Below are positions 1-64,000 of a stretch of DNA of 64,000 nt, in pieces (the first letter of the stretch is position 1; each line of letters opens with the position of its first letter). Position numbers and translations under genes: made by a program. Under the pieces are notes generated by a model. The model did no database searches. It had not been told where the DNA came from and saw only the letters and a program-made list of their open reading frames with translations. Source of the stretch: Halorussus salinus. GTDB taxonomy: Archaea; Halobacteriota; Halobacteria; Halobacteriales; Haladaptataceae. The stretch is taken from positions 1,032,927 to 1,096,926 of the forward strand of contig NZ_ML974127.1 of the NCBI RefSeq assembly GCF_004765815.2, written 5' to 3'.

Positions 1-1
1 C

Positions 2-748
2 GCGCTCGGTAGCGCGGGTATCTACGTCGGTGCCGCCCTGTTCCTGCTGGCACAAGGACAACAACCGATAATCGACCCGCTGTTCGGGCCGGTCGTGTTC
101 GTCGGGTCGGTCGGCCTCTTCCTCGCGGGCCTGTACGGCTGGGTCTACCACGCCTTCGTCAAGGCGTTCTGGTCGAGCGACGGCCACGGTAGTAGCGGAC
201 TCAGATGGGGAATGGTGCTGTTCCTCGGGTCCGAGATAGCGACGTTCGGTGCCGGGTTCGTCTACTACTTCTTCATCCGCGTCGGCACGTGGGGCACCGA
301 GGAGTTCCCGGAACTCCTCGGGTCGCTGGTACTCATCAACACCGCCCTGCTGGTGCTGTCGAGTTTCACGCTCCACTGGGGCCACGTCGAACTCCGGAAG
401 GGCAACCGCCAGAACTTCCTCGTCGGACTGGCCGCGACGCTCCTGCTGGGCATCGTCTTCATCGGCGGGCAGGTCTACGAGTACTACGAGTTCATCCAGC
501 ACGAGGGCTTCAACCTCGGGTCGGGCATCTTCGGGAGCGCGTTCTACGCGCTGACCGGTCTGCACGGTCTCCACGTCTCGATGGGCGCGGTCCTCATCGC
601 CATCGTGTTCGTCCGCGCGCTCTACGGGCAGTACACCGCCGAGCGCCACACGTCGGTCACGACGGTCTCGATGTACTGGCACTTCGTGGACGCGGTCTGG
701 ATTTTCCTCGTCGTCGTGCTGTACGTCGGTGCGGAAGTGTCGCTCTAA
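2..748 (+). CDS. coxC: cytochrome c oxidase subunit III, 5' end cut by window edge
   Basis: Integral membrane subunit of the proton-pumping heme-copper oxidase. The reading frame is open from base 2, so the true start lies before the window; a GTG at 95 is an internal codon, not a convincing start. The visible 248 residues are mostly hydrophobic helices, with family landmarks FFIRVGTWG, TLHWGHVELRKGN, GQVYEY, ALTGLHGLHVSMGA and the terminal YWHFVDAVWIFLVVVLYV, all typical of subunit III. It converges on the peptidase gene with a 42-base gap. coxB and the heme O synthase gene lie within 3-5 kb, while coxA is far away near 52 kb. The family call is secure; only the N-terminus is missing. Confidence 0.95.
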   Translation, partial: ALGSAGIYVGAALFLLAQGQQPIIDPLFGPVVFVGSVGLFLAGLYGWVYHAFVKAFWSSDGHGSSGLRWGMVLFLGSEIATFGAGFVYYFFIRVGTWGTEEFPELLGSLVLINTALLVLSSFTLHWGHVELRKGNRQNFLVGLAATLLLGIVFIGGQVYEYYEFIQHEGFNLGSGIFGSAFYALTGLHGLHVSMGAVLIAIVFVRALYGQYTAERHTSVTTVSMYWHFVDAVWIFLVVVLYVGAEVSL

Positions 749-790
749 GCCGTCGCGCGACGACGCGCGGTTTTAGTTTTCAGTCGCTAT

Positions 791-2887
791 TTACGGGTCG
801 ATTCCCAGTGTCTCGTAGAGGAACGTCCACCGGTCGGTCTGCTCGGCGATGACGGCTTCGACCGACGGGCCGCTGCCGTGGCCAGCGCCGCTCGCCGTCC
901 GCAGGAGGAAGGGTCCGCCCTCGCCCACCGCCTGCATCCGAGCGGCCGTCTTCCGGGCGTGACTCGGGTGGACGCGCGTGTCCTCGTCACCGGTCGTGAA
1001 CAACACCGGCGGGTACTCGACGCCCTCCTCGACGTTGTGGTACAGCGAGTATGCCCGCAACGTCTCGAAGTCCGACTCATCCGCCGGGTCGCCGTACTCG
1101 GCGGTCCACGCCGCGCCCATGCCGAGCCGGTGGAACCGGAGCATGTCGAGCAGGGGGACGGAACAGACTGCCGCGCCCCAGAGGTCCGGCCGCTGAGTCA
1201 CGACCGCGCCGACCGAGAGGCCGCCGTTCGACCGCCCCGTGACCGCCAGTCTGTCGGCGTTCGTGTATCCGGCCGAACAGAGGTACTCTCCGGCCGCCAC
1301 GAAGTCGTCGAAGGTGTGCTGTTTGCTCACGCCCATGCCGTCCTCGTGCCACTCCTCGCCGTACTCGTGGCCGCCGCGCGCGCAGACCTGCGCGTACACG
1401 CCCCCGTCCGCGAGGAGGCCCGCCCGAAACCGGTCGAAGTTCGGCGGCCTGCTCGACCGAAAGCCGCCGTAGCCGTGGAGGACGGTCGGGTTGTCGCCGT
1501 CGCGCTCGATGCCCTCGCGGTGACAGACGAACAGCGGGACCTCGACGCCGCCCGTCGATTCCACGACCGCCTGCCGGACGACCAACTCGTCCAGTGCAGA
1601 CTCCTCATCTCCTTCTACCTCGACGCGCGTCAGTTCCTGTCGGTCGCCAGACCGGAGGTCGGCCCGGACCAACGTCGGCGGTCTGTCGAACCCCTCGACC
1701 AGATAGAAGGCCGTCTCGGTCTCGGGGTCGGTCCGAAGCTTCGACACCGACGAGTTGTCGGGCACCGACAAATCCCGGAGGAGGTCGCCGTCGCGGTCGT
1801 ACACCGCGAGTCGGGCGCGGGCGTCCTCTGCGTACCGAGCGACGAGGAGGTCCGGCGTCGCGGCGACCGACTGGAGGACCGCCTCGCGCTCGGGCAGGAC
1901 CGTCTCGCAGTCCGACAGCGAGAGGTCGCCAGCGCGGAACGCCGACAGCGAACACGCCAACAGGCGCTTGCGCGGAGCCTCGTGGTCGGTCTGAAGGAAG
2001 ACCGTTTCGCCGCAGAACACGGCGAACGTCTCGGCGTCGCTGTCTTTGAGGACCGGTCGGAACTCGCCGTCTGCTCGGACCCACCAGTCGGTGCCCGACG
2101 AGTCGTGGAACGCGACCGCGAGCGTCCCCGATTCGGGGTCGGTCCGGACCAGCGGCCAGCCGTCGCGGTCGTCGGGTCGGAGGAGGGTCGCTTCGGTATC
2201 GTCCTCGCCGAACCGCCAGTGGCGCAGTTCCGTCTCGATACTCCCCTCCGGCCCCGGACTGGTCGCGACGTAGTAGAGTCCGTCGCCGTCGGCGTTCCAC
2301 GCGACCGTGCCGGGACTCGTCGGGTCGTAGCCGACGAACGCGCGAGTCACGCGCCCGCAGTCCTCGCGGACGGCGACCTCCTCGGCGTCGGGGACGCTGA
2401 CGACGTGAATATCGACGCGCTCGTCGCCGCCCGCGACGCCGTAAGCCAGCAGGTCCCCGTCGGGCGCGGGGAGGTGCCACGCAATCGACCGCGAGTGGGT
2501 CCGGTCGTCGCCTCTGGCGTCGTCCCAGTCGTCCGGTTCCACGAGGAGCGCACCGTCGTCGCCGGGGGACTCTGCGGCGACGAGGCGGGCGCGGTCGTCG
2601 CCGGACTCGCGGATGGTCCGGAAGTAGCGGCCGCCAGCGGCTTCGACGGTGCCGTACTCGGCCACGTCCGCGAGCGCGGCCACTCGCGACCGGAGGGAGT
2701 CTCGGGTCGGCGAGTCGAGGAGCGCGTCGGCGTAGTCGTTCTGGGCGGCGGTCCACTCGCGGACGGGTTCGTCGTCGGACTCCAGCCAGCGATACGGGTC
2801 GGCGAGTTCGGTGCCGTGGAGCCGTTCGGTGGTCTCGTCGCGTCGCGTCGGTGGCGGGTCCGGCGACGAGTTCCGGGGGAGAGGCAT
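791..2887 (-). CDS. prolyl oligopeptidase family serine peptidase (S9A)
   Basis: Probably a cytoplasmic peptidase cleaving short peptides, likely after proline. The 698-residue product has the length of prolyl oligopeptidase, with an N-terminal propeller part opening on DPYRWLE and a C-terminal alpha/beta hydrolase. The catalytic triad is visible: Ser in GRSNGG (about residue 553), Asp in TTGDEDTRV (about 636) and His in GAGHGSG (about 670), close to the spacing in the porcine enzyme. I chose the ATG at 2887 because a T-rich box (CGGCTTTTTCC on the minus strand) lies about 30 bases upstream, which suits a leaderless start; a GTG at 2953 would add 22 unconserved-looking residues. No signal peptide is seen. 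Exact bond specificity is inferred. Confidence 0.9.
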   Translation of the reverse strand: MPLPRNSSPDPPPTRRDETTERLHGTELADPYRWLESDDEPVREWTAAQNDYADALLDSPTRDSLRSRVAALADVAEYGTVEAAGGRYFRTIRESGDDRARLVAAESPGDDGALLVEPDDWDDARGDDRTHSRSIAWHLPAPDGDLLAYGVAGGDERVDIHVVSVPDAEEVAVREDCGRVTRAFVGYDPTSPGTVAWNADGDGLYYVATSPGPEGSIETELRHWRFGEDDTEATLLRPDDRDGWPLVRTDPESGTLAVAFHDSSGTDWWVRADGEFRPVLKDSDAETFAVFCGETVFLQTDHEAPRKRLLACSLSAFRAGDLSLSDCETVLPEREAVLQSVAATPDLLVARYAEDARARLAVYDRDGDLLRDLSVPDNSSVSKLRTDPETETAFYLVEGFDRPPTLVRADLRSGDRQELTRVEVEGDEESALDELVVRQAVVESTGGVEVPLFVCHREGIERDGDNPTVLHGYGGFRSSRPPNFDRFRAGLLADGGVYAQVCARGGHEYGEEWHEDGMGVSKQHTFDDFVAAGEYLCSAGYTNADRLAVTGRSNGGLSVGAVVTQRPDLWGAAVCSVPLLDMLRFHRLGMGAAWTAEYGDPADESDFETLRAYSLYHNVEEGVEYPPVLFTTGDEDTRVHPSHARKTAARMQAVGEGGPFLLRTASGAGHGSGPSVEAVIAEQTDRWTFLYETLGIDP

Positions 2888-3081
2888 ACCGCGAGGTTCC
2901 GCGCTCCGTCGGAAAAAGCCGGGGGTCCCGTGAGAGTCGTTCTCAGTCGTCACGTGACGGCTACGCTACAGAGGGTGAGCGGAATGGAAACGCGGAGAAT
3001 GGGAACGTGGAAGAATCCGAAAGTCGGAGAATCGAGGAGAGCAGAGAGAGAACGGAGAAACTCGAAAGTCGGTCGGAGAAC

Positions 3082-3804
3082 TCAGCTAGCCGTGCCGTTG
3101 CCCTGCTGTTCGTCCAGCCAGTCCTGATACTCCTGCTGGGAGACGACTTCGACCTCGCCGAGCATCTTCGAGTGGCCGACGCCGCAGTACTCCGCACAGT
3201 AGAGCTGGTAGGTCCCGGTGCTGGTAATCTTGGTCTTCATCATGTTGTGCTGGCCGGGGAGCGCGTCCTGTTTCAGCCCGAGTTCGGGTACGTGGAATGC
3301 GTGGAGCCAGTCCGTGGATGTTATATTGAGATACACGTTCTGGCCCTCCGGGAGGACGAGCGTGCCCGTGGTCGAGACGTTCTCGCCTTGGTAGTTGAAG
3401 TTCCAGAGGTACTTCTGGCCGACGACTTCGACCTCGACGGCCTCCTCGCTCGGCTCGTACTCGCCTTTCGCGTTCGAGACGTACTCGTTGGCCATCACGC
3501 CGTAGGAGGCGTAGCCGACGACCAGCAGGACCAGCGCGGTGGCGATGGTCCACGAGATTTCGAGGCGGCGGTTCTCCTTGGTGGGCTTGGGGTCGTCGTT
3601 CTTCCGGTACTTCCAGACGGTGTAGATGAGGATGCCCTCGACCAACACCGTGATGGGAATCGCCATGTACAGCAGTTGCGTGTTCAGCGACCGAATCAGC
3701 GACTCGGTCGTCGAGTCGTACCCCTGCGCCAACGCCGGGTCGGCGAACAGGGCGAGCGCCGCGACCCCCAGTAGCGTTGCGAACGCTGTCCGCTTCTGTC
3801 TCAT
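3082..3804 (-). CDS. coxB: cytochrome c oxidase subunit II (CuA subunit)
   Basis: Carries the binuclear CuA centre that takes electrons into the heme-copper oxidase. The 240-residue product starts with an export-type helix ending ADPALAQG, then two membrane helices (about 43-66 and 84-105) and a cupredoxin domain outside the cell. The CuA ligands are all present: His168 in TDWLHAFHVPEL, then Cys203, Glu205, Cys207, His211 and Met214 in CAEYCGVGHSKM. A TATA-like box on the minus strand (GGTATTTATG, 3830-3839) sits 26-35 bases before the ATG, so the message is probably leaderless. It is divergent from ctaB. No cytochrome c domain is fused, so the donor is likely a cupredoxin. Confidence 0.96.
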   Translation of the reverse strand: MRQKRTAFATLLGVAALALFADPALAQGYDSTTESLIRSLNTQLLYMAIPITVLVEGILIYTVWKYRKNDDPKPTKENRRLEISWTIATALVLLVVGYASYGVMANEYVSNAKGEYEPSEEAVEVEVVGQKYLWNFNYQGENVSTTGTLVLPEGQNVYLNITSTDWLHAFHVPELGLKQDALPGQHNMMKTKITSTGTYQLYCAEYCGVGHSKMLGEVEVVSQQEYQDWLDEQQGNGTAS

Positions 3805-3829
3805 GCTGGTCGGGAATTAGGACGAGACT

Positions 3830-3908
3830 CATAAATACCTACTGACTTCCCCCGTCGGGCGTCGCCTTTCGCGGGTCGGAGTCCGCGCGATTCGGTTCTT
3901 CTAAATAC
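3830..3908. promoter_or_regulatory. divergent promoter region between coxB and ctaB
   Basis: The box at 3830-3839 reads as a good TATA element for coxB on the minus strand. On the plus strand, TTCTTCTAAATAC ending at 3908 looks like the box for the heme O synthase gene. It is only 12-20 bases before the ATG at 3920, which would place the transcription start just inside that ATG; this makes the downstream GTG at 3941 a serious alternative start. Read by eye from box sequence and spacing. Confidence 0.5.
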
Positions 3909-3919
3909 GACGAGTCCCG

Positions 3920-5353
3920 ATGTTCGACAAGGAGATTCGCGTGACCGAACACACGTCCCGGCGGTTCGTCTCGATGCTCGCTGGCACCGCGATAGGCGTC
4001 TATCTGCTGGTGGTCGTCGGCGCGACCACCGCCCTGACCGACGCGGCGGCCGCCTGTCCGACGTGGCCCGCCTGCAACGGTCAGTGGCTGGTCCCGCTCG
4101 ACCGACCGAAACTCGCCGTCGCGTGGGGCCACCGCGTCGCCGCGCTCGGCGTCGGCCTCGCGCTGGCGGCGACGACGCTACTGGCGTGGCGAGGAGATAC
4201 CGACCGTCGCGTCCGCGGCGCGCTCGCCGTGGCCGCGCTACTCTACCCCGCGCAGGTGGGTCTGGGCGCGTTCGCCGCGACGACCGCCAGCGTGGCCCTG
4301 CTCTCGGCGGTCCACCTCGTCGTCGGCATGGCCATCTTCGGGGGCGTCCTCCTCGGGCTGACGTGGACGCTCGAACCGGAGACCTTCGACGAGCCGACCG
4401 GCGTCGAGGACCCCGACGAGATGCCCGACGCCGAGGAGCCACCCGCGACCCCGGACCCGGCCGCGCGGCCGGACGGTCTCGTCGCTCGCGCGAAACGGAC
4501 CGGATTCGCGTACTTCCGACTGATGAAACCGCGACTGATGTGGCTGCTCTGTCTGGTCGCCTCGGCCGCGATGGCGCTTGCGGCCGGTCCGGAGGGACTC
4601 GGGGTGGACACCATCGTCGCCACGCTGACCGGCGGCGTCCTCTCCATCGGCGCGTCGGGCACGTTCAACCACGTCCTCGAACGCGACGTGGACCGGAAGA
4701 TGAATCGGACCGCCGACCGCCCCGCCGCGACCGACCAGATTCCGGTCCGGAACGCGGTCGCGTTCGGTCTCGTGCTGGCGGCGCTCTCGCTGGTCGCGTT
4801 CCTGACGGTCAACGTGCTGGCCGCCGCGCTCGGCCTGTTCGCCATCCTGTTCTACAGCGTGGTCTACACGCTCCTGCTGAAGCCCAACACGGTCCAGAAC
4901 ACGGTCATCGGCGGATTCGCCGGGGCGCTCCCGGCGCTCATCGGCGGGGCCGCGGTGACGGGCAAAATCGGCCTGCCCGCGCTCGTGCTGGCCGGGGTCA
5001 TCTTCCTCTGGACGCCCGCGCACTTCTACAACCTCGCGCTGGCGTACAAGGACGACTACGCCCGCGGCGGGTTCCCGATGATGCCCGTCGTCCGAGGAGA
5101 AGCCGTCACCCGCAAGCACATCCTGCTGTACCTCGGTGCGACCCTGCTTTCGGCGGGCCTCCTCTCGGCGGTCACGACGCTCGGGTGGCTCTACGCGGTG
5201 ACGAGTGTCGCGTTCGGAGCCGTCTTCCTCTGGACGGTTATCCGGCTCCACTACGAGCAGACCGAGGAGGCCGCTTTCCGGTCGTTCCACGCCTCGAACG
5301 CGTATCTGGGCGCGCTCTTGGTCGCGGTCGTCGCGGACGCGCTCGTCTTCTGA
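3920..5353 (+). CDS. ctaB: heme O synthase fused to half of a CtaA-like heme A synthase domain
   Basis: Protoheme IX farnesyltransferase, making heme O for the terminal oxidase. The C-terminal part (from about residue 170) is a UbiA-type prenyltransferase with the Asp motif FNHVLERDVDRKMNRTADRP and the later YKDDYARGGFPMMPVV. The N-terminal 150 residues look like one four-helix half of CtaA/COX15: a Cys pair in CPTWPAC (46 and 52) and two helix histidines, His71 (WGHRVAAL) and His132 (AVHLVVGM), match the heme-ligand pattern of that family. An acidic, Pro-rich linker joins the parts. The ATG at 3920 is used, but GTG 3941 is preceded by GGAG and fits the promoter better. Whether the N-terminal half makes heme A is unknown. 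Confidence 0.88.
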   Translation: MFDKEIRVTEHTSRRFVSMLAGTAIGVYLLVVVGATTALTDAAAACPTWPACNGQWLVPLDRPKLAVAWGHRVAALGVGLALAATTLLAWRGDTDRRVRGALAVAALLYPAQVGLGAFAATTASVALLSAVHLVVGMAIFGGVLLGLTWTLEPETFDEPTGVEDPDEMPDAEEPPATPDPAARPDGLVARAKRTGFAYFRLMKPRLMWLLCLVASAAMALAAGPEGLGVDTIVATLTGGVLSIGASGTFNHVLERDVDRKMNRTADRPAATDQIPVRNAVAFGLVLAALSLVAFLTVNVLAAALGLFAILFYSVVYTLLLKPNTVQNTVIGGFAGALPALIGGAAVTGKIGLPALVLAGVIFLWTPAHFYNLALAYKDDYARGGFPMMPVVRGEAVTRKHILLYLGATLLSAGLLSAVTTLGWLYAVTSVAFGAVFLWTVIRLHYEQTEEAAFRSFHASNAYLGALLVAVVADALVF

Positions 5354-5408
5354 CCTTCGGCGACTCCCGGTCGCTCGGGACCGCCCTCGCGAACCGACTC
5401 CACGAACC

Positions 5409-6116
5409 ATGACACGGACCATCGACGTTTCGACGGACCGACTCAAGCCCGACCGAGACACCCTCTTGTGGGCCGGACTCGTCGTCAACACCGAACTCAT
5501 CCTGACGTTCGCGTACCTCCTGCTCGCGGACGTGACCGTCACCGAGTGGCGCTATCTCGTCTTCCCGTTCGTCTGGATAAATCTGAGCGTGTGGGCGCTA
5601 GTTCGAACCCGGCCCTCGGCCGACTCGTCCCGGACTCGCTACGTCGGCGCGGCCATCGCGGTCGGCTACTTCCTCCTGCTCGGCTACGTCGGCGGTCTGT
5701 TCCAGCCGGGACTGCTCTTCCACAGTCACGGCGGCGGCGCGGGCGCACACACCCACGCGACTGGATTGCGCATCTCGTGGCTCCCGCCCGGCTGGGGTCC
5801 GGCGCTGTTGTACACCGGCGACCTCGTGCAGTTGAACCTGATGCCGTACAAGCTGGTCGGCTACCTGACGCTGGCGTACCTCGTCTACGACACGGTGCTG
5901 GAGACGGCCGGGTCGGCGGTGTCGGGGCTCCTCGGACTCGTCTCGTGCGTGAGTTGCACGTGGCCGGTAATCGCCACCCTCGCGGCCGGGGTCGCGGGGT
6001 CGGGCACCGCAGTCGCGGCCGCGGCCAGCGAGTGGTCCTACACTATCGGCACCGTCGCGTTCGCCGTGACCGTCCTGTTGCTTCGCTGGCGGCCGTCTCT
6101 GGGCAGTCTCCGGTGA
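5409..6116 (+). CDS. polytopic membrane protein downstream of ctaB, function unknown
   Basis: A 235-residue protein with about six or seven hydrophobic helices. It follows ctaB on the same strand after 55 bases and may be co-transcribed with it. Visible details: a His/Gly-rich loop (HSHGGGAGAHTHATG, about 101-115) that could bind metal, and a CVSCTW segment with two cysteines near residue 180. It resembles an uncharacterised haloarchaeal membrane protein found by oxidase genes; I do not recognise an enzymatic family. A role in oxidase assembly or copper handling would be inference from position and the His/Cys residues. It is the last high-GC gene before the lower-GC restriction-modification insert. 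Confidence 0.7.
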   Translation: MTRTIDVSTDRLKPDRDTLLWAGLVVNTELILTFAYLLLADVTVTEWRYLVFPFVWINLSVWALVRTRPSADSSRTRYVGAAIAVGYFLLLGYVGGLFQPGLLFHSHGGGAGAHTHATGLRISWLPPGWGPALLYTGDLVQLNLMPYKLVGYLTLAYLVYDTVLETAGSAVSGLLGLVSCVSCTWPVIATLAAGVAGSGTAVAAAASEWSYTIGTVAFAVTVLLLRWRPSLGSLR

Positions 6117-6132
6117 ACTGCGTTCTTCCAAA

Positions 6133-6142
6133 GGAATATTAC
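6133..6142 (+). promoter_or_regulatory. TATA-like box of the methyltransferase gene
   Basis: GGAATATTAC lies about 28-37 bases before the ATG at 6170 in an A/T-rich 53-base gap, fitting a leaderless haloarchaeal promoter. It lets the methyltransferase be transcribed independently of the upstream oxidase genes. Confidence 0.5.
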
Positions 6143-6169
6143 GAAGAACGCGAGAAAAGTAACATAGAC

Positions 6170-7324
6170 ATGGGAAGGCCGCCACACAAGGTCGTCGACC
6201 TCTTTAGCGGCGCGGGTGGTTTCTCACTCGGTTTGGAGATGCCGGAACGACTGAACGGAATCGCGAATCTCGGATACGAGGAAATCGGTTTCGAAGACGA
6301 CCTCTTCGAGACCGTTCTGGCGGTCGAAGCGGACGACAACACTGCGGAGACGTTTCGTCGGAACTTCGGCGCAGAAGTATTCGAAGGAGATATCCGAGAT
6401 ATCGACTCGTTCGAGCGATGGGACGACGCCGAAGTCGTCGTCGGCGGTCCTCCTTGCCAAGGGTTCTCTAATCTCAACAAGACCCAGACCGAAGAACTGG
6501 ACGACGAGCGGAACACGCTTTGGCGACAGTTCCTCCGCGCAGTCGAGGAGATAGAGCCGGACGTATTCCTCATCGAGAACGTGCCTCGGTTTCTCAAATC
6601 CCGACAAGGCGCTCGGACCGTCGAAATCGCCGAGGAGTTAGGATACACCACCGTGGTCGATACGCTCTGGGCGCACGAATACGGGGTCCCGCAGAAACGC
6701 AAGCGAGCGTTCGTGTTGGGTAGCAAACTCGGCGTACCGTTCTTCCCCGCGAAGACCGACGAGGAGACTCGGACGGTTCGGGACGCCATCGGCGATCTGC
6801 CGAACGAACCGACCGAGGAGAACTGGCACGTGAGCCGGAAGCACGTCACGGAACTCAGCGAGAAACGCTTCCGAGAGGTCCCTCCGGGCGGGAACCGACA
6901 CGACCTCCCCGAGGAGTTGATGCCCGAGTGCTGGAAGAACAAGACCCGAGGCGGGACGGACCTGTTCGGTCGTCTGTGGTGGGACCGGCCGTCCGTGACT
7001 ATCCGAACGGAGTTCTACAAGCCCGAGAAGGGTCGCTACCTCCACCCTGAAGCGAACCGCTCCATTACGATTCGAGAGGGCGCGAGACTACAGACGTTCC
7101 CGGACGATTTCGAGTTCTACGGCGCGAGGACCCGCGTCGCGCCCCAAATCGGAAACGCGGTCCCGCCGAAGTTGTCGTACCACATCGGCGACGCCATCGC
7201 CGACCATCTCGACGGGAAGACCAGCGATATCGACCCGAAGGTCGATACCGAACATGAAGTTTTCCAGAAGTCGTTCCGCGGTGGAGAGGTCGAACAAGCA
7301 AGACTGAGCGTGTTCAACGAGTAG
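6170..7324 (+). CDS. DNA (cytosine-5-)-methyltransferase
   Basis: Transfers a methyl group from S-adenosylmethionine to C5 of cytosine in a specific DNA site; probably the modification half of a restriction-modification pair. The 384 residues carry the ordered m5C motifs: I, VVDLFSGAGGFSLG (8-21); IV with the catalytic Cys96, VGGPPCQGFS; VI, FLIENVPRF (133-141); VIII, QKRKRAFVLG; a VPPGGNR block; and X, QIGNAVPPKLS. The region between VIII and X is the expected target-recognition domain. The ATG at 6170 directly precedes motif I. The stop lies 12 bases from the end of the convergent HNH gene. GC is lower than in flanking genes, suggesting transfer. The recognition sequence cannot be read from the protein. 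Confidence 0.95.
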   Translation: MGRPPHKVVDLFSGAGGFSLGLEMPERLNGIANLGYEEIGFEDDLFETVLAVEADDNTAETFRRNFGAEVFEGDIRDIDSFERWDDAEVVVGGPPCQGFSNLNKTQTEELDDERNTLWRQFLRAVEEIEPDVFLIENVPRFLKSRQGARTVEIAEELGYTTVVDTLWAHEYGVPQKRKRAFVLGSKLGVPFFPAKTDEETRTVRDAIGDLPNEPTEENWHVSRKHVTELSEKRFREVPPGGNRHDLPEELMPECWKNKTRGGTDLFGRLWWDRPSVTIRTEFYKPEKGRYLHPEANRSITIREGARLQTFPDDFEFYGARTRVAPQIGNAVPPKLSYHIGDAIADHLDGKTSDIDPKVDTEHEVFQKSFRGGEVEQARLSVFNE

Positions 7325-7336
7325 TCCGAACTCGAA

Positions 7337-8005
7337 TCACCTGTCGTCTTCTCGGCCACCTCGTCGCCGATTGGCGACGTTCTCCGACGCGCTCTTGCCG
7401 TGATGGCATTCGTTACAGAGGGTTCGGAGATTCGAGGAGTCGTTCACTGCCCGTGGGTCGTCGTAATCCACGAACGATTCGATGTGGTCTACCTCCATAT
7501 ACCGCACGTCGGGGTGGTCTACGGTCCGGCCGCAGATTCGACACGCCTCTTCGCGCTCTAACTGTTCGTAGCGCGTCTGTGCAGTGATTCTGCTCTTCTC
7601 ATCTACGTCTCGGACCTCTACCACGAAGTAGTCGTTCTGTCCGAGTTCCGCTCTCGTTCTGGTACTGTCGATGACGAATCCCTCCTCGTTTCGGAGTTCA
7701 CGGACGCGTCGGGCGTACTCGCTTATTCCGCTGATTCGGGCCAAAGTCGCTGATTCGACTGCCTCGCCGATGTTGTCCCTCAGATGCTCCCTAATTCGTC
7801 CTTTTCCGCTCGTCTCGTCGAAAATCACGGCGTACAGTTCCGTCTCGTGAGCCTCGAACTCGCTCACCGCTTGCACATATTCGTCGAGTTCCGCCTCCCA
7901 ATTTTCTCGCGTTACCCCCTCCGGGTCGACCGAATCGAGTGTCTCGACGACCCGCTCCGCTCTCGCCAGTGTCTCTTCGTAAGTTTGCTTAAACTCGTTG
8001 TCCAT
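7337..8005 (-). CDS. HNH endonuclease, likely restriction partner of the methyltransferase
   Basis: Predicted nuclease of 222 residues. The C-terminus is a zinc-bound HNH module: Cys155 and Cys158 (CRICG), the DH pair at 173-174 (MEVDHIESF), Asn192 (SSNLRTLC), then Cys197, Cys200 and His201 (CNECHH). The middle (about 70-130, ISGISEYARRVRELR) looks like a helix-turn-helix that could read DNA; the N-terminal 60 residues are acidic and helical. The ATG at 8005 is chosen; a TTG two codons earlier is less likely. A minus-strand box (TAATATAATTATG, 8023-8035) lies about 25 bases upstream, so the message should be leaderless, and a palindrome covers the start codon. Pairing with the methyltransferase is inferred from convergent adjacency and shared composition. 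Confidence 0.85.
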   Translation of the reverse strand: MDNEFKQTYEETLARAERVVETLDSVDPEGVTRENWEAELDEYVQAVSEFEAHETELYAVIFDETSGKGRIREHLRDNIGEAVESATLARISGISEYARRVRELRNEEGFVIDSTRTRAELGQNDYFVVEVRDVDEKSRITAQTRYEQLEREEACRICGRTVDHPDVRYMEVDHIESFVDYDDPRAVNDSSNLRTLCNECHHGKSASENVANRRRGGREDDR

Positions 8006-8082
8006 CGACAACGAATTTTTGACATAATTATATTACATTTCGTTGCCTTTCAATACATCTTGTTTCGTATTTTTGCAACGAA
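7995..8082. promoter_or_regulatory. compound inverted-repeat operator candidate between nuclease and regulator genes
   Basis: Four copies of the hexamer TCGTTG/CAACGA occur in 88 bases. Two form a tight palindrome, TCGTTGTC-CATC-GACAACGA (7995-8014), which straddles the HNH start codon and probable transcription start. Two form a wider inverted repeat, TTCGTTGC (8039-8046) and GCAACGAA (8075-8082), lying between the two opposed TATA boxes (minus at 8023-8035, plus TTTAAT at 8084-8089). The geometry fits a repressor that shuts both promoters, the obvious candidate being the adjacent winged-helix protein. The repeats are seen directly; the binding is inferred. Confidence 0.6.
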
Positions 8083-8115
8083 GTTTAATTTCGGGTACTA
8101 TATTACGTCTTTACA

Positions 8116-8406
8116 ATGGAAATTACGCAGATTGGCAAAGCACTGTCAAGCGAAACTCGAATCAAAATCCTTGATATCGTATCGGAGAACGGCCATTCGT
8201 CTATCGAGACGTTCGAGAAGTACGGCGAGGAATACGAAGACGACAAGCGCCGGGAGACGATATATCGGGAACTGGAAAACCTCGTGAAGGCCGGACTACT
8301 CTCCAAAGAGTACGACGAGACCGACAGTCAGATAGTGTACCGACTCAAGCATCAAGGACTGGTAATCAATATCGACTCCGTAACTGTAGAACCGCGTGAC
8401 GAATAA
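8116..8406 (+). CDS. small winged-helix (ArsR-like) regulator, possible controller protein
   Basis: A 96-residue DNA-binding protein. The opening IGKALSSETRIKILDIVSENG is the typical first helices of an ArsR-type winged helix; then a charged segment, then IYRELENLVKAGLLSKEYDE as recognition helix and wing, then a beta tail. No metal-binding Cys pair is visible, so metal sensing is unlikely. It is divergent from the HNH nuclease across 110 A/T-rich bases filled with inverted repeats. In many type II systems a controller protein times nuclease expression; this gene is placed for that role but is not of the classic bacterial C-protein (XRE-like) fold. Function in control is inference. Composition matches the insert (32 of 60 bases GC at 8221-8280) rather than the flank. 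Confidence 0.75.
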   Translation: MEITQIGKALSSETRIKILDIVSENGHSSIETFEKYGEEYEDDKRRETIYRELENLVKAGLLSKEYDETDSQIVYRLKHQGLVINIDSVTVEPRDE

Positions 8407-8477
8407 AATAATCTGGCTATCCGAGGTAGTAGAAATTATCTTTCGTGATAATTCGAGGCAACTATAATTCGGTCCGC

Positions 8478-8495
8478 GTCAGACGTACGTCTGAC
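8478..8495. promoter_or_regulatory. 18-bp perfect palindrome before the SHOCT gene
   Basis: GTCAGACGTACGTCTGAC is a perfect 18-base palindrome ending two bases before the ATG at 8498. A TATA-like box (ACTATAATTC, 8461-8470) is 28-37 bases before that ATG, so the palindrome overlaps the expected transcription start. This is the position of a repressor operator; the binder is unknown. Confidence 0.6.
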
Positions 8496-8497
8496 AC

Positions 8498-9121
8498 ATG
8501 TCGTCCCCCGGTGACGACGCCAGACGATACGCGTCGATGCTCGCCGAACGCGCGGACCACTGGTCGGTGACGACCGAACGACTGGCGGGGACTGCCGACG
8601 CAGTCGCCGATCTCTCGAATGCGCTCGTCACTGCGCTCGCCGACGGCGAGCGTCCGAAGTTCTGCTTCGAGGCCGACGAGACCGGCGTCGGGTTCGGCGA
8701 CCCGGAGGCGACCGTCTCGCCCGAGCGCGGCGGCGTCTACCTGCTGACCGACCGGCGGGTCTACCTCCGCTTGGGCGTCGGCGACGGCGACGACGAGTCA
8801 CTGAGCCTCCCGTACGCGGACATCGTCGGCGTGCGCAATCGGCACGGACGACGCCGCCACCGCATCGACCTCGCGGTGTCGGGAGCGAGATACTACCTCT
8901 GGGTCTCCTCGCGGTTCGACGCCGACGACGTGACCGCCGCCACCGAGTACGTTCACTACCGCCACACCGCTGAGACGCCCGACTCGGGCGGGAGCGGTTC
9001 GTCGTCCGGCGAGCCACAGAGCCTCCGCGAGCGACTGGAGCGACTCGGCGACGCGAAGTCGCGGGGACTCATCGACGAAGAGGAGTTCCAGCGCCGAAAG
9101 GACGAACTGCTCGACGGGTGA
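8498..9121 (+). CDS. PH-like and SHOCT domain protein, function unknown
   Basis: A 207-residue soluble protein. The middle (about 45-150) has the strand pattern of a bacterial PH-like domain (GGVYLLTDRRVYLRLGV, LSLPYADIVGVR, YYLWVSSRF). A Ser/Gly linker leads to a C-terminal SHOCT helix pair (LRERLERLGDAKSRGLIDEEEFQRRKDELL), a short module common at the ends of prokaryotic proteins and thought to mediate oligomerisation. GC returns to the host level here (42 of 60 bases at 8641-8700), marking the right edge of the lower-GC insert. The perfect palindrome over the promoter suggests single-gene regulation. No membrane segment or catalytic motif is visible. Confidence 0.75.
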   Translation: MSSPGDDARRYASMLAERADHWSVTTERLAGTADAVADLSNALVTALADGERPKFCFEADETGVGFGDPEATVSPERGGVYLLTDRRVYLRLGVGDGDDESLSLPYADIVGVRNRHGRRRHRIDLAVSGARYYLWVSSRFDADDVTAATEYVHYRHTAETPDSGGSGSSSGEPQSLRERLERLGDAKSRGLIDEEEFQRRKDELLDG

Positions 9122-9136
9122 CCGCGAGCGCCCGGC

Positions 9137-9397
9137 TCACTCCCCGAGGCGGTACTCCTCGTCGTCGGCTGACCCGCCGACGTACCCGAGCAACCAGTTC
9201 CACTTCTCGGGCACGGCGTCGCCCTTCGGCGCGTCGGCCATCCGCTCGGCGATGAACGTCGGACTCCACTCGACGCTCGCCGACTCTCGGAGTTCGACGG
9301 CGGCGTCCGCGACTCGCTCGGCATCGCGTTCGGCACCGAACTCCGCGGCGACCTTGGTCTCGACTTCGGTCCTGAACTCGTCGGGTCCGTCGGTCAT
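9137..9397 (-). CDS. small acidic haloarchaeal protein, function unknown
   Basis: An 86-residue acidic protein starting MTDGPDEFRTEVETK and containing WSPTFIAERMADAP and WNWLLGYVGGS. The ATG at 9397 is preferred over longer starts because upstream codons look non-coding and overlap the promoter of the divergent ABC gene. It converges on the SHOCT gene with a 15-base gap. I recognise no domain. Codon use and acidic composition support a real gene. Confidence 0.6.
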   Translation of the reverse strand: MTDGPDEFRTEVETKVAAEFGAERDAERVADAAVELRESASVEWSPTFIAERMADAPKGDAVPEKWNWLLGYVGGSADDEEYRLGE

Positions 9398-9482
9398 ACC
9401 CGTTTCTATCCGACCTCCGACACAAATAGTTGCTGGCGTCGGAACCGACGGGCTTAGGGCCGGACCGTCGTAAGGTTGCGAC

Positions 9483-10529
9483 ATGACCGAGCCACTCGTC
9501 GCCGAGGAGCTACGCAAGTCCTACGGCGACACCACGGCGCTCGACGGCGTCTCGCTGTCGGTCGGCGAGGGCGAGGTGTTCGGACTCATCGGCCCCAACG
9601 GCGCGGGCAAGACCACGCTCGTCCGGGCGCTGACCGGGACTACCGAGCCGGATTCAGGGTCGGTCTCGGTGTTGGGCACCGACCCCCAATCCGCCGACCG
9701 TCAGCGCCTCGGGTTGCTTCCCCAAGCGTTCGACCCGCCCGAGCGACTGACCGCGCGCGAGTTGGTCGCGTACTACGCTGGCCTCTACGACGAGGCGCGC
9801 GACCCCGAGACCGTCCTCGCGGAGGTCGGCCTCGACGCCGCCGACGACACGTGGTACGAGAACCTCTCGGGCGGCCAACAGCGTCGGACCTGCGTCGGGA
9901 CGGCGTTGGTCAACGACCCCGACCTCCTCTTTCTGGACGAACCGACCACCGGCATCGACCCGGCGGGGCGGCGCGCGCTCTGGGAACTGGTCGAAGACCT
10001 CGCAGACAGGGGCACTACCGTCTTCCTCACGACGCACTCGATGGAGGAGGCCGAGCGACTCGCCGACCGCGTGGGCCTGCTGGCCGACGGCGAACTCGCG
10101 GCGGTCGGTTCGCCCGCGGACCTCGTGGCCGAGTACGGCGGCCGGACGCGAATCGTGGTCGAACTGGACGCCGAGGCGGCGTCCGGGACCGCTTCCCCCG
10201 ACGCTGGACCCCCGTCCGCCGACGCCGCGGACGCGCTTGCGGACACCGACTTCGAGGTCGAAGCCGAGGACGGCAGGCTCGTCGTGACGGGCGTCCGGCC
10301 CGAGGAGATCGGCGAAGTCGTCGCGGCGCTGAACGACGGCGGCGTCGCCTACGACTCGCTGACGTGGACCGAACCCGACCTCGAAGACGCCTTCCTCCAG
10401 TTGACCGGGCAGTCGGTCGCGGCGAGCGAGGGCGTCGCGCTCGGCGGAACTGCGGCGACTGGCGGCGGTCACGACGCTAGGGACTCGGACCGCGACGGCG
10501 AGGCCGCGCTCGCGGGAGGAGACCGATGA
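9483..10529 (+). CDS. ABC-2 type transporter ATP-binding protein
   Basis: Nucleotide-binding subunit of an ABC exporter. The 348 residues contain Walker A (GPNGAGKTT, near 37-45), a Q-loop (LLPQAFDPPERLTARE), the signature LSGGQQRR and Walker B plus D-loop (LLFLDEPTTGIDPAGRR), followed by the switch His in FLTTHSMEEAERLAD. The region after about residue 210 is a C-terminal regulatory extension, with a variable acidic tail. The last four bases overlap the permease start (ATGA), so the two are translationally coupled. The family includes drug, daunorubicin-like and lipid exporters; the substrate cannot be inferred. Confidence 0.93.
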   Translation: MTEPLVAEELRKSYGDTTALDGVSLSVGEGEVFGLIGPNGAGKTTLVRALTGTTEPDSGSVSVLGTDPQSADRQRLGLLPQAFDPPERLTARELVAYYAGLYDEARDPETVLAEVGLDAADDTWYENLSGGQQRRTCVGTALVNDPDLLFLDEPTTGIDPAGRRALWELVEDLADRGTTVFLTTHSMEEAERLADRVGLLADGELAAVGSPADLVAEYGGRTRIVVELDAEAASGTASPDAGPPSADAADALADTDFEVEAEDGRLVVTGVRPEEIGEVVAALNDGGVAYDSLTWTEPDLEDAFLQLTGQSVAASEGVALGGTAATGGGHDARDSDRDGEAALAGGDR

Positions 10530-11326
10530 CGACGACCGGTCGAGTCCGCGCGGAGGCCAGCGCGGCGTGGCGGTCGTTCACCCGACGGCGGACCGCCGTC
10601 TTCTTCACGTTCTTTTTCCCGGTCATCCTCATCCTCATCTTCGCGGTGCTGGTCCAGACGAATCCGGGCGGGGGCGGCCTGTTCGCCGAACCGCCGGGCT
10701 ACTACTTGCCGGGCTACCTCGCTGTCGTGGTGCTGTTTACGCCCCTCTCGCGGGTCGGCTCGGAGGTCGCGCGCCACCGCGAGGGCAACCGCTTCGAGAA
10801 ACTGGCGACGACGCCGCTCTCGCGCGCCGAGTGGTTGCTCGCCCACACCCTCGTGAACGTCGCCATCATCGGTATCGCGGGCCTCCTCATCCTCGGGCTG
10901 ATGGCGCTGGTGACGGGGACCGCAACGCTGTCGCTCGGTCCGACGAATCTGGCGCTCGTGGCGGTCTTCGTCGCGTTCGCCGTCGCGCTGTTCTGCGGTC
11001 TCGGTGCGGTTCTTGGCGGACTGGCCGACTCGCAGGACGGGGTTATCGCGGCGAGCAACGCCATCGCGCTTCCCCTCCTCTTTCTGTCAGACACCTTCGT
11101 CACGCCCGACCTGCTTCCGGAGTGGTTCCAGCCCGCTGTCAACCTCTCGCCGCTAACGTACTTCGCTCGCGGGGTCCGGGAGCTAACCTACGTGCCAACG
11201 GGGAACGAAATCGTCCTTCCGGTCGTCACCTTCGGCGAGTCGTGGGAGTTCAATCTCACCGCCCTCGCAGTGCTGACGCTCGTCTTCTTCGCGGCGGGAA
11301 CCTACGCGATTCCCCGGACGGACTGA
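10526..11326 (+). CDS. ABC-2 type transporter permease
   Basis: Membrane subunit for the preceding ATPase. The 266 residues show the ABC-2 layout: a cytoplasmic N-terminal part (SFTRRRTAVFFTFFFPVILI) running into the first helix, an extracellular loop, then five helices, with the amphipathic connector GNRFEKLATTPLSRAEWLLAHT between helices 2 and 3. The motif NLSPLTYFARGVREL in the last loop is typical of the family. It starts inside the ATPase stop codon, so the stoichiometry is probably fixed by coupling. No substrate gene is nearby. Confidence 0.9.
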   Translation: MTTTGRVRAEASAAWRSFTRRRTAVFFTFFFPVILILIFAVLVQTNPGGGGLFAEPPGYYLPGYLAVVVLFTPLSRVGSEVARHREGNRFEKLATTPLSRAEWLLAHTLVNVAIIGIAGLLILGLMALVTGTATLSLGPTNLALVAVFVAFAVALFCGLGAVLGGLADSQDGVIAASNAIALPLLFLSDTFVTPDLLPEWFQPAVNLSPLTYFARGVRELTYVPTGNEIVLPVVTFGESWEFNLTALAVLTLVFFAAGTYAIPRTD

Positions 11327-11396
11327 CGAGTTCGGCCCGCTGGGTTTCGGAAAACGAACACGCGGTCGGTTCCGAACCCTCCGTCACTTCAGAACG

Positions 11397-11936
11397 CTAC
11401 TCCTCTTTTGCGCGAAGTCGCTCGCGGAACCCCTCCGACGCAGGGGTATCCGTGTCCGTCTCGTCGGTCACGCGAACCCCCCGCAACCGCAGGATTTCGG
11501 CCGCGTCGTCGGCGTCGCGTCCGGTGGGCGTCTCGATGTCGAGCGAGTCGCGGGTCTCGTCCTCGAACCGAACTCGGAGTTCGTCGTCATCCACGCGCTC
11601 GACGACTCGCACGTCGCGCAGTTCGACCGTCTTCGTCCGCGTCGAACGGTAGCCGAGGGCGAGGAGACCGAGACAGACGCAGGCGACCGCGAACTGCGAC
11701 GGCAGGTCCGCGTTCCCCGAGAGGACGGCCGGAACGTCGCGGAGCGCGCGGACGACGAACCACGCCGACCCGAGCGTCGAGAAGACGAACAGTGCGCGCC
11801 GTCCCGCGGCGTTGGTCGTCCAGCGGTCGCGCCAGTTCTCGCGGACCAGTTGGCGTGCGGACCCCGACAGTTCGAGTCGGCCGTCGCTCACCGTCGCCGT
11901 CCCGTGTGCGGTGCGGAACGTCCACTCGCCTGTCAC
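11397..11936 (-). CDS. membrane protein with two central helices, function unknown
   Basis: A 179-residue protein starting at GTG (MTGEWTFRTAHGTATVSDGRLELSG). The N-terminal strands and the C-terminal part (TVELRDVRVVERVDDDELRVRFED) look like halves of a PH-like fold around two membrane helices (about 48-66 and 78-96). The end is hydrophilic and Asp/Glu-rich. It converges on the ABC permease with a 70-base gap. Haloarchaea carry several uncharacterised proteins of this plan. No catalytic residues are recognisable. Confidence 0.65.
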   Translation of the reverse strand: MTGEWTFRTAHGTATVSDGRLELSGSARQLVRENWRDRWTTNAAGRRALFVFSTLGSAWFVVRALRDVPAVLSGNADLPSQFAVACVCLGLLALGYRSTRTKTVELRDVRVVERVDDDELRVRFEDETRDSLDIETPTGRDADDAAEILRLRGVRVTDETDTDTPASEGFRERLRAKEE

Positions 11937-12008
11937 GACTGTTCGCTCGACGCCGAGGGTCTTATGTCGATTGGTCGAGTCGAGGAGACCCGACCGAACG
12001 GACGCCCG

Positions 12009-12908
12009 TCAGTAGCCGAGGCCGGTCAGTCGCTCGCGGAGTCCCGCGGCGTAGCGGTCCTCCTCGAAGTACAGCAGGTGTTCGAGAAGTGGAACCAACT
12101 GGTACACTGCACACCGCTCGTCCCGAAATCCGGCCTCGATGCCGCGCTCGTCGTCGTAGGTCTCGAAGAAGGCGTCGCCGAACGACCCGCCGAAATCGAC
12201 GTACGCGAGTTCGACCTCGGCGTGGCCGAAGTAACAGGCGGGGTCGAGGAGCGCCCGAACCGCCCCGTCGGCCGCGAGGACGTTGTTCGCCCACACGTCG
12301 CCGTGGAGCAGGGCCGCGGGCGGGTCGTCGGGGAGCAGCGAGTCGAGGTCGCCCGCGAGCGCGTCGAGTCGCTCGGCGAGGGGCGGCGAGAGGAGTCCCT
12401 CCTCGCGGGCTTTCGCGGCGAAGTGGTCGAGTCGCCGGTCGCGGAAGAACGCGACCCACGAGTCGGTCCACGGGTTCGGTTGGCGGTAGGGGCCGGTCAG
12501 TGTGTCGCGCGGGAAGCCGAATTTTCCCTCCGTCTTCCGCCCGTCTTCGCCCCGCGGATGCTCGCCGTGGAGCGCCGCGAGGAGACCGGCCGCGTCGCGT
12601 TCGACCGCCGGAGAAATTTCGCTGTCGCCCGCGACGTACTCCAAGACCAGCAGGTCGTCGTCGCGGTGGAATACCTCGGGCACCGGCAGTCCGCGGTCGG
12701 CCAGAAATTCGAGCATGAACGCCTCCACGTCGAGGGGCGTCTCGCCGGTCTTGGCCGCCACGGTCCGGCCGTCCGCGAGGGTCACGCGGACGACCCGGCC
12801 GACCTCGCCGCCGTCGAGTTCCGCCACGGACTCGACTCCGGTTCCGAGGGCATCCCGGACGCGCTCGGACAGCGCGCGCAACGGTCGGTCGTCTCCGTCG
12901 CTGCTCAT
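12009..12908 (-). CDS. fructosamine kinase family protein
   Basis: A 299-residue member of the fructosamine-3-kinase/aminoglycoside phosphotransferase fold, which phosphorylates sugar adducts on proteins so that they break down. Landmarks: VAAKTGE for the ATP-binding lysine (about 51), LVLEYVAG hinge, LLHGDVWANNVLAADG with the catalytic loop Asp, and LLDPACYFGHAEVELAYVDFGGSF, matching the family's DPA.YGHRE.DLA block. The ATG at 12908 overlaps the stop of the upstream membrane gene by four bases. Protein deglycation is the family role; the actual substrate here is untested. Confidence 0.88.
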   Translation of the reverse strand: MSSDGDDRPLRALSERVRDALGTGVESVAELDGGEVGRVVRVTLADGRTVAAKTGETPLDVEAFMLEFLADRGLPVPEVFHRDDDLLVLEYVAGDSEISPAVERDAAGLLAALHGEHPRGEDGRKTEGKFGFPRDTLTGPYRQPNPWTDSWVAFFRDRRLDHFAAKAREEGLLSPPLAERLDALAGDLDSLLPDDPPAALLHGDVWANNVLAADGAVRALLDPACYFGHAEVELAYVDFGGSFGDAFFETYDDERGIEAGFRDERCAVYQLVPLLEHLLYFEEDRYAAGLRERLTGLGY

Positions 12909-13522
12909 CGACGCCCGACGACGAGGGGTGCCAGCGCCACGACGTACTCCTCGACGCCGTAGACGTGGTTGAGCATGAAGTACGTCACGATGCCGAGCGC
13001 GAGGCTCAGCCCCCACGCCGCAACCGCGATGCGGCCGACCTTCGCGTGGGCGGTGTCCCGGAGTTCCGAGGGCGTGTGGGTGAGTCCGAGGACGACCGCG
13101 TGGACGACGACCGGGACCGACACCGCCGAGAGGACGATGTGGATGGCCAACATCACGAGATAGCCGTAGTAGGCCAGCCCGCTCGCGTCGATGTGCTTCT
13201 CGCCGCCGCCGCCGAGTTTGGTCAGGTAGAGAACCAGAAACAGGATGATGAGCGAGAACGCGGTCAGCATCGCGGCCCGGTGCTTGCGGACCTCGCCGCG
13301 CTTTATCCACAGCACGCCGAGGAGGATGGCGGTCAGCGCGAACGTGTTCACCACGGCGATACCGTGGCTCAGCAGGTCCACGGTCGCGCGTTCGAGTTCC
13401 GGGTAGATGGGTAAGACGCCCGCGAACGTCCCGAGGACGAGGACGTAGCCCAGCACCGAGAGGACCGCGGTCACGGCCCGCGGGTTGTCCTTGACCCGCC
13501 GCTTCGCAGTCGAAGTAGCCAT
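12905..13522 (-). CDS. DUF420 (CtaM-like) membrane protein
   Basis: A 205-residue protein with five or six hydrophobic helices and the family's histidines (LLSHGIAVVNTFAL, RGEVRKHRAAMLTAF, LAIHIVLSAVSVPVVVHAVVLGLTH, HAKVGRIAVAAWGLSL). DUF420 proteins are known as CtaM in Bacillota, where they are needed for activity of the heme-A-type oxidase. Here it is not next to the cox genes but is coupled by an ATGA overlap to the fructosamine kinase gene, an odd pairing. A role in oxidase maturation is inferred from family. Start is ATG. Confidence 0.85.
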   Translation of the reverse strand: MATSTAKRRVKDNPRAVTAVLSVLGYVLVLGTFAGVLPIYPELERATVDLLSHGIAVVNTFALTAILLGVLWIKRGEVRKHRAAMLTAFSLIILFLVLYLTKLGGGGEKHIDASGLAYYGYLVMLAIHIVLSAVSVPVVVHAVVLGLTHTPSELRDTAHAKVGRIAVAAWGLSLALGIVTYFMLNHVYGVEEYVVALAPLVVGRR

Positions 13523-13617
13523 GGTCGGGCGTTAGGACTACCGTCTCAAGTGTGTTGCTGTCCGCCCTGACGGGCGCGAGCGAGTTCCGTCGCGCCCGAG
13601 AGCGCGAATCGCGCGAA

Positions 13618-13628
13618 CCTTTAAATCC
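13618..13628 (+). promoter_or_regulatory. TATA box of the TctA-like permease gene
   Basis: CCTTTAAATCC is a strong haloarchaeal TATA-type box, 24-34 bases before the ATG at 13652, so the transcript is probably leaderless. Confidence 0.55.
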
Positions 13629-13651
13629 GAAGCCGGGACGAAGGTGGCCCG

Positions 13652-14893
13652 ATGGAGGTAGTCGGCGTCCGAATCGGACTCACCGTCGGTTCGTCAGCGG
13701 CGGCGCTCGCGTTCGTCCTCGGCGGTGTGGCTCTGGGAACCCTGAGCGGACTCACGCCCGGCCTGCACGTCAACAACCTCGCGCTCCTGCTGGCGTCGGT
13801 CGCGCCCGCGGTGCCCGGTCCGCCGCGACTCGTCGGCGCGGCGATGCTCGCGGCCGGGGTCGTCCACTCGTTTCTCGACGCGGTGCCCGCGCTGGCGCTC
13901 GGCGTGCCCGACGCCGCGATGGCCGCGAGCGCCCTGCCAGCCCACCGGCTCGTCATCGCGGGGCGAGGCCGCGAAGCGGTTCGGCTCTCGGCGCTCGGGA
14001 GCGGTCTCGCGGTCGCGCTCGCGGTTCCGCTGGCGGTCCCGGTCACGCGAGCGATGACCGTCGCCTACCCGACCGTCCGCGCGCACCTGCCGGTCGTCCT
14101 CGGTCTCGTCGTCGCGTTCCTCCTGCTCACGGAGGGGTCGGTCCGCGCGTTCTGCGGCGGCGCGGCCGGGTTCGCGGGGAGCGCGACGCTCGGGCACGCG
14201 ACGCTGGACCTGTCGCCCGCCGCGCCGCTCGACGCTGGCGGGATGCTCACGCCGCTGTTCGCGGGGCTGTTCGGCGCACCGGTCCTGCTGGAAGCCCTGT
14301 CGGGGTCGGGCGTGCCCGAGCAGGACGACGCGACTATCGCGGCCTCCCGGCGGACGGTCGGCCTGACCGCGGCGGCCGGAAGCCTCGCCGGAGCGGTCGT
14401 CGGCTACCTGCCGGGCGTCTCGTCGGCCGTCGCCGCGGTGCTGGCGCTCGCGCTCGTGCCGGGTTCGACCGACGCCCGCGGGTTCGTCGTGGCGACCAGC
14501 GGCGTCAACACCGCGAACACCATCTTCGCGCTCTTTGCGCTCTCGGCGCTCGGAACTCCTCGGACCGGCGTGATGGTCGCGCTACGGGAAGCGAAGGCTC
14601 CGGTCAATCTCCCGCTCCTGCTCGCCGCGGCGGGAATCGCGGGGTTGGCGGGCTTCCTGTTGGTCCTCTCGGTCGGCGACCGCTACCTCCGGACGGTCGG
14701 GGCCGTGGACCAGTTCCGGCTCTCGGTCGGCGTCCTCGTCCTGCTGGTCGGCCTGAGTTGGCTGTTCGCGGGGTGGGTCGGTGCGGCGGTGTTCGGCGTC
14801 GCCACGCTCGTCGGTCTCGTGCCAGCCCGGTTCGGTGCCCGGCGCGTCCACCTGATGGGGGTGTTGCTCGGGCCGCTGATGCTCGGCGCGTGA
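13652..14893 (+). CDS. TctA-like (COG1784) integral membrane permease
   Basis: A 413-residue hydrophobic protein with about ten helices. It has the family hallmark near the N-terminus (GTLSGLTPGLHVNNLALLL) and a second, inverted-copy version in the middle (AGAVVGYLPGVSSAVAAVLAL), a two-fold internal symmetry expected of TctA/DUF112 proteins. Bacterial TctA works with a binding protein TctC and small subunit TctB to import tricarboxylates; neither is nearby, and archaeal members usually stand alone, so the substrate is open. The gene is flanked by divergent and convergent neighbours and seems monocistronic. Confidence 0.8.
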   Translation: MEVVGVRIGLTVGSSAAALAFVLGGVALGTLSGLTPGLHVNNLALLLASVAPAVPGPPRLVGAAMLAAGVVHSFLDAVPALALGVPDAAMAASALPAHRLVIAGRGREAVRLSALGSGLAVALAVPLAVPVTRAMTVAYPTVRAHLPVVLGLVVAFLLLTEGSVRAFCGGAAGFAGSATLGHATLDLSPAAPLDAGGMLTPLFAGLFGAPVLLEALSGSGVPEQDDATIAASRRTVGLTAAAGSLAGAVVGYLPGVSSAVAAVLALALVPGSTDARGFVVATSGVNTANTIFALFALSALGTPRTGVMVALREAKAPVNLPLLLAAAGIAGLAGFLLVLSVGDRYLRTVGAVDQFRLSVGVLVLLVGLSWLFAGWVGAAVFGVATLVGLVPARFGARRVHLMGVLLGPLMLGA

Positions 14894-14913
14894 GAGCAGT
14901 TCGCGCTCGCCGG

Positions 14914-15399
14914 TCAGCCTTCCAAAATCCGCTTCGTCCGGCGGTGGCGGTCCCGGAACATCGGCTCGAAGCCGACCCACCCGAGCGGGCCGAACAGGTC
15001 CCCGACCACCGGAAGCCGGTACTCCACCCGGTCGCGCAGGAGCGTCCGGTCGTCGCCGTCGGCGTAGAAGTAGTGGGTGTGGTGCCACTCGGGGAACGGG
15101 CCTCCCTCCATCTGGTCCTCGAAGACCGCCGACCCCTCGCCCTCCTCGCGACGGACGATTCTCGAAGTCCACCGCTGGCGAGGACCCACGTCGAAGGGAC
15201 GCATCGACATCCGGACCGCCGTGCCGGGGTCCAGCACCGCGTCGTCGCCGAGGAGACCCCCGTCCGGACCGTGGACTCCCTCGACTCGGAGGTGCATCCA
15301 GTCGGGCGTGAGCGCCTCCAGCCCGTCGATTCGGGAGTGGAACTCCCACACCTCGCTGAGCGGCGCGTCGACCCGGACTTCGCGCTGGTACGTGGCCAT
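14914..15399 (-). CDS. SRPBCC (START-fold) family protein
   Basis: A 161-residue soluble protein of the START/Bet v1 fold, a hydrophobic-ligand pocket. The opening TYQREVRVDAPLSEVWEFHSRIDGLEALTPDW is the classic first strand and helix, and the end (LFGPLGWVGFEPMFRDRHRRTKRILE) is the long C-terminal helix. The ATG at 15399 gives the standard start; an in-frame start 30 bases upstream is possible. Such proteins in haloarchaea are often labelled cyclase/dehydrase-like. Ligand unknown. It is followed upstream by three 15-base tandem repeats. Confidence 0.8.
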   Translation of the reverse strand: MATYQREVRVDAPLSEVWEFHSRIDGLEALTPDWMHLRVEGVHGPDGGLLGDDAVLDPGTAVRMSMRPFDVGPRQRWTSRIVRREEGEGSAVFEDQMEGGPFPEWHHTHYFYADGDDRTLLRDRVEYRLPVVGDLFGPLGWVGFEPMFRDRHRRTKRILEG

Positions 15400-15435
15400 C
15401 AGTTCGGCGTAGGGACTGTAGGAACCCAATCCTTG

Positions 15436-15480
15436 CGGTCGCTCGGCGGGCGGTCGCTCGGCGGGCGGCAGCTCGACGGA
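15436..15480. repeat. three tandem 15-base units
   Basis: CGGTCGCTCGGCGGG is repeated exactly twice (15436-15450, 15451-15465) and a third time with changes (CGGCAGCTCGACGGA, 15466-15480). It lies in the gap before the START-fold gene, just past the end of the sugar ABC operon. Fifteen-base periodicity would keep a reading frame, but no gene is evident here. Confidence 0.8.
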
Positions 15481-15498
15481 CGGTCCCCTCGCCGACGC

Positions 15499-15705
15499 CT
15501 ACTCGCCGGTCAACAGGACGAAGACGCTCGTCAAGACGGCGGCGACGCCGACGGCTATCGCGGTCGGGTACGCGCCCCGGAGGTAGCCGACGGCCGCGAC
15601 CCCGGCGAGCGCGACCGCGAGAACGAGCAGTGGCGACGCCGCCGCGCGAATCCGACCGCCGAGTCGGCCGAGCGAGCGCGTCGTGGAGTCGAATCGTGGC
15701 GTCAT
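15499..15705 (-). CDS. 68-residue membrane protein ending the sugar ABC operon
   Basis: A basic N-terminus (MTPRFDSTTRSLGRLGGRIR) followed by two hydrophobic helices (about 24-42 and 48-66). Its ATG overlaps the stop of the importer ATPase gene by four bases (ATGA), so it is translationally coupled to the transporter. Nothing in the sequence tells its job; it may be a small accessory or stabilising subunit of the importer, or unrelated and merely co-transcribed. Overlap and helix pattern support a real gene. Confidence 0.6.
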   Translation of the reverse strand: MTPRFDSTTRSLGRLGGRIRAAASPLLVLAVALAGVAAVGYLRGAYPTAIAVGVAAVLTSVFVLLTGE

Positions 15706-16829
15706 CGTTCGGTCGCCACTCGGTCGGTGGCGTCCGACCGCTGTTCGGCGAAGGTCAGCGACTCGCCGGTCTCGGGGTCGAAGTAGTGAAGCTTCGACCG
15801 GTCGAACTCGATTCGTATCTCCTCGCCGACCGCGACCTCCTCGTCGGGTGCGACCGAAGCGTTCATCGACCGGTCGTCGCCGACGGTGAGTTCGAGGACG
15901 GTCTTCTCGCCCTGCGGTTCGACCACCTCGACCGTCGCGGGGTAGCCCCGCTGGGCGACCGAGACGTTCTCCGGACGGACCCCGAGCGCGACCCGCTCGC
16001 CGACGCGATGCTCGACCTTCGACCGATGGCCTTCCGGAATCTCGTGTTCGAAGCCGCCGTAATCGACGACGAGTCCGCCCTCGCGCTGGCGCAGGTCGCC
16101 TTCGAGGAAGTTCATCGACGGACTCCCGAGGAAGTCCGCGACGAACATGTTCCGCGGATTGGCGTAGACGAACGTCGGTTCCCCGACCTGCTGAATCTCC
16201 CCGGCGTCCATCACGGCGATCTGGTCGGCGAGGGTCATCGCCTCTATCTGGTCGTGCGTGACGTAGACGGTGGTCGTGTCGAGTTCCTCGTGGAGTTTGT
16301 TGAGTTCCGCGCGCATCTGGACCCGCAACTTGGCGTCGAGGTTCGAGAGCGGTTCGTCCATCAGGAACACGTCGGGGTCCCGGACGATGGCCCGGCCCAG
16401 CGCGACGCGCTGTTGCTGGCCGCCCGACAGTTCCGATGGCTTGCGGTCGAGTAGCTCCTCTATCTGGAGGAGTTGCGCGGCGTCGGCCACGCGCTCCTCG
16501 ATGACCTCGTCGTCGGTGCCCTGCTGTTCGAGGCCGAACCGCATGTTCTCCTCGACCGACTTGTGCGGGTACAGCGCGTAGTTCTGGAACACCATCGCGA
16601 TGTCGCGCTCGTAGGCCCGCCGGTCGTTGACGATCTCCTCGCCGATGGAGATGGTTCCGTCGGTCGCGCGTTCCAGTCCCGCGACGAGTCGTAGGGTCGT
16701 CGTCTTGCCACACCCCGACGGTCCCACGAGGACCGTGAAACTCTCGTCGGGGATGTCGAGCGAGACGTGATCGACCGCGACCACGTCCTCGAACTCCTTG
16801 ACCAGTTCGTCGAGTGTTACTTCAGCCAT
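15702..16829 (-). CDS. carbohydrate ABC importer ATP-binding protein (MalK/UgpC type)
   Basis: Drives import of a sugar or related solute. The 375 residues hold Walker A (GPSGCGKTTTLR), Q-loop (FQNYALYPH), signature (LSGGQQQRVALGRAI), Walker B (VFLMDEPLSNLDAKL) and the switch His (YVTHDQIEAMTL), then a C-terminal TOBE/OB region (about 240-360) as in MalK. It is the fourth gene of the minus-strand operon, 10 bases after the second permease. In archaea one such ATPase may serve several importers. The substrate is not predictable from the ATPase. Confidence 0.94.
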   Translation of the reverse strand: MAEVTLDELVKEFEDVVAVDHVSLDIPDESFTVLVGPSGCGKTTTLRLVAGLERATDGTISIGEEIVNDRRAYERDIAMVFQNYALYPHKSVEENMRFGLEQQGTDDEVIEERVADAAQLLQIEELLDRKPSELSGGQQQRVALGRAIVRDPDVFLMDEPLSNLDAKLRVQMRAELNKLHEELDTTTVYVTHDQIEAMTLADQIAVMDAGEIQQVGEPTFVYANPRNMFVADFLGSPSMNFLEGDLRQREGGLVVDYGGFEHEIPEGHRSKVEHRVGERVALGVRPENVSVAQRGYPATVEVVEPQGEKTVLELTVGDDRSMNASVAPDEEVAVGEEIRIEFDRSKLHYFDPETGESLTFAEQRSDATDRVATER

Positions 16830-16839
16830 GTGTAGCTCC

Positions 16840-17760
16840 TCATTCTTTGACGGCTCCTTGGGTCAGTCCGCTGACGATGTACCGCTGGAAGAACAGTCCG
16901 AACAGGATGCCCGGCAGGGCCGCTATCATCCCGCCCGCGGCCAGATGTGCCCAGTCTACGAAGTCGTCGGCGACGAACAGCGAGACGGCGATGGGTAGCG
17001 TCTGGGCCTGCTCGGACGAGGTAAGCACGAGCGCGAAGACGAACTCGTTCCACGAGAAGATGAACGCCAGAATCGCGGTGGCCGCGATACCGGGCTTGGC
17101 GACCGGGAGGATTATCTTCACGAATCCCTCCCACGTCGAACACCCATCGACCTTCGCCTGCTCGTCCAAGCTCTCGGGCACCCCGTCGAAGTAGTTCTTC
17201 ATTATCCACACCGCGAACGGCAGATTGAAGAACGTGTACGTCAGGATGAGCGCGACCTTGGTGTCGTAGAGGCTCCCCGTCAGACCACCGACGAGCGGCG
17301 GGTCCGACATGATGGCGAAGAACGGGACGATGAGCGCGATGGGCGGAATCATCCGGGCCGCGACGATAGAGAGGAGCAACGCCTTGTTCCCGAGGAAGTC
17401 GTACCGCGAGAACGTGTAGCCCGAGACGGTCCCGAGAGAGACGACGACGACGGTCGTGACGCTCGCCACCACGAGGCTGTTGAAGGTGTACAGCTCGAAC
17501 GGGCGATTGGCGAAGATTTCGACGTAGTTGGAAATCGTCGGTTCGGTCGGGAAAAACGTCACTGGGAGGTTGATGACCGCGCCGGACGGTTTCAGGCTCG
17601 TGATGAAGATGTAGTAGATGGGGAACCACACCACGAACACGTACAGCCCCAGCAGTCCGTAGGCGACCAGTCGCTCGCGGACGACGCTGGGCCACTCGTT
17701 GTCGGTGTCGAGTCCGAAGCTATCCTGCAGTCGGTCTAGATACGAGGTTTTCGTACTCAT
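16840..17760 (-). CDS. carbohydrate ABC importer permease (MalG type)
   Basis: A 306-residue membrane protein with six helices and the EAA loop that docks on the ATPase (ESLDEQAKVDGCSTWEGFVKIILPVAKPG). The first helix (LLGLYVFVVWFPIYYIFITSL) and the following periplasm-like loop fit MalG-type permeases. It overlaps the MalF-type gene by four bases. Together they would form the heterodimeric pore for the Tat-exported binding protein encoded upstream. Confidence 0.92.
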   Translation of the reverse strand: MSTKTSYLDRLQDSFGLDTDNEWPSVVRERLVAYGLLGLYVFVVWFPIYYIFITSLKPSGAVINLPVTFFPTEPTISNYVEIFANRPFELYTFNSLVVASVTTVVVVSLGTVSGYTFSRYDFLGNKALLLSIVAARMIPPIALIVPFFAIMSDPPLVGGLTGSLYDTKVALILTYTFFNLPFAVWIMKNYFDGVPESLDEQAKVDGCSTWEGFVKIILPVAKPGIAATAILAFIFSWNEFVFALVLTSSEQAQTLPIAVSLFVADDFVDWAHLAAGGMIAALPGILFGLFFQRYIVSGLTQGAVKE

Positions 17761-18683
17761 GTTTCGTAGGGAGATTCACCGAAGACGCTGTACAGCACGG
17801 CGACGATGGCGAACGTGACCGCGAGGAGTACGACGCCGAGCGCCGCGCCCTGTCCGGGCGTGTTGAACACCATCGCGGTCCGGTAGAGCCACGAGGCCCA
17901 CACCTCGGTCGCTTTCCCCGGACCGCCTTGGGTCATGACCCAGACGAGGTCCAGCGCCCGGATGTCGAAGATGATGCGAATCGTGAGCGCGACCAGAATC
18001 GACGGCTTGAGGAACGGGTAGGTGACGTTCCAGAACCGCGACCACCGGCTCGCGCCGTCAACCTCCGCCGCGTCGTACAGTTGTTCGGGCACGTTCTGGA
18101 GACCCGCCAGCAGGATGATGATGATGAACGGCGTGAACACCCACACGTCCGCGATGATGAGCGCCATCATCGCCAGCGTCCCGTCCGAGAGGAACGCGAT
18201 GCGTTCGGCGATAACGTCCAGTCTGAGTAGCACGGCGTTGATGGCACCGTACTGGGTTTGGAACATCCAGCGCCACATCAGCCCGCTCATCACGTACGGG
18301 AGTATCCACGGCACGATGACCGCGGTCCGCAACCACCCGCGGCCTTTCAGGTCCTTGTCTAACAGCGTGGCGATACCCAGTCCGAGCAGGAACGAGATGG
18401 AGACGCTGAACCCCACGTAGACGATGGTGTTCCACGTGAAGTTGGCGAACTCCGCGTTCAGCACGCCGAACGGCCCGTCGCCCAACAGCAGGTCCGTGAA
18501 GTTCGCCAGCCCGACGAAGCTCCGCTGGCCGGTGATGGGGTCCACGAAGAACAGGCTGGACCAGAATAGCTGCAGCGTCGGATAGACGATGATGGCGGCT
18601 ATCCAGAGCAGTGTAGGTCCGAGCGTGAGCGGGACGAACAGGCGGTCGAGGGTCCGTCGTATCCCTTGGCTACTAGTTGACAT
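17757..18683 (-). CDS. carbohydrate ABC importer permease (MalF type)
   Basis: A 308-residue permease with six helices, the EAA loop EQLYDAAEVDGASRWSRFWNVTYPFLKPS and the typical early segment LFWSSLFFVDPITGQRSFVGLANFTDLL. It sits 24 bases after the binding-protein gene and overlaps the second permease. Gene order (binding protein, MalF, MalG, ATPase) is the standard CUT1 importer order, and CUT1 systems usually move oligosaccharides or glycerol phosphates. The substrate remains inferred only at class level. Confidence 0.92.
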   Translation of the reverse strand: MSTSSQGIRRTLDRLFVPLTLGPTLLWIAAIIVYPTLQLFWSSLFFVDPITGQRSFVGLANFTDLLLGDGPFGVLNAEFANFTWNTIVYVGFSVSISFLLGLGIATLLDKDLKGRGWLRTAVIVPWILPYVMSGLMWRWMFQTQYGAINAVLLRLDVIAERIAFLSDGTLAMMALIIADVWVFTPFIIIILLAGLQNVPEQLYDAAEVDGASRWSRFWNVTYPFLKPSILVALTIRIIFDIRALDLVWVMTQGGPGKATEVWASWLYRTAMVFNTPGQGAALGVVLLAVTFAIVAVLYSVFGESPYET

Positions 18684-18707
18684 GAAATATCGAGTGGCGA
18701 GGCGGCG

Positions 18708-19964
18708 CTATCCGAGGACGCCGATGCGCTCGTAGAGTGCCTGCACCTGCTCTTGGGCGCTCTGGAGCGCGGCCTGTGGCTCCTTCTCGCCGAGGAACGC
18801 CTGCGTGGTCTGGTTCGAGAGTATCTCGTCCACCCGCGGTTGGGCGAGGTACGTCTCGCTCCGCGCGTTTTCGAGGTTGTACCGCTGGGCGTCGAGCCAG
18901 TCGCTCGGGTACTTCTCCCGAATCTCGGTGTCATCGTAGACCGACGGCACCGGCGCGGGGTTGCCCTCGACCAGCATGTCGGTCTTGCACGACTGGGTCG
19001 TACTCATGAACCGCGCGAACTGACGGGCCGCGTCCTTGTTCTGCGAGAACGCCGAGACGCTGACGCCGTTGGTGTCTTGGAACGTCGTGTTGGACGCGGG
19101 ACCCTGCGGCGGCCGGGCGACGCCGAGGCGGTCGGAACTCCACCCTTCCGAGAGCGCCCGCGGACCCAGCGGCGTCCACGATTCGACCATCGCGAGGTTC
19201 CCGCCGACGAACGAGTCGCCGACGCCGCCCTCGCCCATGCTCTGGAGTCCGTCGGGAATCGCGTTCTGCTCGCGGAGCGGCAGGATGAAGTCGGTGAACA
19301 CCGACTGGCCCGCGTCGCCCGCGAACACCGGTTCGTCGTTGTCGTTGAACAGTTGCCCACCGGCCTGATAGAGGAACTGCTTGAACGTGAACACGTCCTT
19401 GTTCCCCCACGTGAACGCGAAGCCGGACTTCTGGTCGTTCGAGAGCTGTGCCGCCATGTCGATGGTCTCCTGCCAGTTGCTCGGCGGCGACTCGATCCCC
19501 TGCTCGGACAGGTACTGCTGGTCGTAGAGGAAGGTCCCCCACTTGCCGATCTGCGGTGCCATGTACACCTGCCCGTCGAACGTGACGAGGTTCCGGAGAC
19601 TCTCCGGGAACTTGCTCATGTGGTCGTCACCCAACTGTAGCGGCGCGACGTACTGGGCGGACACGAAGTCCGACAGCCACCACGTCGGCCCGTTGAACGC
19701 GTCCACCTCGCTGCTCTCGTTTCGCCACTGCGTGATGAGCGAGGTCTTGAGGTTCTGCCACGGCACCTCGTTGACGTTGACCGTGATGCCGGTCTCGTCT
19801 TCGAACCGACTGATGTTCTCGGCGGTCCCCGGATCGAATTCGAGGCTCCCGGCGTTGTAGTACGTGATCGATTGGTTCTGTGCCAGTGCGGACCCGCTTC
19901 CGAGGACACCGGCCACACCCGTTGCTCCAGTCGCTTTCAAGAATCGCCTACGTGTCTGTTTCAT
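18708..19964 (-). CDS. Tat-exported sugar-binding protein of the ABC importer
   Basis: A 418-residue family 1 extracellular solute-binding protein. The ATG at 19964 gives MKQTRRRFLKATGATGVAGV, a clear twin-arginine signal; a TTG four codons upstream is less likely. The signal ends GSGSALAQNQ with an Ala-x-Ala site and no lipobox Cys, so unlike most haloarchaeal binding proteins this one would be released or held otherwise. Aromatic residues suited to sugar stacking are seen (GPTWWLSDF, IGKWGTFLYD, ESWTPLGPR). It is the first gene of the importer operon. Confidence 0.9.
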   Translation of the reverse strand: MKQTRRRFLKATGATGVAGVLGSGSALAQNQSITYYNAGSLEFDPGTAENISRFEDETGITVNVNEVPWQNLKTSLITQWRNESSEVDAFNGPTWWLSDFVSAQYVAPLQLGDDHMSKFPESLRNLVTFDGQVYMAPQIGKWGTFLYDQQYLSEQGIESPPSNWQETIDMAAQLSNDQKSGFAFTWGNKDVFTFKQFLYQAGGQLFNDNDEPVFAGDAGQSVFTDFILPLREQNAIPDGLQSMGEGGVGDSFVGGNLAMVESWTPLGPRALSEGWSSDRLGVARPPQGPASNTTFQDTNGVSVSAFSQNKDAARQFARFMSTTQSCKTDMLVEGNPAPVPSVYDDTEIREKYPSDWLDAQRYNLENARSETYLAQPRVDEILSNQTTQAFLGEKEPQAALQSAQEQVQALYERIGVLG

Positions 19965-20164
19965 GGATTCCCCCAAATCCCGATTCTCGGTTCGTGACCA
20001 TCGTTGTTAATACTCACGGTCAATGTCAACATCAAACGTGAAAATTTTCCGCGCGAATCGCCCCGGCCGATTAATGCTATTAATTATCATGTTATATTCG
20101 ACGGTCGGCAAATACTGACTGTCACATCGAAGCTTTATATGCACAGGTCCGTTCTCCACTGCAC
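19965..20164. promoter_or_regulatory. divergent promoter region of the importer operon and aminotransferase
   Basis: A 200-base A/T-rich gap. On the plus strand GCTTTATATGCAC (about 20131-20143) is a strong TATA box 22-34 bases before the aminotransferase ATG, fitting a leaderless message. On the minus strand GAGTATTAACAACG (about 20003-20016) is the best box for the importer operon, leaving a short leader of roughly 15-20 bases that includes GGGGGA close to the start. The middle (20070-20100) is A/T-rich with no clear symmetric operator. Confidence 0.5.
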
Positions 20165-21322
20165 ATGGTATCGGAGCGCGCGACGCGAACGACCCCGTTC
20201 GCCGCGATGGACGTTCTCGAACGGGCCAACCGCATGGACGACGTGGTACATCTCGAAGTGGGCGAGCCGGATTTCGACACTCCGGCGGCAGTCACCGATG
20301 CGGCAGTCGCGGCGCTCCGAGCAGGCGAAACCGGCTACACCTCCTCGAAGGGGAAACCGGAACTGCGGCGCGCCATCGCCGACTACTACGACCGGCGCTA
20401 CGGCGTGGACGTGTCGCCCGAGCGCATCGTGGTGACCTCCGGGTCGTCGCCTGCGCTCCTGCTGGCGTTCTCGACGCTGGTGGACCCCGGCGACGAAGTG
20501 GTACTGACCGACCCCTACTACGCCTGCTACCCGAACTTCGTCCGCCAGACCGGCGGGCGCATCTCGACGGTCCCGCTGTCGGCCGACGAGGGATTCCGCC
20601 CGAGCGTGGACGCGTTCGCGCGCACGGTGACTTCCGAAACGGAAGCACTCCTGCTCAACTCGCCCGCGAACCCGACCGGCGCGGTACTCGACGGTTCGAC
20701 CCTCGACGAACTCGTCTCCGTCGCCGACCGGGCCGACGCCACGGTGGTCTCCGACGAGGTGTACCACGGCCTGACCTACGAGGGCGAGGACCACACCGTC
20801 TTGGAGTACACCGACGACGCCTTCGTCGTAGACGGCTTCTCCAAGCGATTCGCCATGACGGGGTGGCGACTCGGCTGGATGGTCGCGCCCGAGGAGTACG
20901 TCGGTCACGTCAACCGTATCGCCCAGAACACGCTCATCTGCGCGCCGAACTTCGTCCAGTCGGGCGGCGTCGCGGCGCTCGAATCCGGCGACGACTTCTT
21001 GGACGACGTTCGGGAGACGTATCGGGAGCGCCGGGACCTCCTCGTGAGCGAAGTCGAGGACTGGGGGCTGAGCATGGGGTACACGCCGGGCGGCGCGTAC
21101 TACCTGCTGGTGGACGTGAGCGACCTGCCGGGCGACGCGTTCGACGCCGCCGACTTCCTCCTCGAAGACGCGGGCGTGGCGATGACGCCCGGTCCGGACT
21201 TCGGGACCAACGCCGAGGAGTGCCTGCGAATCTCCTACGCCAACAGCGCCGAGCGACTGGTCGAGGCGTCCGAGCGCGTCCAGCGGGCGCTCGACAGCGT
21301 GGAGATTCCGACGGCCGACTGA
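20165..21322 (+). CDS. pyridoxal phosphate aminotransferase (class I/II)
   Basis: Cytoplasmic PLP enzyme of the aspartate aminotransferase superfamily, 385 residues. Visible landmarks: GETGYTSSKGKPELRRAIADYY near the N-terminus, the PLP-phosphate contact TSGSSPALLLAF, the NSPANPTGAVL loop with the PLP-contacting Asn, SDEVYHGLTYEG, and the Schiff-base lysine in DGFSKRFAMTGWRLGWMVAP. The C-terminal RISYANS supplies the substrate carboxylate arginine. The nearby Lrp-family regulator gene (convergent) suits an amino acid enzyme. The preferred amino acid cannot be set by sight. Confidence 0.9.
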   Translation: MVSERATRTTPFAAMDVLERANRMDDVVHLEVGEPDFDTPAAVTDAAVAALRAGETGYTSSKGKPELRRAIADYYDRRYGVDVSPERIVVTSGSSPALLLAFSTLVDPGDEVVLTDPYYACYPNFVRQTGGRISTVPLSADEGFRPSVDAFARTVTSETEALLLNSPANPTGAVLDGSTLDELVSVADRADATVVSDEVYHGLTYEGEDHTVLEYTDDAFVVDGFSKRFAMTGWRLGWMVAPEEYVGHVNRIAQNTLICAPNFVQSGGVAALESGDDFLDDVRETYRERRDLLVSEVEDWGLSMGYTPGGAYYLLVDVSDLPGDAFDAADFLLEDAGVAMTPGPDFGTNAEECLRISYANSAERLVEASERVQRALDSVEIPTAD

Positions 21323-21626
21323 GCCATCCAGCGGGGCATTTAGGACACGTTCCTATTTTGTAGAAATAGGTAGAGGATTCTTAGAAAATTGTACAGCGAT
21401 TGTTCGTCTCGGCGCGTGCGGGCGCGACCGCTCGCGGGTCGTGGTGCGGCGCGGGCGGTGCTGTTGGCGGTGTGATCGGCGTCGGCAACCGTGCGGTTCG
21501 CGGTAGCTGTGCCGTTTGCTGTACGGTCGTCGTACGTCACGGTGAGTTCGACAAATTCACGCCTCACGTCCTCACCTGCAACTCTGACCGGAGAACGAAT
21601 CACCACCCGGCCACCGACGAACCGGC
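21323..21626. repeat. gap with a piece of a dispersed intergenic repeat
   Basis: This 304-base gap lies between convergent genes. At 21410-21433 it holds 24 bases identical to 60014-60037 (CGGCGCGTGCGGGCGCGACC and the next four), followed by GCGGTGCTGT-like sequence that also recurs near 60123. An open frame on the minus strand here has no start context and looks like chance. I see no gene. Confidence 0.55.
21352..21370 (+). terminator. hairpin after the aminotransferase gene
   Basis: CCTATTT (21352-21358) and AAATAGG (21364-21370) are perfect complements with a 5-base loop, 30 bases past the aminotransferase stop and between two convergent genes. No long T-run follows directly, so termination is a guess from position; the stem itself is plain. 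Confidence 0.4.
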
Positions 21627-22055
21627 TTACTTCAGACGTTCTTGTAGGAACGACGGGTGGGCCGCGGTCACGCCGTCGATGTCCAGCATCTTCTCGCTGA
21701 TAACGTCGCCCACGGCGTCGCCGTCCGCCGCGCGGACTTCCGCCATGAGCATGTGGTCGCCCGACGAGGAGTACAGCGTCTCCACCTCGTCCAGCGCCTT
21801 CAGGTCGCGGGTCGCCTCGACGTACTTCTCGCTGGCCACGTCCATCCCCACGAGCGCGATAGACTTGCTAGAGAGCTTCTTCGGGTCGATTTCCGCAGAG
21901 TAGCCGACGATGACGCCCTCGTCTTCGAGTTTCTCGATGTACTTGCGGACCGTGGGCTTCGAGACGTTCGCCCGGTCGGCGATTTCCGCGTAGGACGCTT
22001 GGGCGTCCTCTTCGAGGACCGAGAGGATTCGGTCCTCCGTTGACTGTGTACTCAT
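21627..22055 (-). CDS. Lrp/AsnC family transcriptional regulator
   Basis: A 142-residue regulator: N-terminal helix-turn-helix (EDAQASYAEIADRANVSKPTVRKYIEKLEDEGVI) and a C-terminal RAM/AsnC ligand-binding and oligomerisation domain (about 65-140; SIALVGMDVASEKYV, SSSGDHMLMAEVRAADGD). Members sense amino acids and control amino acid or nitrogen metabolism; haloarchaea have many. It is convergent with the aminotransferase and divergent from a small lipoprotein gene. The upstream minus-strand sequence has a TTCC-N5-GGAA symmetric site (22089-22101), a possible autoregulation site. Confidence 0.9.
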   Translation of the reverse strand: MSTQSTEDRILSVLEEDAQASYAEIADRANVSKPTVRKYIEKLEDEGVIVGYSAEIDPKKLSSKSIALVGMDVASEKYVEATRDLKALDEVETLYSSSGDHMLMAEVRAADGDAVGDVISEKMLDIDGVTAAHPSFLQERLK

Positions 22056-22286
22056 TACCAGTGTATTTCGGATACGGGAAAAAATACCTTCCGAATAGGA
22101 AAACGGTTCGCGTGCTGACCCAACAGTCTTTGGAGACGGGAATCGGCGGCGTACCGACGACCGACCGGCGACCGGCCGACCGTACCGGACGGAAACGGCT
22201 CGTTACCGACGCTCCTCCCGCGGCGACTCGTCGCGTTGCTCCGTGACGGCCACCCGCCTTTTCCGCGCCGACGGGGTAACGGGTCC

Positions 22287-22523
22287 ATGGCACGACGCTC
22301 GCGCAGACGATTCCTACAGGTCTCGGTCGCCGGACTCGCCGCCGGTCTCGCGGGGTGCGGGATGCCCGGCGGTGGCGAAGACGGTGACGGAGGCGGAGAA
22401 AATGGCGAAGAAGGCGAAAGCGGAGACGGTGGTGAAGGCGGAGAGGGCGGCGAAGGAGGCGAGAGCGGCGAGGAGGACGAGGAAAGTGACGCGCTCGGCG
22501 GCGGGGGCGACGAAGACGGGTAA
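22287..22523 (+). CDS. small Tat lipoprotein with Gly/Glu low-complexity tail
   Basis: A 78-residue protein: twin-arginine start MARRSRRRFLQVSVAGLAAG, lipobox LAGC with Cys at about 25, then a tail made almost wholly of Gly, Glu, Asp and Ser. The signal and lipobox are intact, so an exported, lipid-anchored acidic peptide is predicted. The tail is encoded by GGNGAN-type tandem codons and could be a decayed or slippage-expanded remnant of a larger lipoprotein. It converges on another lipoprotein gene 29 bases away. Real expression is uncertain. Confidence 0.5.
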   Translation: MARRSRRRFLQVSVAGLAAGLAGCGMPGGGEDGDGGGENGEEGESGDGGEGGEGGEGGESGEEDEESDALGGGGDEDG

Positions 22524-22552
22524 CTCGCCGCGCCGGACTACGGGACCGACGG

Positions 22553-23461
22553 CTAGTACTGGACCGGGGTAGCGGTAATCGTCGCGAACCGGCCGTCTCG
22601 CTCGGAACCGGTGACCTCCTCGACGGTCGGGCCGAGACCCTCCTCGATGGCTGTCAGTGCCTCGGCGGTCAGGTCCTCGGCCGTCTCGAACGCGTAGACC
22701 CACGTCGCGGTGTCCGACGACAGACCCTCTCTGGAGAGGCCCCAGAGTTTGATGGCGTCGTCGTCGATTTCTCCGCCGGTCGGCGGGCCGTACTGCCCGG
22801 TGACGAGGCCGCGGTCGGGGAGTCGGCGGAACACGCGGGTGAAATCGGGCTCTACCTGTTCGAGTCGCTGTCGCTTCCCCAGTCGCGTGTCTATCCACTT
22901 CCGGAGGTCGGACCCGGCGAGGAGGGCGTCGTCGCCGACGGCCACCTCGATGCCGGTCTCGGTTTGTTCCGCGAGGACGTACTCCTCGTACTCGCCGGTC
23001 CGCTCGTGGTCGGGGGACTCCTCGATGCGGTCGGTCAGCGACGCGGCGTCGAACGACCCGAGGTGGACGACGTTACCCGACTGAACGAGGTGGCCGTCGA
23101 AACTGTCGCGAGAGAGGTCCAGAAACGAGACGCGGCCGCCTTTGACGTACGACTCGGCGTAGCCTCCCACGTAATCGAAGCGATGGTTGCTGTTGGGTAT
23201 CGTGCTGTAATCGGTGAGCCACTTACGGAACGCCGCGACCTCGTCCCACGCGACCGTCGGCGCGCGGTCCTCGGACTCGGCGGTCGTCCGTTCGGAGTCG
23301 GACTCGGTAACCGCGGTCGTCGGGTCGTCGTCCGTCGTCGGGACGCCGGTCGTCGTGGAACTGCCGGAGTCGGCTTCGCGCTCGGAGGTTCCGGTACAGC
23401 CAGCGAGGGCGACGGCGACGCTGGCGACGAAACTGCGGCGGGAGCCAATCGAGGGAGCCAT
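22553..23461 (-). CDS. lipoprotein of unknown function
   Basis: A 302-residue exported lipoprotein starting MAPSIGSRRSFVASVAVALAGC: twin Arg followed by a hydrophobic stretch and a lipobox Cys. A Thr/Ser/Asp-rich tether of about 50 residues follows, as in surface lipoproteins of haloarchaea, then a globular domain (from about 70) with WDEVAAFRKWLTDY, NHRFDYVGGY and, near the end, AFETAEDLTAEALTAIEEGL. I do not recognise the fold. The ATG at 23461 is chosen since it puts the twin-Arg signal at the very N-terminus. Confidence 0.7.
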   Translation of the reverse strand: MAPSIGSRRSFVASVAVALAGCTGTSEREADSGSSTTTGVPTTDDDPTTAVTESDSERTTAESEDRAPTVAWDEVAAFRKWLTDYSTIPNSNHRFDYVGGYAESYVKGGRVSFLDLSRDSFDGHLVQSGNVVHLGSFDAASLTDRIEESPDHERTGEYEEYVLAEQTETGIEVAVGDDALLAGSDLRKWIDTRLGKRQRLEQVEPDFTRVFRRLPDRGLVTGQYGPPTGGEIDDDAIKLWGLSREGLSSDTATWVYAFETAEDLTAEALTAIEEGLGPTVEEVTGSERDGRFATITATPVQY

Positions 23462-23600
23462 GCGTTCGGCGAGTGTTCGCAGAAACAAAGTCTCACCGCT
23501 TCGTCGTCGGTCGGTTCGCCACCGACGGGAGTCGCCGTCGAGACGCGGCGCTCACGAATCGGTCTCCAAAAAGCGAAGATCGCAGTCGGCGACGCCGAGG

Positions 23601-24536
23601 TTACTTGTGGCGGTCGAGCAGGTCGTAGCTACGCTCCCACTCGTAGTCGTCGTCGAAGTACCGCTCGGCCAGCGGCTCCTCGGGCATGTCGCCCGTGGCC
23701 TGCTTCTCCTGCTGGTAGGACGGTCGGTCCTCGTCGTGGTAGAAGCGCCCCGTCAGCACCTCACCCTCGTAGAGGGCGTCCTCGGCCTCCTGCATCATCT
23801 CCGACGCTTCGCCGCGGTCGGTGATGTCGAAGTCGTAGTCGTCGCTGTCCTGCACGTCGATGTACGGGACGTACTGCTTGGCGTCCTTGTTCCACGTCGG
23901 GCACTGCGTGAGGAAGTCCACGTGCGCGAACCCGTCGTGTTCCATCGCCTCCGTCAGAATCTCCTTCGCTTGGTTCGGGTTGACCGCCGCGGTCCGGGCG
24001 ACGTAGGAGGCCCCGGAGGTCAGCGCGAGCGACAGTGGTCGAATCGGCTGTTTCGCGCTCCCGTGAGGCTGGGTCTTCGACTTGTGGCCCTTCGGACTGG
24101 TCGGGGAGGTCTGGCCCTTCGTCAGCCCGAAGATTTCGTTGTCGAAGACGATGTAGGTCATATCGTGGTTCTCGCGGGCGGTGTGCATGAAGTGGTTCCC
24201 GCCGATGCCGTAGCCGTCGCCGTCGCCACCCGCGGCGATGACTTCGAGGTCGGGGTTGGCCATCTTCGCCGCGCGAGCGACCGGCAGCGACCGGCCGTGG
24301 ATGGAGTGGAACCCGTAGCTCTGGAAGTAGCTCGACAGCTTGCCCGAACAGCCGATACCCGTGACCAACAGGGTCTCCTCGGGCGTGCGACCGACTTCGG
24401 GCATCGCCTGCTTCAGCGCCTTCAGGACGCCGAAGTCCCCACAGCCCGGACACCACGTCGCCTGCGGTTCGATTTCGGGCGTGAACTCGTCTCGGTCTAT
24501 CTCTCGTTCTTCACCGATTGCGTTGAATGCACTCAT
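23601..24536 (-). CDS. korB: 2-oxoacid:ferredoxin oxidoreductase subunit beta
   Basis: Thiamine diphosphate subunit of the enzyme that oxidatively decarboxylates 2-oxoacids to acyl-CoA and reduces ferredoxin. The 311 residues show WCPGCGDFGVLKAL (Fe-S cysteines), GIGCSGK, the ThDP-Mg motif GGDGDGYGIGGNHF with the Asn, and a later Cys in LTQCPTWN for the single 4Fe-4S cluster. It starts two bases after korA stops, so the two form one operon. Haloarchaea use this in place of the 2-oxoacid dehydrogenase complex. Confidence 0.93.
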   Translation of the reverse strand: MSAFNAIGEEREIDRDEFTPEIEPQATWCPGCGDFGVLKALKQAMPEVGRTPEETLLVTGIGCSGKLSSYFQSYGFHSIHGRSLPVARAAKMANPDLEVIAAGGDGDGYGIGGNHFMHTARENHDMTYIVFDNEIFGLTKGQTSPTSPKGHKSKTQPHGSAKQPIRPLSLALTSGASYVARTAAVNPNQAKEILTEAMEHDGFAHVDFLTQCPTWNKDAKQYVPYIDVQDSDDYDFDITDRGEASEMMQEAEDALYEGEVLTGRFYHDEDRPSYQQEKQATGDMPEEPLAERYFDDDYEWERSYDLLDRHK

Positions 24537-24538
24537 GA

Positions 24539-26443
24539 TTAGTCACCCGTTGCGGATTCGATGCGGACGTTGTACTGGCTCAGGTCGGCGTCCCCGCCGA
24601 GTCGGCTCTCGAACCCGGAGACGACCTCCTCGGGCTCGAAGGGGTTGCCGTCGTACTTGAGCAGGCTGTACAGCTTCTCGCCGAAGCGACCGAGCTGACC
24701 CTGAACGTGACGGCGGAACTGCGCCGACGCGTTCATCTCCACGACGAGCGACTCGTCTACGTCTTCGAGGAACTGCGTCACCTCGTCCTTCGGGAACGGC
24801 ATGATGTCGCTGACGTTCATCGCCTTGACCGAGTGACCGTCGTCGTTCAGGCGGTCCACGGCCTCCTCGATGACGCCCTTGGTCGAACCGAAGCTGAGGA
24901 TGCCGTACTCGGCGTCTTCCGGCCCGTAGACGGGCTGGTGGTCGGCGTTCTCGGCCAACTCGTCGCGGATGGCGTCGAGCTTGCCCATCCGGCGGTTCAT
25001 CTGGATGGTGCGGTTGTCGGCGTCCTCACTGATGTGGCCGACTTCGTTGTGTTCGTTACCCGACGCGAGGAAGTTCCCGCCCTTCTGGCCGGGAATCGAC
25101 CGTCGGCTGACGCCGCCGAGGCCGCTCCCTTCTTCGTCGTCGTACATGTACCGCTTGAAGCGACCAGCCTCCTGCACTGCGTCTTCGAGGTCCTGCTCGG
25201 TCACGACGCTCCCGATGTCGGGGTTGGGCTCCTCGTCGAAGACCTCCTCGGGGACGGTCTGGTGGCCGCCCGAGAGCTTCTGGTCGTAGAGGACGATGGC
25301 CGGAATCTGGTACTCGTAGGCGATTTCGAAGGCCTTGCGAGTCTGCTCGTAACACTCCGCGGGGTCGCCCGGCGCGAAGACGACGCGGTTCGAGTCTCCC
25401 TGCGAGGTGTACAGGACGTGTTCGAGGTCGCCCTGCTCGGGCTTGGTCGGCATCCCCGTCGAGGGACCCGCGCGCATCGCTTCCACGAGGACGATGGGCG
25501 TCTCGGTAATCTCGGCGAGGCCGAGCGGTTCGGACATCAGCGCGAAGCCACCGCCCGACGAGCCGGACATCGCCTTCGCACCGGCGTGGCTCGCACCGAT
25601 GGCGAGCGACGCCGCGGCGATTTCGTCCTCGACCTGCTCGGAGATGCCGCCCATGTCCGGCAGGTGCTGGGTCATGATGGTGAACACGTCGGTCCACGGG
25701 GTCATCGGATAACCCGAGATGAACCGACAGCCCTCGTCCAGCGAGCCGTAGGCGATGCCGTGCGAACCGGAGACGAGGACCTGCTCTTCGTCCTGCGTTC
25801 CCGTCGGAACTCGGATGTCGTGAGTGTGCTCGTAGTCCTCGTTGACCGACTCGTATGCCTCTTCGAGAATTTCGAGGTTGGCTTCCAGTACGTCGCCGCT
25901 CATCGCGTCGGACATCAGGCCCTCGATGTGTTCGAGGTCCATGTCCAGCAGCGCCGCGGTCGCGCCCACGCCCGCCGTGTTGCGCATGACCTCCCGGCCG
26001 TGTTCCTTGGCGAGACCCCGCAGGTCGAGGTCGTAGACGTGCCAGTCGTTCTCCTCGACGCGCTCGTCGAAGTTCTCGATTTCGCTGGCGTCGAGGAGTC
26101 CGGAGTCGTAGACGATGACGCCGCCCTCGCGGAGTTCGTCGAGGTTCTCCGAGAGGGGCTTTATCTCCTCGTTACCGTAGTAGGCTTCGTCCTGCGGGTT
26201 CCGAGCGAAGCTGTCGCCCAGCGCCAGCAGGAAGTTGTAGTTGTCTCCTCGGGACTTTACGGGCTCGTCTTTCGCCCGAATCTCTACGTACGTGTGGCCG
26301 CCGCGGATGCGCGACGGGTAGTGTCGGTGCGTGAAGACGTTCAGCCCCGAGCGCATCAGCGCCTTAGCGAAGTTCTGGCTCGTCGAGTCGATTCCGTCTC
26401 CGGAACCACCTGCGATTCGCCAGATGAGTTCGTCATCAGTCAT
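24539..26443 (-). CDS. korA: 2-oxoacid:ferredoxin oxidoreductase subunit alpha
   Basis: A 634-residue alpha subunit with the gamma domain fused at the N-terminus (IWRIAGGSGDGIDSTSQNFAKAL to about residue 195), then the pyrimidine-binding domain with YPMTPWTDVF and the conserved EQVEDEIAAASLAIGASHAGAKA, and a C-terminal transketolase-like domain. This gamma-alpha fusion is the pattern of haloarchaeal and KorA-type enzymes. The substrate may be 2-oxoglutarate or pyruvate; haloarchaea have both forms, and assignment to Kor is a best guess. A minus-strand TATA box (GATTTATTTTC, about 26484-26494) precedes the gene. Confidence 0.9.
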   Translation of the reverse strand: MTDDELIWRIAGGSGDGIDSTSQNFAKALMRSGLNVFTHRHYPSRIRGGHTYVEIRAKDEPVKSRGDNYNFLLALGDSFARNPQDEAYYGNEEIKPLSENLDELREGGVIVYDSGLLDASEIENFDERVEENDWHVYDLDLRGLAKEHGREVMRNTAGVGATAALLDMDLEHIEGLMSDAMSGDVLEANLEILEEAYESVNEDYEHTHDIRVPTGTQDEEQVLVSGSHGIAYGSLDEGCRFISGYPMTPWTDVFTIMTQHLPDMGGISEQVEDEIAAASLAIGASHAGAKAMSGSSGGGFALMSEPLGLAEITETPIVLVEAMRAGPSTGMPTKPEQGDLEHVLYTSQGDSNRVVFAPGDPAECYEQTRKAFEIAYEYQIPAIVLYDQKLSGGHQTVPEEVFDEEPNPDIGSVVTEQDLEDAVQEAGRFKRYMYDDEEGSGLGGVSRRSIPGQKGGNFLASGNEHNEVGHISEDADNRTIQMNRRMGKLDAIRDELAENADHQPVYGPEDAEYGILSFGSTKGVIEEAVDRLNDDGHSVKAMNVSDIMPFPKDEVTQFLEDVDESLVVEMNASAQFRRHVQGQLGRFGEKLYSLLKYDGNPFEPEEVVSGFESRLGGDADLSQYNVRIESATGD

Positions 26444-26646
26444 ATCTGTTGCTCACGGCCGTTAGGCCCAGTGGTTGAAAATAAATCGGGGAGTCAGTAA
26501 AGCCTTTGCTATAGATTAGCAAGGAATGTTCATGAGGGATTGGCGGTAATGGTGCCTTTCTGACCGATTTTCGTCCGCATGATTCGCAATACCGGTCGCC
26601 GGAGTACGCGACGAGAGGCTAATTCTATTCTGAATAGTGATACATA

Positions 26647-26660
26647 AGTTTATAAGAAAA
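26647..26660 (+). promoter_or_regulatory. TATA box of the PKD protein gene
   Basis: AGTTTATAAGAAAA is a near-ideal archaeal TATA box 20-33 bases before the ATG at 26680, in a 236-base gap shared with the divergent korA promoter. It predicts a strong leaderless transcript for the two-gene exported pair. Confidence 0.55.
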
Positions 26661-26679
26661 AGAGAGGCAAACCGACCGC

Positions 26680-29600
26680 ATGTCGAAGCCGACCTTGGTC
26701 GCTGTCGCCGTTCTCCTCGTCGTGACGACCACGGCCGCCGGAACGCTCGGTGCGGACGCCGTCTCCGTGACCGAATCGACTCCTTCGAACGAAGCGCCGC
26801 TCGCCGACGCGGGTCTCGACCAAGACGTGCGTCGCGGCGCGACCGTTCTCTTGGACGCCACGGGGTCGCGCGACCCCGACGGTCGCATCGAACGCTACGA
26901 CTGGTCGATTCGAACTCCGTCCGGCGACGCGATTACCCCGGACTGTGCCGACTGCGCCCGGACGCGATTTACACCGACCGAGACCGGCCGCTATCGCGTC
27001 ACGGTAACCGTCACCGACGACGACGGCGCGACGCGCTCGGACACGCTCTACGTGAACGTATCGCCCGGCGCGGCTCCGACAGTCTCCGTTTCGGGACCGA
27101 CGAGTTCCACGACGGACTCCTCGGCGACCTACACCGCGACTCTCTCCGCCGGAGCGGCCGCGCTCGATTACGTCGTCTGGCGCGTCGCCGGGAATCGAAT
27201 CGCCAACCACTCGCTCTCGCCCGGCCAGACGACCGACACCGTGTCGAAGTACTTCCCGACCGACGGGGAGCGTGAAGTAACCGCGACGGTCTACGACGCC
27301 GACGACCTGACGGCGACGAGTTCGCTCCCCGTCTCGGTCCAGTCGGAGTCGCCTTCGGAACGACCCGCAGAGCCGCCCTCCTCGAACACGAAGACTGCCG
27401 CCCGAAACTCACCGCACATCGTTGGCGACGAACTCCTCACCGGGTCGAGACCGTTCCGCGGTCGGTACGACGTTCGACTCGACGCTCCGAACGGTGCCGT
27501 CTCCTCGGTCGAGTGGCGGAGCAGTACTGGTCGGATCGGTAAGGGCCACTCGCTGAATCGGTCGTGGGAGCCGGGCGAACACGAACTCTACGCCGTCGTC
27601 ACGTACGACGACGGTTCGACCAACGTCGCCACCTTCGCTGGCGGCACGACGACGGTTACCGTCGACTCGGAGCCGAGCGTGTCGTTCGAATCGCTCGACC
27701 GATACGGCTCGATTTCGGGGACTGTCGAGGGAATCGACGAGTACGATAACCTGAACGGACTTCGCGTCGAAGTAGATGGCGAAACAGTCGCCGTTGCCAG
27801 GGACGATCTGCGCAGCGGCTATCGTCGTGGTTTCGGTCGTCAGCGGACGCTGAAATTCTCTCACACCGAATTCACGCCCGGAGAGAAGTATACCGTCTCT
27901 GCCATTGCTACTGACAAACGAGGCCAGACTGCTCGGGTAAGCCGTGAAATCGTTCCGGTTGAGAAACCCGAGATTGTCCGATCCGAGTTCGTTAACGGGC
28001 CCGTTGACTCGTATCACGAACGTATTGATCCTAAGCGATACACTGCTCATCACGTCTTGGTGGTCAATTTGAACGGTGTAGACTCTAAAAGACTGGAGAT
28101 TAATCTTAGACCAGAAGATAGACGTCTAAAAAGAATAAATACTAACGATTATAATTGGATACAGAAGAAAAACGGGGATAGACTCATCGTACATTCCTTT
28201 TGGGCAGGAGAAATACCAAGAATGTACGATATACTTATTGATTTGAATATACAAGCAAGTAGTGGAGAGGAATTCACAGGGACAAAAACGTCAAGCTCAT
28301 TTGCAGCAACCCCGAGTAAACCAGAGCTTCGGCTAAATGTAATGAACGACGGAACGGAAAAGTACATCACTAGAGAACATGGCATCTTGGTGAATGCCTC
28401 TAGGTCGTTCGACCCAGACGGGACCGACCTCAAATACATTTGGAAGTACGGTGCAGAGCCGACGAAACCCGACAACACGACTGCCAAATTCCGTTCGTAC
28501 GAGCGCGCCGCGAGTATCGTTGAGGATGGCTACGACCTGCAATCGAAGCGCAACTTCGATTTCCTCGACTACTTTACGCCGGATATCTCTGAAACGAGAG
28601 TTCTAACTGAAAAACCGTACGCGGACAAGGAGACTGTTCGAATCCGCGTCGCGACCGAACCCTATCACTTCTCGAAACAGACGTATTACGCGGACTTCTC
28701 GCTTGGAATCGCGGTATCGAACCCCGAAGCGAACGTCGTCGAGTGGAAGAGCGTCGAAGCGGAGCAAAGCGGACACTCGGACGCGACGGAGGACCCGTAC
28801 CGCTACGTCGGAATAATTGAGATTCCGACCGAGGCACTTACTTCGGCTGCACGTTCCCCGACTGTAGCGGTCTACAACGAGGAGAACACCCGGAAAAGGA
28901 GCGAAACGAACCTCCCGACAATCGCTACTTCGGAGAGTAGCAAGTACTGGACCGACGTTACCGTCCGAAACCTCTCGTATCTAGTCGAGAAATCTCGAAC
29001 GAGGAGAGTGACGGTCGATACGGAAGAGCGGCGAAACACGTATCTGAAAGAGGGATACGAAATCGAACAGACGAACGAAGAAACGAACTACGTTCTCGAA
29101 GAGCGGAGCAAAATAGCGGATGCAGAGTACGAAACCAAGACGCAGCGTTTCGACAGTCAGCGTCTTCGAAGGGTGTTCCTTAGTCACTCGAACGAATGGT
29201 ACGCCTCCGGACGCTACCAGACGACGAAGACAAAGACGCAGAACGTATCGAAGTGGTATCCGGTTTCGGGAACGGGGCTCGAGAAGCAGTGGTCCGATTC
29301 GAGTCTGTGGAACGGTGAGCGAACCGGAAGCACCCGTGAGGTAAAGGTCGAACCGGCCGAGTACCGCACGCAGCACAAGTACCAATACGAAAACGAAATC
29401 GAGAAGACGAAGACGATAACGGTCTGGCGCACCGGGACTCGGTCGGTGACGAAATCCGGGACGCGAACGGTAGAGCGGTGTAGTCTCAAATTCGGCTGCC
29501 GAGAGGTCACCGAGAGGTACACTTACACGACAGAAGAGACCTACACGTACCGGACGAGAAAGACTCACACCTACACGATCACGAAGACCGAAAGCTACTG

Positions 29601-30165
29601 GGCGACTTCGAGATTCGACCCGGATCACACCTTCACCGGGAAAACACGCCGAACGAAGCTTTCGGACGCGGTCTACGAAACTCAGATCGAAGTCAAATAC
29701 AGAACTCAGACGACCGAAACCGAGACCCACTACGAAGTAGCCCGTGACGTGAAGGTCCGAGAACCAGTCTACGAGTGGCAAGCGAAAACATCGACGATGG
29801 ACCTCATGCTCGCGAGGAAGCAGGTTTCCGGCAGACCCGATTGGCGGATGACCGAAGAACGAACGACTACGTGGCTCCTCACTCGACAAGACGGAGCGAC
29901 GACGCTGTGGACGCCGATTTACGAAACGAGAAGTGATGTCGTCAAGACGAAAGCAGTAGTCAGTGGGACAGTCGTCACTCGGTCTTACGACTCCGAATCG
30001 GGCAAGTTCGTTGAAGAAGAACGACCTTCCTCGAACGAGGTCGTATTCGAAGGTGTGAAAAGTAAAAATTACATAATAGATAGCATAACCAACGATGAGG
30101 AAACGGTCGACTGGTGTCTGGTAAAAGTCGCCTGCTCGTCATCCGGAGGGAGCAACCGAACATGA
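26680..30165 (+). CDS. large secreted PKD-domain protein of mosaic composition
   Basis: A 1161-residue exported protein. Residues 1-25 are a Sec-type signal (LVAVAVLLVVTTTAAGTLGADA). A PKD domain follows (about 38-129, with DATGSRDPDGRIERYDWSI and YRVTVTVTDDDGATRSDTLYV), then several Ig-like stretches, and a second PKD-like block near 571-592 (NASRSFDPDGTDLKYIWKYG). Residues about 800-1060 form an unusual Thr/Tyr/Glu-rich zone of alternating polar-aromatic strands (YTYTTEETYTYRTRKTHTYT). There is no membrane anchor or PGF-CTERM at the end. GC falls sharply inside the gene around 28060-28390 (19 of 60 bases at 28081 against 40 of 60 at 26761), suggesting a mosaic history. The stop overlaps the next start. 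Function unknown; surface adhesion is a guess. Confidence 0.85.
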   Translation: MSKPTLVAVAVLLVVTTTAAGTLGADAVSVTESTPSNEAPLADAGLDQDVRRGATVLLDATGSRDPDGRIERYDWSIRTPSGDAITPDCADCARTRFTPTETGRYRVTVTVTDDDGATRSDTLYVNVSPGAAPTVSVSGPTSSTTDSSATYTATLSAGAAALDYVVWRVAGNRIANHSLSPGQTTDTVSKYFPTDGEREVTATVYDADDLTATSSLPVSVQSESPSERPAEPPSSNTKTAARNSPHIVGDELLTGSRPFRGRYDVRLDAPNGAVSSVEWRSSTGRIGKGHSLNRSWEPGEHELYAVVTYDDGSTNVATFAGGTTTVTVDSEPSVSFESLDRYGSISGTVEGIDEYDNLNGLRVEVDGETVAVARDDLRSGYRRGFGRQRTLKFSHTEFTPGEKYTVSAIATDKRGQTARVSREIVPVEKPEIVRSEFVNGPVDSYHERIDPKRYTAHHVLVVNLNGVDSKRLEINLRPEDRRLKRINTNDYNWIQKKNGDRLIVHSFWAGEIPRMYDILIDLNIQASSGEEFTGTKTSSSFAATPSKPELRLNVMNDGTEKYITREHGILVNASRSFDPDGTDLKYIWKYGAEPTKPDNTTAKFRSYERAASIVEDGYDLQSKRNFDFLDYFTPDISETRVLTEKPYADKETVRIRVATEPYHFSKQTYYADFSLGIAVSNPEANVVEWKSVEAEQSGHSDATEDPYRYVGIIEIPTEALTSAARSPTVAVYNEENTRKRSETNLPTIATSESSKYWTDVTVRNLSYLVEKSRTRRVTVDTEERRNTYLKEGYEIEQTNEETNYVLEERSKIADAEYETKTQRFDSQRLRRVFLSHSNEWYASGRYQTTKTKTQNVSKWYPVSGTGLEKQWSDSSLWNGERTGSTREVKVEPAEYRTQHKYQYENEIEKTKTITVWRTGTRSVTKSGTRTVERCSLKFGCREVTERYTYTTEETYTYRTRKTHTYTITKTESYWATSRFDPDHTFTGKTRRTKLSDAVYETQIEVKYRTQTTETETHYEVARDVKVREPVYEWQAKTSTMDLMLARKQVSGRPDWRMTEERTTTWLLTRQDGATTLWTPIYETRSDVVKTKAVVSGTVVTRSYDSESGKFVEEERPSSNEVVFEGVKSKNYIIDSITNDEETVDWCLVKVACSSSGGSNRT

Positions 30166-31094
30166 GATACGAATATGCCACCGTCGCTTTCGGCGTACTC
30201 CTCGTAGTCTGCACGCCGATTTCCGTAGGATTAGCCTCGCCAGAAGCGATAGGGGCCGGAAACGAGAATCGAGAAGTCAAATCCGCATCAAACACTGAGT
30301 ACACAGTTTCGTTCGACGACGAAGATTCGATGGTTAAAGTCGTGACGGAAAATCCAACTAATGAACAGATTCGACTCGCCGGGTATGTCGTTACAGTTGA
30401 CGGGAAACAAGTTCACGAAGCGGAATTAAATCTCTCCGAAGACGAGGAGCGGATACAAAATATCAACCTCACTAAAGGTATAAACGTCAATCGAGATAAT
30501 CACACCGTTGTATTCTCGACATACGGAGCACACACCCAATTCAATTTCACGCGAAAAATCGACTCCGCAGACCCCGGACCGATTCCGACCCCGTACATCG
30601 CCGACGTAGAAGTCACAGAAGGAACAATCGAAGGCAAATCGTCCACGGTCGCCAACGTGACGCTCGTGAATCCATCGGAGCAGATCTACAGCACGAAACT
30701 CATGGTTCACACAGTCGGGACCGAGGGCAGTCTCTATCCCGCCTCGGTTCGTCCGGGGGATACCCGGACGATTACCGTCGAGTTGCTCGACGACCGAGGA
30801 GCGAAGGTCGCAGGCGAGGCGCGACTCTACACGGACAACCTGACCGATGCGGACAGCGGCATCGACCAAGTAGAGTTCGCTGGACAAGTCGGAACCGAGA
30901 CGAGCGTCTGGAACGCGTCGTACGAACCCGTGCGACCGACGTGGATGCAGAACAACTACGAGTACCACAACGACAGCTACGCTCCCGGTCCCGCGACGAA
31001 GCTCAGCCGCGGGTACGAACTCGCCGGAATCCCAGTCATATATGTTCTCGTCGGCGTTGTGTTGGGACTGTTCGCGTTCCGGAAGTTCCGCTGA
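30162..31094 (+). CDS. exported protein with C-terminal membrane anchor, partner of the PKD protein
   Basis: A 310-residue protein with an N-terminal signal (YEYATVAFGVLLVVCTPISVGLA) and one C-terminal helix (about 286-306, VIYVLVGVVLGLFAFRKF) ending in basic residues, so it should be anchored with its bulk outside. The ectodomain looks like two CARDB/Ig-type beta domains (EDSMVKVVTENPTNEQIRLAGYVVTV; YSTKLMVHTVGTEGSLYPASVRPGDTRTITVELLD). The ATG lies inside the stop of the PKD gene (ATGA), so the pair is translationally coupled, and this protein may be the membrane anchor for the anchorless giant. No homologous function is recognised. Confidence 0.8.
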   Translation: MRYEYATVAFGVLLVVCTPISVGLASPEAIGAGNENREVKSASNTEYTVSFDDEDSMVKVVTENPTNEQIRLAGYVVTVDGKQVHEAELNLSEDEERIQNINLTKGINVNRDNHTVVFSTYGAHTQFNFTRKIDSADPGPIPTPYIADVEVTEGTIEGKSSTVANVTLVNPSEQIYSTKLMVHTVGTEGSLYPASVRPGDTRTITVELLDDRGAKVAGEARLYTDNLTDADSGIDQVEFAGQVGTETSVWNASYEPVRPTWMQNNYEYHNDSYAPGPATKLSRGYELAGIPVIYVLVGVVLGLFAFRKFR

Positions 31095-31100
31095 AGAGCC

Positions 31101-31307
31101 CTACGACTCTTTCGTGCGGATAATTTCGCGCATGTTCAGATAGATGTCCCGCGGTGTCGTCTCCTCGTCGGGGTCGTAGAGGTCGCTGACCCGGTAGAGG
31201 AGCGCGGCGACCATCCTGCTCTCGGAACTCTCGGCGCGGATGTCGTCGGCGATCTCCCGGAGCGTTTCGACGCGCTCCACGTCGCTCGTCGCTTCGTCGT
31301 CGGACAT
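31101..31307 (-). CDS. small acidic haloarchaeal protein after mrp
   Basis: A 68-residue, mostly helical, acidic protein (VERVETLREIADDIRAES, MVAALLYRVSDLYDP, TPRDIYLNMREIIRTK). It begins three bases after the Mrp gene ends on the same strand and is probably in that operon. No motif is recognised. Codon use and tight spacing support it as real. Confidence 0.7.
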   Translation of the reverse strand: MSDDEATSDVERVETLREIADDIRAESSESRMVAALLYRVSDLYDPDEETTPRDIYLNMREIIRTKES

Positions 31308-31310
31308 GGG

Positions 31311-32345
31311 TCAGCGTTGTTGGCGTCGTTTGATAACTCCGACGTTGTTGGCCACGTTCTCGGTCAGGACGCGGAAGGCGTCGCCCGTGTCGTCGTCCTC
31401 GTCCAACACGATGGGTTTGCCTTCGTCGCCGCCGGTCCGGACCGACGGGTCGATGGGGATGGAACCGAGGAACGGCATGTCGTTCTCCTCGGCGAACGCC
31501 GCGCCGCCGCCGCGGCCGAAGATGTCGTGTTCACCGCCACAGTCGGGGCACTTGAACGTGGACATGTTCTCCGCGATACCGAGGACCGACGTGTCGTGCT
31601 TACCGAACATGCGCAGGCCCTTGCGGGCGTCGTCGATGGCGACTTCTTGGGGCGTCGTCACGATGACCGCGCCCGTGACGGGGACGCTCTGGAGGAGCGT
31701 CAGTTGCGCGTCGCCGGTGCCCGGCGGGAGGTCCACGACCATGTAGTCGAGGTGGCCCCACTCTACGTCCTCCCAGAGTTGGGTGAGGACCTTGTGAACC
31801 ATCGGACCGCGCCAGATGACGGGGTCGTCTTCGCCGACGAGGAAGGCCATGCTCATGAGTTTCACGCCGAACTGCTCGGGCGGAATCATGGTCTCTTCCT
31901 CGGTGGCCTTGGGCACCTCCTTGGCATCTACCATCCGGGGAACGTTCGGGCCGTAGATGTCCGCGTCGAAGAGACCGACGCGGGCACCCAGTTGGGAGAG
32001 ACCGGCCGCGATGTTGACCGCGACCGTCGATTTGCCGACGCCGCCCTTGCCCGAGGCGACCGCGATGATGTTCTCGACGTTCGGGAGGACCTGCTCGTCG
32101 GTGGAGATATCGTCGTCCACGCGGGCCGAGAGGTCGGCGTCGAGACCGTGGTCGCTCAGGACCTCTCGGACCCGGTTTGCGATTTGAGTCTCGTGGGGCG
32201 AGTACGGCGCGCCCAGCGCCAGCGAGATGGTTGCGGTGTCTCCTTCGACCGAGAGGTCGTTGACGAGACCGAGCGAGACGATGTCGTCGCCGAGGTCCGG
32301 ATCTTCGACCTCCCGGAGCAAGTCGCGTACCTCTGATGCGTCCAT
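31311..32345 (-). CDS. mrp: Mrp/NBP35 family Fe-S cluster carrier ATPase
   Basis: A 344-residue P-loop ATPase that binds and transfers Fe-S clusters. The N-terminal 90 residues form a MIP18/DUF59 domain (VRDLLREVEDPDLGDDIVSLGLV). The ATPase part has the deviant Walker A GKGGVGKSTVAVN, switch DADIYGPNVPRM and PPGTGDAQLTLLQ. The bridging-cluster cysteines are the CPDCGG pair at about 254-257. The domain order is the usual one for archaeal Mrp. It starts at ATG and is divergent from the TRAM gene. Confidence 0.92.
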   Translation of the reverse strand: MDASEVRDLLREVEDPDLGDDIVSLGLVNDLSVEGDTATISLALGAPYSPHETQIANRVREVLSDHGLDADLSARVDDDISTDEQVLPNVENIIAVASGKGGVGKSTVAVNIAAGLSQLGARVGLFDADIYGPNVPRMVDAKEVPKATEEETMIPPEQFGVKLMSMAFLVGEDDPVIWRGPMVHKVLTQLWEDVEWGHLDYMVVDLPPGTGDAQLTLLQSVPVTGAVIVTTPQEVAIDDARKGLRMFGKHDTSVLGIAENMSTFKCPDCGGEHDIFGRGGGAAFAEENDMPFLGSIPIDPSVRTGGDEGKPIVLDEDDDTGDAFRVLTENVANNVGVIKRRQQR

Positions 32346-32476
32346 AGCCGGGGGTACGGTCCGAAGCGTCGATAAGCCTTGTCAACTTTCGAGTCGGACG
32401 CGACGCGATTGGTCGAGGGTCGAAACTGTCTCTGGCCCACCGAATACTTAATCCTCAGTGGGTCGTTTCGCGGTGT

Positions 32477-32722
32477 ATGTCAGACCGCGAGACTGCTCCG
32501 GTCGGTGTCGGCGAGCGGTATTCGGTCGAAATCGAGGACCTCGGGAGCGAGGGCGACGGCGTGGCTCGCATCGAATCGTTCGTGGTGTTCGTCCCCGGCG
32601 CGGACCTCGGGGAACGGGTGGACATCCGAATCGAGGAGGTCGGCGGGAGCCACGCCGTCGCGTCGGTAGTCGACGAGTCGGAGTCCGCGGACGACGAACG
32701 AGCGTCTAGCGAGGAACCGTAG
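32477..32722 (+). CDS. TRAM domain protein
   Basis: An 81-residue protein made of a single TRAM domain (VGERYSVEIEDLGSEGDGVARIESFVVFVPGADLGERVDIRI split by the fold), a small RNA-binding beta barrel; single-domain TRAM proteins are common in archaea and can act as RNA chaperones in cold adaptation, as shown in methanogens. The tail is Ser/Glu/Asp-rich. A TATA-like box (TACTTAATCC, about 32444-32453) lies about 24-33 bases before the ATG. Confidence 0.88.
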   Translation: MSDRETAPVGVGERYSVEIEDLGSEGDGVARIESFVVFVPGADLGERVDIRIEEVGGSHAVASVVDESESADDERASSEEP

Positions 32723-32825
32723 CCGGGAGAGAGACCCCGACGGAGGAAAATAGTAACCGAATTTGGTTACGAGACGCGGGGTTTCGACAGCGATTTTAAG
32801 GACCCGCACGCGAAAGGTCCGAACT

Positions 32826-33815
32826 ATGTTGGAGGACGATTTCGGGCGCGAGGTCTCCGGGGTGCGGGTCTCGCTCACCGACCGGTGTAACTTCGACTGC
32901 GTCTACTGTCACAACGAGGGGCTGGGCGACACACGCGGGCCGATGGACCCGCAAGACGACGAGATGAGCGCAGACGAGGTAGTCCGGTTTCTGGAGGTCG
33001 CTCGCGAGTTCGGCGTCGAGAAGGTGAAGTTCACCGGAGGAGAACCGATGCTCCGCCAAGACCTCGAAGAGATAATTCGGCGGACGCCCGACGGGATGGA
33101 AGTCTCGATGACGACCAACGGAACCTTTCTACCGGGGCGCGCACCCGACCTCGTGGACGCCGGACTAGAGCGCGTGAACGTCTCCCAAGACGCGCTCGAC
33201 CCCGAGGCCTTCGCGGAAGTCACCCAGAGCGGAGCCTACGACAAGGTCATCGAGGGCGTCGAGGCGGCGCTCGATGCCGGACTCGACCCGGTGAAGCTCA
33301 ACATGGTCGTGTTCGAACACACGGCAGGCTACGTCGAGGAGATGGTCGAACACGTCGCCGAGAACGACGGGCTTCAACTCCAACTCATCCAGTACATGCC
33401 CGAACTCACGGGCAAGCCCGAGTGGAACATCGACATCCAGCGCGTCCACGACTGGCTGGCCGACATCGCCGACGAGGTCGAGACCCGCGAGATGCACCAC
33501 CGGAATCGCTACTGGGTCGGCGGGACGGCCGACGACCCCGACGGCGGGATGGTCGAAATCGTGGACCCCGTCGAGAACCCGCAGTTCTGCGCGAACTGCC
33601 ATCGCGTGCGCGTCACGCACGAAGGATACCTTAAGGGGTGTCTGAACCGAAACGACGACCTCCGGTCGATGGGCGAGATGACCCGCGACGAGATTCGAGC
33701 GACGTTCCGCGAGACGGTCGCCAACCGGGTCCCCTACTACGGCGAGTACATGGTTCAGGGCGACGACGGCGAGTGGGAGATCAACGACGAGTACGTCAAC
33801 AACGTCGAAGTGTAG
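32826..33815 (+). CDS. moaA: GTP 3',8-cyclase (molybdenum cofactor synthesis)
   Basis: Radical-SAM enzyme of the first step of molybdopterin synthesis, 329 residues. The N-terminal 4Fe-4S triad is CNFDCVYC (about 21-28), followed by [10 protein letters not shown] for SAM binding. The C-terminal second cluster is seen in [20 protein letters not shown]. The ATG at 32826 is chosen because TTTTAAGG lies about 24-31 bases upstream, giving a leaderless message; an earlier in-frame start would run through that box. The protein ends NNVEV, without the C-terminal Gly-Gly that is important in bacterial and human MoaA. Confidence 0.92.
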
Positions 33816-33948
33816 CCGTCCGCTCGCGTCCGGCCCGCGTCCTCCTCGACCAGTTTTTCTCGCACGGGCCTCCTCGAAGTGCTATCCTCTCGGTAGACTT
33901 CAACGTCCGGCCCGCACGCTTAACCGCGATTCCGACGAACCCCGAGAC

Positions 33949-34275
33949 ATGACCGAGCGCGAACTGGCCGAGCGACTGGGAGCGGCCGACGTGGGCGACC
34001 GCGTGAGAGTTGACCTCGCGGACGGTACCTCTTTCGAGGGACCGGCGAGTCCCATCGACTACGTGCCCGACGAGTCGCTCCGCGTCGAAGTCCGGCCCGA
34101 GGGCGGAACGACCGAACGGTACGAGTTGAGCGCCGATTACGACGGAGCGTGGAGTGACCTATCGGTCCGACACGTGGACATCGCCGACGGGGACGCGGAG
34201 TGGGAGTCGCTGGGGTCCGTCGAGCGCGTCGAGGTCCGGGGGGACGACGACGAGTGGGAGTGGGGTCCTTCGTAG
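33949..34275 (+). CDS. haloarchaeal protein of unknown function
   Basis: A 108-residue acidic protein, predicted all-beta (VGDRVRVDLADGTSFEGPASPIDYVPDESLRVEV), a plan like small Sm-like or barrel domains though I cannot assign a family. It ends in a Trp/Glu/Asp tail (DDEWEWGPS). It is followed by a 168-base gap leading to the tRNA-Ser gene. Confidence 0.65.
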   Translation: MTERELAERLGAADVGDRVRVDLADGTSFEGPASPIDYVPDESLRVEVRPEGGTTERYELSADYDGAWSDLSVRHVDIADGDAEWESLGSVERVEVRGDDDEWEWGPS

Positions 34276-34351
34276 CGACGGCGGAGCGAGAATCGCACCG
34301 CGAGCGTTCCAGCGAGGAGTGAGACGCCGGGACGAGGAGCCCGCGTTTCGT

Positions 34352-34366
34352 TGTATTTATATATGG
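34352..34366 (+). promoter_or_regulatory. TATA box upstream of tRNA-Ser and the rps13 operon
   Basis: TTGTATTTATATATG is a strong A/T box in otherwise GC-rich DNA. It lies about 80 bases before the tRNA, so the primary transcript would carry a 50-60 base leader and could read through the tRNA into the ribosomal protein genes. Confidence 0.55.
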
Positions 34367-34443
34367 CCGCCCAGTACGTTGAGTTGCAAACCTGTAGGGG
34401 CGCCGGGTCCCGAGTCCGAGAGGGCGACAGTGAATGCAAGCGT

Positions 34444-34528
34444 GTCGAGGTAGCCTAGTCTGGCCCACGGCGCAGGGTTGCTAACTCTGTGGCGTCAAGC
34501 CTCGAGGGTTCGAATCCCTCCCTCGACG
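34444..34528 (+). tRNA. tRNA-Ser (GCT)
   Basis: The cloverleaf folds by eye: acceptor GTCGAGG with CCTCGAC, D arm GCCTAGTCTGGCCCACGGC, anticodon stem CAGGG/CTCTG with loop TTGCTAA (anticodon GCT), a long variable arm GGC-GTCAA-GCC as expected of class II serine tRNA, and T arm GAGGG-TTCGAAT-CCCTC. Discriminator G; CCA is not encoded. It sits 18 bases before rps13, so it is probably cut from a common transcript. Confidence 0.95.
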
Positions 34529-34546
34529 CTTTCCAGTATCCAAACC

Positions 34547-35062
34547 ATGAGTACGGAAGAACCACAGGAGGAAGACGAGGACCTCCGCTATTTCGTCCGC
34601 ATCGGGCAAACCGACCTCGATGGGACGAAGTCCGTCGAACGATCCCTGAGCGAACTGAACGGGATCGGTCGCCGAGCGGCGCGGATCATCGCCGATAAAT
34701 CCGGCGTAGACCGTACGGCGACGTTCGGACGCCTCGAAGACGACGAGATCGACTCGGTCGTCGAGGCCGTCGAGAACTTCGCCGACGAGGTCCCTGAATG
34801 GCTCGCGAACCACCGCAACGAGTACTTCTCCGGCGAGACGACCCACCAGACGGGCAACGATTTGAACATGACCCGTCGGCAGGACATCAACCGGATGAAG
34901 ATGATCGACTCGTACAAGGGCGTCCGCCACAAGCGTGGCCAGAAAGTCCGCGGTCAGCGCACCCGTTCGACGGGGCGTACCGAGGGCACCATCGGCGTCA
35001 ACGTCGAGGAGATCAAAGAAGAGCAGGCCGCCGAGGCCGAAGAAGAGGGTGGTGAAGAATAA
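34547..35062 (+). CDS. rps13: 30S ribosomal protein S13
   Basis: A 171-residue small-subunit head protein contacting the 50S subunit and tRNA. Landmarks: [31 protein letters not shown], and the basic tail [30 protein letters not shown]. An acidic N-terminal ([12 protein letters not shown]) and C-terminal ([10 protein letters not shown]) extension is a halophilic feature. First gene of the archaeal S13-S4-S11-rpoD string; its last base is shared with the S4 start. Confidence 0.97.
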
Positions 35063-35586
35063 TGGCGCTCGGACAGAACACCAAGTTCTACGAGACGCCG
35101 AACCACCCGTATCAGGGCGAGCGTATCTCCGAGGAGCGCAGTCTCCTCGACCGCTACGGCCTGCAGAACAAAGAAGAACTCTGGCGCGCCCAGTCGAAGC
35201 TTCGTGGCTACCGCCGCGAGGCCCGGAACATCCTCGCGCAGCGAGCGCAGGGTGACACCGAGGCGATGGAAGGCGAAGAGTTCGTCACGGCGCTCCAGCG
35301 AATCGGCGTCCTCGACGAGGGCGACGAGCTGGACGACGTGCTGCTGCTGGACGTGACCGACGTGCTGGAGCGCCGTCTCCAGACGGTCGCCTACCGCAAG
35401 GGTCTGGGCAACACGCCGAATCAGGCCCGGCAGTTCGTCGTCCACGGACACGTCACCGTGGACGGCCAACGCGTGCAGGCTCCCTCGTACAAGGTCGAAG
35501 TGGCCGAGGAGTCCACGGTCCAGTTCGAGGAGAACAGTCCGCTGTCGGACGAACTCCACCCCGAACGAGCGGAGGGTAACGAATGA
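35062..35586 (+). CDS. rps4: 30S ribosomal protein S4
   Basis: A 174-residue primary rRNA-binding protein. It has the S4 domain ([40 protein letters not shown]) and the archaeal/eukaryotic S9e-like N-terminus ([34 protein letters not shown]). The start overlaps the rps13 stop (TAATG) and the end overlaps rps11 (ATGA), showing tight translational coupling. Confidence 0.97.
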
Positions 35587-35975
35587 GCGCAAACGACGAC
35601 GAGAAATGGGGCGTAGCCCACGTTCACGCATCGTTCAACAACACCATCATCACGGTCACCGACCTGACCGGTGCCGAGACCATCGCCAAGAGTAGTGGCG
35701 GGACGGTCGTCAAGCAGAACCGCGACGAGTCCTCGCCGTACGCCGCGATGCAGATGGCCGAGACGGTCGCGGAAGAGGTCAAGGCCGCTGGCATCGACGG
35801 CGTCCACGTCAACGTGCGCGGTCCCGGTGGCAATCTCCAGCAGAACCCCGGACCGGGCGCGCAGGCGACCATCCGCGCGCTCGCACGCGCCGGACTCGAA
35901 ATCGGTCGCATCGAAGACGTGACCCCGATTCCCCACGACGGCACCCGTGCCCCCAAGGGCAAGAGTGGATTCTAA
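35583..35975 (+). CDS. rps11: 30S ribosomal protein S11
   Basis: A 130-residue platform protein. Landmarks: [55 protein letters not shown] and the C-terminal [20 protein letters not shown]. Overlaps rps4 by four bases and is three bases from rpoD. Confidence 0.97.
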
Positions 35976-35978
35976 CCC

Positions 35979-36728
35979 ATGACAGAAGACTACGAGGTTG
36001 AGTTCATCGAACGAGGCGACCGCCAGTCGCGGTTCCTCGTTCGAGGCGTGACCCCGGCGTTCGCGAACGGGATTCGCCGCGCCATCGTCGCGGACGTGCC
36101 GACGCTGTCTATCGACACGGTCCGGATGGTCGAGAACTCGTCGGTGATGTTCGACGAGCAGATCGGTCTGCGGCTCGGTCTCGTCCCCCTCAGCACGCCG
36201 CTCGGCGAGTTCGAGGAGGGCGACACCGTCACGCTCAGCCTCGATGTCTCGGGTCCGGGGACCGCCTATTCGGGCGACCTCGTGAGTTCCGACGGGATGG
36301 TCCAACCGGCCGACGACAACGTCCCCATCATCGACCTGAAGGACGACCAACGGCTCGAACTCGAAGCCGACGCCGTCCTCTCGACGGGGAAGGACCACGC
36401 CAAACATCAGGGCGGCGTGGCCGTCGGCTACCGACACCTCCAGCGCGTGGAGGTCGTCGGCGACCGCGACGAGTACGACGAGGAGGAACAGACCCGAATC
36501 CTCCGCGGCGTCATCGAAGACGACGGCGAACTCGTCTCGACTGCGGAGTTCGACCACGACCTCACGAACCGGTACCCCGGCAAGGAGATCGAGGTCCACG
36601 ACGTGGACAACGCGTTCGTCTTCCACGTCGAGACCGACGGGTCGCTGTCCATCGACGAACTCGTGACGGAAGCGGCCGCTTCGATTAGCGACCGCGCGGA
36701 CGAACTCGAAGAAGCTGTACAACTGTAG
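35979..36728 (+). CDS. rpoD: RNA polymerase subunit D (Rpo3)
   Basis: A 249-residue assembly subunit, homologous to bacterial alpha N-terminal domain and eukaryotic RPB3. The N-terminal dimerisation part is clear ([32 protein letters not shown]). No cysteine occurs anywhere in the protein, so the ferredoxin-like Fe-S clusters found in many archaeal D subunits cannot form here. The insert domain is replaced by an acidic region ([23 protein letters not shown]). It is followed by a gap with a stem-loop and the tRNA-Leu gene. Confidence 0.96.
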
Positions 36729-36770
36729 AACCATGCAAGGCACTTCAGACCACCGTTCGGTGTTCTCCCG

Positions 36771-36801
36771 TCCCGGCAAGCGACGCAATCGCAAGCCGGG
36801 A
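36771..36801 (+). other. long stem-loop between rpoD and tRNA-Leu
   Basis: TCCCGGC (36771-36777) pairs with GCCGGGA (36795-36801), and inside it GCGA pairs with TCGC around a CGCAA loop. It sits 42 bases after the rpoD stop in the 161-base gap before tRNA-Leu. It may be a terminator, an RNA-processing signal or part of a small RNA; no T-run follows, so simple termination is doubtful. Confidence 0.5.
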
Positions 36802-36889
36802 GCGCGATTCGGAAGTCAGACCGAAAGTGGTTTGAAGGGCCACCCACAACACACTGTTGCCCGCGACGGGCTGCACGTGTGTTCTACGT

Positions 36890-36974
36890 GCAGGGATAGC
36901 CAAGTCAGGCCAACGGCGCAGCGTTCAGGGCGCTGTCTCGTAGGAGTCCGCAGGTTCAAATCCTGCTCCCTGCA
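36890..36974 (+). tRNA. tRNA-Leu (CAG)
   Basis: Acceptor GCAGGGA with TCCCTGC, D arm GCCAAGTCAGGCCAACGGC, anticodon stem CAGCG/CGCTG with loop TTCAGGG (anticodon CAG), long variable arm, T arm GCAGG-TTCAAAT-CCTGC, discriminator A. CCA is not encoded. It lies between rpoD and rpl18e, 33 bases before the latter, splitting the ribosomal string in two. Confidence 0.95.
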
Positions 36975-37007
36975 CTGCAATTTTCATTCCCATCAGGAGG
37001 AAGTATT

Positions 37008-37361
37008 ATGAGCAAGACGAATCCGAGGCTCACTAGTCTCATCGCTGATCTGAAGTCGGAGTCCCGCGATTCGGACGCCGACGTGTGGAGTACTGTCGCG
37101 GACCGCCTCGAGAAGCCCCGGAGCACTTACGCGGAAGTCAACCTCGGTCGCATCGAGCGATACGCCGAGGAGGACGAGACCGTCATCGTGCCCGGCAAGG
37201 TTCTCGGGAGTGGAGTCCTGCAGAAGACCGTCACCGTCGCCGCCGTGGACTTCTCGTCCACCGCGGAGACGAAGATTCAGCAAGCAGACGGTGAGGCTCT
37301 CGAACTCGAACAGGCGATAGAACAGAACCCCGAGGGCTCGAACGTACGGGTGATCCGATGA
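37008..37361 (+). CDS. rpl18e: 50S ribosomal protein L18e
   Basis: A 117-residue archaeal/eukaryotic-type large-subunit protein ([47 protein letters not shown]). A strong Shine-Dalgarno AGGAGG (36995-37000) precedes the ATG by seven bases, unusual in this region where most starts are coupled or leaderless; it fits initiation on a message freed by cutting out the tRNA. The end overlaps rpl13 by four bases. Confidence 0.96.
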
Positions 37362-37795
37362 GTCTCGCAGAATTCGACGCAGATGTCGTAGTGGACGCCC
37401 GCGACTGCATCCTCGGTCGCGTGGCGAGTCAGGTCGCACAGCGTGCCCTCGACGGCGAGCGCGTCGCGGTGGTCAACGCCGAGGACGCGGTCATCACGGG
37501 TAGCGAAGAAGACGTGATGGCGAAGTACGAGAAGCGCGCCGAGTTGGGTTCGGACAGCGGTCCGTACTACCCCAAGCGCCCCGACATGATCTTCAAGCGG
37601 ACCATCCGCGGGATGGTCCCCTACAAGCAAGACCGCGGTCGGGAAGCCTTCGAGAACGTCCGCGTCTACGTGGGCAACCCCCACGACGATGACGGAGAGG
37701 TTCTTGAGGGCACCTCGCTGGACCGACTCTCGAACATTCGATTCGTCCAGTTGGGCGAAATCAGCAAGAATCTGGGTGCTAACGTCACATGGTAA
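37358..37795 (+). CDS. rpl13: 50S ribosomal protein L13
   Basis: A 145-residue protein with the L13 signatures [33 protein letters not shown] and the [28 protein letters not shown] block. Coupled to L18e upstream, and its last seven bases overlap rps9. Confidence 0.97.
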
Positions 37796-38187
37796 CCAAC
37801 ACGAGTGGCAAGAAGAAGACGGCCATCGCCCGCGCCACCGTCACGGAAGGCGAGGGGCGAGTGCGAATCAACTCCCAGCCGGTCGAGCTGGTCGAACCGG
37901 AGACGGCGCAACTGAAGATGCTGGAACCGTTCCGCATCGCTGGCGACGAACTGCGCGACGGCGTGGACTTGGAAGTCTCGGTGCAGGGCGGCGGCATCAG
38001 CGGACAGGCCGACGCGGTCCGCACCGCCATCGCGCGCGGTCTGGTGCAGTACACCAACGACGCCGAGTTGCGAGACGCGTTCATCGAGTTCGACCGGTCG
38101 CTGCTGGTCAACGACTCGCGGCGTTCCGAACCCAAGAAGTGGGGCGGCCCCGGCGCTCGCGCCCGCTACCAGAAATCCTACCGCTAA
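37789..38187 (+). CDS. rps9: 30S ribosomal protein S9
   Basis: A 132-residue protein whose C-terminal tail reaches the decoding site: landmarks [42 protein letters not shown] and the conserved basic end [17 protein letters not shown]. It starts within the L13 coding end. Confidence 0.97.
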
Positions 38188-38234
38188 TCACCATGACAGG
38201 AAACCCGCGGTCCACGACGGAGACACGTTAACCC

Positions 38235-38435
38235 ATGATGGTACCAGTCCGCTGTTTCACGTGCGGTAAGGTCGTCGGGGAGTACTGGGAGGAGTTCAAA
38301 GCACGGTCGGCGACGAAAGAGGGTGACGAGGACCCGGAGAAGGTCCTCGACGAACTCGGCGTCGAGCGACAGTGCTGTCGTCGGATGCTCGTCTCGCACA
38401 AGGACCTCGTCGATATCGTCGCTCCCTACCAGTAA
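38235..38435 (+). CDS. rpoN: RNA polymerase subunit N (Rpo10)
   Basis: A 66-residue zinc subunit equivalent to RPB10. The zinc ligands are CFTC (7 and 10) and CC (47-48) in ERQCCRRML, and the C-terminus [13 protein letters not shown] is typical. ATG 38235 is followed at once by another ATG, either of which could be used. The stop overlaps the rpoK start by one base. Confidence 0.96.
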
Positions 38436-38614
38436 TGGCTCAGCAACGCTACTCCCGCTACGAGAAGGCTCGCATCATCGGGGCGCGCGCCCTGCAAGTG
38501 TCGTACGGCGCGCCCGTGCTGACCGACACCGAGGAGACCGAGCCGATACTCATCGCGGCCGACGAGTACGACGCTGGCGTCCTGCCGTTCACCGTCCGAC
38601 GAGGTGAGAAATGA
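38435..38614 (+). CDS. rpoK: RNA polymerase subunit K (Rpo6)
   Basis: A 59-residue subunit equivalent to the core of RPB6/omega. It has the signature [24 protein letters not shown] and the later [21 protein letters not shown]. The ATG at 38435 shares a base with the rpoN stop (TAATG). The end overlaps eno by four bases. Confidence 0.95.
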
Positions 38615-39822
38615 CGCTCGTCAGCGAGGTCCGTCTGCGACAGATTCTCGACTCCCGAGGTAATCGGACCGTCGAGGCCGATGTCGTCACCGAGAGCGGT
38701 GGCTTCGGCCGCGCGGCGGCCCCGAGCGGCGCTTCGACCGGCGAGTACGAGGCCATCGAACTCGACCCGAGCGAAGCCATCGCCAGCGCCCGCGAACACG
38801 CCGTTCCGCGGCTGGAGGGCAAGGTCTTCGTCGGCGACCAGCGCGACGTGGACCGCACGCTTCGCGCGGCCGACGGCACGGACGACTTCTCGGAAATCGG
38901 TGCGAACAGTGCGGTCGCCATCAGCATGGCCGCCTCGAAGGCCGCGGCCGACGTGACCGGCGCACCGCTCTACCAGCACCTCGGCGGCGCGTTCCGGGGC
39001 GAACAGTTCCCGACGCCGCTCGGTAACGTCATCGGCGGTGGCGAACACGCCGCGGACGCGACCGCGATTCAGGAGTTCCTCGCGGCACCCGTCGGCGCGC
39101 CCAACGTCCAAGACGCGGTGTTCGCCAACGCGGCGGTCCACCAGGAGGTCCACGACCTGCTGGCCGAGCGCGACATCGCCGCCGGAAAAGGCGACGAAGG
39201 CGCGTGGGCACCCTCTATCGAGGACGACGAGGCGTTCGAGCTGATGGCCGAGGCGACCGACGCGGTGTCGGACGAGTTCGGCTTCGACATCAAGTTCGGT
39301 CTCGACGTGGCCGGTGCGGAGATGTACGACGACGACGAGGACGAGTACGTCTACCGCGAGACGACTCGCTCGACCGACGAGCAGATCGAGTACATCGCCG
39401 ACCTCGTGGACGAGTACGACCTCGCGTACGTCGAGGACCCCCTCGACGAGGACGACTACTCGGGCTTCGCCGAACTGACCGAGAAAGTCGGCGACCGGAC
39501 GCTCGTCTGCGGCGACGACTTGTTCGTCACCAACGTCGAGCGACTGGAGACCGGCATCGAGCAGGACGCTGGCAACTCCATCTTGGTCAAGCCCAACCAG
39601 ATCGGCACCCTCAGCGACGCCGTGGACGCCGTGGAACTCGCGGTCGAGAACGGCTACCAGCCGGTCATCTCCCACCGGAGCGGAGAGACCGAGGACACGA
39701 CCATCGCACACCTCGCCGTGGCGACCGGTGCCCCGTACATCAAGACGGGCGCGGTCGGCGGCGAGCGAACCGCCAAGCTCAACGAACTCATTCGTATCGA
39801 GCAAAACGTATCACGACTATGA
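38611..39822 (+). CDS. eno: enolase
   Basis: Converts 2-phosphoglycerate to phosphoenolpyruvate in the lower glycolytic/gluconeogenic path. The 403 residues show [16 protein letters not shown] at the start, [16 protein letters not shown], the metal-binding Asp/Glu residues in [19 protein letters not shown] and GDDLFVTN, the catalytic Lys in [10 protein letters not shown] and SHRSGETED. Its place between rpoK and rps2 is the conserved archaeal arrangement. The stop overlaps the rps2 ATG (ATGA). Confidence 0.97.
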
Positions 39823-40601
39823 GCGAAAACGACCCCGAACAGGTAGACGACGAAGGCCTCGACGCCGCGGAATCGGAGATCGACCCCGAACCCGAGGGCG
39901 AATCCGGTGCGGAACCGTCGGTCGAACCCGACGAGGACGTTGCGGCCGAGGCTGACGACGACGAAACGACCGAAGACGAGGGACCGAACCTCGACGAGAA
40001 CGTCATGGAGAACCAAGAGGAGGCCGACCTCCTCATCCCCGTTGAGGATTATCTGGGCGCTGGCGTCCACATCGGGACCCAGCAGAAGACCCAAGACATG
40101 GAGCGGTTCATCCACCGCGTCCGGACCGACGGACTGTACGTCCTCGACGTGTCGAAGACCGACGGCCGTATCCGCACGGCCGCGGACTTCCTGTCGAACT
40201 ACAGTCCCGAGCAAATTCTGGTCACCTCCTCGCGCCAGTACGGCCGCTTCCCCGCCGAGAAGTTCGCGGACGCGGTCGGCGCGCGCGCCCGAACCGGCCG
40301 GTTCATCCCCGGCACGCTGACCAACCCCAAGTACGACGGCTACATCGAGCCGGACGTGCTGGTCGTCACCGACCCCATCGGCGACGCCCAAGCGGTCAAG
40401 GAGGCCATCACGGTGGGCATCCCGGTCATCGCGATGTGCGACTCCAACAACAACACCAGCAACGTGGACCTCGTGGTCCCGACGAACAACAAGGGTCGCA
40501 AGGCGCTGTCGGTCGTCTACTGGCTGCTGGCCAACGAGACGCTCGACCGCCGCGGAGCCGAACCCGCCTACTCGCTCGACGACTTCGAGAGCGAGATTTA
40601 A
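39819..40601 (+). CDS. rps2: 30S ribosomal protein S2
   Basis: A 260-residue protein. The archaeal S2 core starts near residue 70 ([24 protein letters not shown]) and includes [48 protein letters not shown] and [21 protein letters not shown]. The first 65 or so residues are an almost purely acidic extension, a halophile trait. Last gene of the string; coupled to eno by four bases. Confidence 0.96.
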
Positions 40602-40704
40602 GTTCGCTGGATTTTCACGCTTTCCGTTCGCGAGACGGGCTTTTCTGCCGACCATCGTCCCAAGAGCGCCACGCTATCCGTCCTCGCGTTCGGCCAGTGC
40701 GCCG

Positions 40705-40914
40705 CTATCGCTCTCGGGGGTCCATCACGTAGTAGACTACCGTGAGTGCGAAACCGGCTCCAAACGCACCGGCGACTGCGAACTCACCGAGGAGACCGCC
40801 GACGAGCATGTACGTGACGAAGGCGACGAGGCCCGTCACGACCGCGTACGTGGCCCGCGAGAGACTCCTCGTCCACCCGTCGAGTCGCCGATACCAGCGT
40901 CGTAACCGAGTCAC
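40705..40914 (-). CDS. small two-helix membrane protein
   Basis: A 69-residue protein: basic start (VTRLRRWYRRLDGWTRSLSR) then two hydrophobic helices (about 21-40 and 44-63) ending MDPRER. I use the GTG at 40914; a TTG 45 bases upstream would add a basic stretch with odd codon use. No family recognised. It stands alone between rps2 (convergent) and meaB. Confidence 0.5.
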   Translation of the reverse strand: MTRLRRWYRRLDGWTRSLSRATYAVVTGLVAFVTYMLVGGLLGEFAVAGAFGAGFALTVVYYVMDPRER

Positions 40915-41025
40915 GTGCCGTCGTACGGACGGCGCGTGCTTAGTTCTGCGGTGATGCAATCGACAATCGAACCGGTGGTCGATGCGAGTCTCGGAAAAGA
41001 GATTCGACGGAAACGAGGAGAACGA

Positions 41026-42102
41026 CTACTCTTCGAGGCAGTCTTCGAGCGGGTCGATAATATCGTCGGCGACCGAGTAGGGGTCGGTCTCGCGTTCGAG
41101 GACCTGCTGGGCGAACGCCTCGATGCCGCCCCGGCGCTCGATTTCGTCCTCCAACAGCGTCCCCACGTCGTCGCGCAGGAGATTGCGAATCTCCTCGGCG
41201 TAGCGCATCCGGGCCTTCTCTTCGAGGAGTCCCGACGCGTCGAGGTAGTCGGCGTGGTCCGCGAGCGTCCCGACTAACTCCTCGACGCCCTCGCCGTCCT
41301 TGGCGACGGTCTCCACGATTTGAGGTTCCCAGCTCTGGGTCTCCTCGTCGCTCTCGCCATCGTCGTCGGACTCCGCGTCGGTGTCCGCGCCGTGACCGCT
41401 GGTCGCGCCAGCGCCGTGGTGGCCGGTCGCGAGGCTGGCGGTGTTGTCCTGTTGCATGTGGACCATCTCGCGCAACTCTTGGACCGTGCGGTCCGCGCCG
41501 TCGAGGTCGGCTTTGTTGACGACGAACACGTCGGCGATTTCGAGGATGCCCGCCTTGAGCATCTGCACGTCGTCGCCGCTCCCCGGCGGGACCAGCACCG
41601 CGACCGTGTCTGCGGACTTCACGATGTCTATCTCGTTCTGGCCAGCGCCGACCGTCTCGATGATGATCTTGTCCTTGCCGAACGCGTCGAGGGCCTTCAC
41701 CGCGTCCGTGGTCGCGGTCGAGAGGCCGCCGAGCGTCCCGCGGGCGGACATCGACCGGAAGAACACGTCCATGTCACCGACGTTGCTCGCCATCCTGATG
41801 CGGTCTCCGAGGACCGCGCCCCCCGTGAACGGCGACGAGGGGTCGACCGCGATGACGCCGACCGTCTCGCCGCGCTCGCGGTAGTAGTTGGCCATCTTGT
41901 CCACGAGCGTCGATTTGCCAGCGCCGGGGCTTCCGGTGATGCCGATTACCTCGGCGTCGCCGGTGTGCTGGTGAAGCCGGGAGACGAGGTTTCGATAGCC
42001 CGGCGCGCGGTTCTCGATTTTGGTGATGGTGCGGGCCAGCGCGCGGTGTTTGCCCGCCAGTAACTCCTCGACTAGCTCGGCGTGGTCGGGTTCGGCGCTC
42101 AT
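41026..42102 (-). CDS. meaB: methylmalonyl-CoA mutase-associated GTPase MeaB
   Basis: G3E-family GTPase that protects and reactivates B12-dependent methylmalonyl-CoA mutase. The 358 residues show Walker A GSPGAGKST (about 54-62), VIAVDPSSPFTGGA, ETVGAGQNEIDI and the guanine motif NKAD. After NKAD there is an insert of about 35 residues, His/Gly then Asp/Glu-rich (GHHGAGATSGHGADTDAESD), which standard MeaB lacks. The start overlaps the mutase B12-subunit gene by four bases. The large mutase subunit is not in the window. Confidence 0.92.
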   Translation of the reverse strand: MSAEPDHAELVEELLAGKHRALARTITKIENRAPGYRNLVSRLHQHTGDAEVIGITGSPGAGKSTLVDKMANYYRERGETVGVIAVDPSSPFTGGAVLGDRIRMASNVGDMDVFFRSMSARGTLGGLSTATTDAVKALDAFGKDKIIIETVGAGQNEIDIVKSADTVAVLVPPGSGDDVQMLKAGILEIADVFVVNKADLDGADRTVQELREMVHMQQDNTASLATGHHGAGATSGHGADTDAESDDDGESDEETQSWEPQIVETVAKDGEGVEELVGTLADHADYLDASGLLEEKARMRYAEEIRNLLRDDVGTLLEDEIERRGGIEAFAQQVLERETDPYSVADDIIDPLEDCLEE

Positions 42103-42515
42103 CGCTCGGGAGCGTTCTCGCGGACGAACTCGATGGTCTCCTCCATCGGCGTGCCGGGACCGAACACCTCGGCGACGCCCAACTCCTTGAGTTCCGCTTT
42201 GTCGTCGTCGGGCACGACTCCGCCGACGAGGACGAGGGTGTCCTCGAAGGCGTCGTACTCTTTCAGCCCCTCGATAATCTTGGGGACGAGGGTGTTGTGG
42301 GCGCCCGAGAGGATGGAGATACCGAGGACGTTCACGTCCTCTTGGACCGCGGCCTGTACGATTTCGTCGGGGGCGTTGTGGAGCCCCGAGTAGATGACCT
42401 CGAATCCGGCGTCGCGGAACGCCCGCGCGATGACGTGCGCGCCGCGGTCGTGACCGTCGAGTCCGACTTTGGCGACGAGACAGCGAATCGACTGCTGTTC
42501 CGAATCTGCGCTCAT
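42099..42515 (-). CDS. methylmalonyl-CoA mutase small subunit (B12-binding domain)
   Basis: A 138-residue cobalamin-binding protein of the kind that forms the separate small subunit of archaeal methylmalonyl-CoA mutase. The B12 motif is DGHDRG (His is the lower cobalt ligand), followed by GLHNAPDEIV, SILSGAHNTLVPKI and LVLVGGVVPDDD. ATG 42515 is used rather than a TTG three codons earlier. Coupled to meaB, which makes its role in the propionyl-CoA/methylmalonyl-CoA path firm. Confidence 0.9.
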   Translation of the reverse strand: MSADSEQQSIRCLVAKVGLDGHDRGAHVIARAFRDAGFEVIYSGLHNAPDEIVQAAVQEDVNVLGISILSGAHNTLVPKIIEGLKEYDAFEDTLVLVGGVVPDDDKAELKELGVAEVFGPGTPMEETIEFVRENAPER

Positions 42516-42840
42516 GGGTGTCAATTCTTGCCGTCAGACTTTGACCCTTACGGAAACCTCACTGAAAGTTCATTTGGGTTCGTGAAAGCGTGGTTGTCGC
42601 CGTGGGCGGAACCGTCGTCCGAAACGGATACGGCGCGAATTCCCATGTCGGTCGCGGTGCCGTGCGGCGACTCCTGTTTGTCGGCGAGAGTCCGCCGTGC
42701 GGCCGCAGTGGTGAGTAGTGGCACCCGTTTACGCTTCGGTCGTAGAATCTCGGCGACGTTCGAACTCTTCGAGACCGATACACCGACCGCTACCCGGTCG
42801 GACGCGAAAGAAAAATCCAGTGCTGAATCGAGATGCCGAT
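42516..42840. other. intergenic gap without a gene; possible repeat piece
   Basis: A 325-base gap upstream of the mutase subunit and downstream of rpl12. I find no gene, and no convincing T-rich terminator. At 42652-42675 the sequence TCGCGGTGC-CGTGCGGCGACTCCT matches 60121-60149 except for a 5-base gap and one change, so it may be a relic of the same dispersed element. Confidence 0.4.
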
Positions 42841-43191
42841 TTAACCGAAGAGTTCGCCGAGGCCTTCGCCGTCTGCCTCGTCGTCGTCGTCGCCGCCTTC
42901 GTCTGCGTCGGCCTCTTCCTCTTCGTCGTCGTCGCCGCCTTCCTCGTCGGCGGACTCCTCGTCGGCACCGCCCTCTGCGGCAGCGCCGCCCGCGGCGGCT
43001 CCGCCAGCGGGCACGGCCGCGGCCTGCTCGACGGCGTCGTCGATGTCGACATCCTCGAGCGCGGCGACGAGCGCCTTGACGCGGGACTCCTCGACATCGA
43101 CGCCAGCGGCGTCGAGTACGTTAGTGAGGTTCTCTTCGTTGATCTCTTCGCCCGATTCGTTCAGGATGAGTGCAGCGTAAACGTATTCCAT
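42841..43191 (-). CDS. rpl12: 50S ribosomal protein P1 (L12-type stalk protein)
   Basis: A 116-residue stalk protein binding as dimers to L10. The N-terminal dimerisation domain ([42 protein letters not shown] split over helices) is followed by an Ala/Gly hinge, a very acidic stretch and the C-terminal GLGELFG tail that recruits translation factors. No strong Shine-Dalgarno is seen. Third gene of the rpl1-rpl10-rpl12 operon. Confidence 0.96.
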
Positions 43192-43212
43192 TGTTAGTAG
43201 TTTGGTGGTTGG

Positions 43213-44256
43213 TTATCCGAACATCGCGCCGAGCGCGTCGCCGCCGTCGTCGTCGTCGTCTTCCTCGTCGTCGTCGGCGTCGGCTTCCTCTTCGGCGTCG
43301 GTGTCGGATTCGGTTTCTTCGTCGGTCGATTCCTCTTCGGCGGCACCTGCGGCGGGAGCCTCTACGTCAGACAGCTCCTCGGGCAGGGCCTCCTCGTCGT
43401 CGATCTGCGCGGCGAGCGCACGAACCTGTCCGTCCGCCTTGCTCACGAGGTCCGGCACGACATCCGGGCTCTCGATTTCGGCTTGGAGACCGAGGCTCTT
43501 GGCCTCGCCCTCGGCCTTCTGGACGAGCGTCGGCGTGGTCTGGGCAGTCGGGAAGACCGCGTTGACCGAGAGGTTGCGGGCGCGGGCCGCGGCGGCCTCC
43601 ACGTCCGCACGGTACTCGTCGATGTCGATGGCCAGTTCGTCGGCCTCGAACAGGACGCCGTCGGAGAACACGCCCTTGAGGTCGAGTCCCACTTCCTTCG
43701 GCTCCATGCCGAGTTCCGCGAGGACGTTGGCGACCTCTTCGGACACTTCGTCGCCCTCCTCGGCGACGACGCTGTCCTCGGTGACGTGGATGGACCCTTC
43801 CATGATGCGCGCGGCGGCACCGATGGACTGGAGTTCGCCCACGAACGGACCGGGGTCGACGCCCGTGTCGCCCTCGGGGATGAGGATTTCGTTGGGCGCG
43901 ACCTCGCCCGCGCTGATGGGGGCCGGACTCTTCGAGGCTTCGAGTTCCTGATACAGCCCGAACGGGTTGTCGTTCGTGCCGATGAGTCCGACCTCGCCGG
44001 AGACGTACTGTTTCAGCTCTTCGACGCCCTCGTCGACTTCGTCGAGAGCGCGTTCGAGGAGCGTGTTCCGGCTGATGCGCAGTTCGGCGCTCCCGTGGAG
44101 GTTGCGCCGCATCGTCTGGAGCTGTCGCGACGGGATGCCCGTCACGTTGACGATGCCGACACTGCTGTACCCCTCGATGAGGTCGACGATGTCGTCGACC
44201 TCCTCTTGTTTCCATTCGGGGATGGTCTCGGTCTTGCGCTCTGCTTCGGCCGACAT
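43213..44256 (-). CDS. rpl10: 50S ribosomal protein L10 (P0)
   Basis: A 347-residue stalk base protein. The rRNA-binding N-terminal domain ([42 protein letters not shown]) and archaeal insertion domain are followed by helices that bind P1 dimers and an acidic tail ending [10 protein letters not shown], matching the P1 tail. GGAGGTGG lies eight bases before the ATG on the minus strand. One base separates it from rpl1. Confidence 0.96.
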
Positions 44257-44257
44257 G

Positions 44258-44896
44258 TTAGGCCACCTCCACGGACGGTCCCATCGTCGTCTTGACGTAG
44301 ACGTTGTCGATGTTGAGCGGACCCTTCTCCAAGTTGGAGTGGAGTCGGCGGAGAATCACGTCGATGTTGTCCGAGATCTCCTCGGCGTCCATGTCCTCCG
44401 CGCCGACGCGCGTGTGGAAGGTCCGCCGGTCGCCGCTCCGAAGCTGGACCGTGTTCTTCATCCGGCTAACCACTTCGACCACGTCGTCGTCGGGTTGAAG
44501 CGGTTCCGGCATCTTCCCTCGCGGACCGAGGATGGTACCGAGATACCGACCGATGTCTTGCATCATCGACGCTTCCGCGATGAAGAAGTCGGTCTCGTCG
44601 GCGAGGTCCTTGGCTTCGTCGTCGTCGCCACCGAGGTCTTCGAGTTCGTCGCTGTCGAAAACCTCGTCGGCAACGTCTTCGGCGCGGAGGGCGGTCTCGC
44701 CCTCCGCGAACACGACGATCTTCGTCTCCTGTCCAGTACCGGCAGGAAGGACGATACTTTCGTCTACGCGGTTCGACGGTTCGTTCAAATCGAGATCGCG
44801 CAAGTTGATCGCGAGGTCCACCGTTTCGCGGAAGTTCCGCTCGGGTGCATCCTCGAGTGCGCGAGAGACTGCTTGCTCTATCTCCTGATCTGCCAT
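44258..44896 (-). CDS. rpl1: 50S ribosomal protein L1
   Basis: A 212-residue L1-stalk protein ([30 protein letters not shown]-type segment as [19 protein letters not shown]; the T-x-M-G-P end TTMGPSVEV). In archaea L1 commonly represses its own operon by binding the leader or early coding RNA. A strong Shine-Dalgarno (GGAGGTGA, complement of 44900-44907) precedes the ATG. No rpl11 gene lies upstream here, unlike in several other haloarchaea. Confidence 0.96.
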
Positions 44897-45062
44897 TGTT
44901 CACCTCCGTAGTACGCAGGACGCTCCTACGGGTCAGTGAAACAGGTTACTGTCCGTCGTCGCCGTCGTCGCGGGTCGCCAATACGGCGAATCCGCGACGG
45001 AGCGGCAGTAGACAGTAGACGCCTGTCTCACCCGAATCGAAGGCCATGCAAAACTTAAACCC
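44897..45062 (-). promoter_or_regulatory. promoter and long leader of the rpl1-rpl10-rpl12 operon
   Basis: On the minus strand GGGTTTAAGTTTTGC (45048-45062) is a clear TATA box, followed by roughly 130 bases of leader before rpl1, long for a haloarchaeon. Just before the Shine-Dalgarno the leader can fold GTAGGA-GCG-TCCTGC into a 6-pair hairpin. A long structured leader is what autoregulation by L1 would need; the binding site itself is not proven. Confidence 0.5.
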
Positions 45063-45180
45063 GTCGAAGCAGTGGCGAGTTGGGACGTGACGGCCCGTCG
45101 AGACCCGGTTCGCTCCCGACTACGGTCGATTTCTCGGCCAGCCGGAAGTTTTACGCCGCGTTCGTCCTAATTTCACCATC

Positions 45181-45711
45181 GTGGACAGCGTCGAACTCAG
45201 CACCGTCGTCTACGTGCCGCCCGAAGAAGCCTACGACTTCTTGGTCGATTTTCCGGGCTACGCGAACTACTCGAAGCACCTCGAACGAGTCGAGCGCAGC
45301 GGCGACGGCGGTCCCGGCACGGAGTACGACATCCACCTCCAGTGGTGGAAACTGAACTACGTCGTCCGCTCGGAGGTGACGGAGTTCGACCGCCCCGAGC
45401 GAATCGGTTGGCGCATCACGAAGGACCTCCACGCACACGGAGAGTGGCTGGTCGCCCCCGAACCCGACGCCGCGCCGTCGGACCGCGAGGAGGCCTCGCG
45501 GGTCCGACTCGTCATCGAGTTCGACGCCGACTCCGCGAGTTCCGACATGCTCGATTTGCCGCGACTCGTCTCCCTCGACTGGGTCATCGACAAGGTGAAA
45601 CCGCTGGTCCTGAAAGAAGCCGAGCGCGTCGTCGAGCGCATCGTGGAGGACCTCGAAGGCCAGCGCCGCGAAGTCGAGCTGACGCTCCACGAGTCGCCGG
45701 ATACGGTGTAG
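45181..45711 (+). CDS. SRPBCC (START/COQ10-like) family protein
   Basis: A 176-residue protein starting at GTG, with the family opening VELSTVVYVPPEEAYDFLVDFPGYANYSKHLERVE and the C-terminal helix LKEAERVVERIVEDLEGQRREVELTL. COQ10-type START proteins bind hydrophobic ligands such as quinones; bacterial relatives are sometimes labelled RatA, but nothing here suggests a toxin. The GTG sits in good start context just after a T-rich stretch (AGTTTTACG, about 45147). Confidence 0.82.
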   Translation: MDSVELSTVVYVPPEEAYDFLVDFPGYANYSKHLERVERSGDGGPGTEYDIHLQWWKLNYVVRSEVTEFDRPERIGWRITKDLHAHGEWLVAPEPDAAPSDREEASRVRLVIEFDADSASSDMLDLPRLVSLDWVIDKVKPLVLKEAERVVERIVEDLEGQRREVELTLHESPDTV

Positions 45712-45743
45712 CGCCGAAAAAGCGAAATCGCGACGACCGTTAG

Positions 45744-46304
45744 TTACTCGACCTGTCCGTAGTCGCCGCCGTATTTCATGAAGAAGTAGGCGAGACCGAG
45801 CGTGAACACCAGCGCCGCGGTCGTGGCGATGCCGAGGGTCTTCGCGCTACTCGGGATGGCCGGGCCACCGCCGCCGGACTGCTCCCCGCCCTCTTGGACG
45901 GTGATGGAGCCGACCATCCCGGCGGTAGCGTGGGGCTGACAGACGTACTCGTACGTTCCCGTCGTCTCGAAGGTGTGGGAGTACTCGTGGCCCGTGTTGT
46001 ACGTCTGGCTCGCGCCGCCCTCGGTGCCCCCCCAGTTCGCGCCGTCGGGCTGGCTCTCGACGACGATGTTGTGGTTGTCCGACTCCCAGACCCAGTTCAC
46101 CGTCGTGCCGGGCGCGATAGTTATCTCGGCGGGCTCGAACACGAGGCTCCCGCCGGGACCGACGACGACTTCTTGACTGCCGCCACCACCGCCGCCCTCT
46201 TCCTGCGCCGCCGCGGTTCCGGCCGCGCCCGCGGCCGCCGTGGTACCCGCGGCGGTCCGCATGAATCCGCGCCGCGTGACCGACTCGCTTTCGTCCGTGC
46301 TCAT
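45744..46304 (-). CDS. halocyanin-like cupredoxin, Tat-exported and membrane-anchored
   Basis: Blue copper electron carrier on the outer membrane face, 186 residues. It begins with a twin-arginine signal (VTRRGFMRTAAGTTAAAG), a Gly linker, then a plastocyanin-type fold. Copper ligands: His in ESDNHNIVV, and Cys, His, Met in YVCQPHATAGMVG. One C-terminal helix (about 155-176, LGIATTAALVFTLGLAYFFM) anchors it. It could pass electrons to the CuA subunit of the oxidase encoded elsewhere in the window. A minus-strand box (GAAAGTATAGAG, about 46331-46342) marks a leaderless promoter. Confidence 0.93.
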   Translation of the reverse strand: MSTDESESVTRRGFMRTAAGTTAAAGAAGTAAAQEEGGGGGGSQEVVVGPGGSLVFEPAEITIAPGTTVNWVWESDNHNIVVESQPDGANWGGTEGGASQTYNTGHEYSHTFETTGTYEYVCQPHATAGMVGSITVQEGGEQSGGGGPAIPSSAKTLGIATTAALVFTLGLAYFFMKYGGDYGQVE

Positions 46305-46392
46305 ACCGGGGGCTAGCGGTGGCGGGTACTCTATACTTTCGATACCGACCCACCTTTTTTCGTCGTCGGGTGGCCTCGGGCACCACTCCTCG

Positions 46393-46454
46393 AAAAAATG
46401 TGGATCAAAAAAGGGCCGCTCGCTCCTCGCGTCGCGCGGCGCGGAGCGCCGCGC
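46393..46454 (-). terminator. strong hairpin plus T-runs after the M42 peptidase gene
   Basis: GCGCGGCGC (46434-46442) and GCGCCGCGC (46446-46454) form a perfect 9-pair stem with a 3-base loop. On the minus strand it is followed by two T6 tracts (complement of 46407-46412 and 46393-46398). It lies about 100 bases past the end of the M42 peptidase gene and before the halocyanin promoter, so it fits a terminator for the minus strand. Confidence 0.6.
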
Positions 46455-46557
46455 TCTCGCTCGTCGCTCGCGGTACAGGTGCTAGGTGGTCGGTGGGAGT
46501 AGATGGTCGGTGGAAAGACGCACCGAGCGCGCGAACCCCGAGAGGCAAACTCGTGTG

Positions 46558-47598
46558 CTACAGGCTGTAGTCGTGGTCGCCCGTCTCGGTGTCGAGGAGG
46601 GCCGCCAGCAGGTCGATGGTCGCCTCCACGTCGGCGTGGTGGACGCTCTCGGTGACGGTGTGCAGATAGCGCGTGGGAATCGAAATCGCGCCGACCGGTT
46701 TCGCGCCGTGGGTGTTCTGGAAGCCCGAGGTGTCGGTCGCACCGGAGGGAAGCACCTCTAGTTGGTGGTCGATGTCCCGGTCTTCGGCGACCGAGCGCAT
46801 CCGGCGGTGGACCTTCGGCGTCGTGACGACGCTGGAGTCTTTGAGCTTTATCGCCGCGCCGTCGCCGAGTCTCGTGACGTACTCGCTCTCCTTCTCGACG
46901 CCGGGCACGTCGTTGGCGACGGTCACGTCGAGCGCGATAGCGAGGTCCGGGTCGAGGTCCACGCCGAGGGCGGGCGCGCCGCGGACGCCCAACTCCTCTT
47001 GGACCGTCGCACAGAAGTGAATCGTCACGTCGGGGTCCTCGATTCGCTTCGCGGCTTCGAGCATGGCGAACAGACACACCCGGTCGTCCAGCGCCTTGCC
47101 GGTCACGTTGTCGCCGACTCGCTCGGTGGTCTGGGCCATGCTCACGAGGTCGCCGACCGAGACGCGCTCCTCGACCTCGTCGGCGGGGAGTCCGAGGTCG
47201 ATGCTCACGTCCTCGACCGAAAAGTCGTCGCCGTCGTCCTTGACGTGGGTCGGAACCGACCCGATGACGCCGGTCAGGTCGTCCTCCTCGGCGTGGACGG
47301 TCACGCGCTGGGCGCGGAGAACGTCGGGGTCCCACCCGCCGAGCGTATCGACGCGGAGAAAGCCCTCCTCGGTGACGTGTTTGACCATGAAGCCGATTTC
47401 GTCCATGTGCGCCGCGACCGCGACCGAGTAGTCGGCCTCGCCCTCGACCGTTCCGACGACGTTGCCCATCGCGTCGGTACGAACCGAGTCTACGACGCCC
47501 TCGAACTCCCGGCGCACGAGGTCCCGAATTCGGTCCTCGTAGCCGGGGACGCCGCTGGTCTCGGTGAGTTCGCGCAGGAGGTCGAAATCGAAGTCCAT
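46558..47598 (-). CDS. M42 family metallopeptidase (glutamyl/TET-type aminopeptidase)
   Basis: A 346-residue dinuclear zinc or cobalt aminopeptidase; family members build large tetrahedral (TET) particles that trim peptides. Landmarks: VAVAAHMDEIGFMVKHV with the metal-binding His-x-Asp, GKALDDRVCLFAMLEA with the bridging Asp, ATVQEELGVRGA with the catalytic Glu pair, and SIPTRYLHTVTESVHHADVEATIDLL with the final metal His. The ATG at 47598 directly precedes the normal N-terminus FDFDLLRELTETSGVPGYED. Peptide specificity is not readable. Confidence 0.92.
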   Translation of the reverse strand: MDFDFDLLRELTETSGVPGYEDRIRDLVRREFEGVVDSVRTDAMGNVVGTVEGEADYSVAVAAHMDEIGFMVKHVTEEGFLRVDTLGGWDPDVLRAQRVTVHAEEDDLTGVIGSVPTHVKDDGDDFSVEDVSIDLGLPADEVEERVSVGDLVSMAQTTERVGDNVTGKALDDRVCLFAMLEAAKRIEDPDVTIHFCATVQEELGVRGAPALGVDLDPDLAIALDVTVANDVPGVEKESEYVTRLGDGAAIKLKDSSVVTTPKVHRRMRSVAEDRDIDHQLEVLPSGATDTSGFQNTHGAKPVGAISIPTRYLHTVTESVHHADVEATIDLLAALLDTETGDHDYSL

Positions 47599-47682
47599 GG
47601 TGGTAGTGCTTCCCCGGCGGGTTTAAAAGCGACTATCGGCCCACGCGCGTCGCGCGCGAGTCGCTGTACTACGACCGCCGAG

Positions 47683-48654
47683 TCACGTCCCGCGGACGGC
47701 CTCCTCGGGCGTAGTCGGGACGCCCGCCGGGACGCGACTCGTGTCCGCGTCGGTCCCCCAGCGCGTGCCCTGCGAGCGAATCCGCGAACCGCCCGAGTCG
47801 GGGGCCTGCTCGACTCTCGCGGGCGAACTCCCCACGTCCGAGTCGCGCACCTCGACCGGCCCCCACCACGCCCAGATACCTCGACTCACGGTCGCGCCCG
47901 GCGCGGCGCGGCCGACGCCGCAGGGGCGCGTGCGACCGTCCGTCACTACGCAGTTCTCGACGCGGCAGGTCCGGCCGTCGAGCGACCCGAGGCGGACGTT
48001 CGCGACGTTGTTGCTGTCGAAGTAACTGTCGAAGACGTTCACCACGCCGCCTCGTCCGCGGTCGAGGACGCCGGGGTCCGAGCCGTGGAGTCCGTTACCG
48101 ACGAAGCGAGCGACGTGGAGGTTTCGGAACTCTACGGTCCCGCAATGAGTCCGGCCGTCCACTCGGATGGCTCCGTCGCCCGACCGAGGAGTCTGCCCGT
48201 CGCCCATGTAGATGTTTTCGACCGTCGCGGTGCCGTCCGCCGAGACCGAGGGCGTGAACAGGTAGTGACCGCCGGGATGCGTGCCCGCGAAGGCGACGTT
48301 CCGGACCGTCCAGCCGTCGCCGGTCGCGCGTATCCTCGCCGACGCGCCCGCGGCGGTCATATCGAGGAGGACGTTCTCGAACGTCTGACCGGTCGTGACC
48401 TCGAACGTCCGCGTCTCGCCCGCGGGAATCGCAATCGTCCGGTACGCCGTCGCGTCCCCGTCGTCGGTCGCCGCCGCGCCTTCGCCGTCGGTCGCCATCG
48501 TGCCTTTGTCGTTAGTCGCCACCGCGTCGTTACCGCGGGTCGCCAACGCGCCGAACGTCCCGAGCGCACCGGCGATACTCACGCCCGTCGCGCCGAGAAC
48601 GACGCGCCGAGCGACCGCTCGTCCGCGTTCGCGTGCCATCTTGTCGCGTGCCAT
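47683..48654 (-). CDS. exported right-handed beta-helix-like protein
   Basis: A 323-residue protein. It starts with a basic stretch containing twin Arg and a hydrophobic run (ARRVVLGATGVSIAGALGTFGALA), a Tat-like signal, then an Asp/Ala/Thr linker. The body (about 70-290) has repeated rungs of the pectate-lyase/parallel beta-helix kind (ENVLLDMTAAG, WTVRNVAFAGTHPGGHYLF, VEFRNLHVARFVGNGLHG, VNVFDSYFDSNNVANV). Four Cys are visible in the C-terminal half. ATG 48654 is used; another ATG five codons on is possible. No catalytic set is recognised, so it may bind rather than cut polysaccharide. Confidence 0.7.
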   Translation of the reverse strand: MARDKMARERGRAVARRVVLGATGVSIAGALGTFGALATRGNDAVATNDKGTMATDGEGAAATDDGDATAYRTIAIPAGETRTFEVTTGQTFENVLLDMTAAGASARIRATGDGWTVRNVAFAGTHPGGHYLFTPSVSADGTATVENIYMGDGQTPRSGDGAIRVDGRTHCGTVEFRNLHVARFVGNGLHGSDPGVLDRGRGGVVNVFDSYFDSNNVANVRLGSLDGRTCRVENCVVTDGRTRPCGVGRAAPGATVSRGIWAWWGPVEVRDSDVGSSPARVEQAPDSGGSRIRSQGTRWGTDADTSRVPAGVPTTPEEAVRGT

Positions 48655-48980
48655 CGTGTCTCGACGCGAACCCCGCGAGGGTAGAGTCTTTGCGGTTTCG
48701 GATTCCCGAGACGAATCGGTTCGTGAGTCGAGCGAGACAAGACGAAGGCGGGACGCGAGCGGGACGAAGCGCGTCGCCGTCACCTCCTCGTGCTATCGGC
48801 AACGGGCTACTCTCGGCGTTTTCGAAATTCGATATAGCGGTCGGTCAGTCACGTCGGTCTCGTTACCTGCGCCGACTGCCTCGTTTCGGGGACCGACCGC
48901 GTCCGAAGGTAAAAGAAACTGGAAACGAGTTCTGTGTTGTTCCGGAACGTTTTTGCCCGGAACGACACATATCACGGCAC
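48655..48980. other. intergenic gap ending in a palindromic promoter
   Basis: This 326-base gap lies between divergent genes. The first 240 bases hold no gene or clear structure apart from GC-rich, purine-biased sequence. The right end contains the promoter and symmetric site of the MTH865-family gene, described separately. Confidence 0.5.
48939..48963. promoter_or_regulatory. palindrome plus half site at the MTH865 gene promoter
   Basis: GTTCCGGAAC (48939-48948) is a perfect 10-base palindrome and CCGGAAC (48957-48963) repeats its right half. The T-run CGTTTTTGC between them (about 48949-48956) is the likely TATA element, 25-32 bases before the ATG at 48981. A protein bound at both would flank the TATA box, so repression or activation control is likely. 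Confidence 0.55.
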
Positions 48981-49244
48981 ATGGCAGACGAAGAAACCGA
49001 AGCCGAACTCCGCGAACAGTTCACCGACGCCTTCGAGGGCGCAGACTTCCCCGTCAGCAACCCGATGGACCTCGTCCCCGCGCTCCCGAACGGGCCGGGC
49101 ACGCGCTTCGAGGCTGGCGACGTGAGCTTCACCGCGATGGAGCTGTCCACGAAGATGTCCGACACGCAGGACTTCCCCTACGACGACGTGGATTCCCTCG
49201 TGGACGACCTCATCGAGGGACTGAAGCAGAAGGATATGATTTAA
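48981..49244 (+). CDS. MTH865 family protein
   Basis: An 87-residue protein of the small archaeal family named after MTH865 of Methanothermobacter, whose structure was solved but whose function is unknown. The match is clear in layout: an N-terminal helix (ETEAELREQFTDAFEGADFPVSNPMDLVPALPNGPGTRFEAG), a central strand and a C-terminal helix (FPYDDVDSLVDDLIEGL). The start is ATG with a probably leaderless message and a palindromic site over the promoter. Confidence 0.88.
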   Translation: MADEETEAELREQFTDAFEGADFPVSNPMDLVPALPNGPGTRFEAGDVSFTAMELSTKMSDTQDFPYDDVDSLVDDLIEGLKQKDMI

Positions 49245-49463
49245 CTACTCGTCTTCTTCCTCGTCCTCGTCGGGAAGCGCGACCAGTAGCACTTCCCACA
49301 CGTCGTACTGCTCGTTGAAGTGACTGTCGAGAACACGGTCCTTCTCGCCGATGGGAATCGGCTGTTGGGGATGGGACACTTCGAGCCACGTCACGGTCGG
49401 CTCCGTGATGTCCATCTCCGCGATGTCGTCTGGCTGGTCGGCGGCTTCGACTGATTCGTTCAC
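49245..49463 (-). CDS. small acidic protein of unknown function
   Basis: A 72-residue protein containing MDITEPTVTWLEVSHPQQPIPIGEKDRVLDSHFNEQYDVWEV and an acidic end. I use GTG 49463, which has GGAGAG about ten bases upstream and a TATA-like TTTTATGG at a fitting distance before it; an ATG at 49535 lies too near that box. It converges on the MTH865 gene with no gap. No family recognised. Confidence 0.65.
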   Translation of the reverse strand: MNESVEAADQPDDIAEMDITEPTVTWLEVSHPQQPIPIGEKDRVLDSHFNEQYDVWEVLLVALPDEDEEEDE

Positions 49464-49666
49464 GTTGCGCTCTCCGGGACCTGTCGGTGTACCTTGTCGT
49501 TCCACGTAACTCTCCCCCGACGCCCCGTACCACATCGGCCCATAAAACTGTGCTGGGCCATCCGACTCCCTCGTCGGAATTGCCCCGCCGCTATCGGGAT
49601 TTCTCCGCCCCGCCCGACCTCGGACGGTCCGGAAGCGACAAGTTCCGACCGTCCCAAGGGCAACCG

Positions 49667-51097
49667 ATGAGACGGTCGAACGTTCGACTCCTCGTGCGCG
49701 CCGCGCTCGCGTTCGTCGCGGGGACGCTCTCGGTCGGAACCGCGTTCACCGGGACGGCCCTCGGCCACGGAGGAGGCCTGCGTGCGGCCGCGGGAAGCCT
49801 CGCGGTCCCGACGTGGCTGTTCCTGCTGACCGGCGGCGGCGTCGTCGGCGCGTCGTTCCTGCTGGCCAGCTTCGTCACCGATCGGGCGTTCATCCGCGCG
49901 GTCCACGGCTGGCGGCGAGTCGCTGGCGCGCCACTCGACGCCGCGGTGACGCTGACCCGCGTCCTCTCGGTCGTCGCCCTGCTGGGCATCGTCGCGGTCG
50001 GCTTCCTCGGCCCGGAGACGATGTTTCGCAACGCCGCGATTCTGGTCGTCTGGGTGGGCTGGTGGGCGGGCTACGTCGCCACGGTCTACCTCGTGGGCAA
50101 CAGTTGGCCCGCGCTGAACCCGTGGCGCGCCGTCGCCGAGTGGGTGCCGACGCTCGACCGCGAGTACCCCGAGCGACTGGGCGCGTGGCCCAGCGTCGTC
50201 GGCCTCCTCGGACTGGTCTGGCTCGAAGTCGTCAGCCCGCTGGCCGACGACCCGCGCCTGCTGTCGTGGGTCATCGTCGGCTACTCGGTCGTCACGCTGG
50301 CCGGTGCGCTCGTCTTCGGCCCCGATGCGTGGTTCGGAAAAGTGGACCCGATAGCGCGCCTCTTTCGGTACTACGGCCGTGTCGCGCCGATTCAGCGAGC
50401 GAGCGACGACGAGGAGGGCTCGACCGACGAGAAGGTCCGCGCGACCGGGCTGGAACTCCGACCGCCGGGCGCGGCGCTGACCGACCCGCTCCCCGACGAC
50501 GGCCGGGACGGCGTGGCCTTCGTCGTGGCGATTCTCTGGGTCACGACCTACGACGGGTTCGTCGGGACGCCCCTCTGGGTGGACGCGGCGAACTGGGTCG
50601 TCGGCGCTGGCCTCCCGCCGGTCGTGCTGTACCCGGCGGCACTCCTCGCTGGCTACGCGCTGTTTCTGGGTGCGTGGCGGCTCGCCTCGCGGTTCGCGCG
50701 CCGGACCGCCGACACCTACCTCACGTCCGAGGCCATCGCGCGTCGGTTCGCGGCGTCGTTGTTGCCCATCGCGGCGGGCTACCACCTCGCGCACTTCCTC
50801 GGGTTGTTCGTCTCGCTGTCGCCCGCGCTCGTGTCGGCGCTGTCGAACCCGCTGTCTCCGCCCATCAACCCCTCCGTCGTCACTCTGCCGGGGTGGTTCG
50901 GGATGCTCGCAGTGGCGTTCGTCCTGTTGGGGCACCTGCTGGCGGTCTGGGTCGCACACGCGAGCGCGTACGAGGTGTTTCCGGGCCGGTTGCAGGCGGT
51001 CCGGAGCCAGTATCCCTTCGTCGTCGTGATGGTCCTCTACACCATGACGAGCCTCTGGATAGTCTCCGCACCGAGCGCCGCACCGCCGTTCGTCTGA
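49667..51097 (+). CDS. polytopic membrane protein, function unknown
   Basis: A 476-residue protein with about twelve hydrophobic helices. The N-terminal helix carries ALGHGGGL, and repeated features include WWAGYVATVYLVGNSWPALNPWRAVAEWV, a cytoplasmic acidic loop (ASDDEEGSTDEKVRATG) and LLPIAAGYHLAHFLGLFVSLSP with paired histidines. It heads a plus-strand group of membrane proteins leading to coxA and may be an accessory of that cluster. I cannot name a family with confidence. ATG 49667 is used because upstream codons look non-coding. Confidence 0.75.
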   Translation: MRRSNVRLLVRAALAFVAGTLSVGTAFTGTALGHGGGLRAAAGSLAVPTWLFLLTGGGVVGASFLLASFVTDRAFIRAVHGWRRVAGAPLDAAVTLTRVLSVVALLGIVAVGFLGPETMFRNAAILVVWVGWWAGYVATVYLVGNSWPALNPWRAVAEWVPTLDREYPERLGAWPSVVGLLGLVWLEVVSPLADDPRLLSWVIVGYSVVTLAGALVFGPDAWFGKVDPIARLFRYYGRVAPIQRASDDEEGSTDEKVRATGLELRPPGAALTDPLPDDGRDGVAFVVAILWVTTYDGFVGTPLWVDAANWVVGAGLPPVVLYPAALLAGYALFLGAWRLASRFARRTADTYLTSEAIARRFAASLLPIAAGYHLAHFLGLFVSLSPALVSALSNPLSPPINPSVVTLPGWFGMLAVAFVLLGHLLAVWVAHASAYEVFPGRLQAVRSQYPFVVVMVLYTMTSLWIVSAPSAAPPFV

Positions 51098-51101
51098 ACT
51101 C

Positions 51102-51416
51102 ATGACCGACCGACCGACCCCGACCTACGAGACCGACGTTCCGCCGGGCGAATCGCCAGCCGAGTGTCCCCACTGCGGCCGCCCCCTAGAGAGCGACCGA
51201 CTCCTCGTCCTCCACGAGGGCATCGACCACTGGGAGCGCCTCGACGACGAGCGCCGCGAACAGTTTCGGGACACCTACCGAGACGAGAACGACGACCTGC
51301 GCGTCTTCCGCCTGAAGTTGCTCGGTCTCCTCGTCGTCGTGTACTTCGCGTTCCTCTTCGTCTACTCGTGGCAGAGCAACGACCCCTACAGCGTGCTGAC
51401 GCTCGTCCCTGTCTGA
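51102..51416 (+). CDS. zinc-ribbon-like small membrane protein
   Basis: A 104-residue protein, four bases after the large membrane protein. The first half has a CPHCG knuckle (about 22-26) and His38/His43 (LHEGIDHWERL) that could complete a C2H2-type zinc site; the C-terminus has one helix (LKLLGLLVVVYFAFLFVYSW). The gene is likely co-transcribed with its neighbour. This arrangement recurs near oxidase genes in haloarchaea as far as I recall; function unknown. Confidence 0.7.
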   Translation: MTDRPTPTYETDVPPGESPAECPHCGRPLESDRLLVLHEGIDHWERLDDERREQFRDTYRDENDDLRVFRLKLLGLLVVVYFAFLFVYSWQSNDPYSVLTLVPV

Positions 51417-51509
51417 GTTCCTGTCGCCACGAAGACGTTCGGACGACGGCTTAAACCCCCGCGAACCCGGAGCGGTGCCCTTTAGTCGCTACTCCCCTGA
51501 GTCGTGGGT

Positions 51510-51869
51510 ATGGACGAGCAACCCGGACTGAGCGACGAGTACCGCAAGGCGAGTCCGTGGCCGCTGTTCGTCGCCTTCGGTCTCGCCATCTTCGAGGTCG
51601 GCATCGTCTGGCCGCTGTTCCCCGTCGCGGTCGGCGGACTCCTGCTGTTCGTCGGGAGCGTCGTCGGCATCCTCCGCGAGTCGGGATACATCGCCGACCC
51701 GTGGAAGGGACTGGTCACGGCGTCGGTGCTGTGTCTCGCGTTGGGCGGCGCTATCGCCTACTTCACGACCGGTTCGGTCCACCTCCGAGGAGTCGCCATC
51801 CTCGTCGGCGGCGTCATCTTCCTCTTCGGTGGCATCTTCGGGTCGTTCTGGCAACCGAAGGCGGTCTGA
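51510..51869 (+). CDS. small membrane protein of the coxA region
   Basis: A 119-residue protein with four hydrophobic helices (WPLFVAFGLAIFEVGIVWPLFPVAVGGLLLFVGSVVGIL; later LVTASVLCLALGGAIAYF and LRGVAILVGGVIFLFGGIFGSFW). ATG 51510 is chosen; CTTTAGTCG lies about 25-30 bases upstream for a leaderless message. Haloarchaeal genes of this type are often described as cox-cluster proteins because they lie beside oxidase genes; that label rests on position and recall, not on a tested role. Confidence 0.65.
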   Translation: MDEQPGLSDEYRKASPWPLFVAFGLAIFEVGIVWPLFPVAVGGLLLFVGSVVGILRESGYIADPWKGLVTASVLCLALGGAIAYFTTGSVHLRGVAILVGGVIFLFGGIFGSFWQPKAV

Positions 51870-51972
51870 CGCGACCCGCCGCGCCCGAGGCCGACCAGAC
51901 GCGGCGTAGCGCGGCCCGCGCGGCCGACTCGAATCGGCAACCTATTTGGGACCCCCGTGAGTAACGTCGCCT

Positions 51973-52203
51973 ATGGCAACCCCCATCTTCGAACGGGAGA
52001 CGTGGCTCGACATCTCGGTCAACATCATCCCGCTCTTCATCATCGGCTTTTTTATCGTGTTGTTCACGGTCAGCTCCCCGTGGGCCATCGAAGGCTTGAC
52101 CTCCGCGGTCGCGTTCGCGCTGTTGGTCGTCCCGCTCGTCCTGCTGGCGTACCTGACTTACATCGCGGCCGACCTCATCGAGTCCGCGGAGTCGGGCGAG
52201 TAA
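51973..52203 (+). CDS. small two-helix membrane protein next to coxA
   Basis: A 76-residue protein (MATPIFERETWLDISVNIIP) with two helices (about 19-38 and 44-66) and an acidic end. It precedes coxA by 147 bases on the same strand; a box CCTATTTGG (about 51940) gives it its own promoter. It resembles a short conserved haloarchaeal family (DUF6684, from memory) found with oxidase genes. An assembly or stabilising role in the oxidase is inference. Confidence 0.65.
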   Translation: MATPIFERETWLDISVNIIPLFIIGFFIVLFTVSSPWAIEGLTSAVAFALLVVPLVLLAYLTYIAADLIESAESGE

Positions 52204-52350
52204 GTCGGTCGTTTCCTTCGTCGGACACGTCTATTCACGACAGTTCCCCGACTGCTCTCCGCGAAGTTTGTAATTAGTTATCACGAAACTACCCGACGCC
52301 CCGGCGGCGTATCCTAACCTTTCTTTACCTTGTAGTCCTGACGGACGCGT

Positions 52351-54126
52351 ATGGTAGAAGCCGGGCAAATCGCACTCACCGTCGTCATGGGGCTGCTCCT
52401 GTTCGGGGTCGCCACGTTCCTCTCGCGGATGGAGGACTGGCGCTCCTACAGGCCCCTCGCGGGCGGCGGGTACGTCGGCGAAAAGACTGGGCAGGCTCAC
52501 AGCGAGAAGCCTGCCGGAATCGTGCGTTGGCTAACGACTGTCGACCACAAGGACATCGGTATCCTCTACGGACTGTACGGTCTCGTCGCGTTCAGTTGGG
52601 GCGGCATCGCCGTCCTGCTGATGCGCGCGGAACTGGCGACGGCCGCCGAGAACTTCATCGGGGCGAACTTCTACAACGCCCTGCTGACGACTCACGGCAT
52701 CACGATGCTGTTCCTGTTCGGGACGCCCATCATCGCGGCGTTCGGCAACTACTTCGTGCCCCTCCTCATCGGCGCGGACGACATGGCGTTCCCCCGCATC
52801 AACGCCATCGCGTTCTGGTTGCTCCCGCCCGCGGCCATCCTCATCTGGGCCGGGTTCCCGCTGGCGTCGCTGACCGAGACCATCGACCCCGCCCAGACCT
52901 CGTGGACGATGTACACGCCGCTGTCGGTCGAGCAGACCAACCCCGGCGTGGACCTGATGTTGCTGGGACTGCATCTTTCGGGGGTTTCGGCGACGATGGG
53001 AGCCATCAACTTCATCGCGACCATCTTCACCGAGCGCGGCGAGGAGGTCGGCTGGGAGAGCCTCGACATCTTCTCGTGGACGATGATCACCCAGTCGGGC
53101 CTCATCCTGTTCTCGTTCCCCCTGCTGGGGAGCGCGCTCGTCATGCTCCTGCTGGACCGTAACTTCGGCACGGTGTTCTTCGCGGCCGAAGGCGGCGGTC
53201 CCATCCTCTGGCAACACCTGTTCTGGTTCTTCGGCCACCCGGAGGTCTACATCCTCGTCCTCCCGCCGATGGGACTGGTGAGTCTCATCCTTCCGCGGTT
53301 CTCCGGCCGGAAGCTGTTCGGGTTCAAGTTCGTCGTCTACTCGACGCTGGCAATCGGCGTCCTCTCGTTCGGCGTGTGGGCACACCACATGTTCTCGACG
53401 GGTATCGACCCGCGCATCCGGGCGAGCTTCATGGCGGTCTCCTTAGCAATCGCGGTCCCATCCGCCGTGAAGACGTTCAACTGGATTACGACGATGTGGA
53501 ACGGGAAGCTCCGTCTGACCGCGCCGATGCTGTTCTGCATCGGGTTCGTCCAGAACTTCATCATCGGCGGCGTGACGGGCGTGTTCCTCGCGTCGATTCC
53601 GGTTGACCTCGTGCTGCACGACACCTACTACGTCGTCGGGCACTTCCACTTCATCGTCATGGGCGCTATCGCGGTGGCTGGCTTCGCGGGCATCTACTAC
53701 TGGTTCCCGCTCTACACCGGTCGGATGTACCAGCGCACCCTCGCGAAGTGGCACTTCTGGCTGACGATGATCGGCAGTAACGTGACGTTCATCGCCATGC
53801 TCATCCTCGGCTACGGCGGGATGCCCCGGCGTTACGCGACCTACGTCTTCAGCAACGACGCGTTGGTCTCGATGTTCACCGACCTCCACCTCATCGCGAC
53901 GGTCGGCGCGTTCATCATGGGCTTCGGTCAGCTCATCTTCGTCTACAACCTGCTGACCTCGTGGCTCGAAGGTCCCCTCGTGGGCAGCGGCGACCCGTGG
54001 GACCTCGAGGAGGACGGCATGAAGACCAAGGAGTGGGCGTGGTTCGAGCGCAAGCGCGAGACGGCCCTCACCGACGGCGGCGAGGAGGTCGCCACCGACG
54101 GCGGCGAGGCTGTCGAAGACGAATAA
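52351..54126 (+). CDS. coxA: cytochrome c oxidase subunit I
   Basis: Catalytic heme-copper subunit reducing O2 to water and pumping protons, 591 residues, about 12-14 helices. Landmarks: TTVDHKDIGILYG, TTHGITMLFLFGTP with a heme-a His, WQHLFWFFGHPEVYILVLP with CuB His, the cross-linked Tyr and the Glu of the D-channel (A1-type signature), WAHHMFSTG with two CuB His, and HDTYYVVGHFHFIVMG with the last heme His ligands. The C-terminus is soluble and acidic. coxB and coxC are about 50 kb away. Its promoter is probably CCTTTCTTTACC near 52318. Confidence 0.97.
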   Translation: MVEAGQIALTVVMGLLLFGVATFLSRMEDWRSYRPLAGGGYVGEKTGQAHSEKPAGIVRWLTTVDHKDIGILYGLYGLVAFSWGGIAVLLMRAELATAAENFIGANFYNALLTTHGITMLFLFGTPIIAAFGNYFVPLLIGADDMAFPRINAIAFWLLPPAAILIWAGFPLASLTETIDPAQTSWTMYTPLSVEQTNPGVDLMLLGLHLSGVSATMGAINFIATIFTERGEEVGWESLDIFSWTMITQSGLILFSFPLLGSALVMLLLDRNFGTVFFAAEGGGPILWQHLFWFFGHPEVYILVLPPMGLVSLILPRFSGRKLFGFKFVVYSTLAIGVLSFGVWAHHMFSTGIDPRIRASFMAVSLAIAVPSAVKTFNWITTMWNGKLRLTAPMLFCIGFVQNFIIGGVTGVFLASIPVDLVLHDTYYVVGHFHFIVMGAIAVAGFAGIYYWFPLYTGRMYQRTLAKWHFWLTMIGSNVTFIAMLILGYGGMPRRYATYVFSNDALVSMFTDLHLIATVGAFIMGFGQLIFVYNLLTSWLEGPLVGSGDPWDLEEDGMKTKEWAWFERKRETALTDGGEEVATDGGEAVEDE

Positions 54127-54202
54127 GACGAACAATCGACTCCAATCGTTTTTCCGTTATTTTCTGTGGAATAGCGTCCGCTATCCCGAAAACCGCGGTC
54201 GT

Positions 54203-55087
54203 CTACCGCCGGAACTCGTCGGCGTAGTCGGCGACGTACTCTCGGAGCGTCCGGGGGTCTCTGCCCAGTACCCGCGACGCGTCGTCGGTCACGCGGTCGG
54301 CGAGACCGAGCCGCGCGGTGGTGTAGATACCGACCATCACGGCGACGTAGGGCCAGTCGAACCCGCGGCGGCGCATGTGCCACGCGAACTCGGGAATCGA
54401 GGGGTCGGCGTACTCGATACCGCGGTCGAGGACCGCGCCGAACACCCCGGCGACCTGCCGGTAGGTGAGCGCGGCGGGACCGGTCACGTCGTAGGCGCGG
54501 TTGCGGTGGCCCGGTTCGGTCAGCGCGACGGCGGCGACCTCGCCCACGTCGCGGGCGTCCACGAAACTCGTCGCGCCGTCGCCCGCGGGGACGAATATCT
54601 CGTCGCGCTCGACTATCTCCTCGCGGTGGACCTCGTTCAGATTCTGCATGAAGAAGGAGGCCCGCAGGAAGGTGTGGGCCACGTCGGCCGATTCGAGGTG
54701 GCGCTCCACCTTTCGGTGGGGGAGCAAGGGGTTTTTCTCCGCGCCGACGACCGACAGGTAGACGACGTGTTCGACGCCGGTTCGAATCGCGGCGTCCACG
54801 AACGGCGTGATGTGGCGCTTCACGTCAGACACCGCGGGCGGACGCATCAGGAAGAGTCGGTCCGCGCCCGCCAGCGCCTCGCCCCACGTCTCGGGTCGCT
54901 CGAAGTCGAACGCCGCGAGTTCGACCTCCTCGGCGAATCGGTCGGCGGCGCTCGCGGGGTCGCGCACGCCTGCGAGAATCGATTCGTCGCGGTCCGCGAG
55001 CGCGCTCACGACGTGCGACCCGACGGTCCCGGTCGCGCCCGTTACGAGGAGGCGACCCGTCTCCGAGTTCGAATCGGCTCGGGTCAC
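54203..55087 (-). CDS. NmrA/SDR-type NAD(P)-binding protein
   Basis: A 294-residue atypical short-chain dehydrogenase. The N-terminal Rossmann motif is TGATGTVGSHVVSAL, followed by AGVRDP for NADP preference, RLFLMRPPAVSDVKRHITPFVDAAIRTGVEHVVYLSVVGAEKN and FLRASFFMQNL. No Tyr-x-x-x-Lys pair is visible, so it may sense or bind cofactor as NmrA does rather than act as a full enzyme. Its GTG start overlaps the stop of a 28-codon gene, which indicates translational coupling. Confidence 0.85.
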   Translation of the reverse strand: MTRADSNSETGRLLVTGATGTVGSHVVSALADRDESILAGVRDPASAADRFAEEVELAAFDFERPETWGEALAGADRLFLMRPPAVSDVKRHITPFVDAAIRTGVEHVVYLSVVGAEKNPLLPHRKVERHLESADVAHTFLRASFFMQNLNEVHREEIVERDEIFVPAGDGATSFVDARDVGEVAAVALTEPGHRNRAYDVTGPAALTYRQVAGVFGAVLDRGIEYADPSIPEFAWHMRRRGFDWPYVAVMVGIYTTARLGLADRVTDDASRVLGRDPRTLREYVADYADEFRR

Positions 55088-55170
55088 GTCACCGCCAGTA
55101 CGATACCCATCGTGAACATCAACACGGCGATGCCGCCGAGGATGTAGGCCAGCATGTCTTTCTCGGTCAT
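55084..55170 (-). CDS. 28-residue membrane microprotein coupled to the SDR gene
   Basis: A tiny frame reading MTEKDMLAYILGGIAVLMF and on to VLAVT: a charged start then one hydrophobic helix spanning nearly the whole peptide. Its TGA overlaps the SDR GTG start (GTGA). The ATG is preceded on the minus strand by CCTTTTCATCC about 27 bases upstream, so it is placed as the leaderless first gene of a two-gene operon. Seen directly as an ORF; expression is inferred from overlap and promoter spacing. Confidence 0.6.
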   Translation of the reverse strand: MTEKDMLAYILGGIAVLMFTMGIVLAVT

Positions 55171-55230
55171 ACTAGAGGGTAGGGCGTACGGATGAAAAGG
55201 CTAATCCTTCCGCCGTTCCGACGTTCGGTC

Positions 55231-55500
55231 GTGAGCGAGACGTTCCGCGGACGGTCGTTCGTCGTCGGGTTCTACTTCGTCATCGTCGCCATCACCGGCG
55301 CTATCGGTGCCGTCCTCGGGGCTATCGGACCGGAGGACCTGACGCCGGTGAAGCTCCTCGGGCTAGTCGAGCTACAGCCGACGCCGCTCGGTCTCGCCGT
55401 CTACGGCGTCGTCACGGTCGGTATCGCGCTCGGGATTCCGCTCGGGTTGGTCGTCCTCGTCTCGGAGGTCGCCGACGCCGAGAGCGTCGACGAGACCTGA
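55231..55500 (+). CDS. small membrane protein, cox-cluster type
   Basis: An 89-residue protein (SETFRGRSFVVGFYFVIVAITG) with two or three helices and a central LLGLVELQPTPLGLAVYGVVTVG. I use GTG 55231, which lies about 25-30 bases after an AAAAGGCTAAT box; an in-frame ATG at 55192 sits on that box. It resembles a small haloarchaeal family seen by oxidase genes, a recollection rather than a proven link. Divergent from the microprotein/SDR operon. Confidence 0.6.
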   Translation: MSETFRGRSFVVGFYFVIVAITGAIGAVLGAIGPEDLTPVKLLGLVELQPTPLGLAVYGVVTVGIALGIPLGLVVLVSEVADAESVDET

Positions 55501-55593
55501 CCGGCGAAAGCGACGCTCGACCCTGTCACAACCTATTGTCGAACCTCCGCACGGAGGCGAACATCTAAGACCACGTTTCCCGTCCATGTGACC

Positions 55594-55992
55594 ATGTACC
55601 ACGTCGTCATCGCCGTGGACGAGGAGACCGACCGGGCGCGCAGACAGGCCAGCGCAGTCGCCGACCTCCCGAAGGCCGCCGAGGAGGTCCACGTGACGCT
55701 ACTTCACGTCTTCACGGAGAACCCCGGCGGCGCGTCGGCGACGCAGGTCGGGTCGGTTCGGCGCGCCGAGGAACTCCTCGAAAACGAGGGTATCGAGGTC
55801 GAAGTCGCCGAGCGGTCGGGCGACCCCGCCGCGGCGGTGCTGGACTTCGCCGAGGCGGAGGACGCCGACTGCATCTGCGTCGGCGGTCGGAACCGCTCGC
55901 CCGCGGGCAAGGCCATCTTCGGGAGCGTCTCCCAGTCCGTAATTCTGCAGGCCGACCGGCCGGTCCTCGTGACCGGTGGCGAGACGGAGTGA
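55594..55992 (+). CDS. universal stress protein (UspA family)
   Basis: A 132-residue single-domain Usp. The start YHVVIAVDEETDRARRQASAVADL and the ATP-binding C-terminal motif (CICVGGRNRSPAGKAIFGSVSQSVI, in the G-x2-G-x9-G-S/T pattern) are clear. ATG 55594 is used; a GTG two codons earlier is possible. Members bind ATP and modulate stress responses; the partner is unknown. It stands alone. Confidence 0.93.
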   Translation: MYHVVIAVDEETDRARRQASAVADLPKAAEEVHVTLLHVFTENPGGASATQVGSVRRAEELLENEGIEVEVAERSGDPAAAVLDFAEAEDADCICVGGRNRSPAGKAIFGSVSQSVILQADRPVLVTGGETE

Positions 55993-56037
55993 GACGTTCG
56001 GGGACCTCCTCGCTCGCGGTCGTCGTCAGAGAGCGAG

Positions 56038-58197
56038 CTACGGCAGGAAGAGGAACACCGCGTAGGCGACCGCGAGCAGGACCGTCGCGTGCTTCGCGCC
56101 GTTCCGGACGCTCCCCTCGCCCATCTGTCCGGCGACAAGCCCGGAGCAGACCGCCTGCACCAGCGAGGTGTGGAAGAACAGCAAGGTGTAGGCCTCGGTA
56201 TCGACCTCCGAGATGCCCGAGAGCGGGCCGGTGCTGGCCGGACCGGTCGCGGGCGCGGCGGCGTCGGTCGGCAGGTTCGGGATGAGGATGCTGTTGAGCG
56301 CGCCGACGATGACGAGGAAGACGACGAACGAGAGGTAGATGATGACGAGGTAGGTCAGCATCTCTTGGCGGCGCTTGCGCTTGAGTCGCCGCGTGTCTTG
56401 TGCGTCGTCGGCCGCGATGCGGAGGACCCGCGCGATGTCGCCGCTTGCGGCCATCGCGTTGGCGATGAGCGTGACCGTCCGCGTGATGGTCGGCGTGTCG
56501 AGGCGGTCCTCGAAGCGGTAGAGCGCGGTCTCGGCGTCCACGCCCCACTCGATGTCGGTCCAGAGCCGCCCGGCCTCGGCGTCCAACGCCCCGAGGTCGC
56601 TTCTGGCGACGCGTTCGAGGCTCTCGACCACCGACATCCCGGCCTCGTTCACGCTGGCGAGGCGGTCGAGGAAGTCCGGGACCGCCGCCTCGATGGCGGC
56701 GATGCGCCGCCGGTGGAGTTCCTGCACGAGGGCGAACGACCCGACGACGAACAGCGCGGCTTGCACCGCGAAGTCGTCGAAGACCCGGAGCGTGAGCGTC
56801 CCGGCCGCGAGGTGGGGCCACGACCGGACGAGAATCGAGAGGAGGCCGACCGGGAGCGTCGCGTAGAGGACCACGTCGGGGTTCTCCCGCAGGGTCCGAA
56901 CCGGGTCCGACAGCGCCTCCCGGAACCAGCGGACCTCCTCGAAGGCGTCGAGGCGCTCGAAGTTCAGGACCGCCGGGTCGGCGGGCGAATCGGAGTCGGC
57001 GGAGTCGCCGACCGTGGCGGTCGGGCCGCCGTCGGACAGCGCTGGAGTCTCGTCCGGCCGCTCGACGCCCGACCGCTCGGCCGTGGGCGCGTCCGTGCGT
57101 CGGACGCCCGCGAGCGCCGCGGCCGCGAGGTCGATGTCGCGCTCCTCGCGACTCGCGCGGAGCGATTCGGTGATGCTGTCGAGGTATATCACGAACCCGA
57201 CGTTCGCCAGCGGGATGGCGAAGTACGCCAGCATCCGGAGGAGCGGCAGGGTGTCGCCCAGCGCCATCAGCCCCATGATGACGAGGATGGTGATGAAGAG
57301 TAGCGGCGCGACGACGAACACCGAGACGTACCCCTCCGCGAGCGTGGCGAGCAGTTCGAGGAACGACTCCTGTTGGGCCTCGGCGTCCTCCTGATATCGC
57401 TCGTACTGGGTGTCGAGGTACGACGAGATGCTCTGGCCGCTCTGGAGGACGCTGGCGAGGTTGTCGGCGAACTCGCCGAACTTCTCGCTGGGGGTGCGGT
57501 CGGCGAGGCGTTCGATGGCCGACAGCATGTCGAGTCCGGCGTAGTCCATCGCCTTGACCGCGACCGCGACTTCGTCGGCGGCCTCGCCGAACACCTCCCG
57601 GTTCCCGGCCAGCGTGCGCAGAATCTCGGGGAACGCCATCCCGGACCGCGAGAGGGCGTAGACGAACGCCACGGTCCGGGCTAGACTCTCGTCTATCTTG
57701 CGCTCGCGGGCGTTCGCCCGGTACGAGAGGTTCTCCCACCGGAGCCAGTAGGTCAGGGCACCCGACGCGACCCCGAGCGTCGTGCTACTCGCCAGCAGGA
57801 TGGCGAACAGTTGCCCCGCAGAGAGGTTCGGCAAGACCAGCAATCCGGCGAGGAAGTCGAGTTGTCCGGGTAAGGTCGCCCGCATCTCCTCGGGCGAGAC
57901 GCGCAAAATTGCCAGCACGCCCGCGACGACGTAGACGCCGACGATGCTCCCTACCACCGCGGCGTAGCCGGTGTACAACAGCGTCTTGGCCGCGAACATC
58001 CGGTAGGTCTCGGCGGAGTGGACCGACTGGAGGAGTCGCCTGCGGACGGTCTGTCGCCGCCCGCGCTCGGAGACCCACCCGCCGAAAGCGGTCAGCGCCA
58101 GAAAGACGAGGAGCCGGTCGGCCCGGCGCGATACCGGCGCGAGCGCGACCGGGGCCGCGAACGCGAGTACCGCGAGGAGCGGCAGGAACCCCCACAT
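56038..58197 (-). CDS. type IV pilus / secretion membrane platform protein (TadC/PilC type)
   Basis: A 719-residue archaeal T2SS-F family protein with two copies of the F-domain: one near 150-330 (ALSRSGMAFPEILRTLAGN, FADNLASVLQSGQSISSYLDTQYERYQEDAEAQQE) and one near 500-650 (LDRLASVNEAGMSVVESLERVA, SGDIARVLRIAADDAQDTRRLKRKRRQEML), each followed by membrane helices. A Pro/Asp/Ser linker (PDETPALSDGGPTATVGDSAD) joins the halves. It overlaps the ATPase stop by one base (TGATG). It forms the membrane platform that the ATPase turns to assemble pilins; no pilin gene with a prepilin signal is beside it. Confidence 0.9.
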   Translation of the reverse strand: MWGFLPLLAVLAFAAPVALAPVSRRADRLLVFLALTAFGGWVSERGRRQTVRRRLLQSVHSAETYRMFAAKTLLYTGYAAVVGSIVGVYVVAGVLAILRVSPEEMRATLPGQLDFLAGLLVLPNLSAGQLFAILLASSTTLGVASGALTYWLRWENLSYRANARERKIDESLARTVAFVYALSRSGMAFPEILRTLAGNREVFGEAADEVAVAVKAMDYAGLDMLSAIERLADRTPSEKFGEFADNLASVLQSGQSISSYLDTQYERYQEDAEAQQESFLELLATLAEGYVSVFVVAPLLFITILVIMGLMALGDTLPLLRMLAYFAIPLANVGFVIYLDSITESLRASREERDIDLAAAALAGVRRTDAPTAERSGVERPDETPALSDGGPTATVGDSADSDSPADPAVLNFERLDAFEEVRWFREALSDPVRTLRENPDVVLYATLPVGLLSILVRSWPHLAAGTLTLRVFDDFAVQAALFVVGSFALVQELHRRRIAAIEAAVPDFLDRLASVNEAGMSVVESLERVARSDLGALDAEAGRLWTDIEWGVDAETALYRFEDRLDTPTITRTVTLIANAMAASGDIARVLRIAADDAQDTRRLKRKRRQEMLTYLVIIYLSFVVFLVIVGALNSILIPNLPTDAAAPATGPASTGPLSGISEVDTEAYTLLFFHTSLVQAVCSGLVAGQMGEGSVRNGAKHATVLLAVAYAVFLFLP

Positions 58198-59855
58198 CAG
58201 TCGAACCCGGTCGAGACCTCGGTGTCCAACTCGATGGTGTCCAGCACGCGCTCGGGGTGAGAGTAGTACTCGTTTATCATCGCGGTGAACCGCCGGTAGT
58301 CCGAGACGCCCCGTTCGCGGAGGTACTGGAGGACTCGCTCGCGGTCGCGGAGTTCTTCGAGGAGTTCGCTCCGGGACCACCCCCGCTCGTCCTGAATCTC
58401 GTCCAAGACGTTGCTGTCGTTGTTCCGGAAGGTGTCCTCGGTGGCGTTCCACGAGAACGTCGTCGAGTAGTCCAAGTCGCCGGTCCGCTGGTCGATGCCC
58501 TCGATTTCGGCCAGCACGCGGTTGCGGCGCACGCGCTCGTCGCCGACGTAGGTCAGCGTCTGAACCGACAGGATGTCGAGGCTCTGAATCATCGCCCGCG
58601 GGACGTTGATGGGTTCGTTTTCGAGGCGGTTGATGACCGTCTGCACCGAGTCGGCGTGCATCGTGGAGTAGGTCGTGTGGCCCGTGTTCATCGCCTGAAA
58701 GAGGGTCATGGCCTCCTCGCCGCGGACCTCGCCGACGACGATGTACTCCGGGCGGTGGCGCAGTGCGGAGCGAAGCAGGTCGTACATCGTGATGTCGGCG
58801 CTCTCGCCCCGGCGCTCGCGCGTGACCGACGACAGCCAGTTGTCGTGGTACAGCGCCAACTCGCGGGTGTCCTCGATAGTCAGCACCTTCGAGCGCGGCG
58901 GGATGAACATCGAGATGGCGTTCATCGAGGTGGTCTTGCCCGAGGCGGTCCCGCCCGCGAACACGAGCGACTTGTTCGACTCGATGGCGAGCCAGAGGTA
59001 CGCCATTTGGTCGAGCGAGAAGGTGCCGTACTCAACCAAGTCGATGGGCGTGAACGGCTCGTCGGCGTACTTCCGAATCGTGAACGCCGACCCCCGAGGA
59101 GTGACCTCCTCGCCGAGGGCCAACTCCGCGCGCGAGCCGTCGGGAAGGGTGGTCTCGACCACGGGGTCGCCGATGCTGACGTGGCGACCCGACTGCTGGG
59201 CGAGGCGCACGACGAGGTTGTCCAGTTCCTCCTCGGCGTAGACGACGTTGGTCTCGATGTCGGTGTACTCGTCGTGGTAGACGAACAGCGGCAAGTCGTA
59301 GCCGTCACACGAGATGTCCTCGATGTGGGGGTCGGCCATCAGCGGGTCCAACTTCCCGAACCCGCGGAACGACCGGAAGAGGTAATAAAAGAGCCGGTAG
59401 AAGCTCGCGGCCTCCACCTCGACGCCGTACATCGAGAGGAGTTCTTCGAGTTCGTCTTTCAGCACGGCCTCGGCGGTGGCGGCGTCGTCGGTGTCGGCGC
59501 GGGTCTCCCGGCGGTGGATGAGCGAGTCGCGGATGTCGGAGAACAGCCGGTCGAGCAGTTCGGTTTCGAGGTCGTCTAGCTCGGGTTCCACGACGTGGTA
59601 CAGGTACTCGTTCTCCACGTCGTCGTAGTTGATGGAGACGAACGCGAACGGCGCGTCCACCCAGTAGCGTTCGATTTCGTCGTAGCCGGTCAGTCCGGAG
59701 AACGTCACCAGCGGGCCGTGTTCCGCGGGGTCGTACTCGTCGGCCTCGACGGTGGTCCCCCGGAAGACCTCGGCGGTCCGGCGGAGCGTCCGCTGGAACT
59801 CCCGGATGCGAATCCGCACGTCGTCGGTCCACTCGGAGAGAGGCGACTGAGACAT
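58197..59855 (-). CDS. type II/IV secretion system ATPase (PilB/TadA/VirB11 type)
   Basis: A 552-residue assembly ATPase. Walker A is FAGGTASGKTTSMNAI (about 310), with the Asp box IEDTRELALYHDNW, Walker B EYIVVGEVRGEEA and the His box TGHTTYSTMHAD, and the N-terminal domain feature LDPLMADPHIEDISCDGYDLP. The ATG at 59855 is used since upstream codons look unlike coding. It is the first gene of the two-gene operon with the platform protein. Such orphan pairs serve adhesion pili in haloarchaea; which pilins it uses is unknown. Confidence 0.93.
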   Translation of the reverse strand: MSQSPLSEWTDDVRIRIREFQRTLRRTAEVFRGTTVEADEYDPAEHGPLVTFSGLTGYDEIERYWVDAPFAFVSINYDDVENEYLYHVVEPELDDLETELLDRLFSDIRDSLIHRRETRADTDDAATAEAVLKDELEELLSMYGVEVEAASFYRLFYYLFRSFRGFGKLDPLMADPHIEDISCDGYDLPLFVYHDEYTDIETNVVYAEEELDNLVVRLAQQSGRHVSIGDPVVETTLPDGSRAELALGEEVTPRGSAFTIRKYADEPFTPIDLVEYGTFSLDQMAYLWLAIESNKSLVFAGGTASGKTTSMNAISMFIPPRSKVLTIEDTRELALYHDNWLSSVTRERRGESADITMYDLLRSALRHRPEYIVVGEVRGEEAMTLFQAMNTGHTTYSTMHADSVQTVINRLENEPINVPRAMIQSLDILSVQTLTYVGDERVRRNRVLAEIEGIDQRTGDLDYSTTFSWNATEDTFRNNDSNVLDEIQDERGWSRSELLEELRDRERVLQYLRERGVSDYRRFTAMINEYYSHPERVLDTIELDTEVSTGFD

Positions 59856-60310
59856 GGTAGTGAATCGCGGGCGGGAACGGCGGTCGCGCGCCCGCGAGGG
59901 TTCACGCCCCACGTCACAGCGACGGTACTTAAATTATCGGTCACGCGACGACCGGAACTGAGCGTCGGCGTCGGGCGAGTTCCAGCGGTCAAGCGACTTC
60001 CAATCTTTCATCCCGGCGCGTGCGGGCGCGACCGCTCTGCGTGTCGCGCCTTTCCACGCGAGGGATGAGGACCGCAGGCCTTCGGCCGAGGACCGCAATC
60101 GGTTGGGGAGGGTGTGGCTCTCGCGGTGCTGTGCCGTGCGGTGACTCCTTCGAGTCGGCTTCAGTGCTGTTTCCGATTCCTGTGTAGCCGGTAGTCGCTG
60201 TACGGGTAGTGGCGTCACCAGTCGAACTACCGTTCTTTCCCGACCGACGGACGATTCCCCTTCTCGCCCGTCCCGGTAGTTTTTACTCCCCCGCTTTCGG
60301 TGTCTCGCGC
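59856..60310. repeat. 455-base gap with a dispersed intergenic element
   Basis: No gene is seen. The core, 60014-60150, starts with 24 bases identical to 21410-21433, then has short inverted repeats (CCGCAGGCCTTCGGCCGAGG), a CGGTTGGGGAGGGTGTGG segment and TCGCGGTGCTGTGCCGTGCG, part of which recurs at 42652. From memory, sequence like the GGGGAGGGTGTGG part occurs in many haloarchaeal intergenic regions. The right end holds the TTTTTACTCC box for the next gene (about 60279). Confidence 0.55.
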
Positions 60311-60811
60311 ATGGTCTGGGTTCGGTCGGAGTACGCGGGCGAGTTGGCAGTGGTGGCGGCGTGGCTCTCGGCGCTCCTCCCGTGGAACGTCACCTACTCG
60401 ACGCTCGACGGTCTCGGGAGCGTTCTGTTCGTCCGCTTCCCGTTCGTTCAGGTGCGGTACGTCTTCGGCATCGACATCTCGGAGGCCGTCGCGGTCCGGA
60501 CGCCCCTCGGCGCGCTCGCTTATCAGGAGGGCCAGTCGATAGCGGCCGCCTACCAAGCGTGGACCGTCGGCGCGGCCCTCGTCGGCGCGGCCGTGGTACT
60601 GAGCGTCCTCCTCTACCGGTACGAGGAGCGCGTCGAATCGCTCACCGACCCGGTGGCGGCGATGGGGGTTCTCCTCGGGCTGGCGGGCGTCGTCCTCTCG
60701 GCGGCGACGTGGTTGCTCTGGACCCGCGGGTTCCCCGGCCTGCCGATTCCGGTCGGGGTCGCGTTCCTCTACCTGTTCGGCGGGACGTTGCTCCTCGCGC
60801 GCCGAGAGTGA
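60311..60811 (+). CDS. haloarchaeal four-helix membrane protein, function unknown
   Basis: A 166-residue protein (VWVRSEYAGELAVVAAWLSALLPWNVTYSTL) with about four helices and a conserved-looking loop FVRFPFVQVRYVFGI. ATG 60311 is chosen: AGTTTTTACTCC lies about 26-36 bases upstream for a leaderless message, and an earlier in-frame ATG lies before that box. It seems monocistronic. No function is recognised. Confidence 0.75.
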   Translation: MVWVRSEYAGELAVVAAWLSALLPWNVTYSTLDGLGSVLFVRFPFVQVRYVFGIDISEAVAVRTPLGALAYQEGQSIAAAYQAWTVGAALVGAAVVLSVLLYRYEERVESLTDPVAAMGVLLGLAGVVLSAATWLLWTRGFPGLPIPVGVAFLYLFGGTLLLARRE

Positions 60812-60941
60812 GTTCCGATCAGTTGGGTTCGGTCGGTTGCGGTCGGCGCGCGTCGCTCCGCGACGCCTGTCGGTCCGTCGGCCGAATTAGTCGTCGCGGA
60901 GCTACAGAAAACTTATACCCGAGACAGTTGACCGGCCGAAC

Positions 60942-61094
60942 ATGGACGGAGACGGCGGTGGCGGATTCGGCGGGATGGACGGCGACATCACGGGAGAGAA
61001 CAACTCGCCGCTACTGACCGACGGGGTGAAGGCGATACTGGTCCTCGTCGGATTTCTCGTGGCCTTCTTTCTGCTACTCGTTCTCCTCGGGTAG
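60942..61094 (+). CDS. 50-residue Gly-rich single-helix microprotein
   Basis: Reads MDGDGGGGFGGMDGDITGEN, then a short polar part and one C-terminal helix (VKAILVLVGFLVAFFLLLVLLG). A strong box AAAACTTATACCC (60907-60919) is about 23-35 bases before the ATG, so a leaderless transcript is expected. Hydrophobicity, start and promoter geometry all agree, so I take it as a real small membrane protein. Its last codons lie in the first copy of a tandem duplication. Confidence 0.6.
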   Translation: MDGDGGGGFGGMDGDITGENNSPLLTDGVKAILVLVGFLVAFFLLLVLLG

Positions 61095-61145
61095 CGCGGC
61101 GATGGGGCGACGAATCGCTCGGGTAGCGCGGCGATGGGGCGACGA
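61087..61145. repeat. tandem duplication, 32-base period
   Basis: TCGGGTAGCGCGGCGATGGG plus GCGACGA (61087-61113) is repeated exactly at 61119-61145. The first copy contains the stop codon of the 50-codon gene. A recent local duplication is the simplest reading; a regulatory or terminator role is open. Confidence 0.85.
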
Positions 61146-61237
61146 GTCCGCGAGAAAGCACGACTTTCTTCGAGTCGTCGGCGTCCTGCCAGTGGCGTTA
61201 CGTTCATGACGCGCCGGGCCGTAGGTGGTGGTACGGA

Positions 61238-61711
61238 ATGAGGCGCGACTACTTCACGCTGGAGGTTCGGAACGTCGATTGGGTCGAGGAGGACGCCGAA
61301 GCCAAGAAACCGACGGTAATGATAGACTTCGAGGGTCCCTCCTCGACGCTCCGCGAGCGCCTCACGGGGACAGACGACGAACTGCTCGACGCCGAGGAGA
61401 CCGACGTGGCCTTCCGGCTTCAGGGTCCCGTGGACGACGACGACACCACGGGCGTCGTCAGCGTTACGAACCGCATCACGGGTGATTTCGTGCTGGAACT
61501 CAACGAGGACGCCGACGACGTGTTGAAGTTCATCACCGCGGCCCGTAAGTACGGGAAATCCACCGGGGACATGGACGGCCGCTACCACGTCGAGATAAGC
61601 ATCAACGGCGACGACCTCGTGGAGTACGACAAGAGTACGTTCCTCGTCTACAACGACGAGGGGAACCTCCTTCGCCAGCACAGTCTCATCCCGAGCGGCG
61701 TCGAACTCTGA
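61238..61711 (+). CDS. haloarchaeal protein of unknown function (DUF5793-like)
   Basis: A 157-residue acidic soluble protein (RRDYFTLEVRNVDWVEED; TVMIDFEGPSSTLRERL; GRYHVEISINGDDLVEYDKSTFLVY). The strand-rich pattern and high conservation of such sequences in haloarchaea fit the family I recall as DUF5793. It has no membrane helix or catalytic motif. It is probably monocistronic. Confidence 0.75.
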   Translation: MRRDYFTLEVRNVDWVEEDAEAKKPTVMIDFEGPSSTLRERLTGTDDELLDAEETDVAFRLQGPVDDDDTTGVVSVTNRITGDFVLELNEDADDVLKFITAARKYGKSTGDMDGRYHVEISINGDDLVEYDKSTFLVYNDEGNLLRQHSLIPSGVEL

Positions 61712-61804
61712 GTCCCTGCCGCCGCTCGTCGGCGACAGCTCACCTCCATCTGACCACTCCGAAAATCGACAGTCCGGTAGCTCCTGCTCGGTTCGCCGAA
61801 CCGC

Positions 61805-61918
61805 TCAGAAGGTCCCGAACAGTACCATGTACGCGAGACCGACGGCGGCCAGTAGTACGATACCCCAGAGAACGATGTCGAACAGCCCTTGCGGGTCGGT
61901 GATGTCCGGTAGCTCCAT
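61805..61918 (-). CDS. 37-residue single-helix microprotein
   Basis: Reads MELPDITDPQGLFDIVLWGI and on through one helix to VLFGTF. AGATATACTCC on the minus strand (about 61942-61952) is about 25-33 bases before the ATG, predicting a leaderless message. A long upstream in-frame extension exists but would cross that box. The short form is the believable gene; function unknown. Confidence 0.6.
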   Translation of the reverse strand: MELPDITDPQGLFDIVLWGIVLLAAVGLAYMVLFGTF

Positions 61919-62066
61919 GTCTTGAGGTATGTCGGACGGGAGTATATCTTTCCTTGGGATTCGACCGAACGCCCTCGGCGTCGCCTCGCGCGCCGAGCGC
62001 CGCGGTCGCCGCGCCCGCCGCGCCGAATCGCGGAAAGCTAAGTGCCCGCGGGCGTCACGTGGCAGT

Positions 62067-63416
62067 ATGACTCTCTTCGGGACCGCGGGCATCCGCGGGA
62101 GCGCAGTCGATACGGTGACGCCGGAACTCGCGCTGGCAGTCGGGCGGGCCGCCGGACGCGATGGCGAGGAGTTCGTCGTCGCCCGAGACGGCCGCGAGAC
62201 GGGGTCGGCCCTCGCGGCCGCGATGGAGGCCGGACTGGAGAGCGCGGGCGCGGACGTTCGCCGGGCGGGCCAGCTTCCGACTCCGGCGCTCGCCTACGCC
62301 TCGCGGGGTCGCCGCGGCGCGATGCTGACCGCCAGCCACAACCCGCCGACCGACAACGGCATCAAACTGTTCGTGGACGGCGAGGAGTACGACCGGGACG
62401 CCGAGCGGACCGTCGAGGAGCGCGTCGCGGCCGACGACCCGTCCGTCGGATGGGACCGGTGGGGCGACAGCGAGCGCGTGAGCGTCCTCGACGACTACCG
62501 CGACGCCGTAATCGAGTACGCCCAGCAACAGGGCGCACCCCTCGACGGCCTGCGCGTCGTGGTCGATTGCGGCAACGGGATGGCCGCCGTGGCGACGCCC
62601 CAAGTCCTCCGGGCGCTCGGTGCGGAGGTCGTCACCCTGAACGCCAACGTGGACGGTCACTTCCCCGGCCGCGAGAGCAAGCCGACCCCCGAGACGCTCG
62701 AAGACCTCCGGGAGTTTCTTCGTGAGGACCCCGAGGCAGACCTCGGCATCGGCCACGACGGCGACGCCGACCGCATCGTCATCGTGGACGGCGACGGCGA
62801 GGTCGTCCACGAGGACACCGTGGTCGCCCTCCTCGCGGCCCACTACACCGACGGGAGCGACGCGGGCGACCCCGTGGTCGTGACGACGCCCAACGCCTCG
62901 GGGCGAATCGACGAGCAGGTCGAGGAGGCCGGGGGTCGCGTCGAACGCGTCCGCCTCGGGGCGCTCCACGAGGGCATCGCCGCGGCCCGCGACGACACCG
63001 AGGTCGTCTTCGCGGCCGAACCGTGGAAGCACGTCCACACGCAGTTCGGCGGGTGGATAGACGGCGTGACCAGCGCGGCCGTCATCTCCCGACTCGTCGC
63101 CGACGCGGACGGTCTCGCGCCCCTGCGCGAACCCGTCACCGAGCGACCGTACCGGAAGGTCAGCGTCTCGTGTCCCGACGACGCGAAGGCGGCCGTGATG
63201 GAGCGACTGGAGACCGCGATTCCCGAGGCCTTTTCCGACGCCGAAGTGGCGACCGAGTACGGCGTCCGCGCGACCCTCCCCGACGCCTCGTGGGTGTTGG
63301 TCCGACCGAGCGGCACCGAACCCTACGTCCGCGTCTACGCCGAGAGCGACGACGTGGACGCGCTGGTGGCGACCGCCAGCGAGGCCGTCGAGGAGGCCGT
63401 CGAGGCGGAGTCCTGA
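62067..63416 (+). CDS. phosphohexomutase (phosphoglucosamine mutase GlmM type)
   Basis: A 449-residue alpha-D-phosphohexomutase interconverting sugar 1- and 6-phosphates, probably glucosamine phosphate for surface glycans. The phosphorylated Ser is Ser90 in LTASHNPPTDNG, the Mg site is HDGDADRIV, the sugar loop region is FAAEPWKHV, and the C-terminal phosphate-binding loop is VRPSGTEPYVRVYAE. The N-terminus TLFGTAGIRGSAVDTVTPELAL supports ATG 62067. Substrate choice among glucosamine, mannose and glucose phosphates is not fixed; the GTAGIRG start favours GlmM-like archaeal forms. Confidence 0.9.
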   Translation: MTLFGTAGIRGSAVDTVTPELALAVGRAAGRDGEEFVVARDGRETGSALAAAMEAGLESAGADVRRAGQLPTPALAYASRGRRGAMLTASHNPPTDNGIKLFVDGEEYDRDAERTVEERVAADDPSVGWDRWGDSERVSVLDDYRDAVIEYAQQQGAPLDGLRVVVDCGNGMAAVATPQVLRALGAEVVTLNANVDGHFPGRESKPTPETLEDLREFLREDPEADLGIGHDGDADRIVIVDGDGEVVHEDTVVALLAAHYTDGSDAGDPVVVTTPNASGRIDEQVEEAGGRVERVRLGALHEGIAAARDDTEVVFAAEPWKHVHTQFGGWIDGVTSAAVISRLVADADGLAPLREPVTERPYRKVSVSCPDDAKAAVMERLETAIPEAFSDAEVATEYGVRATLPDASWVLVRPSGTEPYVRVYAESDDVDALVATASEAVEEAVEAES

Positions 63417-63607
63417 CGCCCCGAACGAGACGCTCCTCGGGGGGTCTCGGGTGGGACGATTCTCGGGTAGTCTTGAGCGAGACGACTCGGGGCGAATCTC
63501 GAACGAGCGCGGCGACTCGGAACCTCGACGCCGAAACGCTCCGCCCCGAAAACGTCGGCGAGGCGTCATCTACCCGCTATTTTCCACAATTTTTGATTCT
63601 GAAGCGA

Positions 63608-63617
63608 CGGTTTTATG
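63608..63617 (+). promoter_or_regulatory. TATA box of the BMP lipoprotein gene
   Basis: CGGTTTTATG lies about 28-37 bases before the ATG at 63645, after an A/T-rich stretch (TTTTCCACAATTTTTGATTC) in the 228-base gap. It suits a leaderless start of a nutrient-uptake operon. Confidence 0.5.
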
Positions 63618-63644
63618 ATGACCTGCCGAACTGGATACGATAAG

Positions 63645-64000
63645 ATGGCGAAAATTGACACGGGTAGACGGCGGATGCTCAAGGTCGGCGGCGCAGGACT
63701 CCTCGGAACAGGACTCGCGGGTTGCATCGGCGGCGGTGGCGGCGGTAGCGGTGGATCGGAGACGACCAACGTCGGGATGGTGTACGCGACGGGCGGTCTC
63801 GGCGACAACTCGTTCAACGACATGGCCCACAAGGGCATCACGCAGGCCGAAGACGAGTTCTCGGTCAAATCGAAGGACACCGAGCCGTCGAGTCCCAGCG
63901 ACGTGTCGGCGCTCCAGAAGAAGCTCGCCCGGTCGAGCAACCCGGACTACGACCTCGTCTGCTGTATCGGGTTCGTCCAAGCGACCGCGCTCAAGGAGAA
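63645..64000 (+). CDS. BMP family (PnrA-like) substrate-binding lipoprotein, 3' end cut by window edge
   Basis: The first 118 residues of an exported binding protein. It begins MAKIDTGRRRMLKVGGAGLL with twin Arg and a Tat-type hydrophobic run, then lipobox LAGC (Cys at about 28) and a Gly/Ser tether. The domain start VGMVYATGGLGDNSFNDMAHKGITQAEDEF is the hallmark of the basic membrane protein/PnrA family, which binds nucleosides for an ABC importer. The frame is open to the window end, so the rest and probably the ATPase and permeases lie beyond. Substrate class is from family knowledge. Confidence 0.9.
   Translation, partial: MAKIDTGRRRMLKVGGAGLLGTGLAGCIGGGGGGSGGSETTNVGMVYATGGLGDNSFNDMAHKGITQAEDEFSVKSKDTEPSSPSDVSALQKKLARSSNPDYDLVCCIGFVQATALKE

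Follow-up and report, generated by a model that had tools for sequence, protein, structure and literature searches.

The 64,000-nucleotide stretch of the Halorussus salinus genome analyzed here (the window) contains a compact unit of three genes that is probably a mobile, self-regulated type II restriction-modification (R-M) cassette acting on GCCGGC, and its winged-helix protein (WH) probably belongs to a proposed family of archaeal controllers. The unit encodes an m5C DNA methyltransferase (MTase; 6170..7324, + strand), an HNH nuclease predicted to be the restriction endonuclease (7337..8005, - strand), and a divergently transcribed winged-helix gene (8116..8406, + strand). An earlier, sequence-only reading of the window had proposed this unit, with the HNH gene ending 12 bases from the MTase stop codon, and all three genes and their arrangement are confirmed.

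The MTase contains the C5-cytosine motifs I (DLFSGAGG), IV (PPCQGFS), VI (ENV), VIII and X in order, and matches PF00145 (E 2.9e-63). Its core promoter, with the BRE/TATA-like sequence CCAAAGGAATATTAC, is surrounded by a 9-bp perfect inverted repeat, GCGTTCTTC-N14-GAAGAACGC (6120..6151), that was read directly from the sequence and occurs in the window species only. The nuclease scores above the cut-off of PF01844 (E 1.5e-7) and has the zinc-type HNH pattern CxxC..DH..N..CxxCH; the CxxC pairs and the H-N-H residues of this beta-beta-alpha-metal fold are kept in the intact copies. An AlphaFold model based on an alignment of 20 sequences (mean pLDDT 82) consists of a helical N-terminus (residues 3-65), a winged helix (residues 67-131; 7613..7807, - strand) and the HNH domain (residues 142-216). 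The HNH domain as annotated in the window comprises residues 142-205 (7391..7582, - strand). In structure searches, the N-terminus and the winged helix match common folds only, and the winged helix has a weak Pfam match to NaeI that falls below the cut-off. The winged helix presumably serves as the DNA reader, and many bacterial relatives of the nuclease carry two such domains.

Five of 18 Halorussus genomes carry close homologues of the complete set of three genes, and none is found singly in the other 13, so that the co-occurrence suggested earlier as a check is strict within the genus. In all five cassettes the MTase adjoins the nuclease and is inherited with it, gene order and orientation are identical, and the spacer between the HNH and WH genes measures 109-111 bp. 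In a search of 392 genomes of the order, the only full-length homologues of the HNH protein were those of the five Halorussus carriers; one MTase homologue elsewhere (about 55% identity) adjoins a UvrD-like helicase-nuclease instead. The sequence-only reading would have been undermined by a nuclease and regulator routinely found apart from the MTase; there are no such cases in the genus, although distant relatives of the nuclease without this MTase do exist. Two of the five cassettes are decayed: H. ruber has a frameshift at about residue 45 of its HNH gene, and on the H. caseinilyticus plasmid both the MTase and WH are truncated and the HNH protein lacks the second zinc cysteine pair.

The inserted cassette spans 6117..8435 (no strand; end approximate). 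Seven Halorussus relatives lack it at this location, and their flanking genes (an upstream gene ending at 6116 and a SHOCT-domain gene at 8498) adjoin without it. In the closest relative, G097, the counterparts of window positions 6116 and 8435/8436 are only 12 bp apart, and in the other empty-site genomes the flanks are separated by some tens of base pairs. H. aquaticus (G176) has an empty site at the window's position and its own cassette elsewhere. The cassette of G074 is in the same neighborhood, on the opposite side of a truncated SHOCT gene, that of H. ruber is at a different place, and that of H. caseinilyticus is on a plasmid. Because sites are empty in relatives and the cassette is carried at different places, including a plasmid, the three-gene unit is mobile and moves as one piece. 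No recombinase, terminal repeats or target duplication was seen in the insert and its junctions. An origin in viruses was also considered and set aside, as close relatives of the HNH protein or the MTase were not found in viral contigs.

The insertion had originally been proposed from base composition, with GC counts of 32/60 (8221-8280) and 42/60 (8641-8700) that are exact on recount. The insert has 55.5% GC versus 65.3% in the rest of the window, yet it ranks only 10th lowest among 309 segments of 2.3 kb. GC content alone is therefore weak evidence and was dropped as proof; the insertion is accepted on the strong evidence of the empty sites, and its corrected limits are 6117 to about 8435.

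The HNH and WH genes are separated by a divergent promoter/operator region (8006..8115) that has 30% GC in the window. Within this spacer, the five cassettes have in common, with small deviations, a predicted operator of fixed spacing, TTTGTTAC-N14-TGTTAC-N8-GTAACAAA. In the window, half-site A (TTCGTTGC; 8039..8046) lies directly against the TATA-like region of the HNH promoter, half-site C (GCAACGAA; 8075..8082) abuts TTTAATTT upstream of WH, and half-site B between them is TGTTTC (8061..8066), the equivalent being TGTTAC or CGTTAC in other cassettes. Half-sites A and C of the window, TTTCGTTGC and GCAACGAA, bear the same two changes in both arms and still form a perfect 8-bp inverted repeat with a gap of 28, which arises in 0.15-0.35% of dinucleotide shuffles per spacer. 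Half-site A is degenerate in G074. Residue 45 of WH (codon 8248-8250), where the predicted recognition helix begins, is R in the window and H in the other four cassettes; it may have changed in step with the A.T to G.C changes in the operator, a correspondence that, as one event, is suggestive only. The window holds a single copy of the operator, no full operators were found elsewhere in about 2 Mb sampled from the five genomes, and the MTase promoter has no comparable operator.

From the observed genes, insertion, co-occurrence, operator conservation, GCCGGC depletion and neighborhoods of WH homologues, we infer cleavage by the nuclease, binding by WH and the direction of regulation. The MTase, transcribed from its own promoter, would mark cytosines in GCCGGC, and the wHTH-HNH protein would cut unmarked GCCGGC or a site that contains it. 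Dimers of WH would bind half-sites A and C (and B) between the divergent promoters, and so set the levels of the nuclease and of WH itself. The MTase would lie outside this control, so protection would not be limited by the switch that governs attack. We favor a predicted mechanism in which WH represses both promoters, with autoregulation, since half-sites A and C lie against or across the BRE/TATA regions. A pure repressor alone, however, would not delay the nuclease in a naive cell, and the need for such a delay on entry argues for activation or for a two-stage switch as in C proteins. That WH activates the nuclease gene in the manner of classical C proteins, rather than repressing it, is a serious possibility, if the less probable one. 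Activation would solve the establishment problem, since the nuclease would wait for WH, and the half-sites lie immediately ahead of the TATA regions, a position from which activators can work in archaea. Their overlap with the presumed BRE of both promoters nevertheless fits repression as well. Repression with autoregulation stays the favored, though provisional, direction.

The proposed controller, WH, is a protein of 96 amino acids with weak profile matches. Its single-family matches are to HTH_20, FUR, ArsR, HTH_metalloreg (1.2e-4) and a Csa3-type wHTH (3e-7), and it reaches the cut-off of no family model. The structural model has a winged-helix topology at low confidence (pLDDT 55), and its best Foldseek matches are Fur, CzrA, SqrR and ArsR. 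The previous description of WH as ArsR-like holds for the fold and fails for metal sensing: the protein has no Cys, which argues against a usual metal sensor, and it scores 21.8 bits with the ArsR/SmtB model NF033788 versus a cut-off of 55. WH also has no XRE match, in agreement with the suggestion that the regulator is a winged-helix protein, and a conserved predicted operator now accompanies it. Its fold is thus not that of a classical C protein; its arrangement is, because it is encoded with the restriction gene and a conserved symmetric operator lies at both the WH and the nuclease promoters.

When a profile built from the WH proteins of the five Halorussus cassettes is used as query, three relatives from beyond the genus stand out clearly (E 2e-19 to 3e-10). 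The first is transcribed divergently from an EcoRV-type nuclease gene (PF09233, E 1.5e-13) across a 107-bp spacer; the other two are flanked by an m5C MTase on one side and a TdeIII-type nuclease (PF09520, E 5e-43 and 3e-39) on the other. With these three added, the profile recovers the same eight proteins in the 392 genomes. It also finds four further homologues, in another family of the phylum, each immediately preceding a gene for a HincII-type nuclease (for the two complete copies, PF09226 at E 4e-8 and 4e-11). In these complete copies, an m6A-type MTase (TaqI_C domain) converges on the nuclease gene; two HincII cases are at contig ends and were judged by similarity to the complete copies. 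A restriction gene therefore adjoins 12 of 12 strong WH homologues, which were chosen without regard to neighborhood, and the nucleases are of four unrelated types (HNH in five, EcoRV in one, TdeIII in two and HincII in four). Weaker matches in G350, G247, G592 and G442 (E around 1e-7) resemble ordinary regulators, have no R-M neighbors and were not counted. As a separate observation, the window half-site GCAACGAA resembles a palindrome, TTGCC...GGCAACAAAG, that precedes the WH gene of the HincII loci.

Relatives of WH beside other restriction enzymes strengthen the idea of a controller rather than weaken it. WH is probably the first recognized member of a family of dedicated winged-helix controllers of archaeal type II R-M systems, present in haloarchaea and another family of the phylum and associated with four nuclease types; as part of the same reading, the family would be the archaeal counterpart of bacterial C proteins on a different fold. 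It is alternatively conceivable, but unlikely, that the R-M pair is real and WH is an unrelated passenger or a regulator of something else, the conserved spacer reflecting shared ancestry of the cassettes. The generic fold of WH and its weak model are compatible with a passenger. However, WH tracks the HNH and MTase genes in five genomes at several different places, the half-sites keep a fixed spacing while the rest of the spacer drifts, and the changes in the window are symmetric in both arms. In addition, distant homologues adjoin three further unrelated restriction enzymes. A role for WH as controller of the cassette accounts better for these features.

The target of the R-M system is most likely GCCGGC, a sequence that was predicted from the partners of the MTase before any site counting. 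MTases 43-48% identical to that of the window adjoin wHTH-HNH nucleases on bacterial plasmids of Sphingomonas and Pandoraea, and adjoin NgoMIV enzymes (PF09015 confirmed) in Rhodococcus and Mycobacterium plasmids. A more distant MTase/HNH pair is found on an Acidithiobacillus plasmid, and about half of 36 wHTH-HNH loci in viral contigs also encode an MTase at 40-45% identity. An E. coli MTase adjacent to NgoMIV shares about 70% DNA identity with an HNH-paired MTase, and another strain has the HNH partner. The target-recognition region (TRD) of the window MTase (GGTDLFGRLWWDRPSVTIRTEFYKPEKGRYLHP; 6827..7105, + strand), compared between families, is conserved with those of NgoMIV- and HNH-paired MTases, and is nearly the same in the viral-contig and other paired MTases compared. 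Because the same TRD occurs with both partners and NgoMIV cleaves G^CCGGC (PMC4081073), GCCGGC is the predicted site. In Aeromonas phage PhiO23A, an HNH gene (ORF48) adjoins an m5C MTase gene (ORF49), and expression of this MTase blocks PdiI (GCCGGC) and not enzymes for GGCC, CGCG or GCGC (PMC5446998). ORF49, matched by family description, is presumably homologous to the window MTase.

Site counts in 100-400 kb samples of nine genomes (five carriers and four non-carriers), expressed as Markov observed/expected ratios, are consistent with this prediction. The ratio for GCCGGC is 0.02-0.12 in all carriers (0.02, 0.02, 0.08, 0.12 and 0.03) and 0.72, 0.68 and 0.41 in three non-carriers, with 0.00 in the fourth, G066, which is poor in many palindromes. 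Among 29 testable six-base palindromes GCCGGC is the best discriminator of carriers from non-carriers, and none of its one-base variants is depleted. Across whole genomes, the ratio of GCCGGC to CGGCCG is 0.013-0.053 in carriers versus a geometric mean of 0.24 in non-carriers (18 genomes; p = 0.002, not corrected for kinship). Such depletion is not in itself proof of the target, because three non-carriers (G066, G041 and G082) are also poor in GCCGGC and because GGCGCC is depleted in carriers too. As causes of low GCCGGC in non-carriers, an NgoMIV gene had no match in Halorussus in a search run without a positive control, and the other MTases of G066 were rejected, as their recognition region differs. 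As a second depletion test the bacterial plasmids are uninformative, with ratios of 0.23 in Sphingomonas, where other palindromes are low too, and 1.01 in Pandoraea.

It is very doubtful that the target is GGCGCC rather than GCCGGC. GGCGCC is depleted in all five carriers, and a haloarchaeal survey gives it as the predicted site of other HNH families (cHG_004, 015 and 039; PMC6471742). It is, however, nearly as depleted in most non-carriers and is a poorer discriminator of carriers (log difference -1.15, versus -2.52 for GCCGGC, without G066), and the sister species G097 differs about 3-fold for GGCGCC and about 28-fold for GCCGGC. The pairing of MTase homologues with NgoMIV (G^CCGGC) and the methylation of GCCGGC by the phage MTase also stand against it. 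Equally improbable is that the HNH protein is a modification-dependent (type IV) or homing-type nuclease beside an orphan MTase: wHTH-nuclease fusions that read methylation exist (PMC11037411) and HNH domains are common in homing enzymes, but in Halorussus the two genes move as a pair, as they do in bacteria that have this TRD; next to closely related bacterial MTases the HNH position is occupied by NgoMIV, a type II enzyme; and avoidance of the site by the host fits restriction of unmodified sites.

With GCCGGC as its most likely target, the cassette is a worked example of how a site can be assigned from partner swapping and site avoidance. The timing of restriction-enzyme expression in archaea is essentially undescribed in the open-access literature searched. 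A transferable controller with a defined predicted operator, together with a naturally altered pair of operator and recognition helix, makes the question directly testable in Haloferax volcanii, and the neighborhoods of WH homologues provide a handle for finding unannotated restriction enzymes. No description of a winged-helix controller common to unrelated archaeal R-M systems was found in the open-access literature, and the accessible parts of haloarchaeal and archaeal R-M surveys mention no such controller (PMC6471742, PMC10609329).

Compared with known systems, the cassette combines familiar and unfamiliar parts. Like the window, PhiO23A (ORF48/ORF49) and its bacterial and prophage relatives have an HNH nuclease gene adjoining an m5C MTase gene. 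The bacterial HNH/MTase pairs examined are mostly arranged in tandem, Vsr accompanies some of them, and a second winged helix is present in many of the nucleases; unlike in the window, no WH controller was seen alongside them. In NgoMIV-type systems the MTase is a close relative that shares the TRD and very probably the target site, but their nuclease is of the PD-(D/E)XK type (PF09015) and is unrelated to the HNH protein. Haloarchaeal HNH families cHG_004, 015 and 039 are also HNH R-M genes, with a different predicted site (PMC6471742). ArsR/SmtB and Fur proteins have the winged-helix fold in common with WH, which lacks Cys and falls below the cut-offs of the family models.

C proteins are XRE or lambda-repressor-type helix-turn-helix proteins, often encoded in a C-R operon. 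WH resembles them in being a small, predicted DNA-binding protein encoded with the nuclease, in having a predicted symmetric operator at both promoters, its own and that of the nuclease gene, and in belonging to one proposed family that serves unrelated R-M systems. It differs from them in its winged helix and in its divergent orientation from the restriction gene. An HNH nuclease paired with a winged-helix controller had been proposed as a different design for an archaeal R-M system, and this applies to the controller only: the MTase/HNH pair adds one more member to an R-M type already known and widespread in bacteria, and the proposed WH controller is the new part.

A perfect 18-bp palindrome, GTCAGACGTACGTCTGAC, lies at window positions 8478-8495, with a TATA-like CTATAATT on one side and, on the other, the start codon (ATG) of a gene for a SHOCT-domain protein (8498-9121). 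The palindrome occurs once in the window and is retained in other Halorussus species as GTCAGACGTTCGTCTGAC, or nearly so. It is a candidate operator of the SHOCT-domain gene, and not of the cassette. The core promoter of the cassette methyltransferase is flanked by a 9-bp inverted repeat (6120-6151), which is confined to the window species.

In G074, another Halorussus genome carrying the cassette, the cassette adjoins a SHOCT gene without its N-terminal two thirds (L072, G074:C1, approximately 606770-606990). The neighbourhood is the same as in the window, but the cassette lies on the opposite side, so that either the site has received insertions more than once or the region has been rearranged. 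GCCGGC, the predicted target site, is almost absent from the non-carrier genome G066, in which several further palindromes (GTCGAC, TCGCGA and CACGTG) also are extremely depleted.

The window's genome contains a second m5C methyltransferase of 677 amino acids (L195, G000:C7:130500-131558), which is 33% identical to the cassette enzyme and differs in its recognition region. A methyltransferase with 55% identity to the cassette enzyme is found in genome G062 (L076, G062:C2, 3812-8000), where a convergent gene encoding a 963-amino-acid fusion of UvrD helicase and PD-(D/E)XK nuclease stands in place of HNH. Two small winged-helix-like genes are located upstream of this methyltransferase.

Homologues of the cassette's winged-helix protein adjoin TdeIII- and EcoRV-type nuclease genes in other haloarchaea (L261, L262 and L260, in G009, G049 and G133). 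At four HincII loci (L273-L276, in G488, G637, G496 and G649), the winged-helix and HincII gene pair is adjoined by an m6A-type methyltransferase, and a conserved palindrome, TTGCCTNANTNGGCAA, lies upstream of the winged-helix gene.
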